Positions 1-64,000 of a stretch of 64,000 nucleotides of DNA are shown here, piece after piece. How positions within the stretch are numbered: the first letter of the stretch is position 1; every line of letters begins with the position of its first letter. The DNA comes from Bacillota bacterium (lineage in GTDB: Bacteria > Bacillota > DTU025 > MWDF01), in assembly GCA_029565935.1 (NCBI GenBank), contig JAKQNF010000015.1, positions 1-64,000 on the forward strand. The letters run 5' to 3'. A program made the position numbers and the translations under genes. Under the pieces are notes generated by a model. The model was given only the letters and a program-made list of their open reading frames with translations, was not told where the DNA came from and searched no databases.

Positions 1-817
1 CGCCGCTTGCACGGATACTGCCTGTTCCAGTTAGGAACCAGGCAAGGGCGAAGGCGACGGCCATAAAGCAGGCTACTACCGCTAGTGCCTTCAACCTGGA
101 CTCTTTACCTTGCAGCATCGACAGGAGCACCGCGGTAAGGATGGCGGCACAGAAAGCTAAGGGCGATCCTGACACCATGAGCGCGACCCATGAGACGACG
201 GCGGATGCCGCCGAGACCACAAAGAGGAATCCTTTTACCATCCTGACTGCCCCTTCGCCCTGCCCATCGCCCCGTATGACCACCTCGAACAGCAAACCAA
301 AGGAGAAGGCCGAAAGCACAAGCGCGAGCGCCGCGAAGCCGTCAGCCGCGGCGAACGGGAAGCTCGGAGGGCCCGGTGCTTGCGCATCGGCGAAAGCCCA
401 TGCGAACAGCGAGTAGCCGAGCATGCCCGCCGACAGGATGAAGATTATAAAAAGAGTAGCCTGCCTTGCTTTAGGGACCATCCTCGAAGCCGCCCAGAAG
501 GCGGTCGCATACATCAGGTATGCCGGCACCGCCGTTAAGGTGGCCCCCTTGTCGGCGCTCCAGGTAAAACTGGCTGCGGCAAGCAGCGCCAACGCCAGTA
601 TAAGCGTCGACGCCTCGGGCATCTTCGCGGCCTTCCTGCCGATATCCTTCCTGTAGGCGACCTCCCCCGCCAGGGCCGCAAGGGAGATGGCAATCGCGAC
701 CGGCTGCAGGAAATACAAGACCGTGCCTCCCTCGAACAGCGTAAGGAAGATCGCCCCGGCCGATACCGCCGTTATCGCCGCCAGCTTGAAAGGAGTCAAT
801 ATGCCTTCATTCTCCAT
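1..817 (-). CDS. O-antigen ligase/polymerase-like membrane protein (3' end beyond window)
   Basis: Open reading frame that enters from the left edge with no stop; about 272 N-terminal residues are present. The start ATG at 817 has a perfect AGGAGG about 7 nt upstream. The product is very hydrophobic, with roughly seven predicted membrane segments separated by short loops. A WSADKGATL stretch followed by a hydrophobic helix resembles the conserved WS-x-D-x-GATL region in the N-terminal part of Wzy/WaaL-type O-antigen ligases, which act on undecaprenyl-linked glycans in the inner membrane. The C-terminal periplasmic loop that would settle the family is outside the window. It is transcribed divergently from the hydrogenase operon. 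The membrane-protein call is firm; the ligase call is moderate. Confidence 0.6.
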   Translation of the reverse strand, partial: MENEGILTPFKLAAITAVSAGAIFLTLFEGGTVLYFLQPVAIAISLAALAGEVAYRKDIGRKAAKMPEASTLILALALLAAASFTWSADKGATLTAVPAYLMYATAFWAASRMVPKARQATLFIIFILSAGMLGYSLFAWAFADAQAPGPPSFPFAAADGFAALALVLSAFSFGLLFEVVIRGDGQGEGAVRMVKGFLFVVSAASAVVSWVALMVSGSPLAFCAAILTAVLLSMLQGKESRLKALAVVACFMAVAFALAWFLTGTGSIRASG

Positions 818-1389
818 CGGAGCACCTCCTGTCCTTTCCCACATTATCCCACGCCTTGCCCTGCCGATATCAACCAACTTCCAACGGCGCGCCTCAAAGG
901 TGCCCTTTATGCATCCATCGTAATTCCGCTTTTACTTTTTCCATCTTTTTCTCCTGCATCTTTCTTTCTCACCGGACATATCAAATGCAATGTATTAGGA
1001 TGTTCCATTTTTAATACAATATTTTTAGAACTATCGCTTTCCAGATTACACACTCATGACATCTTTTATTTAGCCGTTATTTCCATACAGGCCCTTTATC
1101 TGGCATATTGCATAGTTAGTCGGTAAACGCCCTGCAGATTGCGATATTTTGAACTATTTGCCTCGAATGCAGGACATTTTATCATTTTCCACGAATCCTA
1201 GACACGAACCTGCGGCCCGGCAAACCTCCGATGGCTGATTGCGCTACTATACATACACGCATATTCGATAATTACCCACCGAATTGAACGTAAAATGTTA
1301 GAAAGACATTGTGAAATTCGTTACTAATCAAAACCGAGGACATAGTTTCGCGTGGTATCCAACCCCATAGTGACAGGAGGGATCTTCAA
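818..1389. other. Intergenic region between divergent genes
   Basis: About 570 bp, clearly more AT-rich than the flanking genes, and it must carry promoters for both the leftward membrane protein and the rightward hydrogenase operon. I see no convincing -35/-10 pair. A TATTCGATAAT stretch near 1262-1272 is the most -10-like sequence. No ORF with a ribosome binding site is visible on either strand. A Rex-like half-palindrome lies at 1309-1327 and is listed separately. Confidence 0.6.
1309..1327 (+). promoter_or_regulatory. Candidate Rex (NADH/NAD+ sensor) operator
   Basis: The sequence TTGTGAA, a 5-nt spacer, then TTACTAA lies about 65 nt upstream of hydC. Rex operators have the form TTGTGAA-N4-TTCACAA or TTGTTAA-N4-TTAACAA. 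The left half matches fully, the right half only partly, and the spacer is one base too long. Regulation of bifurcating hydrogenases by Rex is established in several anaerobes, so the location makes sense, but the site itself is weak. Confidence 0.3.
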
Positions 1390-1887
1390 ATGCCCTGCGC
1401 AGAATGTACTTGCAAGGACAAGATCACCAAAGAGCAGTGGGAGGGCCTGGATGCTGTCGTAGCGAAGCACAAATCCACCAGGGGCTCTCTCATACAGTGC
1501 CTTCACGAAGCCCAGGAGCTCATAGGTTTCCTTCCGATCGAGGTACAGAAGAGGATAGCCGACGGGCTCGGAATCCCCGTAGCCGACGTCTACAGCGTAG
1601 TCTCGTTCTATGCGCTCTTCTCCACGCAACCCAAAGGCGAGCACGAAATCAGCGTCTGTCTAGGTACCGCCTGCTATGTCAGGGGTGCCGATTCCGTGCT
1701 TAACGAGATCCAGGACCAGATAGGCATCAAAGCCGGCGAGACATCCAAGGATGGCAAGTTCAGCATCAACGTTGTGAGGTGCATGGGAGCCTGCGGGCTG
1801 GGCCCTGTCATCAGCATCGACGGCCAGACCCACGGAAGGCTCAAATCCGACAAGATCAAGCCAATTCTAGAGAAGTACAACAGCTAG
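1390..1887 (+). CDS. hydC: NADH-dependent [FeFe] hydrogenase, NuoE-like [2Fe-2S] subunit
   Basis: 165 aa, the usual length for NuoE/HndA/HydC. It has an N-terminal helical region followed by a thioredoxin-like [2Fe-2S] domain with the paired ligand motifs CLGTAC (C-x4-C) and CMGAC (C-x3-C). It would pass electrons between the flavin subunit and the hydrogenase subunit of a soluble cytoplasmic complex. The start ATG at 1390 follows a good ribosome binding site, AGGAGGG. It is first in a three-gene operon (hydC, hydB fusion, hydA) with gaps of 25 and 19 nt, the standard order of trimeric bifurcating hydrogenases. A four-Cys cluster near the N terminus (positions 3, 7 and 9 among them) is extra to the core family. 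Identification is secure. Confidence 0.93.
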   Translation: MPCAECTCKDKITKEQWEGLDAVVAKHKSTRGSLIQCLHEAQELIGFLPIEVQKRIADGLGIPVADVYSVVSFYALFSTQPKGEHEISVCLGTACYVRGADSVLNEIQDQIGIKAGETSKDGKFSINVVRCMGACGLGPVISIDGQTHGRLKSDKIKPILEKYNS

Positions 1888-1912
1888 CATGTAAAGCATT
1901 GGAGGTAATCGA

Positions 1913-4900
1913 ATGTCCAGCTATGCTTACGAGGTACTTGTCTGTGGAGGCGCCGGCTGCCTCTCGTCGGGATGCCAGGAGATCAAGGAACGGATCGAAG
2001 CCGAGCTCGAGAGTTCCAAGCTGGGCGAGAAGGTCAAGCTGGTCCTGACGGGATGCATGGGCCCTTGCGGCATGGGCCCTTCGGTAGTGGTACAGCCGGG
2101 CGGCTACTTCTACCAGAAGGTCAGGCCGGAGGATGCAACCGACATAGTCAGGGAGCACCTTTTGGGCGGCAGGCCCGTCGAGAGGCTCATGGTGACGGAC
2201 CCTTCCACCGATTCCGCCCAACCCACGATGGATGACATCCCCTTCTTCAACAGGCAGAAAAGGATCGTCCTTAGGAACTGCGGCATCATCGACCCGCTCA
2301 GGATAGAGGACTACCTCGGGCGGGACGGCTACAAGGCACTTAACAAGTGCATCACGAGCATCCCCCGCGAACAGGTCATATCGGACATCAAATCATCGGG
2401 CCTTAGAGGCCGCGGCGGAGCGGGCTTCCTCACAGGCCTAAAATGGGAGTTCACGTACAAGGCGAAGGGCGACGAGAAATTCGTGGTCTGCAACGCCGAC
2501 GAGGGCGACCCCGGGGCCTTCATGGACAGGAGCGTCCTCGAGGGCGACCCCCACTCGGTTATAGAAGGCATGGCCATCGCGGCTTATGCGGTCGGAGCAA
2601 AGCAGGGCTACGTTTACGTCAGGGCGGAGTACCCCCTTGCCATAGCGAACCTCAGCCATGCGATCAAGCAGGCAAGAGAGGCTGGCTGGCTGGGCGAATC
2701 CATACAGGGCACGAGCTTTAGCTTCGATCTGGACATCAGGGTCGGCGCAGGGGCTTTCGTCTGCGGCGAAGAGACGGCATTGCTCGCATCCGTGGAAGGA
2801 AGAAGGGGCGAGCCGAGGCCCAGGCCCCCGTTCCCTGCCCAGGAAGGCCTCTGGGGCAAGCCCACGGTGCTCAACAACGTCGAGACGTACGCCAACGTGG
2901 CGCAGATCATATTCAACGGCTGGGAATGGTTCGCGGCAATCGGTACCGAGAAGAGCAAGGGCACGAAGGTCTTCGCCCTCGCGGGCAAGATAAGGAACAC
3001 GGGCCTCGTCGAGGTGCCCATGGGCACTCCGCTCGGCGACATCATCTACGACATCGGCGGGGGCATACCCAACGGAAGGAAGTTCAAGGCCGCCCAGACT
3101 GGCGGGCCCTCCGGAGGTTGCATACCCTCACAGTACCTGAACACGCCCGTCGACTACGAGACACTCAAGGAACTCGGCACGATAATGGGCTCCGGCGGAC
3201 TTATAGTGATGGACGAAGACACCTGCATGGTGGACCTCGCCAAGTTCTTCCTGGCCTTCATCCAGGACGAATCCTGCGGCAAGTGCTCGCCTTGCAGGAT
3301 CGGCACGAAGCGTATGTACGAGATAGTCGACAGGATAACGAAGGGCAAGGGCAAGGACGGCGACATAGAGCTGCTGATGGAACTCAGCAGGATCGTGAAG
3401 TCCACGTCGCTCTGCGGCCTGGGCCAGACGGCCCCTAATCCGGTCGAATCCACGATACGCCACTTCAAGAACGAATATGTATCCCACATCGAGCAGAAGA
3501 AGTGCGAAGCTTCGACCTGTGCCACGCTCTTCGAAGCGCCGTGCAAGAACAGCTGCCCCGCTGACGTGGACGTCCCGCGCTACATCGCGCTGATCAAACA
3601 GAAGAGGTTCGACGAGGCCGTCGATTTGATCAAGAGGACGAACCCGTTCCCGGCGGTCTGCGGCAGGGTCTGCGACCATCCCTGCGAAGGGCACTGCAGA
3701 AGGCGCGATACAGACGAACCCATCGCTATAAAGGCGCTGAAGAGATTCGCGGCGGATTACGACAGCGTCCACACCTGCATATCCCCGATCGTGACGAGGA
3801 CCGGCAAGAAGGTGGCGGTCATAGGGGCCGGCCCGTCAGGGCTAACGGCCGCCTACTACCTGGCCCTTGCCGGGCACGACGTGAAAGTATACGAGGCTCT
3901 GCCTGTGGCCGGCGGCATGATGGCCGTCGGTATACCGGCATACAGGCTGCCCAAGGACACGCTGCAGCATGAGATCGACAACATCAAGGCGGCCGGGGTG
4001 GACATCAGGCTCGGCGTCAAGGTCGGAAAGGACATCCCTATCAAGACACTGCTGGAAGAGAACGACGCTGTATACGCGGCCGTCGGGGCGCATCTGGAGC
4101 AGAGCCTCGGCATACCGGGAGACGGCCTGCCCGGCGTCCTTTCGGCCACCGAATTCCTCAGGGACGTCGCGCTTGGTAATACGACCGGTATCGGCGGCTC
4201 GGTCGCCGTCATCGGAGGCGGGAACTCGGCAATAGACGCTGCGCGCACAGCCTTGAGGCTCGGGGCCGGCAAGGTGCACCTTGTATACAGGAGGATGCGC
4301 GAGGACATGCCAGCCGACAAGGCGGAGGTGGCGGCCGCCATGGAAGAGGGGATCGAGTTCCACTTCCTAACCGCGCCCGCCTCGATAGAACCAGCCGGCG
4401 GCAAGCTCAGGCTCAGATGCGACACTATGAAGCTCGGCGCGTTCGACAAGTCCGGAAGGAGGAGGCCGGAGAAGACCGACGGTACCTCCGACGTAGTCGT
4501 GGATAACGTGCTTGCGGCCATAGGCCAGAATCCCGACCCGACGTTCAAGGAAGGCCTTCCCGAGCTCATCACCACCAAATCCGGGATCGTCGTCTCGGAT
4601 CCGAACACCGGCGAGACGAGCGTGGAGAGGCTCTACAGCGGAGGCGACTGCGCCACCGGCCCCTGGACCGTGGTTGCGGCCATAGGCGCCGGCAGGAAGG
4701 CGGCTTTGGCGATAGACAAGAAGCTGGAGGGCGCCTGGCATCAGACCGCAGACAAGCCGATTGTCCGTACGCTGGTAGGGGAGGTCATCGAAGATCCCAT
4801 GCCGCGGGCCGTGATGCAGGAGCTGCCGGCGGCCGATAGGATCTGCTGCTTCAAGGAAGTCGAGCTAGGATTAAGGGTCGAGGACGCGCTCGCGGAAGCG

Positions 4901-4933
4901 TCAAGGTGCTTCCAATGCGACGTCCGGGACTAG
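1913..4933 (+). CDS. hydB: NuoF-type NADH/FMN subunit fused to a GltD/NfnB-like FAD oxidoreductase
   Basis: 1006 aa, far longer than a normal HydB (about 600). Domains in order: a thioredoxin-like [2Fe-2S] domain at about 1-100 (C11, C16, C48, C52); a NuoF core at about 110-520 with the glycine-rich NADH/FMN motifs GRGGAGF and CNADEGDPGAF, and the N3-type [4Fe-4S] motif SCGKCSPC plus a distal LCGLGQ cysteine; then, from about 535, a GltD-like module. That module has N-terminal Fe-S cysteines (including CGRVCDHPC), an FAD site VIGAGPSGLTAAYY, a second dinucleotide site VIGGGNSAIDAA, GGDCATGPWTV and a C-terminal RCFQC. It replaces the usual 2x[4Fe-4S] tail. The protein therefore offers one NADH/FMN site plus an NfnB-like FAD/NAD(P)H site. 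Start at 1913 is supported by GGAGG. Confidence 0.9.
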   Translation: MSSYAYEVLVCGGAGCLSSGCQEIKERIEAELESSKLGEKVKLVLTGCMGPCGMGPSVVVQPGGYFYQKVRPEDATDIVREHLLGGRPVERLMVTDPSTDSAQPTMDDIPFFNRQKRIVLRNCGIIDPLRIEDYLGRDGYKALNKCITSIPREQVISDIKSSGLRGRGGAGFLTGLKWEFTYKAKGDEKFVVCNADEGDPGAFMDRSVLEGDPHSVIEGMAIAAYAVGAKQGYVYVRAEYPLAIANLSHAIKQAREAGWLGESIQGTSFSFDLDIRVGAGAFVCGEETALLASVEGRRGEPRPRPPFPAQEGLWGKPTVLNNVETYANVAQIIFNGWEWFAAIGTEKSKGTKVFALAGKIRNTGLVEVPMGTPLGDIIYDIGGGIPNGRKFKAAQTGGPSGGCIPSQYLNTPVDYETLKELGTIMGSGGLIVMDEDTCMVDLAKFFLAFIQDESCGKCSPCRIGTKRMYEIVDRITKGKGKDGDIELLMELSRIVKSTSLCGLGQTAPNPVESTIRHFKNEYVSHIEQKKCEASTCATLFEAPCKNSCPADVDVPRYIALIKQKRFDEAVDLIKRTNPFPAVCGRVCDHPCEGHCRRRDTDEPIAIKALKRFAADYDSVHTCISPIVTRTGKKVAVIGAGPSGLTAAYYLALAGHDVKVYEALPVAGGMMAVGIPAYRLPKDTLQHEIDNIKAAGVDIRLGVKVGKDIPIKTLLEENDAVYAAVGAHLEQSLGIPGDGLPGVLSATEFLRDVALGNTTGIGGSVAVIGGGNSAIDAARTALRLGAGKVHLVYRRMREDMPADKAEVAAAMEEGIEFHFLTAPASIEPAGGKLRLRCDTMKLGAFDKSGRRRPEKTDGTSDVVVDNVLAAIGQNPDPTFKEGLPELITTKSGIVVSDPNTGETSVERLYSGGDCATGPWTVVAAIGAGRKAALAIDKKLEGAWHQTADKPIVRTLVGEVIEDPMPRAVMQELPAADRICCFKEVELGLRVEDALAEASRCFQCDVRD

Positions 4934-4952
4934 GGAAGGGAGGTTTCCTGGA

Positions 4953-6707
4953 ATGGTGAATCTGACGATCAACGGCAAGAGCATCAGCGTCCTAGAGGGC
5001 ACGACCATAATCGAAGCCGCCAGGACGGCAGGCATCAGGATCCCCTCCCTGTGCTACATGAAAGGCATAAACGAGATAGGCGCATGCAGGGTATGCCTGG
5101 TGGAAGTAGAGGGCGCGAGGGGCCTCGTTACCAGCTGTACGACCAAGGTGGCAGAGGGCATGGTCGTGAGGACAAACTCCCCCGCCGCCAAGCAGGCTAG
5201 GAAGGCCGTCGTGGAGCTGATCATCTCAAACCACCCCTATGACTGCCTTAAGTGCGTAAGGAGCGGCAAGTGCGAGCTGCAGCAGCTGGCGAACGACATG
5301 GGCATCAGGGAGATCGCATACGAGGGCGAGAGGGCGCACCACGAGCAGGACAAGTCCACCTTCTCGATAGTAAGAGATCCCGATAAGTGCATCCTGTGCA
5401 GGCGATGCGTCGCGGTGTGCGCAAAGGTCCAGGGGGTGGGGGCCGTCAACACCCAGGGAAGGGGCTTCGAGACCGTAGTGGCCCCGGAGTTCGAACTGCC
5501 TATGAATTCCACCTCGTGCGCGATGTGCGGGCAGTGCGTGCTGGTATGTCCCACAGGAGCCCTCACAGAGAGGGATTCAACTGGAGAGGTATGGCGCGCG
5601 ATCAACGATCCGGCCAAGCATGTCGTAGTACAGACCGCGCCGGCGGTCAGGGTCGCTCTGGGCGAGGAGTTCGGCATGGAGCCCGGCTCTCTCGTGACGG
5701 GCAAGATGGTGGCGGCGCTCAGGAGGCTCGGGTTCGACAAGGTGTTCGACACCGACTTCACGGCCGACCTTACGATCATAGAGGAGGGCACGGAGCTTCT
5801 GCACAGGGCCCTTTCTGGCGGCAAGCTGCCGATGATAACCTCCTGCAGCCCGGGCTGGATAAAGTACTGCGAGCACTACTACGGCGACTGCTTGGACCAC
5901 CTGTCGACATGCAAGTCCCCGCAGCAGATGTTCGGGGCGCTGGCCAAGACGTACTACGCCAAGAAGGCCGGCATCGATCCCGGTTCCATATACAGCGTCT
6001 CGGTCATGCCATGCACGGCGAAGAAGTTCGAGTGCGAAAGGCCCGAGATGGTAAGCTCCGGTTTCAAGGACGTTGACGCCGTGCTCACCACAAGGGAGCT
6101 TGCGAGGATGATCAGGGAATCAGGGCTGGACCTAAACGAGCTGGAACCGGAAGAATATGACGCCCCGTTCGGAATATCTACCGGCGCCGCCGTCATATTC
6201 GGCGCGACCGGAGGGGTCATGGAGGCGGCTCTTAGGACCGTGTACGAGATCATCACCGGGACGGACCTTGGGGAAAACCTCGATTTCGTGGACGTGCGCG
6301 GGATGGAAGGCATAAAGCAGATGTCGGTGAAGCTGCCCGAGAAACTTGCCGCGCCGTACGACAAGCTGTCCGGCCTCGAGCTCAAGTTCGCGGTGGCGCA
6401 CACCCTCAAGAACGCGAGCCAGGTCATGGACATGGTAAGGTCCAATACCTCCCCGTGGCACTTCATCGAGGTGATGGCCTGCCCGGGCGGTTGCATCGGA
6501 GGTGGCGGCCAGCCGATTGGGACGGACTATGACAGAAGGGTCATGAGGATAGAGGGAACATATGCCGCGGACAGATCGCTCAAGATGAGGAAGTCGCATG
6601 ACAATCCCGCCGTCCGTGAGCTCTATAATGACTATCTGATCGAACCTCTGGGGCACAAGTCCCATGAACTCCTGCACACTCATTATGAGGACAGGAGCCA
6701 GGTCTAG
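4953..6707 (+). CDS. hydA: [FeFe] hydrogenase catalytic subunit, HydA/HndD type (group A)
   Basis: 584 aa, the normal length for HydA/HndD. Fe-S relay in order: [2Fe-2S] (C34, C45, C48, C62), His-ligated [4Fe-4S] (H94, C98, C101, C107), and two [4Fe-4S] clusters (C146/149/152/156 and C189/192/195/199). H-cluster motifs are L1 TSCSPGW (C298), L2 MPCTAKKFE (C354) and L3 EVMACPGGCIGGGGQP (C510, C514), followed by a small-subunit-like tail. It makes or consumes H2 in the cytoplasm with electrons from ferredoxin and NAD(P)H through the two upstream subunits. The HydEFG maturases needed for the H-cluster are not in the window. The ribosome binding site is GGGAGG. Confidence 0.96.
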   Translation: MVNLTINGKSISVLEGTTIIEAARTAGIRIPSLCYMKGINEIGACRVCLVEVEGARGLVTSCTTKVAEGMVVRTNSPAAKQARKAVVELIISNHPYDCLKCVRSGKCELQQLANDMGIREIAYEGERAHHEQDKSTFSIVRDPDKCILCRRCVAVCAKVQGVGAVNTQGRGFETVVAPEFELPMNSTSCAMCGQCVLVCPTGALTERDSTGEVWRAINDPAKHVVVQTAPAVRVALGEEFGMEPGSLVTGKMVAALRRLGFDKVFDTDFTADLTIIEEGTELLHRALSGGKLPMITSCSPGWIKYCEHYYGDCLDHLSTCKSPQQMFGALAKTYYAKKAGIDPGSIYSVSVMPCTAKKFECERPEMVSSGFKDVDAVLTTRELARMIRESGLDLNELEPEEYDAPFGISTGAAVIFGATGGVMEAALRTVYEIITGTDLGENLDFVDVRGMEGIKQMSVKLPEKLAAPYDKLSGLELKFAVAHTLKNASQVMDMVRSNTSPWHFIEVMACPGGCIGGGGQPIGTDYDRRVMRIEGTYAADRSLKMRKSHDNPAVRELYNDYLIEPLGHKSHELLHTHYEDRSQV

Positions 6708-6737
6708 AACCGCGAAGTGATGGACAATGGGATAAAG

Positions 6738-6777
6738 ACGCAGATAGGCGGTGGGTAAAGCCACCGCCTATCTGTGT
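6738..6777. terminator. Hairpin terminator between convergent operons
   Basis: A perfect 14-bp inverted repeat, CAGATAGGCGGTGG and its complement around a GTAAAG loop, extended by three further pairs including one G-T. It lies between the ends of hydA and the leftward TRAP operon. There is no clear T-run on either side, so it may act bidirectionally, as an mRNA 3'-end stabiliser, or with Rho. Confidence 0.7.
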
Positions 6778-6836
6778 ATGGACGTCGTCAGCGCAGTCAA
6801 CCTGGATGTAATTGCATGTTGTACGAACAATCAGGT

Positions 6837-8774
6837 CTAATCTGCGGTTACGGCTTCCTTAACCCTTGATCTATCCCTGTTCCTATAGGCCAGGAACGCG
6901 CCCAGCGTAGTAAGAGCTATTCCGGTCAAGTTGCCGAACAGCGATGTAGTCATCATAAAGGCCCCGCCTACGCCAAGGATGATCCTTACAGGCATCTTCA
7001 GGTTCCCGAAAAGGTATCCCGTGGTGGCAGCCGCCAGAGCGTAGACACCTATGAGGGCGGTTCCGAGTATTATCGCTACTTGCCATATATTGGTATTGAT
7101 CAGCAGCATCTCGGGTGAGCTAATGAATATGAACGGGATGAGGAACGCAGGTATCGCATACTTGAAGGCCATCCATCCCGTTAAGTTCGGATCGGACCCC
7201 GCAATCCCCGCGGCCGTGAACGAAGCCGTCGCGATGGGCGGGGATATGACGGACAGCACTCCGAAGTAGAAAGCGAACAAGTGCGCAGGTATGCCATCTA
7301 TGCCAAACTTTATCAGAGCCGGCGCGGCAAGCGTCGAGACTATGATGTAGCAGGCCGTAGAAGGTAAACCTAGACCGAGGAACAGGCTGGCTATGGCTAT
7401 TAGTATCACGGTTGCGTAGTAATTGCCGCCTGCCATCGTTAAAAGTCCGTCTCCCAGGACGAGTCCAAGGCCCGTGGCTCCGAACACGCCTATCATGATG
7501 CCCGACACGGCACAGATGCTGGCTACCGGTATGGCGACCTGACCTGCATTCTCTAGTGTCTCAAGGAATCTCTTCGGTGTCATCCTCGTGTCGGCCCTAA
7601 GGTATGAGAGGACTATCGCCGATATTATCGAGTAGAAGGCAGCCCTGAGTGTAGTAGACCCTGTCATCAGGAAATAAATCAGGACTGCGATGGGAAGTAG
7701 CATGTAGCCCTTTTCCTTCATTATCTTCCATACGTTCGGCATATCGGCCTTGCATATGCCCTTAAGGTTGAGCCTTTGCGCCTCAAGGTCGACTACCACC
7801 CAGATCGAGAAGTAGTAAAGGAGCGCCGGGATTATCGCCGCCGTCATGATCTTGACGTAAGGGACCCCGAGGAACTCCGCCATTATGAAAGCAGCTGCTC
7901 CCATGATGGGCGGCATGATCATTCCGCCTGTGCTGGCCACGGCTTCGACAGTTGCCGCGAACGGGGGCGCATAGCCCATCTTTTTCATCATGGGTATGGT
8001 GAACACGCCCGTCGTAGCGACGTTTGCGACGGCGCTTCCCGAGATGGTGCCCAGCGCCGCGCTTGCGACTATTGCTACCTTTGCAGGTCCTCCCCTTGAC
8101 CTTCCTGCTATCGCAAGTGCAAGGTCATTGATGATGGCTGCAAGGCCGGTCTTCTCAAGCACCGCCCCGAACAGTATGAACAAGAACAGGAACGTAGCCG
8201 AGACACCCAGGGTTATACCGTAGATGCCTTCGGTCGACCAGACCATGTACTGGATTATCCTTCTGACGGAAAGACCGTAGTGTTGCAAAAAGCCCGGGAA
8301 ATAACGCCCGAAATAGGCATATATCAAGCATCCTATCATCATGTAGGGCAGTGCTTCCCCAGACGCTCTTCTTATGGCCTCTATCACCAGAACTATCAGT
8401 ATTCCGCCCACTATTAGGTCCAACGTGGTCAGTATGCCTGAGTTTGCGGCTATTAGATCGTATCTGTAGAAGACGTAGAAATTAGCCAACAAAGCCGTCA
8501 AGGCCAGGATCGGGTCGATGATATTCATTTTCTTCCTGGATGACTTCTTCGTTATCGGGAACAGCAAGAATAGTATGAACAGAACGAATGCCAAGTGGAA
8601 AGACCTTTGCTGTATAAGAGGCAAAGACCCGAAACCCGCGGTGTATAAGTGGAATAATGACAATGTGATAGAAGCTACTTTGATCACATTGCCCCAGAAG
8701 GAATTTCCGAGCTTCCTAGTCTTGCTGAGCTCGTCTGCATCCTCCAGGTTGAACTCCCTTTTTAATTTAGTCAT
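6837..8774 (-). CDS. TRAP transporter fused 4TM/12TM permease (TAXI type)
   Basis: 645 aa integral membrane protein with many hydrophobic segments. A small DctQ-like N-terminal part is fused to a DctM-like large permease, the size and layout of fused TRAP permeases that work with TAXI-family binding proteins. Family-typical stretches include GSAVANVATTGVFTIPMMKK and STGGMIMPPIMGAAAF. It imports a small organic acid by Na+ or H+ symport. The start at 8774 (MTKLKREF) is chosen because GGGGGT sits 7-8 nt upstream; an in-frame ATG 15 nt earlier has no good ribosome binding site. It is the last gene of the operon led by the GntR regulator. The substrate is unknown. Confidence 0.92.
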   Translation of the reverse strand: MTKLKREFNLEDADELSKTRKLGNSFWGNVIKVASITLSLFHLYTAGFGSLPLIQQRSFHLAFVLFILFLLFPITKKSSRKKMNIIDPILALTALLANFYVFYRYDLIAANSGILTTLDLIVGGILIVLVIEAIRRASGEALPYMMIGCLIYAYFGRYFPGFLQHYGLSVRRIIQYMVWSTEGIYGITLGVSATFLFLFILFGAVLEKTGLAAIINDLALAIAGRSRGGPAKVAIVASAALGTISGSAVANVATTGVFTIPMMKKMGYAPPFAATVEAVASTGGMIMPPIMGAAAFIMAEFLGVPYVKIMTAAIIPALLYYFSIWVVVDLEAQRLNLKGICKADMPNVWKIMKEKGYMLLPIAVLIYFLMTGSTTLRAAFYSIISAIVLSYLRADTRMTPKRFLETLENAGQVAIPVASICAVSGIMIGVFGATGLGLVLGDGLLTMAGGNYYATVILIAIASLFLGLGLPSTACYIIVSTLAAPALIKFGIDGIPAHLFAFYFGVLSVISPPIATASFTAAGIAGSDPNLTGWMAFKYAIPAFLIPFIFISSPEMLLINTNIWQVAIILGTALIGVYALAAATTGYLFGNLKMPVRIILGVGGAFMMTTSLFGNLTGIALTTLGAFLAYRNRDRSRVKEAVTAD

Positions 8775-8812
8775 CGTGAATACCCCCATGCTCTCGCAAA
8801 ACGATCAGGACA

Positions 8813-9232
8813 TCATGCTCCTTTACTGAAGCAGACCCTGTATATTTTCTTGTCGCCGAAGTAGTTGGCCCATATCTCGCGTCCTATCATCTTCAGCACG
8901 CCATGATACTCCTGAGGTATGAAACCTAGTGAGTTCCCGTACAGGTCCTCAGACAGATCTCCGTACTTCATAGAGATCTTATTGCCGGTACCCTGGTTGA
9001 AGGCGCACCATCCTATCGGCGCCTCAGTCCTCAGCATTTTGACGGGAACCTTGGCGGTGCTGATCATCGGGACCCATGCGTACATGGACTGGCCGGACAC
9101 CATCGAATGCTCCTGGACCCCGTCGAATGGCAGGGCTTCCCATACTTCGTCGCACAGCGCCTTGTTTCTCTCGTCCATCTCTATTACCAGGTTCACCTGG
9201 AACTCAGGGAACTTTACATGGATTTTACGCAT
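8813..9232 (-). CDS. DUF3830-like (cyclophilin-fold) protein, copy 1
   Basis: 139 aa without signal peptide. Features such as CDEVWEALPF, EHSMVSG, a short WVP strand and an FNQGTGNKISMKYG segment match the cyclophilin-like DUF3830 family as I recall it; its members often lie beside transport or amidohydrolase genes and have no settled function. The start at 9232 follows AGGAGGG; a GTG 21 nt earlier would put the ribosome binding site inside the coding region. It is clearly paralogous to the protein at 9794-10216, sharing CDEVW-ALPF, QGTGNKI-KYG and YHG-LK-REVW-like blocks. It is sandwiched between the TRAP permease and an unknown gene, so it probably handles the transported compound or a derivative. 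Confidence 0.72.
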   Translation of the reverse strand: MRKIHVKFPEFQVNLVIEMDERNKALCDEVWEALPFDGVQEHSMVSGQSMYAWVPMISTAKVPVKMLRTEAPIGWCAFNQGTGNKISMKYGDLSEDLYGNSLGFIPQEYHGVLKMIGREIWANYFGDKKIYRVCFSKGA

Positions 9233-9263
9233 CAATGCCCTCCTTTGCCGCACGAGCCGAAGC

Positions 9264-9782
9264 TTAGTCTTGGACGGATAGGAGCCTTGCGGCTTCCTTC
9301 ACCCATTCCTCGTTCTTCTGCCTGTAGACTACGCCCATCTCCCAGGGCGCGTAGTGGTACACCCAGGCGGCCAGCTTGTTCGAATACATAAGAAGGGCCT
9401 TGTAGACTTCGAGGAATTGTTCCTTATCTGTGATATCGGGCATTATCTTGCGGAATTCGGTACAGTACTTCCCAAGCGTAGGATATCCGGAATACCTCAG
9501 GTATTCCGTATATACGGGGACTATCTGTGTATACATGTCCTTCATCTGATCAAGGGAGTACTTGTCCGATATGAATAGCTTAAACAAAGGATACATCGTG
9601 TACATGGAAAGGTCCCTCATCATACCGTTTGCGAAATCCCAGGTACCGAAGTACTGGCCGTAAGAGCCCGCCTTGTTCTTCAGAAGTCCCAACCTCTGGA
9701 TCTTCAACTCATCTGGTTCCTGGAGCCATATCCTCTTTGTCTCTTCCGAGATCCTATGCTTAAGATCCAACCACTTCTCCAT
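9264..9782 (-). CDS. Uncharacterised helical protein in TRAP/DUF3830 operon
   Basis: 172 aa, predicted soluble and almost entirely alpha-helical, rich in aromatic residues (many Tyr and Trp) and Met, with no signal peptide or recognised motif. I do not recognise the family. The start ATG at 9782 follows TAGGAGG. It is tightly packed between the two DUF3830-like genes (gaps of 31 and 11 nt), so it is co-expressed and may form a complex with them. An aromatic-rich helical bundle could be a ligand-binding or enzyme-accessory protein; that is inference only. Confidence 0.7.
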   Translation of the reverse strand: MEKWLDLKHRISEETKRIWLQEPDELKIQRLGLLKNKAGSYGQYFGTWDFANGMMRDLSMYTMYPLFKLFISDKYSLDQMKDMYTQIVPVYTEYLRYSGYPTLGKYCTEFRKIMPDITDKEQFLEVYKALLMYSNKLAAWVYHYAPWEMGVVYRQKNEEWVKEAARLLSVQD

Positions 9783-9793
9783 CTTCGTTCCTC

Positions 9794-10216
9794 CTAAGCT
9801 TCCAATTTGCTGAAATTGACGATGAGTACCTTCTTATCGTTGAAATAGTTAAACCAGACTTCGCGGCTCACTCTTTTAAGCTCGCCATGGTACTTTTCGT
9901 CAATGAGGCCAAGGACCGGAGCATAAAGGTCTTCGCTGCATTCGCCATATTTGATGATTATCTTGTTGCCGGTCCCTTGGGAGTATGAGACTCTTCCGAC
10001 AGGAGATTCCGTATGCAGCTGTTTCTTTTCTATCTTGGCCTGGCTAAGGACTGGCACCCAGCAGTATATGATCTCGCCTGTCACCATCCCGTGTTCCTGC
10101 ACGCTGGAAAAAGGCAGGGCGTTCCATACCTCATCGCAGAGTTCCTTATTAGTCTCATCGAGTTCTATCACCATCTTGGTATCGAAATCCGGGAACTCCA
10201 TCAACATTTTCCTCAT
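9794..10216 (-). CDS. DUF3830-like (cyclophilin-fold) protein, copy 2
   Basis: 140 aa, paralogue of the protein at 8813-9232. Both begin MRK followed by an amphipathic strand ending in FP(E/D)F, and both carry CDEVWNALPF-type and QGTGNKI-IKYGE-type blocks. The start ATG at 10216 has AAGGAGG upstream. It lies next to the TAXI binding-protein gene, separated by a strong hairpin. Two diverged copies suggest either two substrates or stereoisomers, or a hetero-oligomer. Function is unknown; the family call is moderate. Confidence 0.72.
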   Translation of the reverse strand: MRKMLMEFPDFDTKMVIELDETNKELCDEVWNALPFSSVQEHGMVTGEIIYCWVPVLSQAKIEKKQLHTESPVGRVSYSQGTGNKIIIKYGECSEDLYAPVLGLIDEKYHGELKRVSREVWFNYFNDKKVLIVNFSKLEA

Positions 10217-10256
10217 GTTAAGTCCTCCTTGTTAGATCCAAGGGTCTTGTATGGCA

Positions 10257-10290
10257 GCCGATTGGGATGGCATCTGCCAACCCAATCGGC
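10257..10290 (-). repeat. Hairpin between TAXI binding-protein gene and downstream genes
   Basis: Perfect 10-bp inverted repeat (GCCGATTGGG and its complement) around a 14-nt loop that can itself form GGC/GCC pairs. It sits directly after the binding-protein gene at 10333-11307, reading leftward. There is no T-run, so it is more likely a partial attenuator or 3'-end stabiliser that raises binding-protein levels over the permease. Confidence 0.7.
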
Positions 10291-10332
10291 CGATTATCGT
10301 TAACTTATGTTGTGAAAGGTAGATGCCCTTCG

Positions 10333-11307
10333 TTACTTAATGATGCCGATCTCCTTGTAGTACTTCTCCGCTCCGGGATGTAGCGGGACGCCGATGCCAG
10401 AGAAGGCGTTCTTCGTGCTCATCCACGACATGGCCTTGTTAATTCTCTTGGCGTCGTCGATGTTCTCCCAGAGGGCCTTGGTTATCTGGTAAACAAGGTC
10501 GGCAGGAACTTTCTCATCGCATACGAAGGTGATTACGCAGCCGACGGTCTCGATCGGATCGGGGAAGCCGTTGTATGTGCCTCCCGGGATGGTGTAGGGA
10601 ATATAGAAAGGATATTCCTTAAGCAGGCCGTCCCTGAATGCTCCTTCTATCGGGATGATGTTGATCTTGGCCGTAAGAGCAAGGTCCAATACCGTGGAGC
10701 CAGGAACGCCCAGAGGGAAATGCGCCCAGTCTATGTGACCGTCCTTCAGCAGGTCGGCAGCACTTGAGGAGTCTGAATACACTGCGGTGATATCCTTGCG
10801 GGTCTTGTAGTCAATGCCGGCATAACCGAGAACGTGCTGGGTATAGACATCGGTGGCAGAAGCAGATGCTCCAACGGAGCCCTTCGTCCCCTTAAGGTCC
10901 GCTATCGAGTTCAAGTTCTTGTTCTTGAGGGCTATGAAGTGGAATACGCTAGGATACACGCTAGCGATTCCCCTGATGTTTTTCTGCGCCTTCATTCCTT
11001 GTAACTGGCCGTTGTATGCCATGTAGTTCACGTTGGAGGCGTTCATCGCGAAGTCCGCTTCGTTACGGCTCATCATCCCCACGTTATCTACCGCGCCGCC
11101 AGTTGACATCGCGCGGATATTTAGGCCGCTCACCTTTCCGTTCAGGAGGTTGGCGATGCCCGCTCCGACCTGATAAACCGAGCCGCCTGAGGAAGATGTG
11201 CCCATGGTGTAGAGCTTTGCACCCAGAGTCGCGCTTCCGATGAGCGCTACGAAACAGATAACTAGCGCCAATACTGCCACTGAACGGAAATTGAAACCTT
11301 TTTTCAT
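10333..11307 (-). CDS. TRAP transporter solute receptor, TAXI family
   Basis: 324 aa with a Lys-rich N terminus and a hydrophobic signal segment (residues about 9-29) ending near SATLGA. The mature part starts KLYTMGTSSSGGSVYQVGAG, which is the signature opening of TAXI receptors (the T-x-x-x-G-G-Y/V region), and continues through the two-lobed binding-protein fold. It delivers an organic acid (the known examples bind glutamate, 2-oxoglutarate or similar) to the fused permease encoded at 6837-8774. AAGGGGC precedes the ATG. It is downstream of ansA in the same operon, which suggests an amino-acid-derived substrate. Confidence 0.92.
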   Translation of the reverse strand: MKKGFNFRSVAVLALVICFVALIGSATLGAKLYTMGTSSSGGSVYQVGAGIANLLNGKVSGLNIRAMSTGGAVDNVGMMSRNEADFAMNASNVNYMAYNGQLQGMKAQKNIRGIASVYPSVFHFIALKNKNLNSIADLKGTKGSVGASASATDVYTQHVLGYAGIDYKTRKDITAVYSDSSSAADLLKDGHIDWAHFPLGVPGSTVLDLALTAKINIIPIEGAFRDGLLKEYPFYIPYTIPGGTYNGFPDPIETVGCVITFVCDEKVPADLVYQITKALWENIDDAKRINKAMSWMSTKNAFSGIGVPLHPGAEKYYKEIGIIK

Positions 11308-11353
11308 CGTAATGCCCCTTTCTAAGAAGATAGATTTGATTGATGCTGTAACC

Positions 11354-12340
11354 CTAGAAGTTCTCTTTTACGAAATCTATGCCCAGTTGCATTCCCAGCA
11401 GGACTATTAGCCTTATCCTGGCCTTGATCCCGCCTAGGTTCCCGCCATTTATCACACCGAGCTTTCTTAGCTCGGCTCCCCCTCCCTCATAGCTGTAGGT
11501 CTCCACGACATGCCCCGTATGGCACCTAGATGTAAGAACTACGGGTATCCCGGCAAAAATCGCGTCTTTGATGGCTGGAATCAAGCTTGGAGGCACGTTT
11601 CCCGCTCCGAAACCCTCAATGACGACTCCCGGCACCCCTTCATTGATGCATGATCTAAGCAGCAATTCGTTCGTGCTATAGGTCACGCGTATAAGCTGTA
11701 CGTTATTGTCTAGTTTCACTGGACTGAAGTGTGCCTCCGCCTCTGTCTTGCCAAGGAAGGCGACCTCGTTGTCGTAAAGCACCCCTATCGGTCCGAACTG
11801 CGGTGATTTGAACGCGGCTATGTTGTTCGTATTGTCCTTTGATACATACCTTGCCGAATGTATCTCCTGGTTGAGGTAGACCATGACACCGCGTCCGGCA
11901 GCCTTCCCTGATTCGATTATCTTTACCGCTCCGTCTATGTTGCCCTTGTAGTCCGAATAGAGCTCGTCCCTGCTCTTCATGGAGCCTGTGAACACTACGG
12001 GCTTATCGGTGTCCAATACCAGATAAAACAAGTAGGCGATCTCCTCCAAGGTATCCGTACCTTGGACTACGACCAGCCCTGCGGTATCTTCCCGCGATAA
12101 TATCTCGGAAGCTTCCTTTAGAAGCTTCTCGCCCAATTCCAATGACAGATGGGGGCTGGGTATATTGCTGAACTCCTTTACGACGACACCGTAGCCTCTT
12201 TTATGAGGACTTACGAAATCCGATATATCATCTACAGGCACATTAGGTATCGATTCGTGCCTGGAAGCGTCATAACTACAAAGGATTGTCCCGCCCGTCA
12301 CCATTATCACGATATTCTTATTTTTTCCGATGGTTTCCAT
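11354..12340 (-). CDS. ansA: Type I (cytoplasmic) L-asparaginase
   Basis: 328 aa, typical for asparaginase/glutaminase family enzymes, and without signal peptide. Catalytic regions are visible: TGGTI near residue 15 (nucleophile Thr), VVQGTDTLEE (second catalytic Thr-Asp) and GSMKSRDE (with the catalytic Lys). The C-terminal part, IEGFGAGNVP, completes the family pattern. It hydrolyses an amide, nominally asparagine to aspartate and ammonia. Lying between a GntR regulator and a TRAP-TAXI importer, it may act on the imported compound or on a related amide rather than on asparagine itself. No strong ribosome binding site is seen close to the ATG; GGAGATG lies about 13 nt upstream. Confidence 0.9.
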   Translation of the reverse strand: METIGKNKNIVIMVTGGTILCSYDASRHESIPNVPVDDISDFVSPHKRGYGVVVKEFSNIPSPHLSLELGEKLLKEASEILSREDTAGLVVVQGTDTLEEIAYLFYLVLDTDKPVVFTGSMKSRDELYSDYKGNIDGAVKIIESGKAAGRGVMVYLNQEIHSARYVSKDNTNNIAAFKSPQFGPIGVLYDNEVAFLGKTEAEAHFSPVKLDNNVQLIRVTYSTNELLLRSCINEGVPGVVIEGFGAGNVPPSLIPAIKDAIFAGIPVVLTSRCHTGHVVETYSYEGGGAELRKLGVINGGNLGGIKARIRLIVLLGMQLGIDFVKENF

Positions 12341-12374
12341 GGTTGATCGAATACATCTCCAATCGCAGCTGTTT

Positions 12375-13013
12375 TCAGCTCGTCTGTTTCATGTAGATTC
12401 TTAGTTGGGCATCGTAGATATGGCTTTTTATTAGGGCCTTTGCGGCTTCTGAGTCTCTTTTCTCTATGGAGTCGATTATAGCCAGGTGGGATTTCGTGAG
12501 TCTGTCTATATCGTAGGATCTCATATCAAGCAGCAAGATCCTCCGGGTTTGGTTGAGTATGTTCTCTAGTTCATTGGATAAGTAGGGGTTCTTAGATAGA
12601 TATGCCATTGCAAGATGGAATTTATGGTTGATGTCGTTGTAGATCCTTGCCTTGTCTATATCGGTATTTGTGTCCTGAATGTCCGTTGCCTGCCGTAGAA
12701 GGCTGATCTCCTGGTCCGAGGCATAACTAATGGTTAACTCTATTGCTGCGCACTCAAGTATGCTTCGGTATTGGAATATGTCCTGCAGGTCTTTTACGGT
12801 AAAACCTTTCACCATATAGCCTTTGTTTGGGAATTTCTCTATGTAGCCTTCCAGGCAGAGCCTGTTAAGTGCTTCCCTCACGGGTGTCTTGCTTACGCTG
12901 TATTTGGCCGCCAACTCTTTTTCGCCAATGATGATACCTTGCTTGTATTCTAGGTTTATGATGTCCTCTTTAAGTTGGGAGTAGATGTTCTCCACTAATA
13001 GGACCCTTTCCAT
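12375..13013 (-). CDS. GntR-family transcriptional regulator (FadR subfamily, FCD domain)
   Basis: 212 aa. An N-terminal winged helix-turn-helix, EKELAAKYSVSKTPVREALN, is followed by a helical FCD effector domain with typical metal-ligand positions (DINHKFH and a late SHLAIIDSI). Such regulators usually repress a transport/catabolic operon and respond to a carboxylate. Start at 13013 is preferred over 13022 because AGAGAGG abuts the first ATG but is correctly spaced for the second. It heads the asparaginase/TAXI/DUF3830 operon and is probably its regulator. A TGTATACA palindrome upstream (13256-13263) is a candidate operator. Confidence 0.9.
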   Translation of the reverse strand: MERVLLVENIYSQLKEDIINLEYKQGIIIGEKELAAKYSVSKTPVREALNRLCLEGYIEKFPNKGYMVKGFTVKDLQDIFQYRSILECAAIELTISYASDQEISLLRQATDIQDTNTDIDKARIYNDINHKFHLAMAYLSKNPYLSNELENILNQTRRILLLDMRSYDIDRLTKSHLAIIDSIEKRDSEAAKALIKSHIYDAQLRIYMKQTS

Positions 13014-13482
13014 AGCAAGCATCCTCTCTAATATATGAGTGATATTTCATTCAAATATCTTACGGATATTATAGATGCCCCAATAACGCCTTATCAAGCT
13101 CTATAAAGATAGAATCAACGAGCAAGATGATTGATGGTAACTGTTACCAACGATCTAAAGTCATTCTATGTGCTTTTATGGCACGGAGCTTCATATTTCA
13201 TTCTTTATGTCCTAAAAGATGTGCACTGGAAAATTTGGCTTCAAGGACCAATTAATGTATACAATAATAGTAGAATGTTTATATTTATAATTTAGCATTG
13301 TTCATGAACTAGACGTCCTAATTGAATGCTAGTTTTTTAGTATATTTCCTATTAGCGATTACATATTTGACAGTCAAATCATTATTTGGTATTAAATCAA
13401 CGCTCATATCCGTTCATCGAAAGGTAGCGCACCGATCATCACTGAATGTCTATAGCATACGATCCGTGAAGGGGGTTTCTCG
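13014..13482. other. AT-rich divergent intergenic region
   Basis: About 470 bp between the leftward GntR gene and the rightward helicase gene, markedly AT-rich. It must hold both promoters. Small ORFs here (for example 13322-13510) lack ribosome binding sites. The one clear element is the palindrome TGTATACA at 13256-13263 within an AT-rich flank. Confidence 0.55.
13256..13263. promoter_or_regulatory. Candidate GntR/FadR-type operator TGTATACA
   Basis: A perfect 8-bp palindrome, flanked as AA-TGTATACA-AT. It fits the loose GT-AC core described for FadR-subfamily operators and lies about 240 bp upstream of the GntR gene in the shared intergenic region. Only one copy is seen, so this is a weak prediction. 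Confidence 0.3.
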
Positions 13483-15219
13483 ATGCCGGTCTTGTTGCCA
13501 GCGGACATAGGGGCTGACAGGTTCTGCAGTCAGGGGGAGAGGGATGTATTCGAATATCTGAGACGCTCATCGGTAAACGGATACGTGATCCATTCGCTTG
13601 GTTTCGATATGAGGAAGCAGCACGAGATCGACTATGTCGTCATCTGCGAAAGGGGCATCCTTTGTCTCGAGGTCAAGGGCGGGGGCGTAGAGCGAAAGGA
13701 CAACGAGTGGTTCTACGTAGATCACGAAGGCAGAAGGCATTTCGGGGGAGCCGGTCCCTATCGACAGGCGCTGGACAACATGTATGCGCTGAGGGAGCGG
13801 TTCAGGGGACATTTCAGATCCGGCGACATCTCACATACCCAGTTCTCTTACGGCGTAGTGTTCCCGGATGCGCCGCTTAGTTTCAAGGGCATCGACGTCG
13901 TGCGCGACCTTACGTTCGACAAGACAAGAAGCCTTGACGATTTCGACAAGTTCATCAAGGATTGCTATGACTATTCGGAAGAGCAGTGCAAGAACCTAAA
14001 TGGTGTTGCCGGAACGAGGCTCACGTACAGGAAGGATATGGAGGTCGTCAAAGATTACCTCGTAGGTGACTTCGGTTACATACCGGATCTGAACGACCAG
14101 CTGGACGGTATAGAAAGACGGCTGAACGAAATGACGCAGGAGCAGTATGCTCTCCTCCGCTCGCTTCAGAGAAATAGGCGGTTGTTAGTGTCAGGAGGTG
14201 CTGGCACCGGCAAGACCATGATCGCGATAGAGCACGCCAAGAGGCTATCCGACCAGGGCAACAAGGTCCTCTTCCTGAGCTATAACAAACTGATAAAGAA
14301 CTACCTTGCCCGAACGCGGGCCATGGAAAACGTACACTACGATAACTTCGACAATTTCCTATACCAAGCAGTGCATGGAGAAGACGGCTACAAGGCGCCG
14401 GAAGTTGAGTTGTCCGATTTCTTCGCAAAGCAGCTTCCCGACGAATTCATCAGACAGGATGGAATCGTTGAGGAAGATAGGTTCGATTGCCTGATCATCG
14501 ACGAAGCACAGGACATACTTTGCGATACCAGGCTGCTATGCCTCGACCTTTTAGTCAAGGGGGGCCTGGGAAAAGGGAGGATAGCGATCTTCTACGACGC
14601 GATGCAGAACATCTTCAACCCCGGCATGTCTCGGGTCCTGGATGATGCGGTAGATTCCCTGGCGGAAAGCTATGGCTTCGTAAGCTTCGAGCTTACCAAG
14701 AACTGCAGGAGCACAAGGAGGATCGTCGATTTCCTAAATTCCGCTTCAGGCATTTCCGTAGTCACCGACAGTGAAGTCGACGGGTTGCCCATCACGATAA
14801 AGCCTTATGGGACGAACACAGAGCAGCGCGCCTTGCTTGTGGAGATAATCAAATACTTGATCAGCGAGAAAGTGCCTCTAGAGGACGTGGTCGTCATATC
14901 CCATATGGGCGAGAACAACCCGAAGGGCTGCTTCAATGACCTAAGTTCTCTTAAGGGCGTATGTTCGTACGGGTTCTTGGATTCTGATCGCAGCTATGAG
15001 AAAGTACCAGGTACCGTCCAGTTCACGACGATCCAGCGGTTCAAGGGCCTTGAGGCGAAGGTCGTGATAGTCGCCGACGTGTACAAGCTGAGCGGCGAAG
15101 ACATGCAACCTCAAATGAGGAACTATACTGCATTCTCCCGGGCCAAGACGCATCTGTACGTGCTAGCGCATAGCGGCATTAAAAACGAGCTGTCAAAGAT
15201 AGCGAGGGCTATAAGGTGA
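13483..15219 (+). CDS. NERD-domain SF1 (UvrD-like) helicase
   Basis: 578 aa. The N-terminal NERD nuclease-related domain (about 15-120) contains QGERD, E48-x-D50 and LEVKGG (E63, K65), matching a D-(E/Q)xK nuclease core. The helicase part has Walker A GGAGTGKT (about 238-245), Walker B LIIDEAQD (about 338), a motif-IV-like KNCRSTRR, QRFKGLEA and a motif-VI-like FSRAKTHLYV. This is a complete single-chain nuclease-helicase. Such proteins are found as solitary accessory or defence genes; the substrate is unknown. AAGGGGG precedes the ATG. It is flanked by unrelated genes on both sides and appears monocistronic. Confidence 0.88.
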   Translation: MPVLLPADIGADRFCSQGERDVFEYLRRSSVNGYVIHSLGFDMRKQHEIDYVVICERGILCLEVKGGGVERKDNEWFYVDHEGRRHFGGAGPYRQALDNMYALRERFRGHFRSGDISHTQFSYGVVFPDAPLSFKGIDVVRDLTFDKTRSLDDFDKFIKDCYDYSEEQCKNLNGVAGTRLTYRKDMEVVKDYLVGDFGYIPDLNDQLDGIERRLNEMTQEQYALLRSLQRNRRLLVSGGAGTGKTMIAIEHAKRLSDQGNKVLFLSYNKLIKNYLARTRAMENVHYDNFDNFLYQAVHGEDGYKAPEVELSDFFAKQLPDEFIRQDGIVEEDRFDCLIIDEAQDILCDTRLLCLDLLVKGGLGKGRIAIFYDAMQNIFNPGMSRVLDDAVDSLAESYGFVSFELTKNCRSTRRIVDFLNSASGISVVTDSEVDGLPITIKPYGTNTEQRALLVEIIKYLISEKVPLEDVVVISHMGENNPKGCFNDLSSLKGVCSYGFLDSDRSYEKVPGTVQFTTIQRFKGLEAKVVIVADVYKLSGEDMQPQMRNYTAFSRAKTHLYVLAHSGIKNELSKIARAIR

Positions 15220-15225
15220 ACTCAC

Positions 15226-15244
15226 TATGCCGTATGTGACGGCA
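15226..15244 (+). terminator. Small hairpin after helicase gene
   Basis: ATGCCGT, ATGTG loop, ACGGCAT: a 7-bp perfect stem beginning 6 nt after the helicase stop codon. There is no following T-run, so intrinsic termination is uncertain. Confidence 0.4.
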
Positions 15245-15370
15245 TGGCTATGGCACGTTCCTCGCTTCATCCGGGCCTTCAGTAGATTCTATGATGAGGA
15301 TCCGCATTAGTCGTATAATTATATATACACAATGTTCGATAATCAGTTCTTTAAGGGGTGAGGGGATGAC

Positions 15371-16444
15371 ATGCGCAAACAAGTATATGTAATCGCTTTG
15401 CTGACGCTAATTCTGTCATTGTGCTTTATGTCCGCATCCGCTGCCGGCGCCGACTGGGCGTTACGAGTCGACGGCGCAAAGACCCCTGTCCTTTTACCTG
15501 ACGGCGGTATCGCAGTGATATCGGGCAGCAAGGTCGTCGCTGTAAACGCGGATGGGAACACGAAATGGAGCTGGGACGCTGGCGGACAGGTCAAATTCTT
15601 GGCGACCGATGATGCCGGAAATCTCTATGCCGCGCTTAATAAAACCGTCTTCAAAGTATCCGGCGCAGGTAAGATGATATGGAAGACCGATGCGTTCGGG
15701 GAAGTATACTCGTTCGCCTTCGTCGAAGGCAAGCTACTGGTCGGATGGGCCAACGGCCTATTCGAGCTCGATGATAAAGGGAAGCTTCTTTGGGAATACT
15801 ATATGCCGGAGGACTGCTGATTCCCCACGATAGTGGGACCGGTCTGGTCCCTGAGCTACATGGGTAACGGAAAGTGCATACTAGTGGGGAAAGTATTCTT
15901 TGACGTCACCAATCCCAATCCCGTCGACGGCTATGATTACATCAACATGTTCAACATCAGTGACGGCAATACCGTAGCCCAGTTCAAGGCGGTAGAGCCT
16001 TTCACCATAAGGTTGATAAAACCCGTGAGCCAGACGAAAGCGCTAATATCTGCCGATTACTCTGGCCTGGTCAGCTGGAACACGGTCGACAAGTACCTTT
16101 ATGAGTGGAGGCTCAAGGTGGATCCTCCGAAATACGTTTGTGTCGGCCAATCGAACCAGGCCCTGATAGTAGGCAAGGACGGCAAGGGTATATCTACGGT
16201 CGACATAAAGAAAGGCACCCAGCTAAAGCAATCATCATATACTGAAACGGTCTTGGGAGAACCTATTTTCATCGGTTCGCGGTACTATGTCCCGGTCAAT
16301 GGCGGGCTGATGGTGCTTGGAACTAATCTAGAGACGGTGTCGCGGTATAACCTGAGTGGACTGAAAGGTTCTGTATCCCTGCTGCCGGCAAAGGACTCGA
16401 TATACATCGTGGGTGACAATCTACTTGCTAGATACGGTATCTGA
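15371..16444 (+). CDS. Predicted secreted selenoprotein with PQQ-like beta-propeller repeats (in-frame UGA = Sec150)
   Basis: 357 codons if the single in-frame TGA at 15818-15820 is read through. The N-terminal signal peptide (about 1-27, ending ASAAGA) predicts export. The rest is a run of short beta-rich repeats of the PQQ-like propeller kind, each pairing a Gly-Asp-Gly or Gly-Lys turn with a strand, for example LPDGGIAVISGSKVVAVNAD and DDAGNLYAALNKTVFKVSG. The repeat pattern continues unchanged after the TGA, so both halves are one protein. Codon 149 is Cys and codon 150 is TGA, giving PEDC-U-FPT, a vicinal Cys-Sec pair. A SECIS-like hairpin follows at once. A terminator lies after the final stop. 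Role: probably extracytoplasmic redox chemistry (inference). The alternative is a nonsense-mutated gene or a sequencing error. Confidence 0.78.
15818..15851 (+). promoter_or_regulatory. UGA (Sec) codon and bacterial SECIS-like element
   Basis: TGA at 15818-15820 is followed by a minimal hairpin at 15835-15851: GGGACC, loop GGTCT, GGTCCC. That is a perfect 6-bp stem with a 5-nt loop, and the loop begins 20 nt after the TGA. E. coli fdhF mRNA has the same GGUCU apical sequence 18 nt after its UGA, which SelB recognises. A second short stem, CCCAC-GATA-GTGGG (15824-15837), overlaps its base and could compete or stack. Confidence 0.75.
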
Positions 16445-16464
16445 GTGCTCGTGGTTTCTTTGTT

Positions 16465-16505
16465 AAGTGCTGGCCTTCTAGTGTGAGGCCAGCACTTTCT
16501 TCTTT
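16465..16505 (+). terminator. Rho-independent terminator of the selenoprotein gene
   Basis: A 12-bp perfect stem (AAGTGCTGGCCT and its complement) around a 9-nt loop, followed by TCTTCTTT. It lies 20 nt after the stop at 16444, confirming that transcription runs through the whole reading frame including the in-frame TGA. Confidence 0.88.
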
Positions 16506-16671
16506 GGCACAACGACATCCTACGAGATCTATCCAGAGATGCATCATAACTTAATGTATGTGGATTCAGCTGCTCCTTTTCCTTCATCCATCGGCCTACG
16601 TGTTGCTGGAAATATATAAGTGCTGTATAAATAGTAATAGAATAGTCCATTTTAGCATTCGAGGTGCACAA

Positions 16672-16971
16672 TTGGACGAAGATATAATGCGTGGCTATTT
16701 CTATGAGCTAGTTGTCATTCAAGAGAAGGCAATGATTGAAGCACTATCCACTTTCCCTCTCGACGGAACCGTAAAAGGCCTGATATTATCGGCAAAAGCC
16801 TGGGAAAGGAATGTCACCAGGCTTGAAGCTCAATTCATGAAGAAGAACGATCTTACACTGAAGGACCTGGCAAGGATAAAGGTGATCGGCGAGCTTTTCA
16901 ACTGGCCAACACCTGATAGCGAGTTATCCGAAGCTTGTCCTGCGATTAAGGATTCTTACGTCCAGCTTTAA
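16672..16971 (+). CDS. Small hypothetical protein, 99 aa
   Basis: Mostly helical, charged, cytosolic; contains ALSTFPLDGTVKGLILSAKA and ends with an acidic then Cys-containing tail. I do not recognise a family. A TTG start at 16672 is chosen because GAGGTG lies 5 nt upstream; the in-frame ATG at 16558 has no ribosome binding site, and the ATG at 16687 is too far from one. It is monocistronic and convergent with the FucI-like gene. Confidence 0.55.
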   Translation: MDEDIMRGYFYELVVIQEKAMIEALSTFPLDGTVKGLILSAKAWERNVTRLEAQFMKKNDLTLKDLARIKVIGELFNWPTPDSELSEACPAIKDSYVQL

Positions 16972-17083
16972 AATGTCCCTGAATTCTAATGTTAAGTAGA
17001 TTGATGCTTGATGTACCTTTATCGCTACACGACTCCTTCATCGATCATTTGATGATGCATTGGCAATTTATGCATTATAAAGA

Positions 17084-17128
17084 TAGCCCTCTAGATGGGA
17101 CCTTAGCTTTATCCCATAAAGAGGGCTA
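17084..17128. terminator. Two-part hairpin between convergent genes
   Basis: TAGCCCTCT pairs with AGAGGGCTA (9 bp). Inside it TGGGA pairs with TCCCA (5 bp), separated by AGA and TAA internal loops. It lies between the ends of the 99-aa gene and the leftward isomerase-like gene and probably terminates one or both. A short ORF (16989-17195) that overlaps it is not credible as a gene. Confidence 0.55.
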
Positions 17129-17187
17129 CCTTCACATAACCGGCGTCTGTCGTTCTAGGCTGTCTATATACCTTAAGCCGGTATCTG

Positions 17188-18540
17188 CTAGATGAGTACC
17201 ATGTCTATGCCTGCCAGAGAGCAGAACGCCTTCAGCTTCTTGCTCAGATCCCCTTCCCTGACGAGCAGGTGGTGGTCGGCACCGGCTTCAAGCATCTTCT
17301 TATACGCCTTCATGGCTCCGCAGTCCTGAGGCTTGAACTTGGCGACGAGCTTGCTTCCGCCTTCTACCCATTCCTCCTTGCTCACCTCGAGAACGGAACC
17401 TTTTACTACGGTCATCGTATAGTTGCCCGCCTTGCCGCACAGGTTAATCGCTGTGGCTTTCTTCATAGGCTTTAACGGAAGACCGACAAAGACTCCGTTA
17501 TCCCCCAAAGGCGAAAGCTGCACCTTATCCAGGTCGGCAGCCAGCGAATGGGCGCTGCTTCCTTCATGCGCGAGCAGGAGAGCATCGTTAGCCTTGTCAA
17601 TATTGCCTATTTCGGCCAATGCCGTTGCTCCTGCCGATATTTCGTTCAGCGCTACCATGATGGCAGTATGGGAGATATCACCCTCGGTATCCACTATTAT
17701 GCCCTCATCGGCGAACCATGAGGACGGCAGGTTAGCCATCCCGCCGAAATCCGGGTAGCATTCGGCAGCCAATGCCGTAAGGCCGTACTTCCTGAACAGC
17801 TCCTTCATACCCAGATATACCTTGGCCTCATATATCAGGCGGCTTTCTTCGGCGATAGACCTTCCCAGTCCCGCCTTGCGCTTATCCTCAAGCACCTTTG
17901 CCGCGTCTGTATCCTTCTGCTCCTTTATGAGCTCAAGCAATTCCGTCATCTCGATATGTACTATGGTCGTGCCGAACACATCCGAGAATTCCCATTCCTC
18001 TGATGTCATGTCCTGGGAGTTTGCCACCCTCCAAGTCTGCCTGGGTCCAAGCAGTGCGATCTTTGAGTTGCTCACGGTCTTATATGCTTTAGCCGCGGAA
18101 GCGAACACTTCAAGTTCGTTCTGCAGGTCTTTATCCTCAGGTAGCCCGTATACGAAATCGTACGGAATCCCCTGCTGTGATAATATGCTGCCGAAATGTT
18201 GCACGCACCCGAGGGAGAAGGTCTCCGTGTAGGGTACGGCCCACATCAGCATAGGTACCCTGAGCGTGTTGATAAACAGATACTGCAACGAATCTAGGAC
18301 CCAGCTGGCATGCAAAACCAGGAGGAAGTCCAGGTCCTTCTCAGCGAATTTCGAAGCTTCAGATAAAGCGTCGGCCGCATCCCATACGGTCTTGCCGGCC
18401 ATGCAGACTTCATACCCTGCTCCTTCAAGCATGCTCTTGGCTCTTAGCGTAAAGTCATTTGCCCTTTCCCCGCCGCTTTCAAAACGGCTGGCGACTACTA
18501 CGAATCCAACTCTTGCTTTACCGATGATCATCGCCCCCAT
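17188..18540 (-). CDS. L-fucose/L-arabinose isomerase family protein
   Basis: 450 aa, the size of the FucI/AraA-like superfamily. Late metal-binding motifs are visible: AAECYPDFGG with a conserved Glu, VDTEGDI, and a C-terminal DHHLLVREGD with the His pair typical of the family. It would interconvert an aldose and a ketose, or act on a related polyol or sugar acid; the exact sugar cannot be read from sequence. It is the last gene of the long operon that includes two SDRs, an aldolase and a kinase. The start is ambiguous: the ATG at 18540 has only a weak upstream site, and another ATG lies 9 nt downstream. Confidence 0.78.
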   Translation of the reverse strand: MGAMIIGKARVGFVVVASRFESGGERANDFTLRAKSMLEGAGYEVCMAGKTVWDAADALSEASKFAEKDLDFLLVLHASWVLDSLQYLFINTLRVPMLMWAVPYTETFSLGCVQHFGSILSQQGIPYDFVYGLPEDKDLQNELEVFASAAKAYKTVSNSKIALLGPRQTWRVANSQDMTSEEWEFSDVFGTTIVHIEMTELLELIKEQKDTDAAKVLEDKRKAGLGRSIAEESRLIYEAKVYLGMKELFRKYGLTALAAECYPDFGGMANLPSSWFADEGIIVDTEGDISHTAIMVALNEISAGATALAEIGNIDKANDALLLAHEGSSAHSLAADLDKVQLSPLGDNGVFVGLPLKPMKKATAINLCGKAGNYTMTVVKGSVLEVSKEEWVEGGSKLVAKFKPQDCGAMKAYKKMLEAGADHHLLVREGDLSKKLKAFCSLAGIDMVLI

Positions 18541-18584
18541 ATCTTCTTTGTTTTATCAATGTCTTTACTTCAAAAGGGAGTGGG

Positions 18585-19331
18585 TCAGTCCATCAATGCT
18601 CCCCCGTTGACATCCAATATCTCTCCGGTGATGTAGCTCGCTCCCCTTGATGCTAGGAATACGACGGCCGCTGCGACGTCCTCGGGCATTCCCGGACCTC
18701 GGACGATTGAACCATAGGCCGCGCTTTTCCTCTGCTGCCCGTATACGTCGTGCAATGGGGTATCGATGATCCCCGGTGCTATGGCATTAACATTTATCCC
18801 GTAACCTAAGGCTTCCTTGGCAGTCTGGATGGTAAGGCACGATAGCCCCGCTTTTGATACCGAGTAGCATGCTGCGGCATTTATACCGCCGATCTTCGCG
18901 CCAAGGGAGCTGATGTTGATGATAGTCCCCTTCTTCTTCCGTTTCATCGAGGGGAGTACCGCCTGAGTCGCGAACAACGGTCCCTTAAGGTTTATGGCCA
19001 TGCACCTGTCCCAGTCCTGCTCGCTGATATCCTCGATTCTTCCCGTCATCGTCATCCCTGCGTTATTGACCAGGATGTCTATGTCTCCCAGGCAGACGCT
19101 TGCCATATCGATGGCGTTGAAGACTGCGTCCTTGTCGGATATGTCCAGCTTGAAGGTCATCGCTTTCCTGCCCATCGCCTGGATCTCATCGGCGACGTCC
19201 ATGGCAGCTTTCTGGTGCGAATGGAAGCAGATGGCCACATCGGCTCCTTCGGCAGCCAGCGCCCTGCATATTGCAGAACCGATCCCTCCGCTGGCTCCAG
19301 TAACAAAAGCGGTCTTGCCTGCCAATTCCAT
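18585..19331 (-). CDS. Short-chain dehydrogenase/reductase (FabG-like)
   Basis: 248 aa classical SDR: cofactor motif TGASGGIG (11-18), NNAG (89-92), catalytic Ser near 141, Tyr156 and Lys160 (YSVSK). It oxidises a hydroxyl or reduces a carbonyl of an NAD(P)-linked sugar or hydroxy acid in the cytoplasm. Not a fatty acid synthesis FabG by context: it sits between a FucI-like isomerase and a second SDR. A ribosome binding site AAGGGGC precedes the ATG. About 180 bp separates it from the upstream SDR, the longest gap inside the operon. Confidence 0.9.
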   Translation of the reverse strand: MELAGKTAFVTGASGGIGSAICRALAAEGADVAICFHSHQKAAMDVADEIQAMGRKAMTFKLDISDKDAVFNAIDMASVCLGDIDILVNNAGMTMTGRIEDISEQDWDRCMAINLKGPLFATQAVLPSMKRKKKGTIINISSLGAKIGGINAAACYSVSKAGLSCLTIQTAKEALGYGINVNAIAPGIIDTPLHDVYGQQRKSAAYGSIVRGPGMPEDVAAAVVFLASRGASYITGEILDVNGGALMD

Positions 19332-19511
19332 TGCCTTGCCCCTTTCCGTACAGGGTCTGGCGTTATCGGTCGTATGGACTTTTTATCGGCATTCGCCATG
19401 CCGATTAGTCAATATCTGCCAGTCTATTCCCCATGGTTCTATCTGATGCCGTTCCCAGCACCTGCATAATCCGTTCTAGAGCTGTCAAGGTCGTGCTTCG
19501 TTTCGGACTCG

Positions 19512-20291
19512 TTAGTTGAAGACCGTTCCTCCGCACACGTTTATCGACTGTCCATTTATCGCGCTTGACGCGTCGCTAGCCAAGTACATGACAGCATCCG
19601 CGATCTCCTCAGCGGTGACCAGCCTGCCTATTAGCGTCTCGGCAACCAGCATCTTGTAGTACTCCTCTTCGCTGATGTTAAGCCGCTTTGCCTCCGCCTT
19701 CACCAAAGTCATGATCCTGTCCCCGGCCACCGTGCCCGGGCATACGCAGTTCACCCTGATCCCATACTTCGCGACTTCGCGTGCAAGGCACTGCGTGAAT
19801 CCGACCTGTGCCCACTTTGTACAGCAATAGGCGGACCTATCAGCTTCGCCCCTTTTGCCAAAGTCGGAGGAGATGCTTATGATCGCACCTTTTCGATTGG
19901 GTATCATATACTTCAGGACTTCCCGCGAAGCCAGCATGGTACCGGTTATGTTGGCGGCGAAAGTCTCGTCCCACTGCTTTTTGTTCATCTCCGCAACCGG
20001 AAGGACCGGACCTCTGAGCCCAACGTTGTTAACAAGCACGTCTACGGTCTTGTATTCATCGTATGCCCTTGCCACCATATCTATGATCGACTGCTCCTGC
20101 ATGACGTCGCATACAACGGGAATGCTCTTTCCGCCGAAGCTTGCGATTTCCCCTGACACCTCGACTACGTCCGCCTCAGTCCTTCCTGCGAGGACGAGCT
20201 TCGCACCTTCACGGGCGAATGCCATGGATATAGCCTTGCCTATCCCTTTGCCCGCCCCAGTAACGATTACGACTTTATTCTCAAACCTCAT
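19512..20291 (-). CDS. Short-chain dehydrogenase/reductase
   Basis: 259 aa classical SDR with TGAGKGIG, NNVG in place of NNAG, and the catalytic YCCTK (Tyr-x3-Lys). It differs from the neighbouring SDR enough to have another substrate. The ATG at 20291 is preferred (AAGGGGG 7-8 nt upstream); the TTG two codons earlier overlaps the stop of the preceding gene. It starts 2 nt after the Ldh2-type dehydrogenase ends, so the two are translationally linked and likely act in sequence on the same hydroxy/keto acid pair. Confidence 0.9.
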   Translation of the reverse strand: MRFENKVVIVTGAGKGIGKAISMAFAREGAKLVLAGRTEADVVEVSGEIASFGGKSIPVVCDVMQEQSIIDMVARAYDEYKTVDVLVNNVGLRGPVLPVAEMNKKQWDETFAANITGTMLASREVLKYMIPNRKGAIISISSDFGKRGEADRSAYCCTKWAQVGFTQCLAREVAKYGIRVNCVCPGTVAGDRIMTLVKAEAKRLNISEEEYYKMLVAETLIGRLVTAEEIADAVMYLASDASSAINGQSINVCGGTVFN

Positions 20292-20293
20292 TC

Positions 20294-21370
20294 TCAATCC
20301 CCCTTTGAGGATATGTCTTCGACTTCCAACCCGACCTCTTTGGCCAGGTTCACCAGCTTGGCATACGCATGGTCAGGTATCCATATGCCGTTTTGTTCCG
20401 ACCTTTCCATGATCTCGTTCTCGATCTCGCCGGGTATCAGCAATCTATCCGTGCCGACGGCTTTGGGACGGTTGTGAAGGCCGTCCGTAAAGGAGCTTAC
20501 ATCTTGTTTGAACTCCCTTACATCACGCATCTTGGATATGTCGATGGCCATTATGAAATAGCCTAGCCTCGAAGGTTCTTCGGGATACAGTATCCAGTCC
20601 TTCAGCTGCTCTGCTACACCGGCCCCGGGAAGGATGGAGGACAGTATCTCGGCCATCACCGCTATACCATAGCCTTTGTAGCCACCAAACGCGCTCGCAG
20701 AGCCTCCTCTGTCGAGGTCGTTGGGGTCCTTGCTTGGCATGCCCTCGGAATCGAACACCCAGCCGTCCGGTATCTCCTTGCCCTCTTTGTACATGTTCAT
20801 CATCTTGCCGACTGCAACTATCGAAAGGGCCATATCGAGCACTATCGGAGTCCCGTTCGCCGTAGGCGCAGCTATGCTTATTGGATTGTTGCCTATTGCA
20901 GGCCCCTTGCTGCCGGGGACTCCGATTACGGGTGTGGAGTTGCTGATCGCTATTCCGATCATATCGTTCTCGGCGCACATCATCGCATAGTACGCGCCCG
21001 CCCCGTAATGGCTGCCGTTCTTCACGCTGACGACCGAGCTGCCGAATTTCTTCGCGAGCTCGATCGCATGCAAGGTAGCCTTGGCGCCGCTCAGCTGGCC
21101 CAGGCCGTTACAACCGTCCATAAGGCATACGCTGCCGCTCTCCGAGACGATTTTGATTTGGGCCTTGGGGTCGATGCCGCCCTTCTTGACCTGCTGCACA
21201 TAATTAGGGAGCGCAACTACGCCATGGGAGCTCACGCCCCTCGCGTCCGTATCGACCAATACCTTAGCCGCGATACGCGAATCTTCTTCGCTAAATCCGA
21301 ATCCCCTCAGGATGCCACTGGCGGTATCCATGAGCTTCTTCGCGGATAAATAAACACCTTGCCGGACCAT
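20294..21370 (-). CDS. Malate/L-lactate dehydrogenase family (Ldh2) oxidoreductase
   Basis: 358 aa, normal length. Family markers: SSHGVVALPNYVQQVKKGG near the N terminus, VKNGSHYGAGAYYA with the catalytic His, and GSKGPAIGNNPISIAAP. These NAD(P)-dependent enzymes reduce 2-keto acids (including 2,3-diketo-L-gulonate, ureidoglycolate-type and sulfopyruvate-type substrates). The context of aldolases and dehydratase suggests a sugar-acid-derived 2-keto acid. Strong ribosome binding site AAGGAGG before ATG 21370. Confidence 0.9.
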   Translation of the reverse strand: MVRQGVYLSAKKLMDTASGILRGFGFSEEDSRIAAKVLVDTDARGVSSHGVVALPNYVQQVKKGGIDPKAQIKIVSESGSVCLMDGCNGLGQLSGAKATLHAIELAKKFGSSVVSVKNGSHYGAGAYYAMMCAENDMIGIAISNSTPVIGVPGSKGPAIGNNPISIAAPTANGTPIVLDMALSIVAVGKMMNMYKEGKEIPDGWVFDSEGMPSKDPNDLDRGGSASAFGGYKGYGIAVMAEILSSILPGAGVAEQLKDWILYPEEPSRLGYFIMAIDISKMRDVREFKQDVSSFTDGLHNRPKAVGTDRLLIPGEIENEIMERSEQNGIWIPDHAYAKLVNLAKEVGLEVEDISSKGD

Positions 21371-21408
21371 CGTCTTTCCCTCCTTAGATAAAGCCAGCGG
21401 CTGGCCCT

Positions 21409-22242
21409 CTACTGCTGCCTTTCTAGCCCGACCCTGTTACCGCAGCCCTTGCTGATCTCCGAAAGGGCGTTCTTGGCGCCGTTTATCATGAATTCGATAT
21501 CATCGCATATCGCCATGAACTGGAAGCCCTGGTTGATCCTCTTGATCGCAGCTTCGTTCGAACCTACATGGATGCCTACCGGTACGCCGTGCTTCTTGCC
21601 GGCTTCCAGGACCCTCATCACCGCGGCTTCGAACTCAGGCCTGCTCAGCTGACCGAACATGCCCATCGAGGCTGACAGGTCTGCCGGTCCTATGAACGCT
21701 CCGCCAAGGCCTTCTACTTCGAATATCTCATCTATCCTGTCTACCGCGCCTATAGTCTCGATCTGTATGATGACAAGGTTGTCTTCATTCGCATTAGCCA
21801 TGTACTTGCCTTCATCCAGGTCGTATTTTGTCGTGCGGCCGCCGCCTATGCCCCTTTGGCCCTTCGGAGGGAACATGCATCCTCTAACGGCTTTTTCAGC
21901 TTCCTCTTTCGTGTTCACCCAAGGTACCACGATGCCCTTGGCGCCTCTGTCCAGAGCCAGCTTCATCAGGACAGGATCGTTCCATGATACGCGCACCATA
22001 GGGACCACTTCCGTACGCTCTATGGTCCTGATCATGTTCTCTACCGTCTCGAAGCTGTGCGGGGCGTGCTCCATATCTATCACAAGCCAGTCGAATCCGA
22101 TGTAGCTCATCACTTCGGCAGATTGGCACGAAGAAACGCTCAGCCATGAACCGAGGGTTGGCTTGCCCTGCTCCATCAATACCTTAGCCCTGTTGTTTCC
22201 CTTGTTATCGCAGCATTCCATCCTGATCATCTTCCCTTCCAT
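21409..22242 (-). CDS. HpcH/HpaI-family class II aldolase (2-keto-3-deoxy acid aldolase)
   Basis: 277 aa, with all the hallmarks of the GarL/RhmA/HpaI group: WLVIDMEHAP, MVRVSWNDP, GAKGIVVPWV, QIETIGAVDRIDEI and AFIGPADLSASMG, the last providing substrate carboxylate binding. It cleaves a 2-keto-3-deoxy sugar acid to pyruvate plus an aldehyde using a divalent metal. It shares an operon with a DapA-like aldolase, so two different retro-aldol activities are available. Several in-frame ATGs lie within the first eight codons, so the exact start is uncertain. Confidence 0.9.
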   Translation of the reverse strand: MEGKMIRMECCDNKGNNRAKVLMEQGKPTLGSWLSVSSCQSAEVMSYIGFDWLVIDMEHAPHSFETVENMIRTIERTEVVPMVRVSWNDPVLMKLALDRGAKGIVVPWVNTKEEAEKAVRGCMFPPKGQRGIGGGRTTKYDLDEGKYMANANEDNLVIIQIETIGAVDRIDEIFEVEGLGGAFIGPADLSASMGMFGQLSRPEFEAAVMRVLEAGKKHGVPVGIHVGSNEAAIKRINQGFQFMAICDDIEFMINGAKNALSEISKGCGNRVGLERQQ

Positions 22243-22263
22243 GATTGGGTTTAAGCTTTGCTA

Positions 22264-22980
22264 TCAACCGCCCAGATATGCTTTCTTGACCTTCTCGCTG
22301 TGCCTTAGCTCATCGGCGGGCCCTTCGACCACTATCTTCCCCGATTCGATGACGTAAGCCCTGTCCGAGTGCTCGAGCGCCATGTTCGCGTTCTGCTCCA
22401 CGAGAAGGATGGTCGTGCCGTCCTTATTGATCGTCTTTATAATGTCGAAGACTTCCCTCACCAGGACGGGGGCCAGCCCTAGGGACGGTTCGTCCAGCAA
22501 GAGCAACTTGGGCCTGCTTACGAGGCTCCTTGCTATCGCTAGCATCTGCTGTTCTCCACCGCTGAGGCTCCATGCCTTCTGGCTGTGCCTCTCCTTGAGC
22601 CTTGGAAATAACTCGTACATCCGTTTGATGTCGTTCTCTACCTCGGCTAACTTGGTGCCATGCATCCTCCTGACGCAAGCACCCGTAAGGAGGTTTTCAT
22701 AGACGCTGAAGTCGGGGAACACCCTCCTGCCCTCAGGGACGATGGAGATCCCTGATGCCACTATCTTGTTCGAATCCAGCTGATCCATCCTCTTGCCGAG
22801 GAAATCGATTTTGCCCTTGGTGGGCTTCAGCGCGCCCATGATGGCATTAAGGGTCGTCGTCTTTCCGGCCCCGTTGGAGCCGATTATCGTAACGATCTCA
22901 TTCTCCTTGACGTTAAGGCTCAGGTCATGGAGGACCTGTACTTTGCCGTATGCAACGTTGATTCCGTCAATGGTAAGCAT
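22264..22980 (-). CDS. livF: Branched-chain-type ABC transporter ATPase (LivF), importer 1
   Basis: 238 aa. Walker A GSNGAGKTT, signature LSGGEQQM and Walker B LLLLDEPSLGL are intact, and length and sequence style fit LivF. Start overlaps the end of livG by 14 nt. The importer's genes are embedded in a sugar-acid operon, so its substrate may be a carboxylic or sugar acid rather than an amino acid. Confidence 0.93.
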   Translation of the reverse strand: MLTIDGINVAYGKVQVLHDLSLNVKENEIVTIIGSNGAGKTTTLNAIMGALKPTKGKIDFLGKRMDQLDSNKIVASGISIVPEGRRVFPDFSVYENLLTGACVRRMHGTKLAEVENDIKRMYELFPRLKERHSQKAWSLSGGEQQMLAIARSLVSRPKLLLLDEPSLGLAPVLVREVFDIIKTINKDGTTILLVEQNANMALEHSDRAYVIESGKIVVEGPADELRHSEKVKKAYLGG

Positions 22981-23746
22981 CAGCTACCACCTCCCCGAGG
23001 TAAGCCTCTATGACCTGCTCGTTCTGCTGGATCTCGGCGGGGATACCTTCTGCGATCTTCGCCCCGAAGTTCAGGACCGATATCCTGTCGCAGACTCCCA
23101 TGACCAGCTTCATGTCGTGCTCGATCAGCAACACCGTTATGCCAAGGTCGCGAATCTTCCTGATACAAGTCACGAGACCTTCCTTTTCCGTAGCCACCAT
23201 GCCCGCCGCGGGCTCGTCGAGCATTATTAGTTTTGGGTCGCTCGCCATGGCCCTGGCTATTTCCACGAGCCGTCTCGGCCCGTGGGCGAGGCTTCCGGAG
23301 ATTTCGGTACCATCTCCCTGATACCCGACGAGCTCCAGGAGCCCTCTGGCTTTGTCAGCGAACGTGGACTCTTCCTTCCTGGTGCCGGCGTCCCTCAGCA
23401 ACGAACCGGCTACGCCTGCTTTCCCCCTGCAGTGCATTCCGCACATGACGTTCTGCAGCACGCTCATCTGCGAGAAAAGCCTGGAGGACTGGAAAGTCCT
23501 GGACATGCCCTTTATCACCCTCTGGTGGGGCTTCTGCTTGTCCATCCTCTCGCCCTTGAACTTGACCTCGCCGCCGTCTATTACGTACAATCCGCTCACG
23601 ACGTTGATCAGCGTGCTTTTCCCCGAGCCGTTGGGGCCGATGAGGCCTCTTATCTCGTTTTCCTCTATGGACGTAGTAACCTGGTTCAGAGCAATCAGGC
23701 CACCGAACTTCTTCGTAAGAGAACAGAGCTCAAGTATTTCAGACAT
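22967..23746 (-). CDS. livG: Branched-chain-type ABC transporter ATPase (LivG), importer 1
   Basis: 259 aa with Walker A GPNGSGKST, the LivG-type signature region LAHGPRRLVEIARA (LAHGPRR in place of LSGGQ, with Ala-His-Gly) and Walker B LIMLDEPAAGM. It overlaps livM by 8 nt at its start and livF by 14 nt at its end, so translation is coupled. Confidence 0.93.
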   Translation of the reverse strand: MSEILELCSLTKKFGGLIALNQVTTSIEENEIRGLIGPNGSGKSTLINVVSGLYVIDGGEVKFKGERMDKQKPHQRVIKGMSRTFQSSRLFSQMSVLQNVMCGMHCRGKAGVAGSLLRDAGTRKEESTFADKARGLLELVGYQGDGTEISGSLAHGPRRLVEIARAMASDPKLIMLDEPAAGMVATEKEGLVTCIRKIRDLGITVLLIEHDMKLVMGVCDRISVLNFGAKIAEGIPAEIQQNEQVIEAYLGEVVADAYH

Positions 23747-24716
23747 TGGTATCTTCCGCCTTTCTGGCAGTACGTAGAAGTTTCAGCCTCATGAGCACGT
23801 CCACCGTTAATGTCCTTGCAAGCTCTCCGATGCCGCCCGGGGCCTTCAGGGCGATTATCGCCACCAGCAGGCCGTACAGCGCCATATAGCTTTCCTTCAG
23901 GAACCTCATCCATTCCGGTATGATCTGCAACATAAATCCGCCTACCACCGCGCCCCATATCGTGCCGGGTCCGCCGACCAGCAACATCGCGACTATCGTC
24001 TGCGAGGCCGCAGGTGAGAATGTGTCGGGTGATATGTATCCTATGAATGATGCCAGCAGCCCGCCGGAAATCCCGGCCACGAATGCGCTTATCGTGAAGA
24101 TGAGTATCTTATAGAACCTGACATCTATGCCAGACGATTCGGCCGCCATCTCGTTGTCCCTGATGGCCTGCACTGCCCTACCGACGCGGGAATCTTTGAT
24201 TCTGGCGAATGCCAGGACAGATATCAGCATTACCGAAACGATGAAGTAGTACTTCGCTATCGGGGTACTAAAGATTATGGGTCCGAGGCTCGGCGGCGGT
24301 ATCTGGGGTATCCCGTCAGCCCCTCTGGTGAGCGTAACCCAGTTGTTGAATATCAATTCCAGTATCTGGTTGAACCCTATCGTGGTTATGACTAGGTACA
24401 CGTTCTTGATCTTAAGGCTCGGGATGCCCAAAAGCACTCCCACCATGGCACTTACGACCCCGCCCATCAGCAATGCGGGCAGGAACGGGAAGTTGAGCCT
24501 TGTAAGAAGAAGGGCCGTAGTATATGCACCTAGGCCCCAGAACGCCGCGTGTCCTAGTGAAGTCAGCCCGCAAAGTCCCATCAGGTAGTTGAGGCTTATG
24601 ACCAGTATGCTGGAGATGGCCCCCAATGAAAGCACATACATCTGATAGTCCGTCTTAGCGAAAAGAGGAAGGGCTAACAGAATAAGTATTGGAATAATCT
24701 TTTTAATACTTTTCAA
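23739..24716 (-). CDS. livM: Branched-chain-type ABC transporter permease (LivM), importer 1
   Basis: 325 aa, hydrophobic with about nine to ten membrane segments; contains LTSLGHAAFWGLGAY and the EAA-type loop AVQAIRDNEMAAESSGID that contacts the ATPase. Start: a TTG at 24716 with GGGGAGGG 7 nt upstream is preferred. The longer version starting at 24782 would overlap livH by 50 nt and add a hydrophilic tail foreign to LivM. Confidence 0.92.
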   Translation of the reverse strand: MKSIKKIIPILILLALPLFAKTDYQMYVLSLGAISSILVISLNYLMGLCGLTSLGHAAFWGLGAYTTALLLTRLNFPFLPALLMGGVVSAMVGVLLGIPSLKIKNVYLVITTIGFNQILELIFNNWVTLTRGADGIPQIPPPSLGPIIFSTPIAKYYFIVSVMLISVLAFARIKDSRVGRAVQAIRDNEMAAESSGIDVRFYKILIFTISAFVAGISGGLLASFIGYISPDTFSPAASQTIVAMLLVGGPGTIWGAVVGGFMLQIIPEWMRFLKESYMALYGLLVAIIALKAPGGIGELARTLTVDVLMRLKLLRTARKAEDTNV

Positions 24717-24732
24717 GACATTACCCTCCCCA

Positions 24733-25614
24733 CTAAGCTTTTTCGCCGGCCGCTTCGCCGAACAGCCCTCTTGGTCTGACAAGCAAGAAAAGGATCAGGA
24801 ATGCGAAGCCCCAGGCATCGCGGTAGGACGACGATATGAAGAACGCCGCGAACACTTCCACGACACCGGCTATGAAGCCGCCTATGATCACACCGTGGAC
24901 GTTGCGCCCGAAACCTCCGATGACCGCCGCCGCGAAGCCCTTGCTCATAAGGACGGCGAGCGAGGGGGTAACGAAGAATATGGGCCCTGCCATGACTCCC
25001 GCCACGGTGGCGAGCGCCGTGCTAAGGGCGAACGTATACCTGATTATCGTCCTGACGGGGATGCCCATCAGCGCCGATACTTCCTTGCTCTGGCCGACGG
25101 CCCTCATCATGAGGCCTATCTGCGTCTTGTTAAGCAGCATGTATATGATTGCCACAACAACCAGCAGCACGCTCAGTATCAAGAGGTTCTGCGTATCGAA
25201 TACGAGGTTTCCAAACCTTAGCGATGACTGCCTGATGAACCTGGGCACGACGAAGGGGATGGGACCCCATACTATCTGTGCCATCTCGGTTATGAAGATG
25301 CCAGCACCAAGTGCTGCGAGCATGAAGCGGGTCGGGACGGCGAACCTCACCGGCTCGTATATCAGGTACCCGAATATGCTACCTACGATGGCCATGGCGG
25401 CGATCGTCAATATGGCAGCCGGCACCACTGGCAGCTTCAGGAACACCGTGAATGTCACACCTGCGTAAGCCCCCAATGTTACGAGCGCGCCCTGTGCGAT
25501 GTTTAGGCCGCCGGTGGAGTTGAAGATCAAGTTCATCCCCATGCCGATCAGTCCGTATATCGCTCCCATCGCAAGACCGCCTACTACCAGCTGAAGAAGG
25601 ATAGATATGTCCAA
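24733..25614 (-). CDS. livH: Branched-chain-type ABC transporter permease (LivH), importer 1
   Basis: 293 aa, about eight membrane segments; begins with the LivH-typical QLVVGGLAMGAIYGLIGMG and has the cytoplasmic coupling loop AVGQSKEVSALMGI. Follows livK after an 85-nt gap containing a hairpin. Pairs with LivM to form the membrane channel. Confidence 0.93.
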   Translation of the reverse strand: MDISILLQLVVGGLAMGAIYGLIGMGMNLIFNSTGGLNIAQGALVTLGAYAGVTFTVFLKLPVVPAAILTIAAMAIVGSIFGYLIYEPVRFAVPTRFMLAALGAGIFITEMAQIVWGPIPFVVPRFIRQSSLRFGNLVFDTQNLLILSVLLVVVAIIYMLLNKTQIGLMMRAVGQSKEVSALMGIPVRTIIRYTFALSTALATVAGVMAGPIFFVTPSLAVLMSKGFAAAVIGGFGRNVHGVIIGGFIAGVVEVFAAFFISSSYRDAWGFAFLILFLLVRPRGLFGEAAGEKA

Positions 25615-25640
25615 TTCGCTCCCTACCTTCGTCCCTTCCC

Positions 25641-25671
25641 CCGGCGGGCTCCCGTAAAGGGAGCCCGTCGG
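25641..25671 (-). repeat. Hairpin between livK and livH (importer 1)
   Basis: A 13-bp stem with one G-T pair: CCGGCGGGCTCCC, loop GTAAA, GGGAGCCCGTCGG. There is no T-run downstream in the reading direction. It lies just after the binding-protein gene, the usual place for an attenuating or stabilising stem in Liv operons. Confidence 0.75.
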
Positions 25672-25699
25672 CGGAAGACAGTAACTTAACTGTGTTTAC

Positions 25700-26911
25700 T
25701 TACTTGAACTCGACTACGTCGATGACCTTGTGGCTGCCGTCAACGATCTGGACGATCACCATCGAGTGGGACAGGTCCTGATTCGCATCGCAACCATAGG
25801 GCTTGGTCGTTCCGGCAGTGAAGTCCTTGGTCTCGAGGAGGGCCTTCCTAATTGCTACCCTTGCTTCTTCGAGAGGCATCATCATCTTCTTGCCGTTGAC
25901 TTCCTTGATGACTCCGGCCCTGCGCAGTGCGTCGGCGACTACGAGAGTACCGTCATAGGGCCACTGCATGTCGCTGTCTGCTGCTTCCTTGTACTTAGCC
26001 ATTATCTTGTCATTGAGGTACTTGACCCACTGTGCGGTGCCTGTGGGCGTATAGTCGACGATTGCGTATATTCCCTCTGCGTCGGCCCCGGCGATCTTTA
26101 CGCAGATAGCCAGGCTTCCGTATGAGGAGCCACCAACGAACTTGACGTCCAGACCCAGCTGCTTGACCTGTCTGAGGATGACACCGTCGTCCTCAGGGTT
26201 AGGACACCACGAGAAGATGCAGGTTGCGCCGCTCTTCTTGATGGCGAGCAACTGCGCGGTGTAGTCTTTCGTGCCCCTTGCGAATCTCTGTGTGGTGAGC
26301 AGGGTGATGCCATAGACTTCCTTCAGGACTCTCTGGGTCTCCTCGAAGCCACCCTGTCCGAATGCGTCGTCGCTGTAAAGGGCCGCGATCTTGGTCTGCT
26401 TGAGGTTCTCTACGATGAACTTGGCCATGATGCCGGCGTTGCCCTTGTCGTTGGTCCTGATGCCGAACATCCAGGGATTCTTTAGTTCCCTTACCGACCA
26501 TGCGGATCCGCCGTATACAGCGGGTATCTCCGCTTTGAGGATGACGGGCGCGACTGCGTGGTTCTGGCTGCTGTAGTCGGTCGCGAATGTTACCATCAGC
26601 TTCCTGTCATGGATCAGCTTGTTGAGGGCAGCGACCGCACCTTCGTTGGTGCCCTTCGTGTCCTCGTAGACCATCTTGATCGGTACGCCGTTGATTCCGC
26701 CCTCGGCGTTGATCTTCTCTACGGCCACCTCATGGCCGCGTCTCATGATCTCGCCGGATAGTGCGTTGGGACCCGTAAATGCGTTGGCCGTGCCTATCTC
26801 GATATAGGCCGGTGCGGGTGACCATTCGCCGGCATCCTTGGAAGCTACTCCGAACGAAACTACCAGGATTGCCATCAATGCCAAAAGAATCAGACGATTG
26901 TTGGATCTCAT
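25700..26911 (-). CDS. livK: Branched-chain-type ABC transporter solute-binding protein, importer 1
   Basis: 403 aa, type I periplasmic binding protein (Peripla_BP_6). The signal peptide is about residues 1-23 (LILLALMAILVVSFG). The mature part has EIGTANAFTGPNALSGE, ALNKLIHDRKLMVTFATDYS and the hinge-region YSDDAFGQGG typical of amino acid/amide-type receptors. The start at 26911 has AAAGGAG upstream; a start at 26974 would add 21 non-signal residues. It is the transporter gene most remote from the dehydrogenases, next to an FGGY kinase. Confidence 0.93.
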   Translation of the reverse strand: MRSNNRLILLALMAILVVSFGVASKDAGEWSPAPAYIEIGTANAFTGPNALSGEIMRRGHEVAVEKINAEGGINGVPIKMVYEDTKGTNEGAVAALNKLIHDRKLMVTFATDYSSQNHAVAPVILKAEIPAVYGGSAWSVRELKNPWMFGIRTNDKGNAGIMAKFIVENLKQTKIAALYSDDAFGQGGFEETQRVLKEVYGITLLTTQRFARGTKDYTAQLLAIKKSGATCIFSWCPNPEDDGVILRQVKQLGLDVKFVGGSSYGSLAICVKIAGADAEGIYAIVDYTPTGTAQWVKYLNDKIMAKYKEAADSDMQWPYDGTLVVADALRRAGVIKEVNGKKMMMPLEEARVAIRKALLETKDFTAGTTKPYGCDANQDLSHSMVIVQIVDGSHKVIDVVEFK

Positions 26912-27055
26912 GTTGGAATCTCCTTTCTTTCTGGCCATCTTTTCGGTCTCCGGTTGTTTTCTATCTAGCAACACCCCTTCCCGAGTTGATTAGCCTTCAC
27001 GGTAAAGAGCTGGTGTCTAGACGCCTTGATTAGGAAATCTTCTGATTGATGATCG

Positions 27056-28570
27056 TCAGTCGACCTCGAAGTTGGGTACCAGCGATTCGTACAACATCTT
27101 GTACTTCCCGTACGCGACCTTGTAAACTTCCCTGTTATCCGGGTTGGGTTTGTACTCTTTCTTAACAGACACCATATTGCCCACGGCATCCTCGATGCTC
27201 TTGGTCATCCCTATCGATTTGGCCGCCAGCATCGCTGCGCCTAGGCTGCCGCATTCCTCGTTCTGCATCGTATAGATCGGCTTTCCGCTGGCATCCGCCT
27301 TGATCTGGTTCCAGATTGCGCTGCGGGAACCTCCGCCCAAGGACCTTATCTCGGAAGTGCCTATGCCCATCTCGAACAAAGCATCTATGTTCCGGTTGAT
27401 GGCGAACGCGATGGCTTCCATGATAGCCCTTATGAAATAGGGTTTGGTATGGTGGAGGGTGAAGCCGTAGAACACCCCTTTGGCTTTTGCGTTGGATTCG
27501 GGCGCCATGGCGCCCTGAAGGTGCGGCAGCATCACAAGTCCGCTGCAACCTGCAGGTACCGTCTTCGCCTCGTCATCCATTATCTTGTAGGGGTCGATGT
27601 CTGAAAGTGCTGAAGTGACTGATTCGATCTGGCAGAAGTAATCTTTGAACCATCTTAGTACCATTCCGCCCGTAGTAAATGTGTGTGCCATGTAGGTATC
27701 GGGTATCGCGTGGTAATGACAAGGTATCTTCCATTTGGGATTGATAAGGGGCTTTCCCGTCGTAGCGCAGATCGCAAGGGCGGCACCCGTATTCTCCGAC
27801 ACCATGCCGGGCACTATGTTGCCGGCCCCCAATGCTCCGCAAGCCTGGTCGAGCGCCCCTGTGGCCACGATCGTCTCGGACGTAAGCCCTAGCTCTCTCG
27901 CCACTTCCGGAAGCAGCGGCCCGACCATCTCACCCGATTCCCTCAGCTCTGGCAGCTGGCCCTCGTCTACCTTTATGTAGTCGAGCATGTCCTTCCACCA
28001 GACCTTGTTGATTATGTCCCAGTAAGCCGTGGAGCATACGAGCGAGCCTTCGCATACGTACTTTCCCGTCAGCCTGTGAATGAAATAGTCCTCTATGAGA
28101 AGGAACCTTCTAGTCTTTCTGTGCATCTCCGGCATGTTGCGATATAGCCAGAGTATCTTGGATGCGGGCCAGGTAGGGACTATTTCAACCTGACCCGTGG
28201 TGCTGTACGTAAGCTCGTTTCCGAAATGGGCCGCAAGCTCCGCCGCCTCATGCTGCGCGCGGTTGTCAAGCCATACGATCGCGTTCATCAGCGGCTCGCC
28301 CTTCTCGTCCGCCATGATGAGGGTCTCTCCCTGGGCCGATATGCCCAGGCCCTTGACCTTCGACGGCGCTACTTTAGAGGCCGCCATGACTTCAGCTAGC
28401 CCCTTCTTGAAAGCTTCCCAATACGTCTCGACGGGAAGCTCGACTTCAAGGGCGGAAGGGGTGACCAGGGCGTACTCCTGTGTGGATTTCGCCATGGCTT
28501 TGCCTTCGGAATCGAACAGTATGACTTTTATCGCCGTTGTTCCAAGATCGAGAGCGAGAATATAGTCCAT
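27056..28570 (-). CDS. FGGY-family carbohydrate kinase (xylulokinase-like)
   Basis: 504 aa. N-terminal ATPase-fold motif DYILALDLGTTAIKVILFD, a mid TGALDQACGALGAGN, and the C-terminal GGGSRSAIWNQIKADASGKP that defines FGGY kinases. It phosphorylates a ketose or polyol at the expense of ATP. With the FucI-like isomerase in the same operon, an isomerase-kinase pair (ketose to ketose phosphate) is likely. The start at 28570 follows GGGGGTG. The substrate cannot be read from sequence. Confidence 0.9.
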   Translation of the reverse strand: MDYILALDLGTTAIKVILFDSEGKAMAKSTQEYALVTPSALEVELPVETYWEAFKKGLAEVMAASKVAPSKVKGLGISAQGETLIMADEKGEPLMNAIVWLDNRAQHEAAELAAHFGNELTYSTTGQVEIVPTWPASKILWLYRNMPEMHRKTRRFLLIEDYFIHRLTGKYVCEGSLVCSTAYWDIINKVWWKDMLDYIKVDEGQLPELRESGEMVGPLLPEVARELGLTSETIVATGALDQACGALGAGNIVPGMVSENTGAALAICATTGKPLINPKWKIPCHYHAIPDTYMAHTFTTGGMVLRWFKDYFCQIESVTSALSDIDPYKIMDDEAKTVPAGCSGLVMLPHLQGAMAPESNAKAKGVFYGFTLHHTKPYFIRAIMEAIAFAINRNIDALFEMGIGTSEIRSLGGGSRSAIWNQIKADASGKPIYTMQNEECGSLGAAMLAAKSIGMTKSIEDAVGNMVSVKKEYKPNPDNREVYKVAYGKYKMLYESLVPNFEVD

Positions 28571-28610
28571 GAATACACCCCCAGTGGTTAGAGCGGGCAT
28601 ACGTGCCCGA

Positions 28611-28943
28611 TTATGGTGTAGGAGCCAGGCTCCAAGTGATCACTGCGACTTCGGTGCCGATGTTGCTGAGCCTATGGGGCTTGCCTTCCGGGATCACGAT
28701 GATGTCGCCCTCACCGAGCTCGTAGTACTTCCCGTCATCCGGAGTATGCATTATCACTTGTCCCCTGCTCACGAAGAATATCTCCTTTGAGACGGGATGC
28801 CCGGGATCCACGGCACCGGTCTGTCCCGGTAGCAATGTCGACGATCCGAACAGGATCTTGTCAGTTACGGCGTACTCGCGGCATACCTCGGGTCCGTCCA
28901 TGAACAAGCGCGCCGCGTCCTTGCGTACCACCTTGGTATCCAT
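28611..28943 (-). CDS. Small cupin-domain protein
   Basis: 110 aa single cupin: KEIFFVSRGQVIMHTPDDG and ELGEGDIIVIPEGKPHRLSN carry the two cupin motifs, with the second His present. Such small cupins in sugar operons are often epimerases, isomerases or metal-binding accessory proteins. The first motif lacks the full H-x-H-x(3-4)-E set, so metal binding is uncertain. The ATG at 28943 has TGAGGTG upstream. Confidence 0.82.
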   Translation of the reverse strand: MDTKVVRKDAARLFMDGPEVCREYAVTDKILFGSSTLLPGQTGAVDPGHPVSKEIFFVSRGQVIMHTPDDGKYYELGEGDIIVIPEGKPHRLSNIGTEVAVITWSLAPTP

Positions 28944-28952
28944 GCGGTCACC

Positions 28953-29420
28953 TCATTTCCCGAAAAATACTTCGTTGTCGTGCACCATGAGCTCCGCGCC
29001 GGTATCGCCCATGTCCACGACCTCGCCTATGAAGACTACATGATCGCCAATCTCGAAGGCCTTATAGAGCTTGCAGTCCAGATAGGCCGCACAGTCGGCC
29101 AGGATGGGAGCTCCCGTCTTCTTGTAGAGTATCTCGAGGCCTTCGAGCCTATCCTTGCCCTTACCGGTGCCGAAGCCGCACTTCCTGGCTAGTTTGACTT
29201 GGTCAGGCCTTAGCATGTTGACCGAGAAGCACCCGGCTTCGGAGATCATCTCGCTCGTATAGTGTGTCCGGCCTATTGCCACCGATACCAGGAGTGGATT
29301 CGATGAGACCTGGGTGACCCATGCGGCGGTCATCCCGTTCATCTGCTTGTCCGTCTTCGTGCCGATGATGTAATCTCCGTATTTCATCCTCTTCATCGCG
29401 TTTCCAGTGCCGTTCGACAT
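28953..29420 (-). CDS. Flavin reductase-like FMN-binding split-barrel protein
   Basis: 155 aa with the FMN-binding split-barrel pattern: TKTDKQMNGMTAAWVTQVSS, PLLVSVAIG, and HYTSEMISEAGCFSVNML. It resembles flavoredoxin and the flavin reductase domain of flavoprotein monooxygenase partners. It probably reduces flavin or passes electrons from NAD(P)H or ferredoxin to an unknown acceptor. Why it sits in a sugar-acid operon is not obvious. Ribosome binding site AAAGGAGG. Confidence 0.85.
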   Translation of the reverse strand: MSNGTGNAMKRMKYGDYIIGTKTDKQMNGMTAAWVTQVSSNPLLVSVAIGRTHYTSEMISEAGCFSVNMLRPDQVKLARKCGFGTGKGKDRLEGLEILYKKTGAPILADCAAYLDCKLYKAFEIGDHVVFIGEVVDMGDTGAELMVHDNEVFFGK

Positions 29421-29462
29421 GTCCGGTCCTCCTTTGGGTAAGAATTGGAACCCTTTGCTCTT

Positions 29463-30350
29463 CTACAGAAGACCAGCGAACTTCAAGGCCTCCGCTATGG
29501 ATTCCGATTCCGCCTTCTCGACGGGCAATATCGGCATGCGAGGAGTGCTGCTGGAGCGCCCCAGTAGCCTTACGGCCTCCTTCACGGGTGCAGGGAAGTT
29601 CACCGAAGCGCCTATGGCCCTGCCTATGGGAAGCAGCTTGAAGTATACTTCACGCGCTTCTTCGTACTTGCCGGCCTGAACGAGCGCGAGCTGCTCTACG
29701 AGCATCTTGGGAGCTATGTTGCCGAGCGCCAGTATGACGGCCTTGACTCCGAGGCAGAAGCACTGGAAGCTCAAGTCGTCACAGCCCGAGAAGATGGTGA
29801 GCCTGTCTGCGAACAACCTTACGAGCTCGGAGAAGTAGCTGAAGTTCCCGCTCGATTCCTTAATGCCGACTATGTTGTCGAGCTTGATGAGCCTTTCGAT
29901 TGTGTCATAGTCGACTTCCACCCCCGTATGGGCGGGGAGGTTGTAGATGATGACCGGTATGCCGACTTCGGATATGGCCTTATAGTGCAAGTAGAGGCCC
30001 TCTTTATTGGGTATTGCGTTGAAAGGCGTGATTACCAGGGCTGCGTCCGCTCCTGCTTCCATTGCGTCTTTCGTAAGTTCCAAAGCGACGTTCGTAGTGG
30101 GTGCACCTGTTCCGGCTATGATCTTGCCCTTCCCATTCATCGCTTCCCTTGTTGCCTTGATGACAGCGACCCGCTCCTCGCGGGTAAGGTTTACTGCCTC
30201 TCCCGTCGAGCCGTTGCACACTATTCCTGCGCAGCCTTCCTTCATCAGGAATTCCACGTTCTTCTTGATGCCTTCGATGTCAAGGGCCCCATTGGCCATG
30301 AAGGATACTGTCATCGCCGGGAAAATGCCTTCGAACTTTACTTTCTTCAT
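29463..30350 (-). CDS. DapA/NAL-family aldolase (2-keto-3-deoxy acid aldolase-like)
   Basis: 295 aa (beta/alpha)8 Schiff-base aldolase. Visible: GSTGEAVNLT (substrate carboxylate site), the catalytic Tyr in IIYNLPAHTGVEV, and the Schiff-base Lys in GIKESSGN. In this context it is more likely a 2-keto-3-deoxy sugar acid aldolase or N-acetylneuraminate lyase-like enzyme than dihydrodipicolinate synthase. The start at 30350 has GGGAGG 7 nt upstream; the ORF could extend 5 codons further. Confidence 0.9.
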   Translation of the reverse strand: MKKVKFEGIFPAMTVSFMANGALDIEGIKKNVEFLMKEGCAGIVCNGSTGEAVNLTREERVAVIKATREAMNGKGKIIAGTGAPTTNVALELTKDAMEAGADAALVITPFNAIPNKEGLYLHYKAISEVGIPVIIYNLPAHTGVEVDYDTIERLIKLDNIVGIKESSGNFSYFSELVRLFADRLTIFSGCDDLSFQCFCLGVKAVILALGNIAPKMLVEQLALVQAGKYEEAREVYFKLLPIGRAIGASVNFPAPVKEAVRLLGRSSSTPRMPILPVEKAESESIAEALKFAGLL

Positions 30351-30415
30351 CTTATTGCCTCCCATATAGCGGTTCTTCTGTATTTGCCTCGACTAGTGAT
30401 GCGCTTCTATCCTAT

Positions 30416-31090
30416 CTATTTCTCCAAGTACCTCAGGGCGGCGTCCAGCTGGTCGCTGTAGCTTCCGTCCGGTACGAAATTCCTGGTGAAGAAGGCTCCA
30501 CCGATGGTGAATCCCCATGGGTTGAGGTCCTTTATTATGTCGAGCCTTGCGAATGAGTTGATGCTTCCTGCGATGATGACCGGCGCGTCGACCGCGCTTA
30601 TGAACCTCTTGGAGAGGCTGACCGGCTCTTCAGAATCATGTCTGTAAGCCAGAAGGTCGAAACCGTCCACTCCGTCGGTCAAAAGCTCCTTAGCTTCGGC
30701 GATTATCTCGTCGCCAGAACCCGAGAGCACGCTGGGGCTGCCGCTGACCTTCCCGCAGAAGGGCAGGTACTTGCATCCGCCGTCCTTGAGGATCTTCATG
30801 ACTGACGGGTAATATATCGTGCCAGTGAGGTAATCGAAGCCGCAGGCTACGGAAAGGTCCGCCGCCTTCTTGCATTCGTCTTCCGTGTAAGTAACGACTT
30901 CCATGAAAGTGGTCTTGCCGGCAGCTTTCATCTCCGCCACCAGGTCCTTCATCTGCTCATACGGCAGGCCGACGTCCTTAAATCCCCAGTTAAGCGCTCC
31001 TTTTACATCCTTTGCCTCGTTGAAGTAGGCGAGTGCGTCCTTTACCGTGCGGTCGTTGTGTGTCAACATCGTGATAAGTCTAGGGGCCAA
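30416..31090 (-). CDS. TIM-barrel protein of unknown function
   Basis: 224 aa, (beta/alpha)8-like with a late AGSINSFARLDIIKD phosphate-binding type loop and GFTIGGAFF, reminiscent of epimerase and HisA/ThiG-type barrels. Mid-region CGFDYLTGTIYYPSV and LPFCGKVSGSPSVLSGSGDE are distinctive. I cannot name the family. The start is uncertain: a TTG at 31090 is 9 nt downstream of AAGGAG, while a TTG at 31099 directly abuts it. It lies between the DeoR regulator and the DapA-like aldolase in the sugar-acid operon, so it likely handles a phosphorylated sugar. Confidence 0.65.
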   Translation of the reverse strand: MAPRLITMLTHNDRTVKDALAYFNEAKDVKGALNWGFKDVGLPYEQMKDLVAEMKAAGKTTFMEVVTYTEDECKKAADLSVACGFDYLTGTIYYPSVMKILKDGGCKYLPFCGKVSGSPSVLSGSGDEIIAEAKELLTDGVDGFDLLAYRHDSEEPVSLSKRFISAVDAPVIIAGSINSFARLDIIKDLNPWGFTIGGAFFTRNFVPDGSYSDQLDAALRYLEK

Positions 31091-31138
31091 TACTAACAAC
31101 TCCTTAGGCGCTATGCGCAGTGATATGTAGATTGCGTA

Positions 31139-31945
31139 CTAATGCGTCTGCTCTTGCGTCTTGGCGATGATGACATTCATGCCCTGGCTTCTCAGCAGAT
31201 TGAGCAGCTTCTCGTCTATCCCGTCGTCAACGATTAGTTTGCTGACGGCGCCCAATGCACACACCCCTATGGGTGCCACTCTTTCGATCTTCGTATGATC
31301 CGCAAGCACGATGATCTCCTTGGCGGTCTCTATCATGGCCTTTTTGACCTCTACTTCGTCCATGTTGAAGTCAGTGATCCCACGATCGGACGATAAGCCG
31401 CCTATGCCTATGAATGCCTTGTCCGCGTTGAAGCTTCCTAAAAGATCCCTCGTCATCCCTCCGATGAGCGAAAGCTCCGCGTTCCTGAGGGTACCTCCAA
31501 GCAATACGGTCCTGATCTTAGGATTCTTCGCCAGCTCGAGCACGTTGGGTATCCAGTTTGTGAGCACTGTAATCTGATTCATCTGCGATAGGGAATGAAC
31601 GAATGAAAGCAGCGTTGAGCCTACGTCGACTATTATTACGTCTCCTTCCTTCACTAGTTCGCAGGCCTTCTTCGCAATAGCTTCTTTTTCTCCTTGGCTT
31701 TCCTTGATCCTTACGTGGTACGAAGGTTCGTACTCTTTGGTCCTTACTTGCTCAGCCCCACCATGGGTACGGTGGAGCCTTCCTTCTGCCTCCAGCTTTA
31801 GGAGATCCCTTCTTATGGTCATGCTGGAGACTTTGAACATGACCCTCAGCTCTTCGACGCTGAGAGATTTTCGTTCTTTCAGTAGTTCAGATATGTATTG
31901 CCTACGCCTTGGAGTCGAGAACGATTCGTTGTTGCCGTCAAGCAT
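31139..31945 (-). CDS. DeoR-family transcriptional regulator 1
   Basis: 268 aa. N-terminal winged helix-turn-helix (LSVEELRVMFKVSSMTIRRD) with the HRTHGGA wing that typifies DeoR/GlpR, then a DeoRC sugar-phosphate sensor domain with DVGSTLL. It first-genes the about 15-kb sugar-acid operon and probably represses it until a phosphorylated sugar is present. ATG 31945 follows GAGGGGGAG. It is a paralogue of the regulator at 32372-33142. Confidence 0.93.
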   Translation of the reverse strand: MLDGNNESFSTPRRRQYISELLKERKSLSVEELRVMFKVSSMTIRRDLLKLEAEGRLHRTHGGAEQVRTKEYEPSYHVRIKESQGEKEAIAKKACELVKEGDVIIVDVGSTLLSFVHSLSQMNQITVLTNWIPNVLELAKNPKIRTVLLGGTLRNAELSLIGGMTRDLLGSFNADKAFIGIGGLSSDRGITDFNMDEVEVKKAMIETAKEIIVLADHTKIERVAPIGVCALGAVSKLIVDDGIDEKLLNLLRSQGMNVIIAKTQEQTH

Positions 31946-32321
31946 TCCGCTCCCCCTCACAATTAAGTAAGTGCAGTTGTTCTAATTTGTTCGATTTATA
32001 TGTTTTGTGTTCGTTTTCATTCTACTATGTTTTGTTCGTATTTACCATGAAAAAATGGTGAAAACACGTTGAATCTCATATGAATTAACCAATATGCCTG
32101 TTACATGAGCCAATATTTCATCATATTGACCCTGTGCGCGAAAGTGTGTTGTTTAAGTTGAGTTTGGTTGATGATTAAAAGTAGCCTTTTCAAACAATAT
32201 AACACACTATTCAGCTAATAACGCACATTGATTTACATTCATTATGTGCTTAATTGTTCGTATCTAGTGAATAACTCGCGAATTGAGCAAGATCAAAGCT
32301 ATGTTGGGCCAAAACGGCATG
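31946..32321. other. Regulatory intergenic region with repeated GTTCG boxes
   Basis: About 375 bp, very AT-rich, upstream of DeoR gene 1. GTTCG occurs four times in the same orientation: 31989-31993, 32009-32013, 32034-32038 and 32256-32260, three of them inside TTTGTTCG or GTGTTCG contexts. Spacings between the first three are 20 and 25 nt, near two helical turns. There is also a distant inverted repeat, AGTGTGTT at 32143-32150 and AACACACT at 32201-32208. These are candidate DeoR operators. Confidence 0.5.
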
Positions 32322-32345
32322 AAAAAACACCGGGAATACCCGGTG
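32322..32345 (-). terminator. Rho-independent terminator of DeoR gene 2
   Basis: On the minus strand a 7-bp CACCGGG/CCCGGTG stem with loop TATT is followed by TTTTTT. It lies 27 nt after the stop of the 32372-33142 gene. This makes that regulator a single-gene transcript, separate from the operon of DeoR 1. Confidence 0.9.
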
Positions 32346-32371
32346 CCGGTCCTCGTTATTCGATTTTCGGC

Positions 32372-33142
32372 CTATTCCGCTACGATGACTTCTATCCCCG
32401 CGCTCCTGAGAATGTCGATCTTCGCAGAATCTGCCTTGCTGTCAGTTATGATCGTGTCAATCGCACTTATAGGAATTACCCTTACAGGCGCAACCCTGCC
32501 CAACTTGGTATGGTCCACAACCAGTACCTTCTTGCTCGCCGAATCTATGGCGATCTTCTTTACTTCTACTTCATCTAGATTGTAGTCGGTGACTCCCTTT
32601 TCGATGGATACGCCTCCTATGCTGATGAAGCATATGGAAACGTTGAAATCCCTCAGCACCCTCTTGGGTATCATGCCGACAAGGGACAGCTCCGAGTTCC
32701 TAAGTACGCCCCCGGGCACAATCGTCCTGATGTTGGGCTGCTTGGCGAGCTCCATTACATGGGGCAGCCAATAGGTTATGACGGTGACGTCCTTCTTGTT
32801 GCCAAGATGCCTGCTGATGTCGAGAAGGGTCGTACCCACGTCGAGGAATACCACGTCCCCGTCCTTTATGAGGGCGGCCGCTTGCCTGCATATTGCACTC
32901 TTCTCTTCAGTGTTCTCCCTGAGCCTAATAATGTAGGACGGTTCATATTCCTCTGTATGTACCGGTTCCGCCCACCCGTGCGACCTTTTCAACCTGCCTT
33001 CCAGCTCCAGGCTGCTGAGGTCCCTGCGGACCGTCATGGCAGATACGCTCAGCATATCACCCAGTTCCTTCACGGAAATAGGGTTGCCGTTCTTGAGCAT
33101 GTCAATAATCTGCCTTTTCCTTTGCAACGATGACATTGCCAT
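32372..33142 (-). CDS. DeoR-family transcriptional regulator 2
   Basis: 256 aa. It has the DeoR helix-turn-helix SVKELGDMLSVSAMTVRRDL, the KRSHGWAEPVHTEEYEPSY wing region, and a DeoRC domain (VVFLDVGTTLLDISRHLG). Strongly similar in layout to DeoR 1, including the shared EYEPSY block, so the pair arose by duplication. It is monocistronic. GAGG lies 9 nt before the ATG. It may control the adjacent SAF/UxaA pair and the neighbouring sugar operon. Confidence 0.93.
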   Translation of the reverse strand: MAMSSLQRKRQIIDMLKNGNPISVKELGDMLSVSAMTVRRDLSSLELEGRLKRSHGWAEPVHTEEYEPSYIIRLRENTEEKSAICRQAAALIKDGDVVFLDVGTTLLDISRHLGNKKDVTVITYWLPHVMELAKQPNIRTIVPGGVLRNSELSLVGMIPKRVLRDFNVSICFISIGGVSIEKGVTDYNLDEVEVKKIAIDSASKKVLVVDHTKLGRVAPVRVIPISAIDTIITDSKADSAKIDILRSAGIEVIVAE

Positions 33143-33239
33143 AAATCAAACCTCATCTGACTATATCATTGCCATCATCGTAGATTATCGCTTGAAGAAA
33201 ACGGGTTCGGTGATGACACATCATGAAACAAGTATAAAC

Positions 33240-33308
33240 TATCAAACTTCTGTTTGATACGGAACTATGTCTTTGAGGAGACAATATTGGTCTATATGGC
33301 AATATTGT
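33240..33308. promoter_or_regulatory. Palindromic operator candidates upstream of DeoR 2
   Basis: Two elements in the 245-bp gap between the DeoR 2 start and the SAF-domain gene: TATCAAAC-TTCT-GTTTGATA, a perfect 8-bp inverted repeat (33240-33259), and two self-palindromic CAATATTG boxes, extended to ACAATATTG...CAATATTGT, at 33281-33289 and 33300-33308. Symmetry and position upstream of a regulator gene suggest autoregulation. Confidence 0.45.
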
Positions 33309-33388
33309 ATCATTATTCCATATGTCCTGCTCACATATCGTGACACATGTACTTATCGCATCAACTGCAGGATTAGATGACGTGTAAG

Positions 33389-33679
33389 CTATTCTTCATG
33401 GCACCTTGCGCTTTTTACATTGTGTACATGGACATGCTCCCCGGCCGCTATATTGGCGGTAGCGAGGCCTATACATTCACCATAACGTATGATTTTGCCA
33501 TCCAGGACGATAGGACTCAACGCGAACTTGTGACCGAATGGTATGTCGTTTTTCAACCTTATCGTCTTTTCGTGGAATTGGGCCGACGCACACGATACTA
33601 ACTGGTCTGCATTTAGGTCCTTGATCGCTATGCCGACATTGTCTTCTATGTTGTGTACGATGTATGCCTTGTCCAGCAA
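33389..33679 (-). CDS. SAF-domain small subunit of UxaA-type dehydratase, pair 1
   Basis: 96 aa, a complete SAF domain: it opens with an I-x-x-x-D-N-V type strand and contains IPFGHKFAL and IKYGECIGLATANIAAGEHVHVHN-like segments (the sequence is split here as RYGECIGLAT and AAGEHVHVHN) that match the N-terminal part of altronate dehydratase UxaA. In this locus the enzyme is split into two genes, as in (R)-sulfolactate sulfo-lyase SuyA/SuyB. The reaction is loss of water or a leaving group from a 2-hydroxy acid. Follows its large subunit by 13 nt. Confidence 0.85.
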   Translation of the reverse strand: MLDKAYIVHNIEDNVGIAIKDLNADQLVSCASAQFHEKTIRLKNDIPFGHKFALSPIVLDGKIIRYGECIGLATANIAAGEHVHVHNVKSARCHEE

Positions 33680-33692
33680 GTTGCTTCCCTCC

Positions 33693-34871
33693 CTAGATGG
33701 TAGGTAGAATCCTGTCTATCGCGAAGTCGTTCTGCCCCAATATCTCAGCTTTTGTCCTTCTGCCGGAAGCCACTTTGACCAGAAGTCCATAGATCCTCTC
33801 TCCGACCATCCCGGTTGTCTCCGCACCCTCGATGATCGTTCCGGCGTTTATGTCTATGCAGTCCTTCATGTTCAAGTACGCCCTTGTGTTGCTGGATATC
33901 TTGATCACCGGGGCTATCGCGCAGCCTGCCGGCGTACCTCTCCCCGTCGAGAACAGGATTATCTGCGCGCCGCCGGCGACCATGCCGCTGATGGAGCGTA
34001 TGTCATCTCCAGTAGTGTCCATGATGCTAAGGCCAGCGCACCGCACGCTCTCGGCATAGTCGTAGACGTGGTTTACCGCGCTAGTTCCTCCTTTGTGTAT
34101 GCATCCGAGCGACTTCTCCTCGATAGTCGTAAGCCCTCCCGACATGTTTCCAGGCGAAGGCTGCGCCCCGCGTATGTCCTCCCCCGCGCTTTTTGCCAAG
34201 TCCTCGACGGCCTTTACTATCCTTAGTGTCTCAGAGCCGACCTCAACGTCCGCGCCGCGCCTTGCGAGCACGTGCTCGGCCCCTATGAACTCCGGCGTCT
34301 CCGACAGTATGGCCCTTCCGCCCTTGCCGACGATCAGATCCACAGCTTTGCCCATGGCGGGGTTAGCAGATACCCCCGACATCGCATCCGAGCCTCCGCA
34401 CTCGGTCCCGATGATCAGCCTGTCTACCGAGATCGGAATCCTTTCTGATTTCGATGCTTCTTCTACCAGGGACCTTAGCACCTGCCTGCCCTTTTTGATC
34501 GTATTCCTGACCCCGTGTTCGTCCTGCATAACCAGGACTTCCACTCTCTTGCCCGTTTTCCTTATCTCGTCCGCAAGCTCGTACGGAATCACTTGCTCGC
34601 ATCCGAGCCCTACCACCAGCACCGAGTGTACATTGGGATTCGTGCCCATCCCAATCATCGTCCTGAGTGTGCGATGATAGTCCTTGCCTATGTGCCCGCA
34701 GCCGTGCTCGTTGTAGAGCGCCACGGCGCCCTTGATGCCCTGAGCAATCCTCCTGGATGTGTGCGACGAGCATATCACGCTCGGCAGCACAAGGACGTGG
34801 TTCCTCACGCCGACCGTACCATCCGCTCTCGGGTACCCCATGAACTCCTCTTCGATCCTCATCCTTCCCAT
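33693..34871 (-). CDS. UxaA-type dehydratase large subunit (altronate/galactarate or sulfolactate-lyase type), pair 1
   Basis: 392 aa with the family motifs GYPRADGTVGVRNHVLVLPS, GCGHIGKD, GTECGGSDAMSG, EEKSLGCIHKGG and FSTGRGTPAGCAIAPVIKIS. Cys residues in these blocks are likely Fe-S or metal ligands. It acts on a hydroxy acid with the SAF subunit encoded immediately downstream. GGAGG precedes the ATG at 34871. With the neighbouring aldolases the probable path is sugar acid to 2-keto-3-deoxy acid to pyruvate plus an aldehyde; sulfolactate cleavage is the alternative. Confidence 0.88.
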   Translation of the reverse strand: MGRMRIEEEFMGYPRADGTVGVRNHVLVLPSVICSSHTSRRIAQGIKGAVALYNEHGCGHIGKDYHRTLRTMIGMGTNPNVHSVLVVGLGCEQVIPYELADEIRKTGKRVEVLVMQDEHGVRNTIKKGRQVLRSLVEEASKSERIPISVDRLIIGTECGGSDAMSGVSANPAMGKAVDLIVGKGGRAILSETPEFIGAEHVLARRGADVEVGSETLRIVKAVEDLAKSAGEDIRGAQPSPGNMSGGLTTIEEKSLGCIHKGGTSAVNHVYDYAESVRCAGLSIMDTTGDDIRSISGMVAGGAQIILFSTGRGTPAGCAIAPVIKISSNTRAYLNMKDCIDINAGTIIEGAETTGMVGERIYGLLVKVASGRRTKAEILGQNDFAIDRILPTI

Positions 34872-35287
34872 TTATACCTCCGGGTGGTTTACATAATTCG
34901 GTCCTTTTCCGCTCATCTGTTCTTCGACACCGGGTCCTCGATAAGAATAAGCGCATAAGGATATATGAGTCTATTAGGCTTTCCGTAGATTATAACAGAT
35001 GACAGCGGCCTTGCAACCAAGCTTCAATACCAATACCGGCTTACCCATGCCTTATATTGACGGCATCTAGCAGGTCCGCAGCCTTGGCAGTCAATCCACG
35101 CTGCATCGGTCCCTTCTTTAGTTAGCAGAATGTTCACATCCATGAAACGCATCCGTAACATCAGGGCATTAACCTGGACTTGAAATCAATTGCAGGGTCT
35201 TCTTTGAAGGGGATGGGAAATGGGCACGGATGATTTACGCGGACCAATTCACGGAATGAATATATGAAAAGAAAAGGAGCGGATAAT
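34872..35287. other. Intergenic region between divergent genes
   Basis: About 415 bp between the leftward UxaA gene and the rightward secreted-protein gene, moderately AT-rich. It must hold promoters for both. I see no clear -35/-10 pair, palindrome or terminator, and no credible ORF. Confidence 0.5.
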
Positions 35288-36325
35288 ATGAAGAGATCTT
35301 CGATAATGGGACTGGCGCTAATACTGGCGCTCGTGTGCGCGGCGATCGGTGCATCGGCGGCCGGAGCGGATGAAACGACTATGACGAGGATTACCCTTGG
35401 CAACAAGATCACCGTTTCCGGGCCCGGAGCCACAGTCAACGGATCCACGGTAGAGATAACCGAAGGTGGATCCTACAGCATTACTGGTACTCTTAAGGAC
35501 GGGGCGATCAAGGTGGTTACGAAGGACGCGGTAATGATCGAGCTGGACGACGCTTCCGTGAACAACTCCAGCGGACCTGCGCTGATTTCGGACGGCGACG
35601 TCACCATAGAGCTCAAATCCTGGACCTCCAGTGTGCTTGCCAATAGGAACTACGATAAGGGCGACAAGGTCGTATCAGTAGGAGGCAAGCTTTACATAGA
35701 AGGCGGCGGCCTGCTGGAGGTTCAGGGCTATTACTGCAGCGGCATATCAGCTCTCAACGACGTTACCGTAGCGGACGGGATCGTGAAGATTTATGCATCC
35801 GGGGATGGCTTAACGAGCATGGGCAGTGTGAACCTCAGCGGCGGTTCCGTAGACATCGACTGTGAGGGCAGGGGTATATACTCGAAAGGCGAGCTTTCGA
35901 TATCCGACGGGAAGGTAGTCTCAGTCGGAGGGGTCGGTGCCAAAGAGGGCGGCCTTCTGTCCGATACCGACCTTAAGGTAACCGGAGGTACTGTTATCGC
36001 CACAGGAAACAGTATAGCCACCATCAGCCCAGACTCCACACAGGCTTCCATCTATGCCAAGACCGGCACTCGCATGGATGCGGGCGACTGCTTCTACGTA
36101 ATGTACGACTCGAAGGGCATGTTTTCGTTCGCACCGAGCAACTCCTACTCGAACATCTACTATAGCTCGGCGGACCTCGTAGAAGGAGAGACCTATGACA
36201 TCTACGTGGGCGGAAAGATCAAGAGCATGTTCAACGACACGATATACACCGAAGGCCGTTACGTCTCGGGAGTGCACGATGTAGTCATGACGAAAGTTGC
36301 GGCAGTGGACGCAATCGAATACTGA
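35288..36325 (+). CDS. Secreted beta-helix protein of the DUF4353/Cthe_2159-like carbohydrate-binding type
   Basis: 345 aa. The signal peptide covers about residues 1-26 (LALILALVCAAIGASAAGA). The mature part is a repetitive right-handed beta-helix pattern: short strands joined by Gly/Asn/Asp turns, with recurring IxLDDAxV, IKVVTKDAVMIEL, GDVTIEL, GKLYIEGGG and DLKVTGGTVIATG elements. This resembles the DUF4353 family, whose characterised member Cthe_2159 binds cellulose and polygalacturonate. No catalytic site is recognised. Start at 35288: AAGGAG is 8-9 nt upstream, whereas the ATG at 35264 has none. It is flanked by transporter operons, monocistronic, and could scavenge extracellular polysaccharide. 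Confidence 0.78.
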   Translation: MKRSSIMGLALILALVCAAIGASAAGADETTMTRITLGNKITVSGPGATVNGSTVEITEGGSYSITGTLKDGAIKVVTKDAVMIELDDASVNNSSGPALISDGDVTIELKSWTSSVLANRNYDKGDKVVSVGGKLYIEGGGLLEVQGYYCSGISALNDVTVADGIVKIYASGDGLTSMGSVNLSGGSVDIDCEGRGIYSKGELSISDGKVVSVGGVGAKEGGLLSDTDLKVTGGTVIATGNSIATISPDSTQASIYAKTGTRMDAGDCFYVMYDSKGMFSFAPSNSYSNIYYSSADLVEGETYDIYVGGKIKSMFNDTIYTEGRYVSGVHDVVMTKVAAVDAIEY

Positions 36326-36449
36326 TATCTAGAAAGGCATCCTAAGAGGCGACTATGAGGACCGGATCAGCCCGGTCATCATATCTTTATCGATATGTAT
36401 GCCAGAATACCGGCAAGAGAATCTACATGATAATCCTTTCGAGCAGGAA

Positions 36450-36494
36450 GATGGCGGGCCGCTTACGGCATCTAGTCCTGAGCGGTCCGCCATC
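36450..36494. terminator. Bidirectional hairpin terminator
   Basis: A 14-bp arm GATGGCGGGCCGCT pairs with AGCGGTCCGCCATC with a single mismatch around a 17-nt loop. It lies between the 3' ends of the rightward beta-helix gene and the leftward livF of importer 2. No T-run is obvious. Confidence 0.7.
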
Positions 36495-36510
36495 ATATGG
36501 ATCTTACGGC

Positions 36511-37212
36511 CTATCTACCCAGGTAGGCCTTCTTGACGGTCGGATCCTTCGCAAGATCCAGGCACTTCGCCTCCATGACTATTCTCCCTGTCTCGAGGAC
36601 GTATCCCCTGTGGGCGGTCTTCAGAGCCTGGTAGGCGTTCTGTTCGACCAGCAGTATGGTGGCATCCTTGGCAATTTCTGATATCTCCCTGTAGATCTCC
36701 TGAACCAACACCGGCGCAAGGCCCATCGAAGGCTCGTCCAGGAGGAGCAGCTTGGGCTTGGACATCATCGCCCTTCCTATGCAAAGCATCTGCTGTTCTC
36801 CTCCGGAGAGCGTCCCGGCCAGCTGCAGGCGCCTTTCTTCCAGTCTCGGGAAGATGTGGAAGACGCGGTCCCTGTCCTTTTCGATCTCCTTGTAGTCTTT
36901 CCTCAGGAATGCGCCGAGCCTGAGGTTCTGCTCCACAGTGAGGTCATAGAAGATCCTGCGCCCTTCCGGTGCATGCCCTATGCCAGCTGCGACGATATTG
37001 TGGGGCGCCATCTTCACAAGGTTGTTCCCCTTGAACGTGATGCTGCCCGACTTTGACGGCACTATGCCGGATATCGTCCTCAGCAGGGTCGACTTGCCGG
37101 CCCCGTTGGCTCCGATAATGGTGACTATCTCACCTTCCTCGACGTTGATGGAGACATCATCAAGCGCGTGGATCCCGCCGTAATAGACATGCAGGTTCTC
37201 AATCTTCAACAT
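36511..37212 (-). CDS. livF: Branched-chain-type ABC transporter ATPase (LivF), importer 2
   Basis: 233 aa; Walker A GANGAGKST, signature LSGGEQQM, Walker B LLLLDEPSMGL. Overlaps livG by 14 nt. Last gene of a five-gene importer operon with no enzyme genes attached, unlike importers 1 and 3. Confidence 0.94.
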   Translation of the reverse strand: MLKIENLHVYYGGIHALDDVSINVEEGEIVTIIGANGAGKSTLLRTISGIVPSKSGSITFKGNNLVKMAPHNIVAAGIGHAPEGRRIFYDLTVEQNLRLGAFLRKDYKEIEKDRDRVFHIFPRLEERRLQLAGTLSGGEQQMLCIGRAMMSKPKLLLLDEPSMGLAPVLVQEIYREISEIAKDATILLVEQNAYQALKTAHRGYVLETGRIVMEAKCLDLAKDPTVKKAYLGR

Positions 37213-37978
37213 CTTCCTGCTCCTCCCCGAGGTACGCCTCGATTACTTTGGGATCGTTCTGGATCTCGGAAGGCGTTCCTTCCGTAAGGAGCTTGCCGAA
37301 GTTAAGCACATACATGCGCTCGCATATGTTCATAATGACGTCCATGTGGTGCTCGATGATGAGTATCGTGGTACTGAACTCGTTCTTGACCTTGCGTATG
37401 AAATCGATCAGCTCCACGCATTCCTGCGGGTTCATACCGGCGGCAGGCTCGTCGAGCAGAAGCAGCGACGGTTTCAGCGCCAACGCCCTAGCTATCTCCA
37501 CGCGCCTCTGCATGCCGTAGGGCAGGCTCGCCGAGATCTCGTCCTTCCTGTCCAGAAGGCCGACCATGCCGAGCAGCTTATCCGCATTTTCGCGGCACTC
37601 CTTCTCCCTTCTCTCGTAGAGGCCGGTATGGAGCAGCGAATGCACGAAGCTGTACGGTATCCTCAGATGCCCTGCGGTCCTTATGTTGTCGTATACCGTA
37701 AGGCCCTTGAACAGCCTTATGTTCTGGAAGGTCCTTACGATGCCCCGCTCGGCGATCTGGTTGGGCTTCATGTTGACCAAATTCGTGCCCTTGAACGTTA
37801 TCGAGCCTGTATCCGGCATGTACACACCGGTGATCAAGTTGAAGACCGTGGTCTTGCCTGCGCCGTTAGGGCCTATGAGACCAACTATCTCCCCTTCGTC
37901 TACATGGAGGTTGACCCGGTCGACCGCGGTCAGGCCTCCGAATTTTATCGTGAGGTTCTCGACATTGAAGAACGACAT
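37199..37978 (-). CDS. livG: Branched-chain-type ABC transporter ATPase (LivG), importer 2
   Basis: 259 aa starting MSFFNVENLTIKFGGLTAV. Walker A GPNGAGKTT; signature LPYGMQRRVEIARAL; Walker B LLLLDEPAAGMN. The start at 37978 has AGGAGG 7 nt upstream. A much longer reading that begins upstream would run through livM in the wrong frame and is not credible. Confidence 0.94.
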   Translation of the reverse strand: MSFFNVENLTIKFGGLTAVDRVNLHVDEGEIVGLIGPNGAGKTTVFNLITGVYMPDTGSITFKGTNLVNMKPNQIAERGIVRTFQNIRLFKGLTVYDNIRTAGHLRIPYSFVHSLLHTGLYERREKECRENADKLLGMVGLLDRKDEISASLPYGMQRRVEIARALALKPSLLLLDEPAAGMNPQECVELIDFIRKVKNEFSTTILIIEHHMDVIMNICERMYVLNFGKLLTEGTPSEIQNDPKVIEAYLGEEQEDVED

Positions 37979-37980
37979 GG

Positions 37981-38988
37981 TCATACCTCCTTCTTCTGTA
38001 GTTTCTTGAACAGCCTGATCTTGCCGATGCTCTCCCATGTCAGCTCCTTGCGACCGATGAGGCCCTGTGGCCTGGTCAGCATGATCAGGAGGAACATGAT
38101 AGCGTAGAACACCGTCCAGCCCTTCTTTACGAACGCACCCGCGGCCGCCAGGCCCCATGACCCGAACAGGGTCGCGAGGTTCCTGAATACCTCGGGCAGG
38201 AGAGTGATGCCGAACGCGCCCGCAATCGAGCCCGTCAGGCTTCCGATGCCGCCGAGGATCACCATGGAGATCACCTCGACAGTCTTCTGGTAGTTGAATA
38301 TATCCGGGTGCAGGTACATCATGTAGTGTCCGATCAGGGCTCCGCCGATTCCGGCGAAGAATGAGGAAATGACGAACGCCATGATCTTGTAGGTCGTGGT
38401 GTCTATCCCGACCGAACGGGCTGCGATTTCGTCCTCCTTGACCGATACGAAAGACCTTCCGTGCTTGGAATGCACCAGGTTCGTGATCAGCCACATCGTA
38501 ATTACCAGGATCACTGCCGTAACCGGCAGCGTCGACTTGAACGGGACGCCTGCGAGTCCCAGGCCCCCTCCGGTCAGTTTGACCGTGTTGTTCAGTATCG
38601 CAGTTATGATGTACTGGAAACCTAGCGTGACGACCGATAGGTAGTCACCGACCAGCCTCAGGGACGGGAATCCTATAAGGAAGCCCGCGAAACCGGAAAG
38701 TGTTCCTCCGGCTATCAGCGACGGCAGGAAAGGCCAGCCGGCCTTCATCATGAGCAGCGCCGAAGTATAGGCTCCGATTGCCATGAAGCCTGCGTGACCC
38801 ATGCTGAACTGCCCTGTGAACCCGGCGACTAGGTTCCAGCTTAAAGCGAGTATCGCGTTGATGCAGAATACGGTCAGTATGCCTATGGGGTAAGCCGGCA
38901 GGCTCTGTTTGAAGTAAGTAGCGATACCCCAGACCACCAGGACCTGTACTACCAATGCCCCTAACCTTTTCAAGAAGCCACTACTCAT
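37981..38988 (-). CDS. livM: Branched-chain-type ABC transporter permease (LivM), importer 2
   Basis: 335 aa, about ten membrane segments, with the LivM loop SFVSVKEDEIAARSVGID. The start at 38988 (MSSGFLKRL) has AAGGTG 9 nt upstream and follows the livH stop by 4 nt. The longer in-frame version overlapping livH is rejected because it adds a low-complexity, non-family extension. Confidence 0.93.
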   Translation of the reverse strand: MSSGFLKRLGALVVQVLVVWGIATYFKQSLPAYPIGILTVFCINAILALSWNLVAGFTGQFSMGHAGFMAIGAYTSALLMMKAGWPFLPSLIAGGTLSGFAGFLIGFPSLRLVGDYLSVVTLGFQYIITAILNNTVKLTGGGLGLAGVPFKSTLPVTAVILVITMWLITNLVHSKHGRSFVSVKEDEIAARSVGIDTTTYKIMAFVISSFFAGIGGALIGHYMMYLHPDIFNYQKTVEVISMVILGGIGSLTGSIAGAFGITLLPEVFRNLATLFGSWGLAAAGAFVKKGWTVFYAIMFLLIMLTRPQGLIGRKELTWESIGKIRLFKKLQKKEV

Positions 38989-38992
38989 ACCG

Positions 38993-39874
38993 CTACACCT
39001 TCTCTTTCGTGCCCTTGCCGAATATGCCCGAGGGCTTGAACAGCAAGACCAGCACCAGAAGTATGAATGCGATGGCGTCCTTGAAGTTCGAGGAGATGTA
39101 GCCAGCCCCGAAGGTCTCAAGTAAGCCGATCAGGTATCCTCCGACATATGCACCCTGTATGCTGCCTATGCCGCCAAGGACCGCGGCCGAGAACGATTTG
39201 AGCCCGAAGAGACCTCCCAGAGCAGGATTCACACTGAATTTCATCCCTATGAGAAGGCCTGCGGTTGCCGCCATCACCCCCGCGAGGAAGAAGGTAACCG
39301 ATATCGCCCTGTTAACATTTATTCCCATCAACGAGGACGCGTCCCTGTCCATGGACACGGCCTTTATTGAAAGTCCGGTTAGTGTCCTATTGACGAAGAA
39401 CCACAGGGCTAGCATCAGTATGATTGCCCCTACTACAAGCAATATGTCTACCGGCGGTATTAGGACTTCACCTAGCTGAATAGGTACGCCGGACATGATT
39501 CGCGGGTAGATGTGATAGTCGGCGGAGAAATATACCACAATGGCATTTTCTACCAACAGTGAGATTCCGATCGAAGTTATCAGCATGTTCAGCCGAGGGG
39601 CGTTCTTGACTCGGAGCTTCTTGTAGACCTGCTGCTCCGTAAGCATGGAGAAGAACCCGGAAAGCACCATGCTCAGCCCCATGGCCACCTGGAATGGAAC
39701 TACTTTCTGAAGTGCTATCAAAAGAGCGATATAAGCCCCTAGCGTAAGAATGGACCCGTGGGCGAAGTTGATGAATTTCAACACTCCGAACACGAGAGTG
39801 TACCCGACGGCTACCAAGGCGTACACGCTTCCGATGGACAGCCCGTTCCACAATTGTTGCAGAAACTCTCCCAT
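38993..39874 (-). CDS. livH: Branched-chain-type ABC transporter permease (LivH), importer 2
   Basis: 293 aa, LivH-type: opens MGEFLQQLWNGLSIGSVYAL, ends with a Lys-rich tail, and carries the coupling loop KAVSMDRDASSLMGINVNRA. GGAAGGAG before the ATG. It is separated from livK by about 200 bp with a strong hairpin. Confidence 0.93.
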   Translation of the reverse strand: MGEFLQQLWNGLSIGSVYALVAVGYTLVFGVLKFINFAHGSILTLGAYIALLIALQKVVPFQVAMGLSMVLSGFFSMLTEQQVYKKLRVKNAPRLNMLITSIGISLLVENAIVVYFSADYHIYPRIMSGVPIQLGEVLIPPVDILLVVGAIILMLALWFFVNRTLTGLSIKAVSMDRDASSLMGINVNRAISVTFFLAGVMAATAGLLIGMKFSVNPALGGLFGLKSFSAAVLGGIGSIQGAYVGGYLIGLLETFGAGYISSNFKDAIAFILLVLVLLFKPSGIFGKGTKEKV

Positions 39875-40020
39875 CCAAACTCTCCTTCCGATGCGGGCAG
39901 CAAATCAGGCGTGTCTTGAGCGGGAATTCCAGGACCGGAGCCCGATTTGCGATCTCGTTTACTCGATAATCGCCGCTGTATGTAAGAAGCGACTCTTTCT
40001 AGGACCTCTTACAAATGTGA

Positions 40021-40055
40021 GTGCCCTGCGGCTCGGTTGGCCGGCCGCAGGGCAC
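40021..40055 (-). repeat. Hairpin between livK and livH (importer 2)
   Basis: A perfect 12-bp inverted repeat, GTGCCCTGCGGC and its complement around 11 nt. There is no T-run. Same position as the hairpins of importers 1 and 3 and the TRAP operon. Confidence 0.75.
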
Positions 40056-40081
40056 GGCTGGGTCAGTTGTGCGGCCGGATA

Positions 40082-41272
40082 TTACGGATTCACTTTCTCG
40101 ACGAAGGTGAAGCCCTCGCCCTTGACCTTCGCGACTATGACCGGCTTGTTAAGGGGGTTATGGGTCTTGGGATCCATCGTGAACGATCCCGAAGGTACCT
40201 GTATGTTCTTGATGTTCTCTATGGCGGTCCTTAAGGCCTCGGGGCTTGTGCCCTTGGCGACCTTTATCGCCTCTGCGAGCACTATCATGGCCTCATAGGA
40301 GAAACATGCGTTGGAGTTCGGCTCGCTCTTGAACTCGTCTCTGTACTTCTTGGCAAAGGCCTGGGCCTTTGGATCGGGATCGTCATCTACGTACAGAGTC
40401 GTGAAATAGAGGTTCTTGAGGGCATCCTGGCCCGCGATCTCGATGATCTTCGGAGCATGAGTCGAGTCGGCTCCCATGAACGGGATGTTCGACATGCCGA
40501 GCTCCAGCATCTGACGGAGGATCAGGCCGTTTGCATCATAGGTATTGGGCCCTATGATTGCTTCTGGTTTCATGCCCTTGATCTTTGTGAGCTGAGGCTT
40601 GAAGTCCTGGGTCAAATCGGGGAATGTTTCCTCACCGATTATCGTGCCGCCGAGCTTCGTGAACCTTTCCTTGAAGAACTGGGCAAGCCCCTTGCTATAA
40701 TCCTGGGCGATGTTGTAAAGAAGGGCTACCTTCGTCTTCTTCAGGGTGTTATAAACGAAGTTCGCCATAACAGTTCCCTGGACCGAGTCGATGAAGCATG
40801 CGCGGAAATACCAGGGATTTAGCTTAGTTGTGTCGTTGGGGTCCATGACCACGTTGGGGTTGGTGCTGGTAGGTGCGATAGCGGGGCGCTTGAGCTCCAT
40901 GAGCACGGGCCCTGCCGCTATCGAGTTGGAGCTTGCGATCTCTCCGAGGAGGGCTACGACTTTGTCCTGCTCGATCAACTTACGTACGACGTTGGGAACG
41001 TTGACCTTGTTGGACTGGGTGTCCTCGTAGACCAGCTCTATCTTCATCCCGAGCACTCCGCCGGCGGCGTTTATGTCCTTCACCGCAAGGTCGGTACCGT
41101 TCTTGTTAAGCTGGCCTTTGGCGGCGTTGGCGCCTGTCAGGGGGTAGAAGCAGCCGATCTTTATCGTGTTTTCAGCCGCTGAACCTACCAATACTGTTGC
41201 CATGAGCGCTACTACTACTAGGATTGGCACTACTAAGCTGTGGATCTTCTTCGAACTAGAAACGTTAATCAA
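40082..41272 (-). CDS. livK: Branched-chain-type ABC transporter solute-binding protein, importer 2
   Basis: 396 aa with a signal peptide of about 33 residues (LVVPILVVVALMATVLVGSA) and mature opening NTIKIGCFYPLTGANAAKG, the Peripla_BP_6 start. A TTG start at 41272 is supported by AGGAGGT with 7 nt spacing. It heads the importer-2 operon, which has no linked enzyme genes, so the ligand is most likely an amino acid or amide, but this is not readable from sequence. Confidence 0.93.
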   Translation of the reverse strand: MINVSSSKKIHSLVVPILVVVALMATVLVGSAAENTIKIGCFYPLTGANAAKGQLNKNGTDLAVKDINAAGGVLGMKIELVYEDTQSNKVNVPNVVRKLIEQDKVVALLGEIASSNSIAAGPVLMELKRPAIAPTSTNPNVVMDPNDTTKLNPWYFRACFIDSVQGTVMANFVYNTLKKTKVALLYNIAQDYSKGLAQFFKERFTKLGGTIIGEETFPDLTQDFKPQLTKIKGMKPEAIIGPNTYDANGLILRQMLELGMSNIPFMGADSTHAPKIIEIAGQDALKNLYFTTLYVDDDPDPKAQAFAKKYRDEFKSEPNSNACFSYEAMIVLAEAIKVAKGTSPEALRTAIENIKNIQVPSGSFTMDPKTHNPLNKPVIVAKVKGEGFTFVEKVNP

Positions 41273-42022
41273 GATTCCACCTCCTGGTCCTTGTTGAATT
41301 TCTCAATTCATTACGGAAATTAGAACCCTTAGTTGTGCTGGTCTTGCCGCGTTCTCGATTGAATAGGCACCCTCTTCGGTACAGATACTGTCCACAACAC
41401 TCCCTTCTTAAGATATGACAATGTATCGTGACTATCCCAGGTATATGGACTGATCGTCATCAGCCGTGCCGGAAATGCTAATCTGGTGACTTGTGCCCCT
41501 ATGGAATTACAGCCGCTGTTAATCATTATACTTCATGATGGAATAGTTGTTTTCGGCAAATATCGACCCTGGCACAGTTCTCGTTGCGTACTGCCAGCTA
41601 AAACCTACGGCCGGTATTATCGCGCCATCACGAACGTACAGCTATTCATGCTATTTTTCGATGCTGGGTATACACCTTCCTTTAATGGCCTAAAAAATGT
41701 ACAAACTTAATCCATCGCGATGGAATGCCTGTTATGTTCCTGTCTCGACGATCCATCCCCGCCTCGCCCGGATTGTTCTATATTGAGTACCAGACCGTGT
41801 GCCATTCTAATCGGAGCGCCGACGGCGCACCTGCAATGACGACACTTATCTTTCATGTGTTGCATAAATATGGGATGTTTTTCCTTCACTGGCCCTCTGT
41901 CCTTACCGCTGTGGCGCCCAGCCCGCGGATTTTGTAAGCTATATCTATAAAAGTATTACCGGCGACCGCCGACGGCGCATCGCCTGGCCATCAATCCCAG
42001 GATCTTGAGGGAAGTGTAGCCG
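41273..42022. other. Long divergent intergenic region before group-B hydrogenase
   Basis: About 750 bp between the leftward livK and the rightward hydrogenase gene. Short ORFs (for example 41486-41710, 41725-41937) lack ribosome binding sites and coding-like composition and are not annotated. A 13-nt sequence CGCCGACGGCGCA occurs twice (41818-41830 and 41967-41979), each with a self-complementary core. Otherwise I see nothing definite. Confidence 0.5.
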
Positions 42023-43459
42023 ATGATAGTGACGAACAACGCCTCAGCACTGAAAAGACAGCTCATGCTCGAGGTGGCCAAGGCCACCCTGGCGGGTACT
42101 CTGCTCGAGGACGTGGAGCACATACCGGTAAGGGTAAGACCTCGCGGTGAAGAGTCGACCCGCTGCTGCATATGGCGCGACAGGGCGATAATAAGGTACA
42201 GGCTCATAGCAATCCTAGGGGGCAGGATCGAGGACGAGACCGACGAGGTGAAACCTCTTTCCGACTACGCCAAGGAGGCCCTCGCAAGGATCGTCCTTGA
42301 AAAGCCGATACTCACGGTGCTTGACGAATCGTGCACCGCTTGCATCGAGGCCAACTACTTCGTCACCAACGCCTGCAAGGGCTGCCTGGCGAGGCCCTGT
42401 ACGGTGCACTGTCCCACCAACGCCATTTCGATCGAGGGGGATACCGCGAAGATAGTGCCGAGCGCATGCATAAACTGCGGCAAGTGCCAGCAGGTCTGCC
42501 CATACCATGCGATCATATTCGTCCCGGTGCCGTGCCAGGAGGCATGCCCGGTGGACGCGATAGACAAGGACAGCAGGGGAAAGATCGTCATCGACTTCGA
42601 CAGGTGCATAATGTGCGGCAAGTGCGTAAGAGCGTGCCCATTCACGGCTGTCATGGACCGCTCCCAGATGGTCGACGTCCTCACAAGGCTGGGCAGGGTC
42701 GAGATGAACGCGCTTTTGGCGCCCGCGGTCGCAGGGCAGTTCGATTCAGAGATCGAGCAGATATCGGCCGCGGCAAGGAAGATGGGCTTCGACAGGATCA
42801 TCGAGGTCGCGTCCGGGGCGGACGCGGTCGCCGAGCACGAATCGGGTGAATTCAGGGAGAGGATGTCGGCGGCGGAGCCCTTCATGACGACCTCCTGCTG
42901 CTACGCCTACACCGAGACAGTAAGGAAGCACATACCCGAGCTGAAGCGCTTCGTCGCGAAGACGGGGACGCCTCTGGCTATGACGGCCGCAAGGGCGAGG
43001 CGCGAGCACCCGTCGGCGCTTAACGTCTTCATCGGCCCTTGCATCGCAAAGAAGCAGGAAGGCATGGATAACGACGACGTCGATTACGTGCTGACTTTCG
43101 AGGAATTCGCCACCATGCTGGAAGCCTACGGCATAGACCTGAAGGATCTGGCAGGCGAGAAGGCCGACCTTGAAGGCGGCGCGCTAGGCAGGGGCTTCCC
43201 CGTCACGGGCGGCCTGTACAAAGCCATATCACACCGCTGCTCGGACCTTCTGACAGGGCAGACCGCAAGGATAGAGACCCTGGACGCAAAATCGCTGAAG
43301 CTGCTCAAGGCCCTTCCCAGGATGAAGAACCCGCCGTGCAAGCTCATGGAGGTCATGTGCTGCTACAGAGGCTGCATTGGAGGCCCTGCCGTCGTGGCGG
43401 AGGAGCCTGTGGCCGACAAGAGGATATCGAAGCTGGTGGAAAGGAGCCTCGTAAAATAA
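42023..43459 (+). CDS. Ferredoxin-type monomeric [FeFe] hydrogenase (group B-like) with unusual H-cluster motifs
   Basis: 478 aa. The N-terminal part contains STRCCIWRDRAIIRYR, as in monomeric group-B enzymes, followed by a Cys-rich ferredoxin region with several [4Fe-4S] sets (CTAC...CKGC...CTVHCP, CINCGKCQQVCP, CQEACP, CIMCGKCVRACP). H-cluster motifs: L1 SCCYAYTETV (C292, C293), L2 GPCIAKKQEG (C340), L3 EVMCCYRGCIGG (C446, C447, C451). L1 has Tyr where the usual sequence has Pro, and L3 has Cys where Ala is usual, giving an extra Cys next to a cluster ligand. It could be a ferredoxin-dependent hydrogenase or an H2 sensor. GAGGGAA lies 10 nt before the ATG. Monocistronic. Confidence 0.88.
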   Translation: MIVTNNASALKRQLMLEVAKATLAGTLLEDVEHIPVRVRPRGEESTRCCIWRDRAIIRYRLIAILGGRIEDETDEVKPLSDYAKEALARIVLEKPILTVLDESCTACIEANYFVTNACKGCLARPCTVHCPTNAISIEGDTAKIVPSACINCGKCQQVCPYHAIIFVPVPCQEACPVDAIDKDSRGKIVIDFDRCIMCGKCVRACPFTAVMDRSQMVDVLTRLGRVEMNALLAPAVAGQFDSEIEQISAAARKMGFDRIIEVASGADAVAEHESGEFRERMSAAEPFMTTSCCYAYTETVRKHIPELKRFVAKTGTPLAMTAARARREHPSALNVFIGPCIAKKQEGMDNDDVDYVLTFEEFATMLEAYGIDLKDLAGEKADLEGGALGRGFPVTGGLYKAISHRCSDLLTGQTARIETLDAKSLKLLKALPRMKNPPCKLMEVMCCYRGCIGGPAVVAEEPVADKRISKLVERSLVK

Positions 43460-43513
43460 AAATGACCAGGCCGCCTCCCGAAATCGTGACGGCGGCCGGG
43501 CACTATATGTACG

Positions 43514-43554
43514 ACAGGACCCGGGAGGCCGTACGAGCGGCGCCCGGGTCCTGT
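43514..43554. terminator. Strong hairpin between convergent genes
   Basis: A 12-bp stem (ACAGGACCCGGG with its complement) and a 17-nt loop that holds an inner GCCG/CGGC pairing. It separates the rightward hydrogenase gene from the leftward glcD-type gene. No clear T-run; bidirectional. Confidence 0.75.
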
Positions 43555-43574
43555 TAACTATCGGCAGAGGAAGG

Positions 43575-44984
43575 TCACTCGAACTTTCCGCATACCACCT
43601 TTCCAGGATTGAGTATGCCCTTAGGGTCGAATACCGCCTTTATGCCCCTCATGAGGCCGACCGTGCGGTCCCCTATCGATTCGCACAGCTGTGCTTGTTT
43701 GTCATAGCCGATGCCGTGCTCTCCCGAGACCTGGCCTCGCAGCTCCTTGGCCTTCTCGTACAAGTCCGCCATCGCCGCGTTCTTGCGCTTTGCCCACTCC
43801 TCTTCGGACAGCTTGTCCTTCAGCACGTACACGTGCAGGTTCCCGTCGCCCGCGTGCCCGAAGCTCTGTATCCTTATCCCGTGCTTGCCTTCCAGCCCGT
43901 GGATGTGGCAGATGAAGTCGGCGACCTTGTCCCTTGGCACGACGACGTCGCATTCGTCGATTCCGCTCGTGGAGGCCTTTATCGCCTCGAGGAACGCTCC
44001 CCTTGCCTTCCAGATTATCTCCTGCCTCTCCTCGGTGGATGAGATGAAGACGTCCAGTGCGCCGTTCTCCAAGCAAAGCTCCGCCACTTCCTGGTATGCG
44101 CCGTCCACCTCGGATTTGCCGGCACCGTCGAACGACAGCAGTAAATAGCATGGGGCCGAGCTGTCCGGGAATTCCTTGCCGAGGTAATCCTCCGCCGCCT
44201 TGATGACCGGCCTTTCCATGAACTCGACCGCGGTCGGCGTGGTCTTCGACTTGATGATAGACGGCACCAGGCCGATGGCCGTCTTCAGCGATTCGAACGG
44301 CACCAGCAGGCTGACCACCTTCTTCGGCAGCGGTATGAGCTTCAGCATCGCCTTCGTCACCACAGCCAGCGTCCCTTCGGATCCTACGACGATGTCCTTA
44401 AGCGAATAACCGGAGCTATTCTTTACGACCTTGCCTCCGAGCTCGAGCACGGTGCCGTCTGCGAGCACCACTTCCAGCCCTCTGACGTAGTCCCTGGTCA
44501 CGCCATATTTCACTGCCCTCATGCCGCCCGCGTTGGTGGAGATGTTGCCGCCGATAGTCGCTGATTTCTCTCCAGGGTCCGGCGGATACATGTAGCCGCG
44601 CGAGGTGGTGAGGTCCGCTATCTCCATCAGCAGCACACCAGGCTCTACCGTCAGCACGAGGTTCTCCTCGTCCAGCTCGAGGACCTTGTTCATATGGGAC
44701 ATGTCCATTAGTATCCCGCCGTGTACGGGAACGCAACCGCCGACTAGCCCGGTTCCCTGGCCCCTGGGTGTCACCGGTATGTCCCTTTTCCAGGCGTGCT
44801 TCATGACCTTGGAGACTTCCTCTGTCGTCAAGGGCTCCACCACGACCTCGGGCGCCCGGTGCGCCCCGCCCAGCTCGTCGTGGCAGAAATCGTCGTGTAT
44901 GAGAGAGCCCGTCTTTACCCTATCGCGTCCAAGGATCCCGACAAGGGCGTCGATGTCATTACTGTCCATCCTGTTGTACGCCAT
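43575..44984 (-). CDS. glcD: FAD-binding 2-hydroxyacid dehydrogenase (GlcD/D-lactate dehydrogenase type)
   Basis: 469 aa, FAD-binding type 4 (VAO-like) flavoprotein: TPRGQGTGLVGGCVPVHGGI and the Pro-Pro-Asp-Pro-Gly loop (YPPDPGEKSATIGGNISTNA) bind FAD; a C-terminal HAGDGNLHVYVL and GEHGIGYDKQ complete the family. Next to EtfA and EtfB it is the dehydrogenase of an LctBCD-like complex, in which oxidation of a 2-hydroxyacid (lactate or glycolate type) is coupled by Etf to NAD+ and ferredoxin. Its start directly abuts the etfA stop. It is the last gene of the 43575-62158 operon. Confidence 0.93.
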   Translation of the reverse strand: MAYNRMDSNDIDALVGILGRDRVKTGSLIHDDFCHDELGGAHRAPEVVVEPLTTEEVSKVMKHAWKRDIPVTPRGQGTGLVGGCVPVHGGILMDMSHMNKVLELDEENLVLTVEPGVLLMEIADLTTSRGYMYPPDPGEKSATIGGNISTNAGGMRAVKYGVTRDYVRGLEVVLADGTVLELGGKVVKNSSGYSLKDIVVGSEGTLAVVTKAMLKLIPLPKKVVSLLVPFESLKTAIGLVPSIIKSKTTPTAVEFMERPVIKAAEDYLGKEFPDSSAPCYLLLSFDGAGKSEVDGAYQEVAELCLENGALDVFISSTEERQEIIWKARGAFLEAIKASTSGIDECDVVVPRDKVADFICHIHGLEGKHGIRIQSFGHAGDGNLHVYVLKDKLSEEEWAKRKNAAMADLYEKAKELRGQVSGEHGIGYDKQAQLCESIGDRTVGLMRGIKAVFDPKGILNPGKVVCGKFE

Positions 44985-46166
44985 CTATATCGCCCTCCCG
45001 TCTTCGATCATATCGGTGAGCCTCGGTACCACCTCATAGAGGTCCCCTACTATGCCGAGGTGGGCGATGTCGAATATCGAGGCGTTCGCATCGCTGTTTA
45101 TAGCCACTATCTTGCCGGAGCCTCTCATCCCCGCCGCGAACTGCACCGAGCCGGAAACACCGCAGGTGATTATCAAGCGGGGCTTCACCGTCCTTCCAGA
45201 AAGGCCGATCTGCCTCCTGGGATCCTGCCAGCCGGCCTCGATTAGCGGCCTCGTCGCCGCCACCTGCGCGTTGAGCGCATCGGCGAGCCTTCCTATAAGG
45301 GCCATGTCGGCCTGGCTCTTCAATCCCCTGCCGGCCACGACTATCGCATCGGCCTCGGTCAGGTCCACGACCTTCTCCTTGGGCCTTACCTCCAGCACCT
45401 CGATACCCGAGCCTCTCATCCTGTCAGTGACCGAAGCCCTGATGATCTCTCCCGTAACTTTCGCTCTCCTTGCGGGCATGTCCATCACCTTGTAGCGTAC
45501 GGTCGCCATCTGCGGCCTGTGGGCCGGCGTCTTTATCGTCGCCATTATGTTGCCGCCGAAAGCGGGCCTCGTCTGGATGAGGGACCCGTCCTCCAGCATG
45601 TCCAGCACGGTGCAGTCGGCAGTAAGGCCCGTCCTGAGCCTTGCGGCCAGCCTCGGCGCGAGGCTCCTGCCCAGCGGCGTCGCCCCGACGAGTACGGTGC
45701 CGGGCCTGTATCTCCTTACGAAATCGAAGAGCGCCGACGTATAAGAATCCACCCTGTAGTCGGCGAACGCCGGATCATCGTAAAGGACCACCCTGGCTGT
45801 GCCGTAATGCCTCAGCTCCTCGGCCGCGTCTTCCAGGCCGTGCCCGACCGCCACTGCTAAGACCTTCTGCCTCGATCTTGCGGCCATCTCTGCGGCCTTG
45901 CCAAGAAGCTCGAGCCCCACCGGATGGAGCCGTCCGCCTTCCGTCTCAGCGAATACGGCTATGCCGTCCCAGCCTTCGGCCGGGCCCTTGGTATCCTCCT
46001 CCAGCGTGATCCTGCCTTCAGACCTCTTGGTGCATACGAGGCACATGCGGCACCGTTCGTCCACGGTGGCGCCCTTGGGCCCCATCACTATCGCGCCGAA
46101 AGGACAAAGCGCCGCCAGTTCCTCGAAATCGTCGATCAGTTCACTATGTACGACCAATCTTGCCAT
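44985..46166 (-). CDS. etfA: Electron transfer flavoprotein alpha subunit with N-terminal Fe-S domain
   Basis: 393 aa, longer than a plain EtfA (about 320). The first 50 residues carry a Cys set C21, C39, C42, C45 consistent with one [4Fe-4S] cluster, as in bifurcating EtfA of lactate dehydrogenase complexes. The C-terminal FAD domain shows GRGLKSQADM, QIGLSGRTVKP and SDANASIFDIAHLGI. The start at 46166 is preferred (TGAGGTG 5 nt upstream) over a GTG two codons earlier. Gene order EtfB-EtfA-GlcD is typical of confurcating lactate dehydrogenase. Confidence 0.92.
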   Translation of the reverse strand: MARLVVHSELIDDFEELAALCPFGAIVMGPKGATVDERCRMCLVCTKRSEGRITLEEDTKGPAEGWDGIAVFAETEGGRLHPVGLELLGKAAEMAARSRQKVLAVAVGHGLEDAAEELRHYGTARVVLYDDPAFADYRVDSYTSALFDFVRRYRPGTVLVGATPLGRSLAPRLAARLRTGLTADCTVLDMLEDGSLIQTRPAFGGNIMATIKTPAHRPQMATVRYKVMDMPARRAKVTGEIIRASVTDRMRGSGIEVLEVRPKEKVVDLTEADAIVVAGRGLKSQADMALIGRLADALNAQVAATRPLIEAGWQDPRRQIGLSGRTVKPRLIITCGVSGSVQFAAGMRGSGKIVAINSDANASIFDIAHLGIVGDLYEVVPRLTDMIEDGRAI

Positions 46167-46175
46167 CGTCACACC

Positions 46176-46973
46176 TCAGACCAGTTTTTCGGCCGATAGG
46201 CCCTTGTAGATAAAATCCGCCGCCTCTTCTGCCGAGCCTTTGAACAGCGTCCTGTCGTTTGACGCTTCAGGAGGGAATATCCTCTCCACCTGCGTCGGCG
46301 AGCCGTCGAGCCCGTAATGGGACGCGTCCTTGTCATGCAGCATGTCGGCCGTCAGCGTAAGGAATGGGGCATCTGCCATGTCCCTCTTCCTTCTATAAGA
46401 AGGGAGCCTCGGCGAGTATCTGCCCTTGTCTACGGAGATCAGGCATGGGAGCGCTATCTTTGCCACGTTCACGGATTCTGGCATGTCATACTCAACCGTC
46501 AGCGAATCCTTCCCCGCGGAAAGAACCTTCGCTACGTTAGCCACGCTGGGCATGCCGAGCATCTCCGCCAGCTCGGGCCCCACCTGTGCCGTATCGCCGT
46601 CGGTAGTCTGCTTACCCGTTATCACAAGGTCGAAGCCGCCCAGATACTCTATGCCCTGGGACAGGGCGTACGAGGTCGCAAGGCAGTCGGAGCCGGCGAA
46701 GCGCCTGTCCGACATCAGCACCATCACGTCGGCGCCCATCATGTAGGCCTCCTCCAACGCCTCTTTGGCCTGAGGGGGCCCCATGCTCAGGGCGGTCACC
46801 GTGACGGTAGTACCTTTCAGCATCTCCTTAATCCTTAATGCCGTCTCTACAGTGTAAAGGTCGTATGGATTCAGCTTGGCCTCCGCACCGGACCTTTTCA
46901 GCACCCCGGTCCTCTCGTCGATGTCCACCTTGCTGCTCCCAGGCACCTGTTTGATGCAAACACAGATTTTCAA
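46176..46973 (-). CDS. etfB: Electron transfer flavoprotein beta subunit
   Basis: 265 aa, normal length. Opens MKICVCIKQVPGSSKVDID and contains NPYDLYTVETALRIKE, GKQTTDGDTAQVGPELAEMLG and the C-terminal recognition loop region. In bifurcating Etf this subunit binds the bifurcating FAD instead of AMP. It lies 28 nt downstream of the PucR regulator gene and in the same direction, with etfA 9 nt downstream. Confidence 0.94.
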   Translation of the reverse strand: MKICVCIKQVPGSSKVDIDERTGVLKRSGAEAKLNPYDLYTVETALRIKEMLKGTTVTVTALSMGPPQAKEALEEAYMMGADVMVLMSDRRFAGSDCLATSYALSQGIEYLGGFDLVITGKQTTDGDTAQVGPELAEMLGMPSVANVAKVLSAGKDSLTVEYDMPESVNVAKIALPCLISVDKGRYSPRLPSYRRKRDMADAPFLTLTADMLHDKDASHYGLDGSPTQVERIFPPEASNDRTLFKGSAEEAADFIYKGLSAEKLV

Positions 46974-47001
46974 TTGCCAGCTTCCTCCCGATCCTTATCC
47001 T

Positions 47002-48699
47002 CTACCTCGTCGCCGATAGGTATTTCCTTATCCTTATGGCCATCGAAAGCGTGAACCTCACTTCGCTGTCCGAAAGCTCAGAACCCAGTATGGCCTCTAT
47101 CCTCCCGAGTCTGTACCTCAGCGTGTTCACGTGGACATACGTCGAATCGGCCGCCTGCTGAAGGCTGCCTCCGGCATCCAGGTACTTCTCGAGCGTGAAC
47201 AGCAGCTCCGTGTTGTGTCTTGTGTCATATTCTTCCAAAGGGGCCAGTTCCTCAGCGGCGAACCTCGCCATCTCTTCCCTGCCGGTGCACCTCGAGAACA
47301 CCCTGTACGCCCCCAGCTCGTCGAAGTGGCTGACCCTGTCGGAACCGAGCATGGAAGAGCCCACCGCGATGCACTCGTACGCCTCCTTGTAGGACCTTCC
47401 AGCCTTCTGCGGGTCGGGATCGAACCTCCCTACGCCTATCGAGACGGTGAACGGCGCGATGGCCGCGTCCACCTTCGCGTGCAGGTGCTCCGCCAGCTCC
47501 ATGGACCTCTTCTTCGCCTCGATCGGATCGCTGGCCCCGGTCCAGGGCGCTATAACCGCGGCTCCTCCCATATAGGCGAAGCATGTCACCTGGGCCCCCC
47601 AGAACCTCGTGCCGTACTGCGTGGTGAGCCTTATTATCTCGTCTTGCAGGAGCCCGCCATCGCTTCCTATCTGCGTGGCCTGCCCGGGCTTCTCCCCGTC
47701 CGCCGATATCGCCAGAAGCACGTTCGGGGACGTGAGGTCGACCGAGAAGCTCCTGCCCCTTTTTACGATGTCTTCCCAGTTCTCGAACCTTCCGTTGAGG
47801 AAATCGTCCCAGAAGCTGGACCTGAAGCGCCTCTCCACGTTCTCGGCGGCTTCTATGCGCAGCATCTCCAATGACGCCACGGTCACCGCATGGCTTATGG
47901 AGATGGCGTCCATCCTGGTGAAGGCCCTGCCCGGCTCCTCGAGCGCGAGCACCTTGCCCCACCTCGTCCCGTCCTGGCCGCAAAGCGCCTCTATAAGGGT
48001 GTATCCAGGCTTGCCGTCAGAAGGCTTTACGATTATCCTGTACATCCCGGGGAACATCTCCCAGGGCTCCGAGACGGCTTCCTGGCCAGAGGCCGCCTTG
48101 GCCATCCGCTCCCACTCGGCCCTTTCGCCTTCGTCCTTGGAGTCATCCTTGAGGCTGCTTGCGATGACGTTGCCCTTCATGTCCGTGACGCAGGTTAACG
48201 AGCCTATCTGGCTCGATAGGAGTCGCATGACGTCCGCCATCTCGCCTCCGCTGATGACGGAATCTATGAACTGGGTATGGATGTCCATCGATCTCTTCAG
48301 GATGCTGGCTTGACGTTCGACTACCTCGGTGAGCACCGGGGTGATCACGTCTATCCAGGCCACCTCGAACGGGATGTTGATTATTGGAAAGCCCGCCTTG
48401 TCGGCGAAGTCCTTGATCTCGTCCGATATGTTGTCGATGAAACGGCCCAGCTTGATGCCCAGCGCCGCGGCTTTGGTCTTCGCGAGCCTCTTGACGAAGT
48501 CCAGAAGGGCCACGGGGTCTTCCCTCATGACATAGGCTGTGGTGAGCACCAGCTCGCCGCCCCTTAGCCAGTTGATGGCATCGGGCGCGTCCATGACGGT
48601 GACGTGCTCGATGGTCCTTTCCGAACCGGACTTGCCCGCCAGTATGCCGGCCCCTTTAAGCTGGGGAAGTTCCAATGCTTCCCTTACGGTGAAGCTCAT
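47002..48699 (-). CDS. PucR/CdaR-family transcriptional regulator
   Basis: 565 aa. N-terminal PucR sensor domain (about 1-125), a GGDEF-like middle region and a C-terminal helix-turn-helix of the CdaR/PucR type (LQQAADSTYVHVNTLRYRLG). Members sense sugar acids, purine breakdown products or amino-acid-derived acids. The start at 48699 has GGGAGGTG 6 nt upstream; an upstream start would add seven residues. It is placed inside the operon between ptb and etfB, so it is co-transcribed with the genes it probably regulates. Confidence 0.9.
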   Translation of the reverse strand: MSFTVREALELPQLKGAGILAGKSGSERTIEHVTVMDAPDAINWLRGGELVLTTAYVMREDPVALLDFVKRLAKTKAAALGIKLGRFIDNISDEIKDFADKAGFPIINIPFEVAWIDVITPVLTEVVERQASILKRSMDIHTQFIDSVISGGEMADVMRLLSSQIGSLTCVTDMKGNVIASSLKDDSKDEGERAEWERMAKAASGQEAVSEPWEMFPGMYRIIVKPSDGKPGYTLIEALCGQDGTRWGKVLALEEPGRAFTRMDAISISHAVTVASLEMLRIEAAENVERRFRSSFWDDFLNGRFENWEDIVKRGRSFSVDLTSPNVLLAISADGEKPGQATQIGSDGGLLQDEIIRLTTQYGTRFWGAQVTCFAYMGGAAVIAPWTGASDPIEAKKRSMELAEHLHAKVDAAIAPFTVSIGVGRFDPDPQKAGRSYKEAYECIAVGSSMLGSDRVSHFDELGAYRVFSRCTGREEMARFAAEELAPLEEYDTRHNTELLFTLEKYLDAGGSLQQAADSTYVHVNTLRYRLGRIEAILGSELSDSEVRFTLSMAIRIRKYLSATR

Positions 48700-48730
48700 C
48701 TTGCGCACCTCCCGTACCAAGGTATGAACG

Positions 48731-49660
48731 TCAACCTCGCGAACCTAGGAACGCAGCGACGGCTATGGAACTGAATTTAGTCTCGTCACTGTCTGCGCGC
48801 GACGTCAGCACGATTGGACATTGGGCCCCCGTCACCACGCCCGCCGCCTTGGCCCTTGCGAAATATACGGCGGCTTTCGCCATCATGTTACCTGAATTAA
48901 GGTCCGGCGCAAGGAGCACGTCCGCATAGCCCGCGACCTCGGAGCTTATGCCCTTGTGGGCGGCCGCTTCCTGGGATACCGCGTTATCCAGCGCCAGGGG
49001 GCCGTCCAGCACGAGCTTGCCGAGAAGGCCGCGCTCCGCCATGACCTTAAGCTCCCTTGCGTCCTCGGAGCCGGGTATCGACGGGTTGACCACCTCGACC
49101 GAGGAGAGCGCCGCCACCTTGGGGCAGGGATTCCCGAACGCCCTTGCGACCGCGGCGGCGCCCGTCACTATCTGAGCCTTCTGGGTGAGGTCGGGCGTTA
49201 TGCATATGCCGACGTCGGCCATCAGGATGAGCCTTCCCATCCCCTCTATCTGGTAGATGCCCACCTGTGAGAGCACCCCGGACCTTTTAAGGCCCGTAAT
49301 CTTGTCCAGGACCGCCTTCATGAAGTCCTTCGTCTGCACGAACCCCTTCATCAGTATGCCGCACCTGCCGGATCTCACCGCTTCCACCGCCGCGTCGGCC
49401 GCTAAGCGGTCGTCATCCACGGTGATCATGTCGAACCCGGAAAGGCCCATGTCCACCGCGGCTTTCCCTGATCCTTCCTTCGTGAAGGCTAGCAGGCCAC
49501 CGTCCACTATGCCCGCCTCGAAGGCCCTCTTGACCGCCAAGAGCACCACTTCATCCGACGCACCGGCGACGGCGACCTTCATGCCCCTGGGAGCTTCTTC
49601 TATCAGCTGGCTGAAATCCGTTATGCCGGCCGCTGCGGTCCTTACTTCGTTACTATTCAT
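48731..49660 (-). CDS. ptb: Phosphate butyryltransferase (or related acyltransferase)
   Basis: 309 aa, PTA/PTB family: SQLIEEAPRGMKVAVAGASD, a Gly-rich CGILMKGFVQTKDFMKAVLD and the C-terminal LLAPDLNSGNMMAKA with Ser/Asn active-site region, ending near the usual length. It converts an acyl-CoA plus Pi to acyl-phosphate. Overlaps buk by 8 nt, the classic ptb-buk arrangement for ATP formation from butyryl- or branched acyl-CoA. Confidence 0.92.
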   Translation of the reverse strand: MNSNEVRTAAAGITDFSQLIEEAPRGMKVAVAGASDEVVLLAVKRAFEAGIVDGGLLAFTKEGSGKAAVDMGLSGFDMITVDDDRLAADAAVEAVRSGRCGILMKGFVQTKDFMKAVLDKITGLKRSGVLSQVGIYQIEGMGRLILMADVGICITPDLTQKAQIVTGAAAVARAFGNPCPKVAALSSVEVVNPSIPGSEDARELKVMAERGLLGKLVLDGPLALDNAVSQEAAAHKGISSEVAGYADVLLAPDLNSGNMMAKAAVYFARAKAAGVVTGAQCPIVLTSRADSDETKFSSIAVAAFLGSRG

Positions 49661-50729
49661 ATTCTTTCGGCTCCTCCTCGCCCCTTAGCACCCTCAAGGT
49701 GCCCATCGCGAGGGCCTCCAGCTCGTCCTCGCCGGGGTAGGCCCTTACCGGCGCGATGAACGACACCCTCGAGGAGATCTCGTCTAGCAGCCTCTTCGAG
49801 CGCGCCATGCCGCCGGTTATCACGATCACATCCACCTTGCCAGACAGAACGGCCGACATCCCGCCGATCGCCTTGGCGACCTGGTAGGCCATCGCCCTGA
49901 ACACGAGCTCTGCCTCCTTGTCGCCGGATTCGATCCTGCGCTCGACCTCCCTTGCGTCCTTGGTCCCCAGGTGGGACATGAGCCCCGCGCCGCCCACAAG
50001 CTTCTTTATCATCTGGCCGTGGGTGTACCTGCCCGAATAGCACAAGGCCACCAGATCGAGCGTCGGCAGCCCGCCGGCCCTCTCGGCCGTGAAGGGCCCC
50101 TCCTTGTCGCAGTTATTGAGGTCGACCATGAGCCCGCCCGCATGTGCGCTAACCGAGCCGCCCCCGCCCATGTGCGCCACGACCATCCTGCAATCTTCGT
50201 ACTTCTTGCCCAGCTCGTCAGCCGCGCGCCTTGCCATCGCCTTCATGTTGAGCGCGTGCGAGAGGCTGTTGCGTCTTATCTCCTTGATGCCCGCGACCCT
50301 GGCGACGTCGTCCAGCTCGTCCACCGACACAGGGTCGGTCACATAGGCCTTTATGCCTAGCTCGTCCGCTATCTCCCTGCCTATCATGCATGCGAGGTTG
50401 GAGGCGTGCTCGCCTTGCAAGCACGCCTTCGCGTCCTCTATCATCCTGTCGTTTACAGCATATGTGCCGCTGGCCATGGGCTTGAACCTGCCGCCGCGGC
50501 ATGCGACCGCAGCCAGGCTTCCCCTATCGGTCCCGCTCTTTAAAAGGGCCTCTTCCACGGCAGCCTTCCTCAGGCCCAGCTGGTCCGTTATGTGATGGAA
50601 GGCTGCGAGCTCGGAGGCTTTGTGCTCGAAGCTTTCCGAGTATGTCATGCGTTCGGCTTCGAACACCCCCACCTTGGTGGAGGTCGAACCGGGGTTTATG
50701 ACCAGTATGAGCTCATCTTTTCTTTCCAT
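49653..50729 (-). CDS. buk: Butyrate kinase (acyl-phosphate kinase)
   Basis: 358 aa, typical Buk length. ASKHA-fold motifs: LVINPGSTSTKVG, VVAHMGGGGSVSAH, and GLPTLDLVALCYSG; acetate kinase is excluded by length and pattern. It makes ATP from acyl-phosphate provided by Ptb. The start at 50729 (MERKDELI) has GGAAGGG upstream; a longer form would add 18 residues. Confidence 0.93.
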   Translation of the reverse strand: MERKDELILVINPGSTSTKVGVFEAERMTYSESFEHKASELAAFHHITDQLGLRKAAVEEALLKSGTDRGSLAAVACRGGRFKPMASGTYAVNDRMIEDAKACLQGEHASNLACMIGREIADELGIKAYVTDPVSVDELDDVARVAGIKEIRRNSLSHALNMKAMARRAADELGKKYEDCRMVVAHMGGGGSVSAHAGGLMVDLNNCDKEGPFTAERAGGLPTLDLVALCYSGRYTHGQMIKKLVGGAGLMSHLGTKDAREVERRIESGDKEAELVFRAMAYQVAKAIGGMSAVLSGKVDVIVITGGMARSKRLLDEISSRVSFIAPVRAYPGEDELEALAMGTLRVLRGEEEPKEYE

Positions 50730-50787
50730 AGGCCCTTCCTTCGGCCCTTGTGTCCCGTGACAGAGGGAAACGCGGGCCTCCATGTCG

Positions 50788-51966
50788 TCAATAGATGCAG
50801 CCGGTCGCCCCGCGGCGCCTCAGTCCGAACTCCCTGTGTCCGTTTATCTCGGCCGCCGCCTGTTTGCCGGAGGCGACCTCGAGCACGAACTCCACGATGT
50901 CCTCGGCCACTTCTTCTATGCTCTTCGTCCCGTCGAGCATACCACCCGCGTTGAGGTCTATGTTGCGCCTCATCCTGTTGAAGGTGTTGGAATTGCTCGC
51001 GAGCTTTATTATCGGTGCGATGGCGGATCCCGTGGGGGTACCCCTTCCAGTCGTGAACACGACGGCGTGTGTGCCGCCCGCGATTAGGCCGGTGAGGGAC
51101 TCTATGTCCTGCCCCGGCGTATCCATCATGACCAGCCCGTGCTTCGTCGGGATCTCCCCGTACCCCACGACTTCTACGTAGGGCCTAGTACCGCCCTTCC
51201 TGATGCAGCCCAGGGACTTCTCCTCGATGGTCGTAAGCCCGCCTAGCATGTTGCCAGGAGTGATGTCCGAGAAGCCGTACTCCGGCCCTATCTGGGCGAG
51301 TTCCCCTTCGGTGCGGGCTATCGTCTCGAGTACCTTCTTCCTTACGTCATCGTCGACGGCCTGCGCCGCCGCTATGTGCTCGGCTCCCATGTACTCGGTT
51401 ATCTCCGATATGACCATGGTGGCTCCCATGTCCACCAGCATGTCCGAGGCGAGGCCCAGAGCGGGATTCGCCGTGAGGCCGCTGAAGGCGTCGGAAGAAC
51501 CACACTCCAGCCCTATGACGAGCCTGGATACGTCGAATTCCTCCCTTTCCTGCTTGTTTGCCTCTTCCACCAGTTCCCTCGCTATGGCTGCGGCCTTCTG
51601 GAAGGCCAGCTCGGTGTCCCCTTCGTCCTGGACCGTGACGAGCTCCACCCTCTTACCGGACGCTTTCGCCATCTCCACTACGCGCAGCGGCTCCACCGTC
51701 TCGCAGCCGAGCGCTATGAAAAGGGCGGAATGTACGTTGGGGCTCGCGGCGAAGCTCGCGAACACCTTGGTCATCTCCTCGTTCGCCACGGGGTCGAGCG
51801 TGCAGCCGTAAGGGTGCGTTATCGTAGCCACCTCCGGCACGGCCCTCGCTATCCTGTCCACCACCGCGTTCGTGCAGACGACGGTCGGCGCCACGAACAC
51901 GTGGTTCCTTATTCCGGGCCTTCCGTCCGGTCTCCTGTATCCCAGGTACGTCGCCTTATCTTTCAT
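50788..51966 (-). CDS. UxaA-type dehydratase large subunit, pair 2
   Basis: 392 aa, the same length and architecture as the large subunit at 33693-34871: GYRRPDGRPGIRNHVFVAPT, PYGCTLDP, LECGSSDAFSGLTANPALG, EEKSLGCIRKGG and FTTGRGTPTGSAIAPIIKL. The first block's GCGH-type motif is here PYGC, so metal ligation may differ between the two enzymes. It overlaps the SAF subunit's 3' end by 11 nt. Likely substrate: a 2-hydroxy acid made or racemised by the neighbouring enzymes. Confidence 0.88.
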   Translation of the reverse strand: MKDKATYLGYRRPDGRPGIRNHVFVAPTVVCTNAVVDRIARAVPEVATITHPYGCTLDPVANEEMTKVFASFAASPNVHSALFIALGCETVEPLRVVEMAKASGKRVELVTVQDEGDTELAFQKAAAIARELVEEANKQEREEFDVSRLVIGLECGSSDAFSGLTANPALGLASDMLVDMGATMVISEITEYMGAEHIAAAQAVDDDVRKKVLETIARTEGELAQIGPEYGFSDITPGNMLGGLTTIEEKSLGCIRKGGTRPYVEVVGYGEIPTKHGLVMMDTPGQDIESLTGLIAGGTHAVVFTTGRGTPTGSAIAPIIKLASNSNTFNRMRRNIDLNAGGMLDGTKSIEEVAEDIVEFVLEVASGKQAAAEINGHREFGLRRRGATGCIY

Positions 51967-52255
51967 GGTGCTGTGCCCCCTTGCCTCTCATGCTCGCCAC
52001 GTTGTGCGTATGAACGTGCCGGCCGGGCTCTATGTCCGCCGTCGCGGCCCCTATGGGAGCGCCGTATTTCATCGCGGCCGTTCCTTTGGCTATCTTCCTT
52101 ATCGCTATCTTGTGGCCTGCGGGTATGTCCTCCTTGGCCCTTATCACAACTTCGCCGCCGTCGGATATGTAGGCTACGTCGCTACCTTGCTTCACCGCTA
52201 CCGTGAGCGTAACCACGTTGTCTTCCTTGTCGAGAAGTATCGCCCTCGCCTTCAT
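51956..52255 (-). CDS. SAF-domain small subunit of UxaA-type dehydratase, pair 2
   Basis: 99 aa SAF domain, like the one at 33389-33679: DNVVTLTVAVKQGSDVAYIS, IPAGHKIAIRKIAKG and AAMKYGAPIGAATADIEPGR. In this operon the order is small then large; in pair 1 it is large then small. ATG 52255 is preferred because GAGG lies 9 nt upstream; a GTG five codons earlier overlaps the stop of the upstream gene. Confidence 0.86.
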   Translation of the reverse strand: MKARAILLDKEDNVVTLTVAVKQGSDVAYISDGGEVVIRAKEDIPAGHKIAIRKIAKGTAAMKYGAPIGAATADIEPGRHVHTHNVASMRGKGAQHHER

Positions 52256-52266
52256 CTCCTCGGACC

Positions 52267-53520
52267 TCACTTCCCCAGTACCTCTGATATTATGTCGTCT
52301 ATCTCCTCGTCAGTGAGCACCCTCCTGACTTCGCGGCCCTTCCCCTTGAAAGCCTCGAGCAGCGCGTCGACCTGCTCGTCGGTGGGTATCAGCCCACGCT
52401 CGTTCAGGAAGTACTTCACGCTGGCCTTACCGGACGATCCGCCCAGGACCACCTTTATCGGCTCGTGGCCCACTTCCTCGGGCATGTAGGGGCACATGGC
52501 GGGAACGATGCCTGCCTTCTCCATCTTCGTCCTCGCGTCCACGACGACACCGGATTCCAGCCAGAACAACCTCTTGCCGTTCACGGGCTTGCTCGCCCAC
52601 ATAGGCACGCCGGAGATCTTCTCTACGTACTCTGATATCTTACCCAGCTTCTTGAGGTCCACGCCTGTCGGTATGCCAAGCAGCAGCTCCAGGCCCGCGA
52701 CTACTTCTTCTGTCGCGACGTTGCCGGTGCGCTCGCCGAGGGCGTTTATCGAAGAGTGGATTCCGTCGACGCCCGCATAGGCCGCGGAGATGACGGAGCC
52801 CATCGCCATGCCGAACTCGTTATGCACATGGAACTCGACCCTCTGTTCGGGGAACGTCTCCTTCAGGGTCCTGATCGCGCGGAAGACGGCAGAGGGCGAC
52901 GCCACTCCGAAGCTGTCGGTGAAAACCACCGCTTCGGGCTTTGAGGCCTCGACCACCTTCTTGTAGATGTCGAGCACGTAATCCAGCGTTGCGCGGGTGA
53001 CGTCCCAGCCCATGAACGTGGTGGCGAGGCCCAGGCCCTTGGCGTAGTTGACGCTGTTGACTATCCTCTCCACGAGCGCGTCCGAGTCCACCTTGTAGGC
53101 GTACTGGCAGGTGTACGGGTTCACTGCGTGCTCTACGACCACGTGCTTGGTGCCCGTCTCAGCCGCGATGTCGATATCCTGCTTGATGCAGCGCGCGAAA
53201 GGTACGATCTGCGCCCTGAGGTTCATCTTCACAAGGCGTTTCATCGCCCTTGCTATGTCCTCCGAGACCGCGGGGAGCCCGACTTCTATGCGCTTCACGC
53301 CGAGATCGTCCAGGGCTACCGCTATGTCCACCCTCTCGTCCTCGCTCCAGTTGAGGCCGCAGGTCTGCTCGCCGTCCCTTAGGGTGACGTCGTGGATGTA
53401 GATACTCTTGGAAGTAGTCTCAGGCATAACCTCGGGGGCGAAATTCATCGGGGACACCCATTTCTTCCCTGCTTCGAACCAGGGCGTGCCCGCCATCTTC
53501 ATCTCTTTCATCTCTTTCAT
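52267..53520 (-). CDS. HMGL-like acyltransferase/lyase (citramalate/isopropylmalate synthase type)
   Basis: 417 aa. The core has YIHDVTLRDGEQTCG (metal/substrate site), HVHNEFGMAMGS (HxH metal ligands) and NALGERTGN, as in citramalate, homocitrate and isopropylmalate synthases and HMG-CoA lyase. No C-terminal LeuA allosteric domain is present (length too short), which suits a catabolic or non-feedback-controlled enzyme. With LarA-like racemases and UxaA-type dehydratase it may cleave or build a branched 2-hydroxy acid. Start uncertain: no strong ribosome binding site close to the chosen ATG. Confidence 0.85.
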   Translation of the reverse strand: MKEMKEMKMAGTPWFEAGKKWVSPMNFAPEVMPETTSKSIYIHDVTLRDGEQTCGLNWSEDERVDIAVALDDLGVKRIEVGLPAVSEDIARAMKRLVKMNLRAQIVPFARCIKQDIDIAAETGTKHVVVEHAVNPYTCQYAYKVDSDALVERIVNSVNYAKGLGLATTFMGWDVTRATLDYVLDIYKKVVEASKPEAVVFTDSFGVASPSAVFRAIRTLKETFPEQRVEFHVHNEFGMAMGSVISAAYAGVDGIHSSINALGERTGNVATEEVVAGLELLLGIPTGVDLKKLGKISEYVEKISGVPMWASKPVNGKRLFWLESGVVVDARTKMEKAGIVPAMCPYMPEEVGHEPIKVVLGGSSGKASVKYFLNERGLIPTDEQVDALLEAFKGKGREVRRVLTDEEIDDIISEVLGK

Positions 53521-53561
53521 GTTGTTCCGGCCAATCTAGGCCGTCACCTCCTCTTGTATTA

Positions 53562-54851
53562 CTATATCCTTCGCGCCGTCGTATCGACCGGCAGCGTAAT
53601 CGCCGACTCCGGCATATAGAGTATGTCGTCCCCCGGCGATACCATGCCAGGTATCCTCGAGGCGGCCTCCTCGGGCCGTATGAACTTCACGTGCATCTGG
53701 TCCAGCAGGACCTCCTGCATCCCCGTGACCACGGTCACGTCCGTCACCGTGGCGATATAGTAGACGAGGAAGGCCATGTAGCCGGCTATCGTGAAGTCGG
53801 TGAGCAAGGCTTTGTGGAACTCCTCGATGGTCGGGTATTCGAACCACTTGAAGAACTCATCGCCGCCTCCTCCGTCCCTCGCCTCCATAAACAAGACCAG
53901 CTTCGCCCCGGGCTTCGCGGCCATCCATGCGTTGTAGAAGGCCTTGCTTGCCTGGTAGACGGATATGTCTCGGGGGAAGCCCCCGCAAGACGCCAGTACG
54001 AAATCCGCCCTTCCCGCCATGTCCACGCAGTACATGTCGTCGACCTTCCTGCAGCCTCGCTCCCAGGCTTCCTGCCAGTGCCCCGCGTAGAAGCCGGCGA
54101 AGTCCCCTTCGGCGTCGGTCGCGGAGTTGACTATGAAAGAGGGCTTCGCGAAGGAGGCCGCCTCGACCATGTCATGGTGCAGCGGGTTGTCCTTCGTCAG
54201 CGCGGAGCCCACCCCGGGCCTTATGCCGGGCTTATCGGGGTCTAGAACCCAGACATGGTTGGCCTTTACCGTCTGTCTTGAGGATATGCCGGGCAAAACC
54301 ATCTTCCTTCCTCCGCCGTAGCCGGCCATCGCATGGTGCACCACGCCTCCGAGCATGACCAGCCTGTCTGCGCCCATGGCTTCGGCGTTCAGGAGCACCG
54401 GCGTGCCTAGCGACGTCGTCCCCATGTATTCGGTGGGACCGTCCGGGTCGTTCTGGCTGAGCGAGTACTTCCCGAACGCCTCGCCGCCGAGTATGCGTTC
54501 TAACTCCTCCGGCCTGTTCTTCCTGTGCGTGCCGCAGGCGTTGATTATCCTCACATCGCCGTCTTTTATCCCGGCCTTTTTGAGCCGCCTCAACACCGCC
54601 GGGAGGTAGTCCCAGGTGCGTGACCATATCCTCGTCACGTCCGGCACGAGGATCGCGACGCTCTCGCCGGGAGATACTATATCCTCGAGCCTTGGGGAGC
54701 CTATGGGCGCGTCCAGCGCGGCTTCCAGCCCGCCTTTCCAGTCCGTGAGCTTCTCGCAGGGCCTGGGGAGCATGCTCCTGACCGCGGCCCCTTTCGGAAG
54801 GCCCACGGATATCTCGCCGTCTCCGTACTTGAACTTCAAATCTATGGACAT
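53562..54851 (-). CDS. larA: LarA-like (DUF2088) nickel-dependent racemase family protein, copy 1
   Basis: 429 aa. It has the N-terminal Gly/Pro-rich opening of LarA, the TRIWSRTWDYLPAVL region, and GGVVHHAMAGYGGGRKMVLP with His and Lys residues that in lactate racemase hold the nickel-pincer cofactor or act as acid/base. LarBCE cofactor genes are not in the window. Racemises or epimerises a 2-hydroxy acid, substrate unknown. Tandem with copy 2. Confidence 0.85.
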   Translation of the reverse strand: MSIDLKFKYGDGEISVGLPKGAAVRSMLPRPCEKLTDWKGGLEAALDAPIGSPRLEDIVSPGESVAILVPDVTRIWSRTWDYLPAVLRRLKKAGIKDGDVRIINACGTHRKNRPEELERILGGEAFGKYSLSQNDPDGPTEYMGTTSLGTPVLLNAEAMGADRLVMLGGVVHHAMAGYGGGRKMVLPGISSRQTVKANHVWVLDPDKPGIRPGVGSALTKDNPLHHDMVEAASFAKPSFIVNSATDAEGDFAGFYAGHWQEAWERGCRKVDDMYCVDMAGRADFVLASCGGFPRDISVYQASKAFYNAWMAAKPGAKLVLFMEARDGGGGDEFFKWFEYPTIEEFHKALLTDFTIAGYMAFLVYYIATVTDVTVVTGMQEVLLDQMHVKFIRPEEAASRIPGMVSPGDDILYMPESAITLPVDTTARRI

Positions 54852-54873
54852 CAGCGCACCTCCGAAGAAGAAA

Positions 54874-56175
54874 TTATCCGATCACAGGGAACATGTCCGG
54901 CGCTTCGGCCATGACGGTTACCGAAGGGTCCTTGCCCTTCGCCCTTAGAAGACCGATCTCTGCGTCCACGGCCTCTTGTAGCCTGCCGGCGGGGTAGTAG
55001 GCGAATCCCATCGCTTCGACCTCGCTTCTTGATAGCCCGTCGGTCACGATGGCTACCCTGGCCCTTCGCGCGACCAGCCTCATCGCAAGCGCGGCCGCGG
55101 CCCCAAGCTGGTCTTCCACCTCTTTGGCGTCCAGCATCCTTATGATCTCGTCGTATTCAAGGGCCAACAGCTTCCCGAACTCAGGATGCTCGCCGATGCC
55201 CTCGTACGCGGGGGTCGCGAGCAATATCGTGCCGCCGTCCTCTACCGCGATGTCCGCGGTGTAGAACGCCTTGCCTGCCTGCCAGAAGTTCATGTTGGCG
55301 GGATGCGAGCTGCAGATTACAAGGTCCGCCTTCTGGGGAATCCTCGCTGCGACTATGCCTGTCGCCATCTCGACGCCCTTCCTGTGGGCCTTCACCGGGT
55401 CGCCCGCGACGGCGCCCGCCGTCTTGCCCTCGGAATCGAGCACTACGTTCACGATGAAGCCGAGGTGCGCCTTCCTGGCCACCTCTTCCATCTCGTGCCG
55501 CACTACGTTCTCGACGTTTCCCACCCTCACCCCCGGGTCCTTGGTTATCATAAGGTGAGTGGCGACGGTGGTCTTCTCACCGCAGACTCCCGGCTGTATT
55601 ATCTTGGCGCCGCCCGACCAGCCGCAGTAGCGGTGCGGGACTATGCTGCCTATCCCGACGGCGAAATCCGCGTCGGCGACCGTCTTGTTCATCATGACCG
55701 GCACTCCGCTGGGCGTGCTGCCCAGATCGACCAGGTCGGCCGCCTTGTAGTCATGGTTGTCTATCCTGTAGCTGGCGGCTACGTCAGGGCCCAGCTTGGC
55801 GTCTATCTCCTCTTTGCTCATCTTCCTGTGGGAGCCGTTGGCCATGACTATGGTAATGCCTTCTTTAGGCACTCCGGCGGCTTCCAGCTCGGCCAGTACG
55901 TGCGGGATGATGAGGGAGACCGGAGTCGGCCTGGTCGCATCGTCAGAGATAACGGCGACCCTGCGGCTGCCGCGGGCGATCTCAGAGAGGGTGGACGAGC
56001 CCGTCGGAGAGTAGAGGGCCTTTAGGATTATCCCTTCTGTATCCCCGGTTTCAAGGGCGGCCGCAAGGCCATAACGACCCACGAACCGCACGCCCGATAA
56101 TCTGAACGAGGCCTCTTCATCCCCGAAAGGGATCGCGACCTCGAAATTTTCCCTTGTCTTTAGAATGTTTTCCAT
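54874..56175 (-). CDS. larA: LarA-like (DUF2088) nickel-dependent racemase family protein, copy 2
   Basis: 433 aa. Opens MENILKTRENFEVAIPFGDE, with the conserved ISDDATRPTP nucleotide-binding segment, MANGSHRKMSKEEID, and GSIVPHRYCGWSGGAKIIQP containing the expected His and Lys. GGAGG precedes the ATG. Clearly homologous to copy 1 but well diverged: TRPTP is the standard motif here but TRIWS in copy 1, and PHRYCGWSGGAKI here corresponds to HHAMAGYGGGRKM. The two probably act on different epimers or substrates, or form a hetero-complex. Confidence 0.88.
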   Translation of the reverse strand: MENILKTRENFEVAIPFGDEEASFRLSGVRFVGRYGLAAALETGDTEGIILKALYSPTGSSTLSEIARGSRRVAVISDDATRPTPVSLIIPHVLAELEAAGVPKEGITIVMANGSHRKMSKEEIDAKLGPDVAASYRIDNHDYKAADLVDLGSTPSGVPVMMNKTVADADFAVGIGSIVPHRYCGWSGGAKIIQPGVCGEKTTVATHLMITKDPGVRVGNVENVVRHEMEEVARKAHLGFIVNVVLDSEGKTAGAVAGDPVKAHRKGVEMATGIVAARIPQKADLVICSSHPANMNFWQAGKAFYTADIAVEDGGTILLATPAYEGIGEHPEFGKLLALEYDEIIRMLDAKEVEDQLGAAAALAMRLVARRARVAIVTDGLSRSEVEAMGFAYYPAGRLQEAVDAEIGLLRAKGKDPSVTVMAEAPDMFPVIG

Positions 56176-56205
56176 CTTTTCCTCCGATAACCTAAGGGTT
56201 TATGG

Positions 56206-56241
56206 ATGGCCGGACAAGCGCGGTCACGCCCGTCCGGCCCC
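56206..56241 (-). repeat. Hairpin between transport and enzyme genes of the long operon
   Basis: GGCCGGAC at 56208-56215 pairs with GTCCGGCC at 56232-56239 (8 bp), with additional GCG/CGC pairing inside the loop. It lies in the 92-nt gap between the livF of importer 3 and larA copy 2, without a T-run. Likely a processing or stability element inside one transcript. Confidence 0.6.
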
Positions 56242-56267
56242 ATAGGTCAGTCCCGGTTCCCTTGAAG

Positions 56268-56987
<720 letters not shown>

Positions 56988-56988
56988 C

Positions 56989-57753
56989 TTACAGCTCCTC
57001 CTTGCCGAGGTAAGCTTCGATGACCTGCGGGTCCTTCTCAATCTGGGCAAAGGTGCCCTCGGCCAGCTTCTGTCCGAAGTTGAGCACCACGACATGGTCG
57101 ACGACCGCCTCTACGAACTCCATGGTGTGCTCAACGAGCAGCACGCTGATGTCCATGGCCCTTAAGCGCCTCACCAGGTCCATGACCTCCATGAACTCGT
57201 CGCGGTTCATGCCGGCCGCCGGCTCGTCCAGCAGCAGCAGCTTCGGCTCGGTCGCAAGGGCCCTGGCTATCTCCAGGAACCTCCTGTAGCCGTAGGGCAG
57301 GTTCTTGGGCAGCTCGTCCGCCTTGTCTGCGAGGCCGACCAGCTCAAGCAGCTCCATGGCCTTCTTCTCGTTGGCCTTGTCCTCCGATGAAAGCCTCTTC
57401 GATCCTATGAGCACGTCCGCCAGGTTGGACTTGTACATCAGATTCCTCGCCACGTAGACGTTCTCGAGAACCGTCATCTTCTCGAACAGCCTGATCTGCT
57501 GGTAGGTCCTGGATATGCCCATGCGCGCGACCATGTGAGGGGCGTATCCGGTTATCCTCTTGCCCATGTACTCGACGTTTCCCGACGATGCCGGCAGCAC
57601 GCCGGAGATCAGGTTGATGGTCGTGCTCTTCCCCGAGCCGTTGGGCCCGATGAGCCCCGTTATCTTGCCTTCGGGGATCTCGAAAGACAGGTTGTTCACG
57701 GCCACCAGGCCTCCGAACCTCCTAGTCAGGTTTTCGGTCTTTAGTATGGCCAT
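56989..57753 (-). CDS. livG: Branched-chain-type ABC transporter ATPase (LivG), importer 3
   Basis: 254 aa; Walker A GPNGSGKST; signature LPYGYRRFLEIARAL; Walker B LLLLDEPAAGMN. It abuts livM (1-nt gap). Confidence 0.94.
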   Translation of the reverse strand: MAILKTENLTRRFGGLVAVNNLSFEIPEGKITGLIGPNGSGKSTTINLISGVLPASSGNVEYMGKRITGYAPHMVARMGISRTYQQIRLFEKMTVLENVYVARNLMYKSNLADVLIGSKRLSSEDKANEKKAMELLELVGLADKADELPKNLPYGYRRFLEIARALATEPKLLLLDEPAAGMNRDEFMEVMDLVRRLRAMDISVLLVEHTMEFVEAVVDHVVVLNFGQKLAEGTFAQIEKDPQVIEAYLGKEEL

Positions 57754-57754
57754 G

Positions 57755-58735
57755 TTACTTCACCTGCCTTTTACCGCTTTTACGGTCGATGCCCGCAAGA
57801 CGGTCTATAAATTTCTCGAATGAGGGCGCGAGCCCGTTCGGGAGCATGATCACCAGGACCAGTATCGCAAGGCTCGATCCCATCAGGTAGTAGATCTCCC
57901 AGCCCTTGACCCTCAGCATTTCAGGTATCATGGTCACGGCGAGGCCGCCTATCGTGCCTCCGAGCATGTGCCTGATTCCTCCGACGACCGACATCGCCAC
58001 GAAGTTGGCCGATTCGGCCTGAACGAAGCTCTCGGGGCTCAGGAACGTTGAGAGGTGCGCATACAGCGCTCCGGCTATGCCGGCGTATATCGCAGAGAGC
58101 GAGAACACCAGCAGCTTTAGCCTCTTGGTGTCGATGCCCGCCGTCTCGGCGGCCATCTCGTCGTCCCTTACCGCCCTGAGGCCGCGGCCGATGTAGCTCC
58201 TGGCCATCCTGGTCGTCACGAAATAGATGAGCGCCAGTACCGCAGCGGCCAGGTAAAAGAACTCCGTCCTGGTTATGGCCCTTCCGGCGATCCGTATCGG
58301 CTGTATGCCAAGAAGGCCCAGCGAGCCGCCCGTCAAGGAATACCAGTTGACTATCACCGTCCAGACTATGTTGCCGAACGAGATGGTCACGAGCGACAGG
58401 TAGAAGCCGGACAGCTTGAACGACGGTATGCTAAGGAGCATACCTATCACGAGACAGAGCACCGCCGCCGAGATTACCCCTACTATCACGGGTACTCCGA
58501 AGGTCTTCGTTACTATGGCGGACGCATAGGCCCCTATGCCGTAGAACGCCGCGTGTCCGAGCGACATCTGGCCGGCGAGACCGGTTAGCGCGACGAGCCC
58601 GCTCGCTATCATCGCGTTAAGCAGCGCCCTGTCCAGCATGTAGATATGGTACTGGTTGCTGTCAACTAGAGGTATGGCCAGGAAGGCCGCCAGTATCACG
58701 AGCATTATTACTGATTTGCGATTCATCTTCTTCAT
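57755..58735 (-). CDS. livM: Branched-chain-type ABC transporter permease (LivM), importer 3
   Basis: 326 aa, multi-pass, LivM-type with QMSLGHAAFYGIGAYAS and the RGLRAVRDDEMAAETAGID coupling loop. The ATG at 58735 is preferred (AAGGGG 10 nt upstream); a GTG at 58744 sits directly on the ribosome binding site. Confidence 0.93.
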   Translation of the reverse strand: MKKMNRKSVIMLVILAAFLAIPLVDSNQYHIYMLDRALLNAMIASGLVALTGLAGQMSLGHAAFYGIGAYASAIVTKTFGVPVIVGVISAAVLCLVIGMLLSIPSFKLSGFYLSLVTISFGNIVWTVIVNWYSLTGGSLGLLGIQPIRIAGRAITRTEFFYLAAAVLALIYFVTTRMARSYIGRGLRAVRDDEMAAETAGIDTKRLKLLVFSLSAIYAGIAGALYAHLSTFLSPESFVQAESANFVAMSVVGGIRHMLGGTIGGLAVTMIPEMLRVKGWEIYYLMGSSLAILVLVIMLPNGLAPSFEKFIDRLAGIDRKSGKRQVK

Positions 58736-58753
58736 CTCTGCCACACCCCTTTC

Positions 58754-59623
58754 TTAAACTTCGGCCTTCTTGCGTACTACGAGGAAGAGTATGAGGAACG
58801 CGAACGTGATGACGTCCCTGTATACCGAGGATGCGTAAAGCACCACGAAGTTCTCCGCAAGGCCGATCAGTACGCCTCCTAGGAGGGCGACGTAGGGCTT
58901 GTTCATCCTGCCGACGACTGCGGCCGCGAACCCCTTGATGCCGATGATGCCGCCTCCCAGGTCCAGGGAGACGAAATATGCGGGAGCGAGCAGGATACCC
59001 GCCAGGGCGGTGATGCCGGTGCTCAGCATGAACGAGATCGTCAGCATCTTCTCGACGTCGATGCCCATCAGCCGCGCGGCGCCCTGGTTCTGCGCGACAG
59101 CCCTCAGGGACTTACCCGTCATCGTCTTCGTGAAGAAGGACTGCAAAGCTATTACGAACACCGTCACATAGCCAAGGACCCAGAGCGAGTGCGTCTGTAT
59201 GGCGACAGAACCGATGATCAATGGCTTCGCCGGATCGCCGAATACGTTCGGGAATGGCTTGGGGACACCGCCCCACAGGACGATGACTGCATTCAAAAGG
59301 AATACCGAGAGCATCATCGTAGCGATGATGAACTCGAGGCGGCCGCCTTCGCGCTTTGCAAGGGGCTCGTAGACGAACCTCTTTAGCAGGAGGCCATAGC
59401 ATGCCACCAGGATGATCGCAAGGACCATGGCGAGCACGAAGGGCAGATGGAGCGTCACGTTGAACATGTAGCAAAGATACGCCCCTAGCATCGCCGAGGA
59501 TATGTGGGCGAAGTTCAAAAGATTCGTTGTTTGGAAGAATAGCACGACTCCAAGGCCTATTAGACCGTACAGGAGCCCTATCGCGACTCCGCTGACTGCA
59601 TTTTGTATCCAAATGCTAAGCAT
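58754..59623 (-). CDS. livH: Branched-chain-type ABC transporter permease (LivH), importer 3
   Basis: 289 aa, LivH-type, with GVAIGLLYGLIGLGVVLFFQ and the loop RAVAQNQGAARLMGIDVEKM. It is the first permease gene after livK, separated by a hairpin. GAGGTG lies 10 nt before the start. Confidence 0.93.
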   Translation of the reverse strand: MLSIWIQNAVSGVAIGLLYGLIGLGVVLFFQTTNLLNFAHISSAMLGAYLCYMFNVTLHLPFVLAMVLAIILVACYGLLLKRFVYEPLAKREGGRLEFIIATMMLSVFLLNAVIVLWGGVPKPFPNVFGDPAKPLIIGSVAIQTHSLWVLGYVTVFVIALQSFFTKTMTGKSLRAVAQNQGAARLMGIDVEKMLTISFMLSTGITALAGILLAPAYFVSLDLGGGIIGIKGFAAAVVGRMNKPYVALLGGVLIGLAENFVVLYASSVYRDVITFAFLILFLVVRKKAEV

Positions 59624-59674
59624 GCGGCATAATCACCTCTTATTGCCTCAGCATGGGCCGCTGTTCAAGGCAGG

Positions 59675-59701
59675 CCGAGCGGCGGACTTGCCACCGCTCG
59701 G
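59675..59701 (-). repeat. Hairpin between livK and livH (importer 3)
   Basis: CCGAGCGG with its complement CCGCTCGG, 8 bp plus two flanking pairs (one G-T), loop 11 nt. Same location relative to the binding-protein gene as in the other transporter operons of the window. Confidence 0.72.
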
Positions 59702-59742
59702 TCGCATGGAACTTAGTACCAGCTAAGCCTTGTTTTTCTTCT

Positions 59743-60873
59743 TTAGAAGATTGCCGTTATGATGTCCCATACTCCGCCCTTGTACTTGGAAATGAGGGAG
59801 AAGTTGGTGAAGTTATGCTTCGCGTCGCAGGTCAGTGAGCCCTGTACTCCGGGGAAGTTCTTGACCTGGGTCAGGCCCTTCATGATGTCGGTCCTGTTGA
59901 AGCCGACCTTCTCGACTACGCTCTTGAGAAGGTATACGCCGTCATAGTATGCCTGCGCGGGGTCAGAGGGCATCGAGTTCCACTTCGCCTTGTACTTGGC
60001 TACGAATTCCTGGACCTTTGCGTCCTTGTACTCGGGGGTGAAGCCCTGTACGGATATTACGCCGTCAGCGGCCGAGCCGGCGAGGTCTGTGAACGCGGGT
60101 ACGCCCCAAGCGGTGAAGCCGAGGACGGTCACGTTGCCGAAACCGAACGAGCGGAACTGCTTAATGACGACCGCCGCCTCGGGCTCGTGGGTAAGGCCGA
60201 TGAGCATATCGGGATTGGCCTGCTTGATCTTGAGCAGCTGTCCAGCGGCGTCCTTGTCGCCCTCCTTGACCTGCTCGATGGCTACGGTGTTAATACCGTA
60301 CTTCTTGAAGGAGTCTACGGCCACGTTCTTGGCCACTACGCAGTAGTCGGTGGAACCGTGGATTATCGCGGGCTTCTTGAGCTTGAGTACCTCGACTGCG
60401 TACTTTACGAGGTTGACTACCTTTACTTCGTCGTCTGCGCGCAGGCGGAAGAGGTAGTCATTGCCGATCATGTCATAACCGAACGACGGAGAGGTTGCGC
60501 CGACCAGCATCGGGACCTTGTTGTCCTTGGCTATCTGGTTGACTGCGAGGACGCAGCTGGACATGTTGGGTCCGAACATTGCGTCCACCTGGTCGTTCAG
60601 GATGGCCTTGTTGACCACGTTAAGGGCGGTCGCCGGGGATGCCGCGTCGTCATATATTACGTACTCGATCTTGCGGCCCTTTACTCCGCCGGCTGCGTTG
60701 ATCTCGTCAACAGCCAGGACCAAAGCGTTCTTGATGTACTCGCCGAGGATGGAGCCTGAACCGGTGAAGGGCGCTACCAGCGCGATCTTGAAAGTTGCCG
60801 CGGCGCTTGCTACGAATGTCACAGACAAGAGTGCAACCGCCAGGATGCCGATGATAAGCCTTCTTCTGATCAT
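59743..60873 (-). CDS. livK: Branched-chain-type ABC transporter solute-binding protein, importer 3
   Basis: 376 aa. Signal peptide about 1-26 (RRRLIIGILAVALLSVTFVA), mature part FKIALVAPFTGSGSILGEYI. The start at 60873 follows AGGAGGTCAAAGTG; an upstream start would add 38 non-signal residues. It lies at the head of the transport block, 82 nt after the M20 amidohydrolase. The ligand is likely a carboxylate or acylated amino acid, given the operon content. Confidence 0.93.
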   Translation of the reverse strand: MIRRRLIIGILAVALLSVTFVASAAATFKIALVAPFTGSGSILGEYIKNALVLAVDEINAAGGVKGRKIEYVIYDDAASPATALNVVNKAILNDQVDAMFGPNMSSCVLAVNQIAKDNKVPMLVGATSPSFGYDMIGNDYLFRLRADDEVKVVNLVKYAVEVLKLKKPAIIHGSTDYCVVAKNVAVDSFKKYGINTVAIEQVKEGDKDAAGQLLKIKQANPDMLIGLTHEPEAAVVIKQFRSFGFGNVTVLGFTAWGVPAFTDLAGSAADGVISVQGFTPEYKDAKVQEFVAKYKAKWNSMPSDPAQAYYDGVYLLKSVVEKVGFNRTDIMKGLTQVKNFPGVQGSLTCDAKHNFTNFSLISKYKGGVWDIITAIF

Positions 60874-60955
60874 CACTTTGACCTCCTCTTGATTTGACTG
60901 TCCTTTTATAGAGGTACAGTTGCGAACTAGTGGTTTGTTGTCTTCGCTCTTATTG

Positions 60956-62158
60956 CTATATCGAACCGTCCGCCGATCTGCCGGCAAGATAGTCTACAGC
61001 CAACTGCGCATGGAGCCTGACTCCGGTCTCCAGGGCGCGCTCGTCGAAATCGAACTTGGGATGGTGGAGAGGGTACTTGCTTATCGAGTCGTCCCCTACG
61101 CCGAGAAGGTATATCGCCCCAGGCGCCTTCTTAGCGAAATAGGCGAAGTCCTCGCCCACCAGTGACGGCCGCTCGGCGTAACCGCTGGAATCCTTTCCGA
61201 GGATCCTGCCTGCCGTCGAATGTACGAATTCGGCCATCTCGGTGTTGTTAACCACCGGCGGATAGCCGAAGTGGTAGTTATAGGCGTACTCTGTGCTCGT
61301 GGCTTCAGCCACTCCCTTTAGCTTCATCTCTATCTTATTTCTCAGTATTTCCCTTAATGACGGATTGACGGCCCGGACCGTTCCGGTCATCGCCACTTCG
61401 TGTGCTATGGCGTTGTAGGCTGTCCCGCCGTTTATGGTGCCAACGCTGACCACCACGGGTTCCGTGGGGTCGATCTCCCTGCTTACGATCGTCTGCAACT
61501 GCATGAGGAACTGCCCCGCAGCTGTTATGGCATCAAGGCTCTTGTGGGGCGTCGCGACGTGGCCCCCTCTGCCGTAGAGCTTGGCATCGAAGGCGTCCAA
61601 AGATGCCATGGCGGGCCCGTGGTGTACCTTCACGCTCCCAAGCCTTACATCGGGCCAGATATGTGTCGCGAATATGGCGTCTACATGAGGATCTTCCATG
61701 ATGCCCGCTTCGATCATCGGCTCGGCTCCGCCGTCCTTCTCCTCAGAGGGCTGGAATATGAATTTTACGTCGCCTTTAAGCTTGTCCTTCATCATCGAGA
61801 GCACCCAAGCGGCTCCCATGAGCATCGCAGTATGCCCGTCGTGCCCGCATGCGTGCATGCGCCCGTTTACCTTTGAACACCATGGCCGTCCGGTATCCTC
61901 GAACACCGGCAATGAATCCATGTCCGCCCTTAGAGCAACAGTGGGTCCCGATGAGGCCCCGCGAAGCAATCCGACTACTCCAGTGCCAGCTATACCGGTC
62001 TTTACCTCGAAGCCCAAACCTCTCATAAGGTCCGCCGCCATCTTTGCGGTCATGTGTTCCTCGAAAGGCGCCTCAGGTTTCTCGTGGATAGCCCGCCTCC
62101 ATCCGACTACACGCTCGAATACATCGGAAGCCAGGCCCTTGATCTGTTCGTCGTGCAT
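60956..62158 (-). CDS. M20-family amidohydrolase (N-acyl-L-amino acid hydrolase/hippuricase type)
   Basis: 400 aa, M20D-type peptidase/amidohydrolase: ALRADMDSLP, MHACGHDGHTAML (C104, H106 and H109 region at the metal site), PSEEKDGGAEPMIEAG with the catalytic Glu, and a C-terminal EDFAYFAKKAPGAIYLLGVG. Cleaves an N-acyl or N-aromatic acyl amino acid. It leads the large operon ahead of the importer, so the imported compound may be an N-acyl amino acid, with the acid handled by the LarA/UxaA/HMGL/Ptb-Buk enzymes. Confidence 0.9.
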   Translation of the reverse strand: MHDEQIKGLASDVFERVVGWRRAIHEKPEAPFEEHMTAKMAADLMRGLGFEVKTGIAGTGVVGLLRGASSGPTVALRADMDSLPVFEDTGRPWCSKVNGRMHACGHDGHTAMLMGAAWVLSMMKDKLKGDVKFIFQPSEEKDGGAEPMIEAGIMEDPHVDAIFATHIWPDVRLGSVKVHHGPAMASLDAFDAKLYGRGGHVATPHKSLDAITAAGQFLMQLQTIVSREIDPTEPVVVSVGTINGGTAYNAIAHEVAMTGTVRAVNPSLREILRNKIEMKLKGVAEATSTEYAYNYHFGYPPVVNNTEMAEFVHSTAGRILGKDSSGYAERPSLVGEDFAYFAKKAPGAIYLLGVGDDSISKYPLHHPKFDFDERALETGVRLHAQLAVDYLAGRSADGSI

Positions 62159-62437
62159 CTAAATACCCCGATAGTCTGCCAAGAAGGCGAATTGTATAAA
62201 GAAACTTATCATCTATATTATACTGCATAATTCTAACCGGCCGTCTCGTTTCCTTTGTATGTTCTCTATCATTTGACCATGGTCGGTATGTATCATTCGC
62301 ACATATTATGCCTTTCTAGCAGGTTCTGCTCGATTTGTTTTCGCATTGTTATAAATATCACTATTGTCTATTCAATATTCGGGACGGAAGATTCTTTGTA
62401 CAAATCGGACAAGTGCAAGACCCCAGCGCCTGCATAG
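62159..62437. other. Intergenic region upstream of the long operon
   Basis: About 280 bp, AT-rich, between the M20 gene start and the terminator of the epimerase gene. A TATAAT on the minus strand (62217-62222) is a possible -10 about 60 nt upstream of the M20 start, with no convincing -35. No credible ORF. Confidence 0.45.
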
Positions 62438-62471
62438 AAAAGGAGGCGCGGGCTTCGACGAAATCCGCGCC
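62438..62471 (-). terminator. Rho-independent terminator of the epimerase gene
   Basis: On the minus strand GGCGCGG ... CCGCGCC (7 bp, about 13-nt loop) is followed by TCCTTTTC. It lies about 20 nt after the stop at 62492 and separates the epimerase transcript from the long operon downstream. Confidence 0.75.
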
Positions 62472-62491
62472 CCCATCAATCCTGATATTTC

Positions 62492-63325
62492 CTATAGTAG
62501 CGGCTTCAGTGCCTCAGCGCTCCTTCTTATCGCCGCCTCCTGGTCCGGATAATTGAACACCTCGGCTGACAAGTAGCCCTTGTAACCGGCCTTTTTCAGG
62601 GCGTCTATGGCGCCTTTGAAATCCATATGGCCGTATCCCGGGGGCTTCCTGTTGGTATCGCAAAGGTGCACGTGCACTACGGCTCCTTCCCCAACTGCCT
62701 GATAGATGCTCTGCTCGATGCTCGTCCTGTCGTCTATGTTCATATGGTACAGGTCCAACATGATCTTGAAGTTGGGCCTTCCCACCCTCGAAATCCACTC
62801 GAGGCCGTCTTGTGTGCTATTTATGAAGTTAAGGACATGGAAAGCTATCGGCTCGAGAGCGATCGTGACATTGGAACCTGATGCGTAATCCGCAAGCTCC
62901 CTGAAGGCATCGAGGGCCCACCTTTCGGTGTCCTCCTTCGGGGTGTCGTCACTGTAATGCCAGCGGGACCTTCCGATGTTCACGTGGGCGCCCCAGATCG
63001 ATGCAAAGTCTACTATCTGCTTGATCCTCTCGAGGGCGAGCGCCCTCTTGCCTGCGTCGGGGGCGGCAAGGCCGACCCCTGATTGCCCAAAGACCTCACC
63101 CGTGCAGATCAGCGGCACGTCAAGGCCGGCGGCGCCGATAGCCTTCTCTATAGGGGCCCAGTTAAAAGACCTTGCTTCGGCAGTGGTGAGCTCTATCCCG
63201 TCGTAACCCAGCTCCTTCAGGAGCTCGGTGCTCTTCTCGATGCTGCCGTGATAGCCGAGCGAGTTCGGCGACAGTATATCCGGCGTGTTGACCATGTAAG
63301 CGAGCTTCAATCGATGATCGACCAT
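62492..63325 (-). CDS. Sugar phosphate isomerase/epimerase (xylose isomerase-like TIM barrel)
   Basis: 277 aa, AP-endonuclease-2/XylI-like barrel: LKELGYDGIELTTAEA, a Glu in TIALEPIAFH, the metal-site Asp/His in MLDLYHMNID, HVHLCDTNRKPPGYGH and the late SAEVF Glu. It interconverts keto- and aldo- or C3-epimeric sugars; also the fold of hydroxypyruvate isomerase. Start at 63325: GGAGGAG lies 3 nt before the ATG at the chosen spacing (GGAGG is 5 nt upstream). Monocistronic by its flanking terminator. Confidence 0.86.
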   Translation of the reverse strand: MVDHRLKLAYMVNTPDILSPNSLGYHGSIEKSTELLKELGYDGIELTTAEARSFNWAPIEKAIGAAGLDVPLICTGEVFGQSGVGLAAPDAGKRALALERIKQIVDFASIWGAHVNIGRSRWHYSDDTPKEDTERWALDAFRELADYASGSNVTIALEPIAFHVLNFINSTQDGLEWISRVGRPNFKIMLDLYHMNIDDRTSIEQSIYQAVGEGAVVHVHLCDTNRKPPGYGHMDFKGAIDALKKAGYKGYLSAEVFNYPDQEAAIRRSAEALKPLL

Positions 63326-63572
63326 CTTCTCCTCCAATTCGGAACGCTCTTGCCAAGCTAACGCGATGGGACAGACGTGCCGGGCTCAGTTCCTGGTGTG
63401 ATCTATCCGGGCGCAAGGTGCCCGTCTTATAGCCTACATACTACCATCATCGCGCATATTGTCGGAAATACAGCAGCTTACGAAGTATAAGCAGACACCC
63501 TAGGACCGTCTGTAAGCGCCCCTCTTAAAACTTGTGGTGTGCCATGACTGGCACTATTTAGAATCGTCAGAG

Positions 63573-63755
63573 CTAGCCAAGCTTCTCAATTACGAGCAGG
63601 TACTTAGTCTTCGAAGAAGCTCCCATAGGAAAGAATGCAGGTGCGACTATGGGTACTATTGAAAACACCTCGCCAGTAAGGCTATCAAGGAAGCGTTCTA
63701 GTTCTTGAGCGGCATCATCTAGTTTGACTTCTAGCTTGTGAACAAGGTACTTCAA
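63573..63755 (-). CDS. Small DUF4177-like hypothetical protein
   Basis: 60 aa, beginning MKYLVHKLEVKLDDAAQELE and ending KYLLVIEKLG. The short alpha/beta pattern resembles DUF4177-type proteins, but the match is by eye. A TTG start at 63755 has GAGGGG 6 nt upstream. Function unknown. Confidence 0.55.
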   Translation of the reverse strand: MKYLVHKLEVKLDDAAQELERFLDSLTGEVFSIVPIVAPAFFPMGASSKTKYLLVIEKLG

Positions 63756-63835
63756 CTTTAACCCCTCACTTTCACCGCGACCAGTACATGAATATTATAG
63801 ATCACCCCGATATCGTTACATCTTTATCAGCCCAT

Positions 63836-63873
63836 AAAAAGGACCCTCTCCCGATGTAAGGGACGAGGATCCT
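63836..63873 (-). terminator. Rho-independent terminator after LacI-type gene
   Basis: On the minus strand AGGATCCTC, TCCC, loop, GGGA, GAGGGTCCT (9 + 4 bp, one G-T pair) is followed by TTTTT. It lies 28 nt after the stop of the partial gene at 63902-64000, showing that gene is a real transcript end. Confidence 0.85.
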
Positions 63874-63901
63874 AATGAACGATGTGCGGGCTTTTTATCT
63901 G

Positions 63902-64000
63902 CTATGCTTTGACCTTGCCGGTAGAACTCCTTATGACGAGGTGGCACTTTATCACGTCAGAGTGCGGCGTATCGTCACCGTTGGGCCTTATGGCCCCGAA
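63902..64000 (-). CDS. LacI-family regulator, C-terminal end (5' part beyond window)
   Basis: The last 32 codons of a minus-strand reading frame entering from the right edge, ending in HLVIRSSTGKVKA. The pattern LVIR-SST is the usual ending of LacI/GalR-type regulators (L-V-V-R-x-S-T). The helix-turn-helix lies outside the window, so this is a weak-to-moderate assignment. Confidence 0.5.
   Translation of the reverse strand, partial: FGAIRPNGDDTPHSDVIKCHLVIRSSTGKVKA

What the first reader, a model, noticed from the sequence alone, without database searches (positions are those of the whole stretch)
15371..16444. Probable new selenoprotein: secreted PQQ-like beta-propeller with a single in-frame UGA
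Two ORFs that look separate (15371-15820 and the one beginning at 15833) are in the same frame and separated only by TGA at 15818-15820. The propeller-repeat pattern, hydrophobic strand spacing and codon style are continuous across it, there is no frameshift, and one strong terminator follows the second half. The TGA is codon 150, straight after Cys149. I know of no described selenoprotein with this fold, and the signal peptide suggests selenium-dependent redox chemistry outside the cytoplasm.
Basis: partly seen in the sequence, partly recalled or inferred. Interest (0 to 1): 0.92.

Follow-up and report, generated by a model that had tools for sequence, protein, structure and literature searches.

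The report
Secreted propeller selenoprotein family
A bacterium from a little-known Bacillota lineage reads a stop codon as the selenium amino acid selenocysteine inside an exported, propeller-shaped protein; all ten copies found in four related genomes do the same beside a conserved cysteine, which makes this a selenoprotein family that a 2026 catalogue does not list.

Summary
The frame 15371-16444 is interrupted only by TGA at codon 150, directly behind Cys149. The same genome has three more paralogues (about 25-35% identical); two congeners and one genome of another family of the order carry six more copies. All ten have exactly one internal TGA in the same alignment column, behind an invariant Cys: CxxU in seven, CU in the window copy and its two orthologues. 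Behind every TGA, at fixed spacing, lies a hairpin of the published bacterial SECIS type. The genome has selC (tRNA-Sec, UCA), selA, selB and selD (itself with an in-frame TGA); its Trp tRNA is CCA. The 200-odd codons after the TGA are under purifying selection. AlphaFold gives a confident beta-propeller running through the TGA. No Cys-containing homologue was found, and none of the 110-plus families in a 2026 catalogue is a propeller. Cys and Sec are the only invariant residues with reactive side chains, so I infer a periplasmic Cys-Sec redox site in an inter-blade loop. Sec incorporation and substrate are not tested experimentally. The distribution is narrow: 4 of 12 genomes of the class, no others in a 399-genome phylum sample.

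The parts
15371..16444 (+). Selenoprotein gene, 357 aa with Sec at 150: exported PQQ-like beta-propeller (family copy A)
15355..15366 (+). Purine-rich ribosome-binding-site-like stretch before the ATG
   Evidence: read by eye
15371..15445 (+). N-terminal signal-peptide-like sequence (RKQ, hydrophobic core, ASA-AGA); no lipobox
   Evidence: by eye; model: helix 2-18, then low confidence 19-24
15815..15817 (+). Cys149, invariant in the family (resolving partner of Sec, inferred)
15818..15820 (+). Sec150 codon TGA, invariant in ten of ten homologues
15835..15851 (+). SECIS-like hairpin: stem GGGACC/GGTCCC (6 bp), apical loop GGTCT, 14 nt behind the TGA; overlaps the codons for G156-P157-V158-W159-S160
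   Evidence: criteria from PMC13188914
16465..16497 (+). Terminator-like hairpin behind the gene
   Evidence: chance expectation 1.2 such sites, so weak

Best explanation
The gene encodes one member of a selenoprotein family. SelB with Sec-tRNA(UCA) recognises the hairpin just behind UGA150 and selenocysteine is inserted instead of termination (inferred; all parts are present). The protein is exported to the periplasm of this Omp85-bearing organism (inferred) and folds as a PQQ-like beta-propeller of about eight blades (predicted). Sec150 and Cys149 (C-x-x-U in the paralogues) lie in the loop between the last strand of blade 3 and the first strand of blade 4, and I infer that they cycle between selenol/thiol and selenenylsulfide: a thiol-selenol oxidoreductase or electron-transfer site on a propeller scaffold, not a PQQ enzyme. 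My estimates: Sec decoding 0.97; exported propeller 0.9; Cys-Sec redox chemistry 0.65; substrate not known.
For: Ten homologues, ten internal TGAs in one column next to an invariant Cys; other invariant residues are only G, W, P, V and the initiator M. Complete sel locus: tRNA-SeC with anticodon tca, SelA, SelB, and SelD with its own in-frame TGA. SECIS-like hairpin at identical spacing in all ten, 58 of 60 pairs formed against 62-75% when the partner is slid by one; nine of ten pass a strict version of the published model, against 5% of internal codon positions. Gly codon GGA/GGG in ten of ten (background 0.40), Ser codon TCC in eight of eight (0.25), R/W interchange only among NGG codons. 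dN/dS after the TGA 0.07-0.22 in four orthologue comparisons with measurable dS. AlphaFold pLDDT 88, pTM 0.82, strands 139-143 and 154-165 flank Sec150. Omp85 present in the genome.
Against: No Cys-containing homologue was found, so the usual Sec/Cys exchange test could not be made. Pair covariation is weak because the helix hardly varies (104 of 500 shuffles reach the score). Copy C of this genome has a weaker hairpin (5 of 6 pairs, two of them G-U) that fails my energy cut-off. No protein, selenium or activity data. The copies lie in unrelated neighbourhoods with no shared partner gene, so context does not name a substrate.
Confidence: 0.85

Rival explanations
1. TGA 150 is a true stop: two separate genes or a decayed pseudogene.
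For: Table 11 reads it so; open frames behind a stop are not rare in this genome. A GTG occurs at 15833.
Against: Same TGA column in ten homologues at high synonymous divergence, strong purifying selection on both sides, no conserved start codon behind the TGA, and either product would be a partial propeller.
Confidence: 0.02
2. UGA is read here as an ordinary amino acid (Trp or Cys) by a changed code or suppressor tRNA.
For: The frame is open if TGA is sense.
Against: TGA ends 39 of 105 ORFs; tRNA-Trp has anticodon cca and the only UCA tRNA seen is tRNA-SeC; TGA occurs once per gene at one site with a SECIS-like hairpin.
Confidence: 0.01
3. It is a selenoprotein, but Cys and Sec bind a metal ion rather than do thiol-selenol redox chemistry.
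For: CU and CxxU pairs could bind soft metals; some listed CU selenoproteins are metal-related, e.g. MbdU and HgcA (PMC13188914). SELENBP1, a propeller protein linked to selenium, is reported as a copper-dependent thiol oxidase (abstract of PMC10362175).
Against: No other conserved ligand (no invariant His, Asp, Glu, or Met other than Met1) in ten sequences.
Confidence: 0.2
4. A PQQ-dependent dehydrogenase in which a vicinal Cys-Sec pair stands in for the vicinal disulfide that caps PQQ in quinoprotein alcohol dehydrogenases.
For: Propeller of about eight blades; the window copy has Cys and Sec side by side (from memory, methanol dehydrogenase has an adjacent Cys-Cys disulfide over PQQ).
Against: No invariant Glu, Asp, Asn or Arg for PQQ and its metal; Pfam and NCBIfam give no PQQ-dehydrogenase match; seven of ten members have CxxU, not CU.
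Confidence: 0.05
5. A BamB-like scaffold of outer-membrane assembly in which Sec is incidental.
For: Best natural structural matches include BamB (TM about 0.7) and an Omp85 gene is present.
Against: Match to the BamB equivalog model is far below its cut-off (22 of 285 bits); no lipobox; four scattered paralogues; strict Sec conservation implies chemistry.
Confidence: 0.05

Closest known systems
PQQ_2/BamB-type beta-propellers (PF13360; BamB, YxaL, designed Cake/Tako8)
   Same: Repeated-blade propeller; profile and fold matches
   Different: Carries Sec and an invariant Cys between blades 3 and 4; not a lipoprotein; far below the BamB equivalog cut-off
CxxU / CU redox selenoproteins (e.g. GrdA, AhpD-like, CC/Se motif family, KCU-star; PMC13188914 Table 1)
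   Same: Cys-x-x-Sec or Cys-Sec pair, bacterial-type SECIS
   Different: Propeller scaffold instead of the listed domains; no Cys homologues found
SELENBP1 / SBP56 methanethiol oxidase
   Same: Propeller protein linked to selenium and thiol chemistry (abstracts of PMC10362175, PMC10277263)
   Different: Not known to be a Sec-decoding gene (own knowledge); no sequence match seen here; reported as copper-dependent
Bacterial SECIS of E. coli fdhF
   Same: Small apical loop containing GGUCU a short way behind UGA (E. coli loop recalled, not compared here)
   Different: Stem sequence and spacing differ

Membership tests
Selenoproteins (bacterial) | In-frame UGA conserved, or exchanged with Cys, in homologues | tested here: met
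   10 of 10 TGA in one column; no Cys form found
Selenoproteins (bacterial) | selC, selA, selB, selD in the genome | tested here: met
Selenoproteins (bacterial) | SECIS hairpin: loop 3-9 nt, stem 4-16 bp, G in first two loop bases, 16-37 nt from UGA, MFE <= -7.5 | tested here: met
   Window copy: loop 5, stem 6, spacing 20, -10.3 kcal/mol; nine of ten copies pass, C_G000 borderline (model from PMC13188914)
Selenoproteins (bacterial) | Selenium in the purified protein | not testable with these tools
   Needs 75Se labelling or mass spectrometry
PQQ_2-type beta-propeller (PF13360) | Curated profile match and propeller fold | tested here: met
   35.7 bits against cut-off 27.6; AlphaFold and Foldseek
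BamB (TIGR03300) | Equivalog score and lipobox | tested here: not met
   22.2 of 285.2 bits; no lipobox in the N-terminus (by eye)
Quinoprotein (PQQ) dehydrogenases | Conserved acidic/polar residues for PQQ and its metal; family profile | tested here: not met
   No invariant D, E, N or R; no profile match
Thioredoxin-fold selenoproteins | Thioredoxin-like fold | tested here: not met
   All-beta propeller model

The most novel reading that the evidence does not exclude
An obligately Sec-dependent family with no Cys-containing counterpart, on a propeller scaffold, expanded to at least four paralogues in one 1.8 Mb genome in which no Sec formate dehydrogenase or GrdB was found, so that periplasmic propeller selenoenzymes may be a main reason why this lineage keeps the Sec trait; they carry out a selenol-based extracytoplasmic reaction not yet described.
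Probability: 0.35. Interest if true: 0.82.

Novelty: new variant of a known kind. Interest (0 to 1): 0.72.

Why it matters
It adds a fold not named in the 2026 list of known and predicted prokaryotic selenoproteins, places Sec in an exported propeller, and shows a family without detectable Cys homologues: the class of selenoprotein that homology-based tools such as deep-Sep state they may miss (PMC12013277). Standard annotation would split each gene into two fragments. It makes a concrete, testable case of selenium redox chemistry outside the cytoplasm in a Bacillota lineage that carries an Omp85 protein.

Tried and rejected
A named-genome protein search with the four-paralogue alignment found nothing, probably because near genomes are left out or the patterns were too strict; a CxxU-plus-SECIS DNA pattern then found 6 stretches, 3 real (two named genomes) and 3 chance. 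Rfam had no useful match. Base-pair covariation was not informative. The GRDB search was empty, but its controls did not ring either. Other in-frame TGA candidates in the window (62879 +, 24795 -) look like chance.

Full report
Observation. The frame starting at ATG 15371 runs to TGA 16442-16444 and is broken only by TGA 15818-15820, codon 150, straight after Cys149. Continuity of the frame alone proves little: at least 9 other ORFs in about 130 kb of this genome also have more than 200 open codons behind their stop, usually the next gene in phase.

Homologues. A search of the window's own genome (1.8 Mb, 98% complete) with the read-through protein found three paralogues on other contigs, 25-34% identical, each with exactly one internal TGA. 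Two other species of the genus carry three and two copies, and a genome of another family of the same order carries one; every one of the ten has a single TGA in the same alignment column. The motif is CxxU (CDTU, CATU, CFTU) in seven and CU in the three A orthologues. Terminal stops vary among TAA, TAG and TGA; the internal one never does. Four separate assemblies agree, which makes a base-call error untenable. Two are named: Firmicutes bacterium ADurb.Bin153 (MWDF01, the same genome as G001) and Bacillota bacterium Go_SlDig_bin_374 (JAGOKM01, the same as G002).

Selection. Between orthologues with measurable synonymous distance, dN/dS is 0.16-0.27 before and 0.07-0.22 after the TGA; for the most distant A pair synonymous sites are saturated before the TGA and the ratio after it is 0.31. 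The part behind the TGA is therefore maintained as protein-coding sequence in this frame.

Machinery. Contig 31 holds tRNA-SeC with anticodon UCA, selD, selA and selB within about 7 kb. selD itself has an in-frame TGA at codon 19 in the motif SKAG-U-AAK, a known type of selenoprotein (UxxK in PMC13188914). tRNA-Trp has anticodon CCA and TGA ends 39 of 105 ORFs, so UGA is not simply a sense codon. SelB is found in 10 of 12 genomes of the class.

SECIS. Fourteen bases behind every TGA stands a six-pair hairpin with a five-base loop of the form NGUNN; in the window GGGACC-GGUCU-GGUCCC. The published model asks for a loop of 3-9, a stem of 4-16, a G in the first two loop positions, 16-37 nt spacing and <= -7.5 kcal/mol (PMC13188914): nine of ten copies pass a strict version, against 5% of internal codon positions and 4-17% of synonymous recodings of the same peptides. 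C_G000 is borderline. Pairing is 96.7% against 62-75% one column off, but covariation does not stand out because the helix hardly varies. Codon choice points to constraint on the RNA: Gly GGR 10/10, Ser TCC 8/8, and R/W interchange only among NGG codons; related sequences are not independent, so these counts overstate the strength.

Protein. Pfam gives PQQ_2 above its cut-off. AlphaFold on the ten-row alignment gives pLDDT 88 and pTM 0.82, an all-beta propeller that I count as eight blades from the strand list; Sec150 lies in the loop between strand 139-143 and strand 154-165, that is, between blades 3 and 4. Nearest solved folds are designed propellers, BamB and YxaL, TM about 0.7. The N-termini look like signal peptides without lipobox (by eye), and the genome has an Omp85 protein, so a periplasmic location is likely. 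Among invariant residues only Cys149 and Sec150 have reactive side chains.

Function. Inferred: a Cys-Sec redox pair in an inter-blade loop of an exported propeller. The copies stand in unrelated neighbourhoods, so no partner or substrate can be named. A metal site is the main rival for function; a PQQ enzyme is unlikely for lack of conserved ligands and profile match.

Distribution and novelty. With a ten-row profile the family occurs in 4 of 12 genomes of the class and in no other of 399 sampled genomes of the phylum at E <= 1e-12. Other phyla were not searched by profile; a strict DNA pattern over 84,980 species found only the two named genomes of this genus. The 2026 table of more than 110 prokaryotic selenoprotein families has no propeller, and the words propeller and PQQ do not occur in that paper; literature searches found none. 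Most subscription literature and preprints were not covered.

Noticed in passing
L014:7737-8795 (+), contig 31 of the window's genome: SelD is itself a selenoprotein: in-frame TGA at codon 19 in SKAG-U-AAK; ordinary start calling would cut off its N-terminus.
   Followed up: yes
L017:8188-8832 (-) and L014:5361-6059 (-): Two weakly related lipoproteins (21% identity, E 8e-07) without Pfam match, one near propeller copy D (also in G001 and G002) and one near selC.
   Followed up: partly
L058 (G000:C23:26553-27422): An Omp85 protein in this Bacillota genome, which suggests an outer membrane.
   Followed up: partly
L057 (G000:C3:132815-132976): The only molybdopterin-Fe4S4 oxidoreductase found has no in-frame TGA; no Sec formate dehydrogenase was seen.
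   Followed up: partly
L015:8643-9704 (+): Exported-looking protein of 353 aa without Pfam match, directly behind propeller copy B on the same strand.
   Followed up: no

What the first reader, a model, noticed from the sequence alone, without database searches (positions are those of the whole stretch)
15818..15851. SECIS-like hairpin with the GGUCU apical loop right after the UGA
GGGACC-GGTCT-GGTCCC gives a perfect 6-bp stem whose loop is identical to the SelB-contacting GGUCU of E. coli fdhF, and the loop starts 20 nt after the UGA (18 nt in fdhF). Chance occurrence of both spacing and loop after an in-frame TGA in an otherwise intact gene is low. It is a compact SECIS, apparently without the bulged U of fdhF, which may say something about the SelB of this lineage.
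Basis: partly seen in the sequence, partly recalled or inferred. Interest (0 to 1): 0.85.

Follow-up and report, generated by a model that had tools for sequence, protein, structure and literature searches.

The report
Selenocysteine signal in new propeller protein
The hairpin is very probably a working signal that makes the ribosome read a UGA "stop" as the rare amino acid selenocysteine, and the gene it sits in belongs to a family of exported propeller-shaped selenoproteins, found in a few uncultured Bacillota, that I could not find described anywhere.

Summary
UGA is at 15818-15820 and the perfect 6-bp, 5-nt-loop hairpin at 15835-15851, with 20 nt between UGA and loop. (1) The genome encodes tRNA-Sec, SelA, SelB with its winged-helix domains, and a SelD that itself carries an in-frame UGA. 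(2) The gene has nine full-length homologues in four genomes (two families of one order), 18-77% identical. All ten copies carry exactly one in-frame TGA at the same alignment column; their terminal stops are mixed. (3) All ten have a hairpin at the same spacing; synonymous resampling never reached the observed pairing (0 of 20,000). (4) Sequence after the TGA is under purifying selection. The GGUCU loop itself is not conserved; only G-U at loop positions 2-3 is, so the match to E. coli fdhF is partly luck. The protein is a probably exported, eight-bladed PQQ/BamB-like beta-propeller with a C-U or C-x-x-U motif on an inter-blade loop. No catalogued selenoprotein family matches, and no Cys form was found in 398 genomes of the phylum. 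I judge it a new selenoprotein family using ordinary bacterial Sec insertion; its substrate is unknown and redox chemistry is inferred.

The parts
15371..16444 (+). Selenoprotein gene: probably exported PQQ/BamB-like eight-bladed beta-propeller, 357 residues with Sec at 150
   Evidence: Translation with TGA=U; Pfam PQQ_2 9.5e-9; AF2 model, mean pLDDT 86.6; 10 of 10 copies with TGA at the same column
15371..15445 (+). N-terminal signal peptide (hydrophobic helix, ...SASAA), signal peptidase I type by eye
   Evidence: Sequence inspection; helix 2-18 in the model. No signal-peptide predictor was run
15815..15820 (+). Cys149-Sec150 pair (TGC TGA); aligns with C-x-x-U in paralogues
   Evidence: Alignment A1: Cys and Sec columns invariant in 10 of 10, with a 2-residue gap in copy-1 orthologues
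15818..15820 (+). In-frame UGA read as selenocysteine
   Evidence: Internal stop is TGA in 10 of 10 copies; terminal stops are 6 TGA, 2 TAA, 2 TAG
15835..15851 (+). SECIS hairpin: 6-bp stem GGGACC/GGTCCC, loop GGTCT, loop starting 20 nt after UGA
   Evidence: 96.7% of stem cells paired over 10 copies; 0 of 20,000 synonymous resamplings reach the observed pairing
15821..16441 (+). Post-UGA part of the propeller (blades 4-8), under purifying selection
   Evidence: dN/dS 0.07 downstream of UGA against the G001 orthologue, 0.06 beyond the hairpin

Best explanation
15818-15851 holds a UGA-Sec codon and its bacterial-type SECIS, in a gene of a new selenoprotein family. As the ribosome reaches the UGA, SelB with GTP and Sec-tRNA-Sec binds the compact hairpin whose apical loop starts 20 nt downstream and delivers Sec to the A site, so the 357-residue protein is made instead of a 149-residue fragment. 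The product is exported and folds into an eight-bladed PQQ/BamB-like propeller, with the Cys-Sec pair (C-U here, C-x-x-U in paralogues) on the loop between blades 3 and 4. Shown here: complete Sec machinery, conserved UGA, conserved hairpin with RNA-level constraint, purifying selection in the read-through frame, fold (predicted). Inferred: the actual read-through, export, and the chemistry, most likely a reversible selenenylsulfide redox couple, or else soft-metal binding, outside the cytoplasmic membrane.
For: tRNA-Sec with UCA anticodon, 77.9 bits; selB full length over cut-off, 364 bits, with SelB wing_2 and wing_3 domains; selA directly upstream of selB (by inspection); SelD itself with an in-frame TGA in all four genomes; tRNA-Sec and SelB in all four family-bearing genomes. 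TGA 10 of 10 at one alignment column across copies down to 18% identity. Hairpin 10 of 10 at fixed spacing, 96.7% of cells paired. Synonymous resampling: 0 of 20,000 for all copies, P about 0.0002 for five representatives. The strongest synonymous-constraint window of 333 lies directly on the hairpin, z 6.2 against a mean of 0.59 and sd of 1.63. dN/dS 0.06-0.13 after the UGA in three ortholog pairs; terminal stops mixed. Fits the published bSECIS rules (PMC13188914), except MFE where noted.
Against: No read-through, Se-labelling or peptide data exist. Classical covariation is nearly absent (one both-sided change; shuffles reach it 99 of 500 times) because the stem also encodes the invariant GPV motif. 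MFE of the single element is unremarkable (z -1.29), and the minimal stem of G000 copy 3 gives only -4.8 kcal/mol, above the -7.5 threshold when taken alone. A second synonymous-constraint peak (z 5.2, about 41 codons upstream) exists without a known cause. The family is small (ten copies, four genomes), and all four genomes appear to be draft MAGs.
Confidence: 0.94

Rival explanations
1. A nonsense mutation or sequencing error: a decaying propeller gene, with the hairpin a coincidence of GPVWS codons.
For: One recoding in 20 of this gene alone would give the same six pairs; generic PQQ propellers carry G-x-V-x-S at blade starts (own knowledge), so a GG.CC...GG.CC hairpin is easy to get.
Against: The same TGA at the same column in ten genes of four independently assembled genomes; dN/dS about 0.1 after it; pairing far above synonymous expectation.
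Confidence: 0.01
2. Two separate proteins: translation stops at UGA and re-initiates just downstream, giving a split propeller; the hairpin is a translational-coupling or attenuation element.
For: A GTG lies 5 codons after the UGA in the window gene and an ATG in its orthologue.
Against: In-frame start positions after the UGA are not conserved (codon 1, 3, 5, 8, 21 or 30). The stop is TGA in 10 of 10 although terminal stops vary. The reading frame is never shifted. A Cys is invariant beside the UGA, which a mere stop would not need. Complete Sec machinery is present.
Confidence: 0.03
3. UGA is read through as another residue (Trp or Cys by near-cognate tRNA) and no selenium is involved.
For: TGG differs by one base, and leaky UGA read-through occurs in bacteria (own knowledge).
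Against: UGA is a normal terminal stop in this genome; no Trp or Cys codon replaces it in any homologue; the CxxU/CU context and a hairpin at fixed spacing next to a complete Sec system favour Sec.
Confidence: 0.02

Closest known systems
E. coli fdhF SECIS (formate dehydrogenase H)
   Same: Hairpin inside the coding region just after UGA; apical GGUCU; loop 18 nt (fdhF) versus 20 nt (here) after UGA
   Different: Shorter 6-bp stem with no bulged U; loop sequence not conserved in this family beyond G-U; unrelated protein
SelD (selenophosphate synthetase) of the same genomes
   Same: In-frame UGA followed by a compact GC-rich 6-bp hairpin with G in the first loop positions
   Different: In G000 spacing about 17 nt and a 3-nt loop GGC; known selenoprotein family (TIGR00476)
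BamB and YxaL-type PQQ-like beta-propellers (PF13360 PQQ_2)
   Same: Fold and blade motif; exported
   Different: The CU/CxxU insertion between blades 3 and 4 is not reported in them as far as I know; scores far below the BamB equivalog cut-off (22 versus 285 bits)
Catalogued CxxU or CU selenoprotein families (GrdA, HdrA, SelW-like, SaoC and others; PMC13188914 Table 1)
   Same: Redox-type CxxU or CU motif with Sec
   Different: No catalogued family is named as a propeller or PQQ protein; no NCBIfam selenoprotein model hits any of the 10 proteins

Membership tests
Bacterial SECIS (bSECIS model, PMC13188914 Fig. 2A) | Apical loop 3-9 nt, upper stem 4-16 bp, spacing UGA to loop 16-37 nt | tested here: met
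   Loop 5 nt, stem 5-6 bp, spacing 20 nt in all ten
Bacterial SECIS (bSECIS model, PMC13188914 Fig. 2A) | G in the first two loop positions, often followed by G or U | tested here: met
   GG or xGU in ten of ten
Bacterial SECIS (bSECIS model, PMC13188914 Fig. 2A) | MFE at or below -7.5 kcal/mol | tested here: met
   Window element -10.3 for the minimal 17 nt; nine of ten minimal elements pass (-8.2 to -10.5), G000 copy 3 only -4.8 alone but -13.1 with flanks
Bacterial SECIS (bSECIS model, PMC13188914 Fig. 2A) | Promotes UGA-to-Sec decoding by SelB | not testable with these tools
   Needs a reporter or SelB-binding assay
Selenoprotein (bacterial) | Sec machinery in the genome (selA, selB, selC, selD) | tested here: met
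   selA assigned by inspection
Selenoprotein (bacterial) | In-frame UGA conserved in homologues, sequence conserved after it | tested here: met
   10 of 10 copies; dN/dS 0.06-0.13
Selenoprotein (bacterial) | Cys-containing homologues (usual, not universal) | tested here: not met
   None in 398 genomes of the phylum with the full or the motif-region profile, nor in 12 of the class; other phyla not searched
BamB (TIGR03300) | Score over the equivalog cut-off of 285 bits | tested here: not met
   22 bits
PQQ_2 domain family (PF13360) | Score over Pfam gathering cut-off | tested here: met
   35.7 versus 27.6 bits for the window protein; matched at E of 1 or better in 10 of 10 members
Known selenoprotein families with NCBIfam models | Match to a selenoprotein model | tested here: not met
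   No such model hit by any of the 10 members

The most novel reading that the evidence does not exclude
A previously undescribed, Sec-only family of exported beta-propeller proteins, expanded to four paralogues in a 1.8-Mb Bacillota genome, in which the SECIS has been built from the codons of the propeller's own blade-start motif G-P-V-x-S, so that the protein repeat and the recoding signal share one sequence. The absence of Cys forms would explain why homology-based selenoprotein finders miss it.
Probability: 0.7. Interest if true: 0.65.

Novelty: new member of a known kind. Interest (0 to 1): 0.62.

Why it matters
It adds a selenoprotein family on a fold (an eight-bladed PQQ-like propeller) absent from the 2026 catalogue of prokaryotic selenoproteins, in a lineage where four copies occur in one small genome. 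It lacks detectable Cys homologues, which is exactly the case that a current finder such as deep-Sep says it may miss (PMC12013277). Standard gene calling would cut the gene into a 149-aa fragment and a 203-aa fragment. It also gives a natural series of ten compact SECIS elements with varied loops for testing which loop bases SelB needs.

Tried and rejected
Covariance model of the element in 12 genomes: only the ten training copies, plus three weak matches at E 0.3-0.7, so it revealed no other selenoprotein class. Formate dehydrogenase as a second control selenoprotein: no match in the four genomes; SelD served instead. Rfam on the window: nothing. A covariation argument for the stem was considered and dropped as weak; synonymous constraint was used instead. 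Pseudogene, split-gene and UGA-as-Trp readings were considered and are listed as rivals.

Full report
Observation. The window carries an ORF from ATG 15371 that meets TGA at 15818-15820 and continues without another stop, in frame, to TGA 16444. GGGACC-GGTCT-GGTCCC occupies 15835-15851; the loop begins 20 nt after the UGA. It is the only TGA of 1928 in the window with a perfect 6-bp, 5-nt-loop, G-containing hairpin at spacing 18-22, and the only GGTCT loop on a stem of at least 6 bp. E. coli fdhF, fetched for comparison, has GGTCT 18 nt after its UGA. Taken alone the hairpin is not decisive: MFE z is -1.29, and 5% of synonymous recodings of this gene give the same six pairs.

Genome context. 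The window lies on contig 8 of a 1.80-Mb, 98% complete genome. The two other genomes of its genus are, by record title and contig length, Firmicutes bacterium ADurb.Bin153 and Bacillota bacterium Go_SlDig_bin_374. On contig 31 lie tRNA-Sec (77.9 bits, UCA anticodon), selD, selA (assigned by inspection) and selB (364 bits, positions 2-580 of 581, with SelB wing_2 and wing_3 domains). All four genomes that hold the family have tRNA-Sec, SelB and SelD, and in all four SelD itself has an in-frame TGA at the position of its known Sec. So UGA-as-Sec is almost certainly in use here for a textbook selenoprotein, whose own hairpin (GGGUCC-GGC-GGACCU in three of the genomes) is equally compact.

The family. 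Searching 149 relatives with the read-through protein gave ten loci in four genomes: four paralogues in the window's genome, three and two in the other two species of the genus, and one in another family of the order. Identity to the window protein runs from 77% down to 18%. Each has exactly one internal stop, always TGA. In alignment all ten TGAs share one column, and a Cys is invariant beside it: C-x-x-U in seven copies, adjacent C-U in the three copy-1 orthologues. Terminal stops of the same genes are 6 TGA, 2 TAA, 2 TAG. dN/dS after the TGA is 0.06-0.13 in three ortholog pairs, lower than before it in each pair. In-frame start codons after the TGA are not conserved, which argues against re-initiation.

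The hairpin. Ten of ten copies have it at the same 20-nt spacing; 58 of 60 stem cells pair. Because the stem also encodes the invariant Gly-Pro-Val, classical covariation is almost absent, and I do not rely on it. Three tests separate RNA from protein constraint. Resampling synonymous codons by local codon usage gives 40.8 pairs on average and at most 53, against 58 observed (0 of 20,000); with one representative per subfamily P is about 0.0002. In a scan of 333 seven-codon windows, the highest synonymous conservation (z 6.2) falls on GPVWSLS, the hairpin; a second, unexplained peak (z 5.2) lies about 41 codons upstream. At the codon TCC/TTC whose third base pairs with the Gly codon, all 27 counted pairs are identical where 6.4 are expected. 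Loops are GGUCU (2), GGUCC (2), GGUCA (2), GGUAC, UGUAU and CGUGA (2): the family keeps G-U at positions 2-3, matching the published bSECIS rule (PMC13188914), not the fdhF loop as such.

The protein. Pfam PQQ_2 hits all ten members. AlphaFold2 with the ten-row alignment gives mean pLDDT 86.6 and pTM 0.82; the strands after the signal helix make eight blades by my count. The best solved matches are designed PQQ-type propellers, BamB and Bacillus YxaL. The Cys-Sec pair lies in the 144-153 loop, between the last strand of blade 3 and the first strand of blade 4. The hairpin encodes the GPVxS start of blade 4, a motif typical of such blades (own knowledge); the SECIS therefore seems to have been fitted onto a structural repeat motif (inference).

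Mechanism. Shown: machinery, conserved UGA, constrained hairpin, purifying selection across the UGA, propeller fold by prediction. Inferred: SelB binds this hairpin and inserts Sec; the protein is exported by its N-terminal signal (judged by eye); the Cys-Sec pair acts as a selenenylsulfide redox centre or a soft-metal site on the propeller face. No substrate can be named. Genomic neighbours differ between paralogues; copy 4 has a conserved neighbour in all three species, a lipoprotein without a Pfam match.

Novelty. The 2026 catalogue of prokaryotic selenoproteins names no propeller or PQQ family, nor does the 2022 one, and the deep-Sep paper reports none. NCBIfam release 20 has no selenoprotein model matching any member, and paper searches found none. 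The paper library is open-access only, so an earlier description elsewhere cannot be excluded. No Cys form turned up in 398 genomes of the phylum using either the whole profile or the motif region; other phyla could not be searched for Cys forms. The insertion mechanism is ordinary; the protein family appears new.

Noticed in passing
L069:8791-8793 (G000 contig 31); L109-L112: SelD of all four genomes carries its own in-frame TGA followed by a compact hairpin; automated annotation would start it downstream of the Sec.
   Followed up: yes
L067:10188-10832(-), L066:10174-10818(-), L065:7798-8592(+): A small lipoprotein with no Pfam match sits directly upstream of selenopropeller copy 4 in all three species; a divergent relative (L069:6361-7059, 23% identity to the L066 copy) lies close to tRNA-Sec.
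   Followed up: partly
L068:94-1941(-): In G003 a C69-family peptidase directly follows the selenopropeller gene; a homologue lies about 5 kb from copy 2 in G000 (L062:482-2245).
   Followed up: no
window 13483-15219(+): NERD-nuclease plus UvrD/Schlafen-type helicase upstream of the gene, in the same order in G001 (82% identity).
   Followed up: partly
window 16558-16971(+): ORF without any Pfam match; an orthologue in G001 (L060:15558-15872, 63%) suggests the true start lies further in.
   Followed up: no
selenopropeller coding sequences, about 41 codons upstream of the TGA (near window 15695-15715): A second peak of synonymous conservation (z 5.2) across the family, with no known cause.
   Followed up: no
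L045, L046, L049, L050: CxxU-plus-hairpin pattern matches in Cyanobium, Halieaceae, Polaromonas and Bacillus horikoshii records; no homology to the family, taken as chance.
   Followed up: partly
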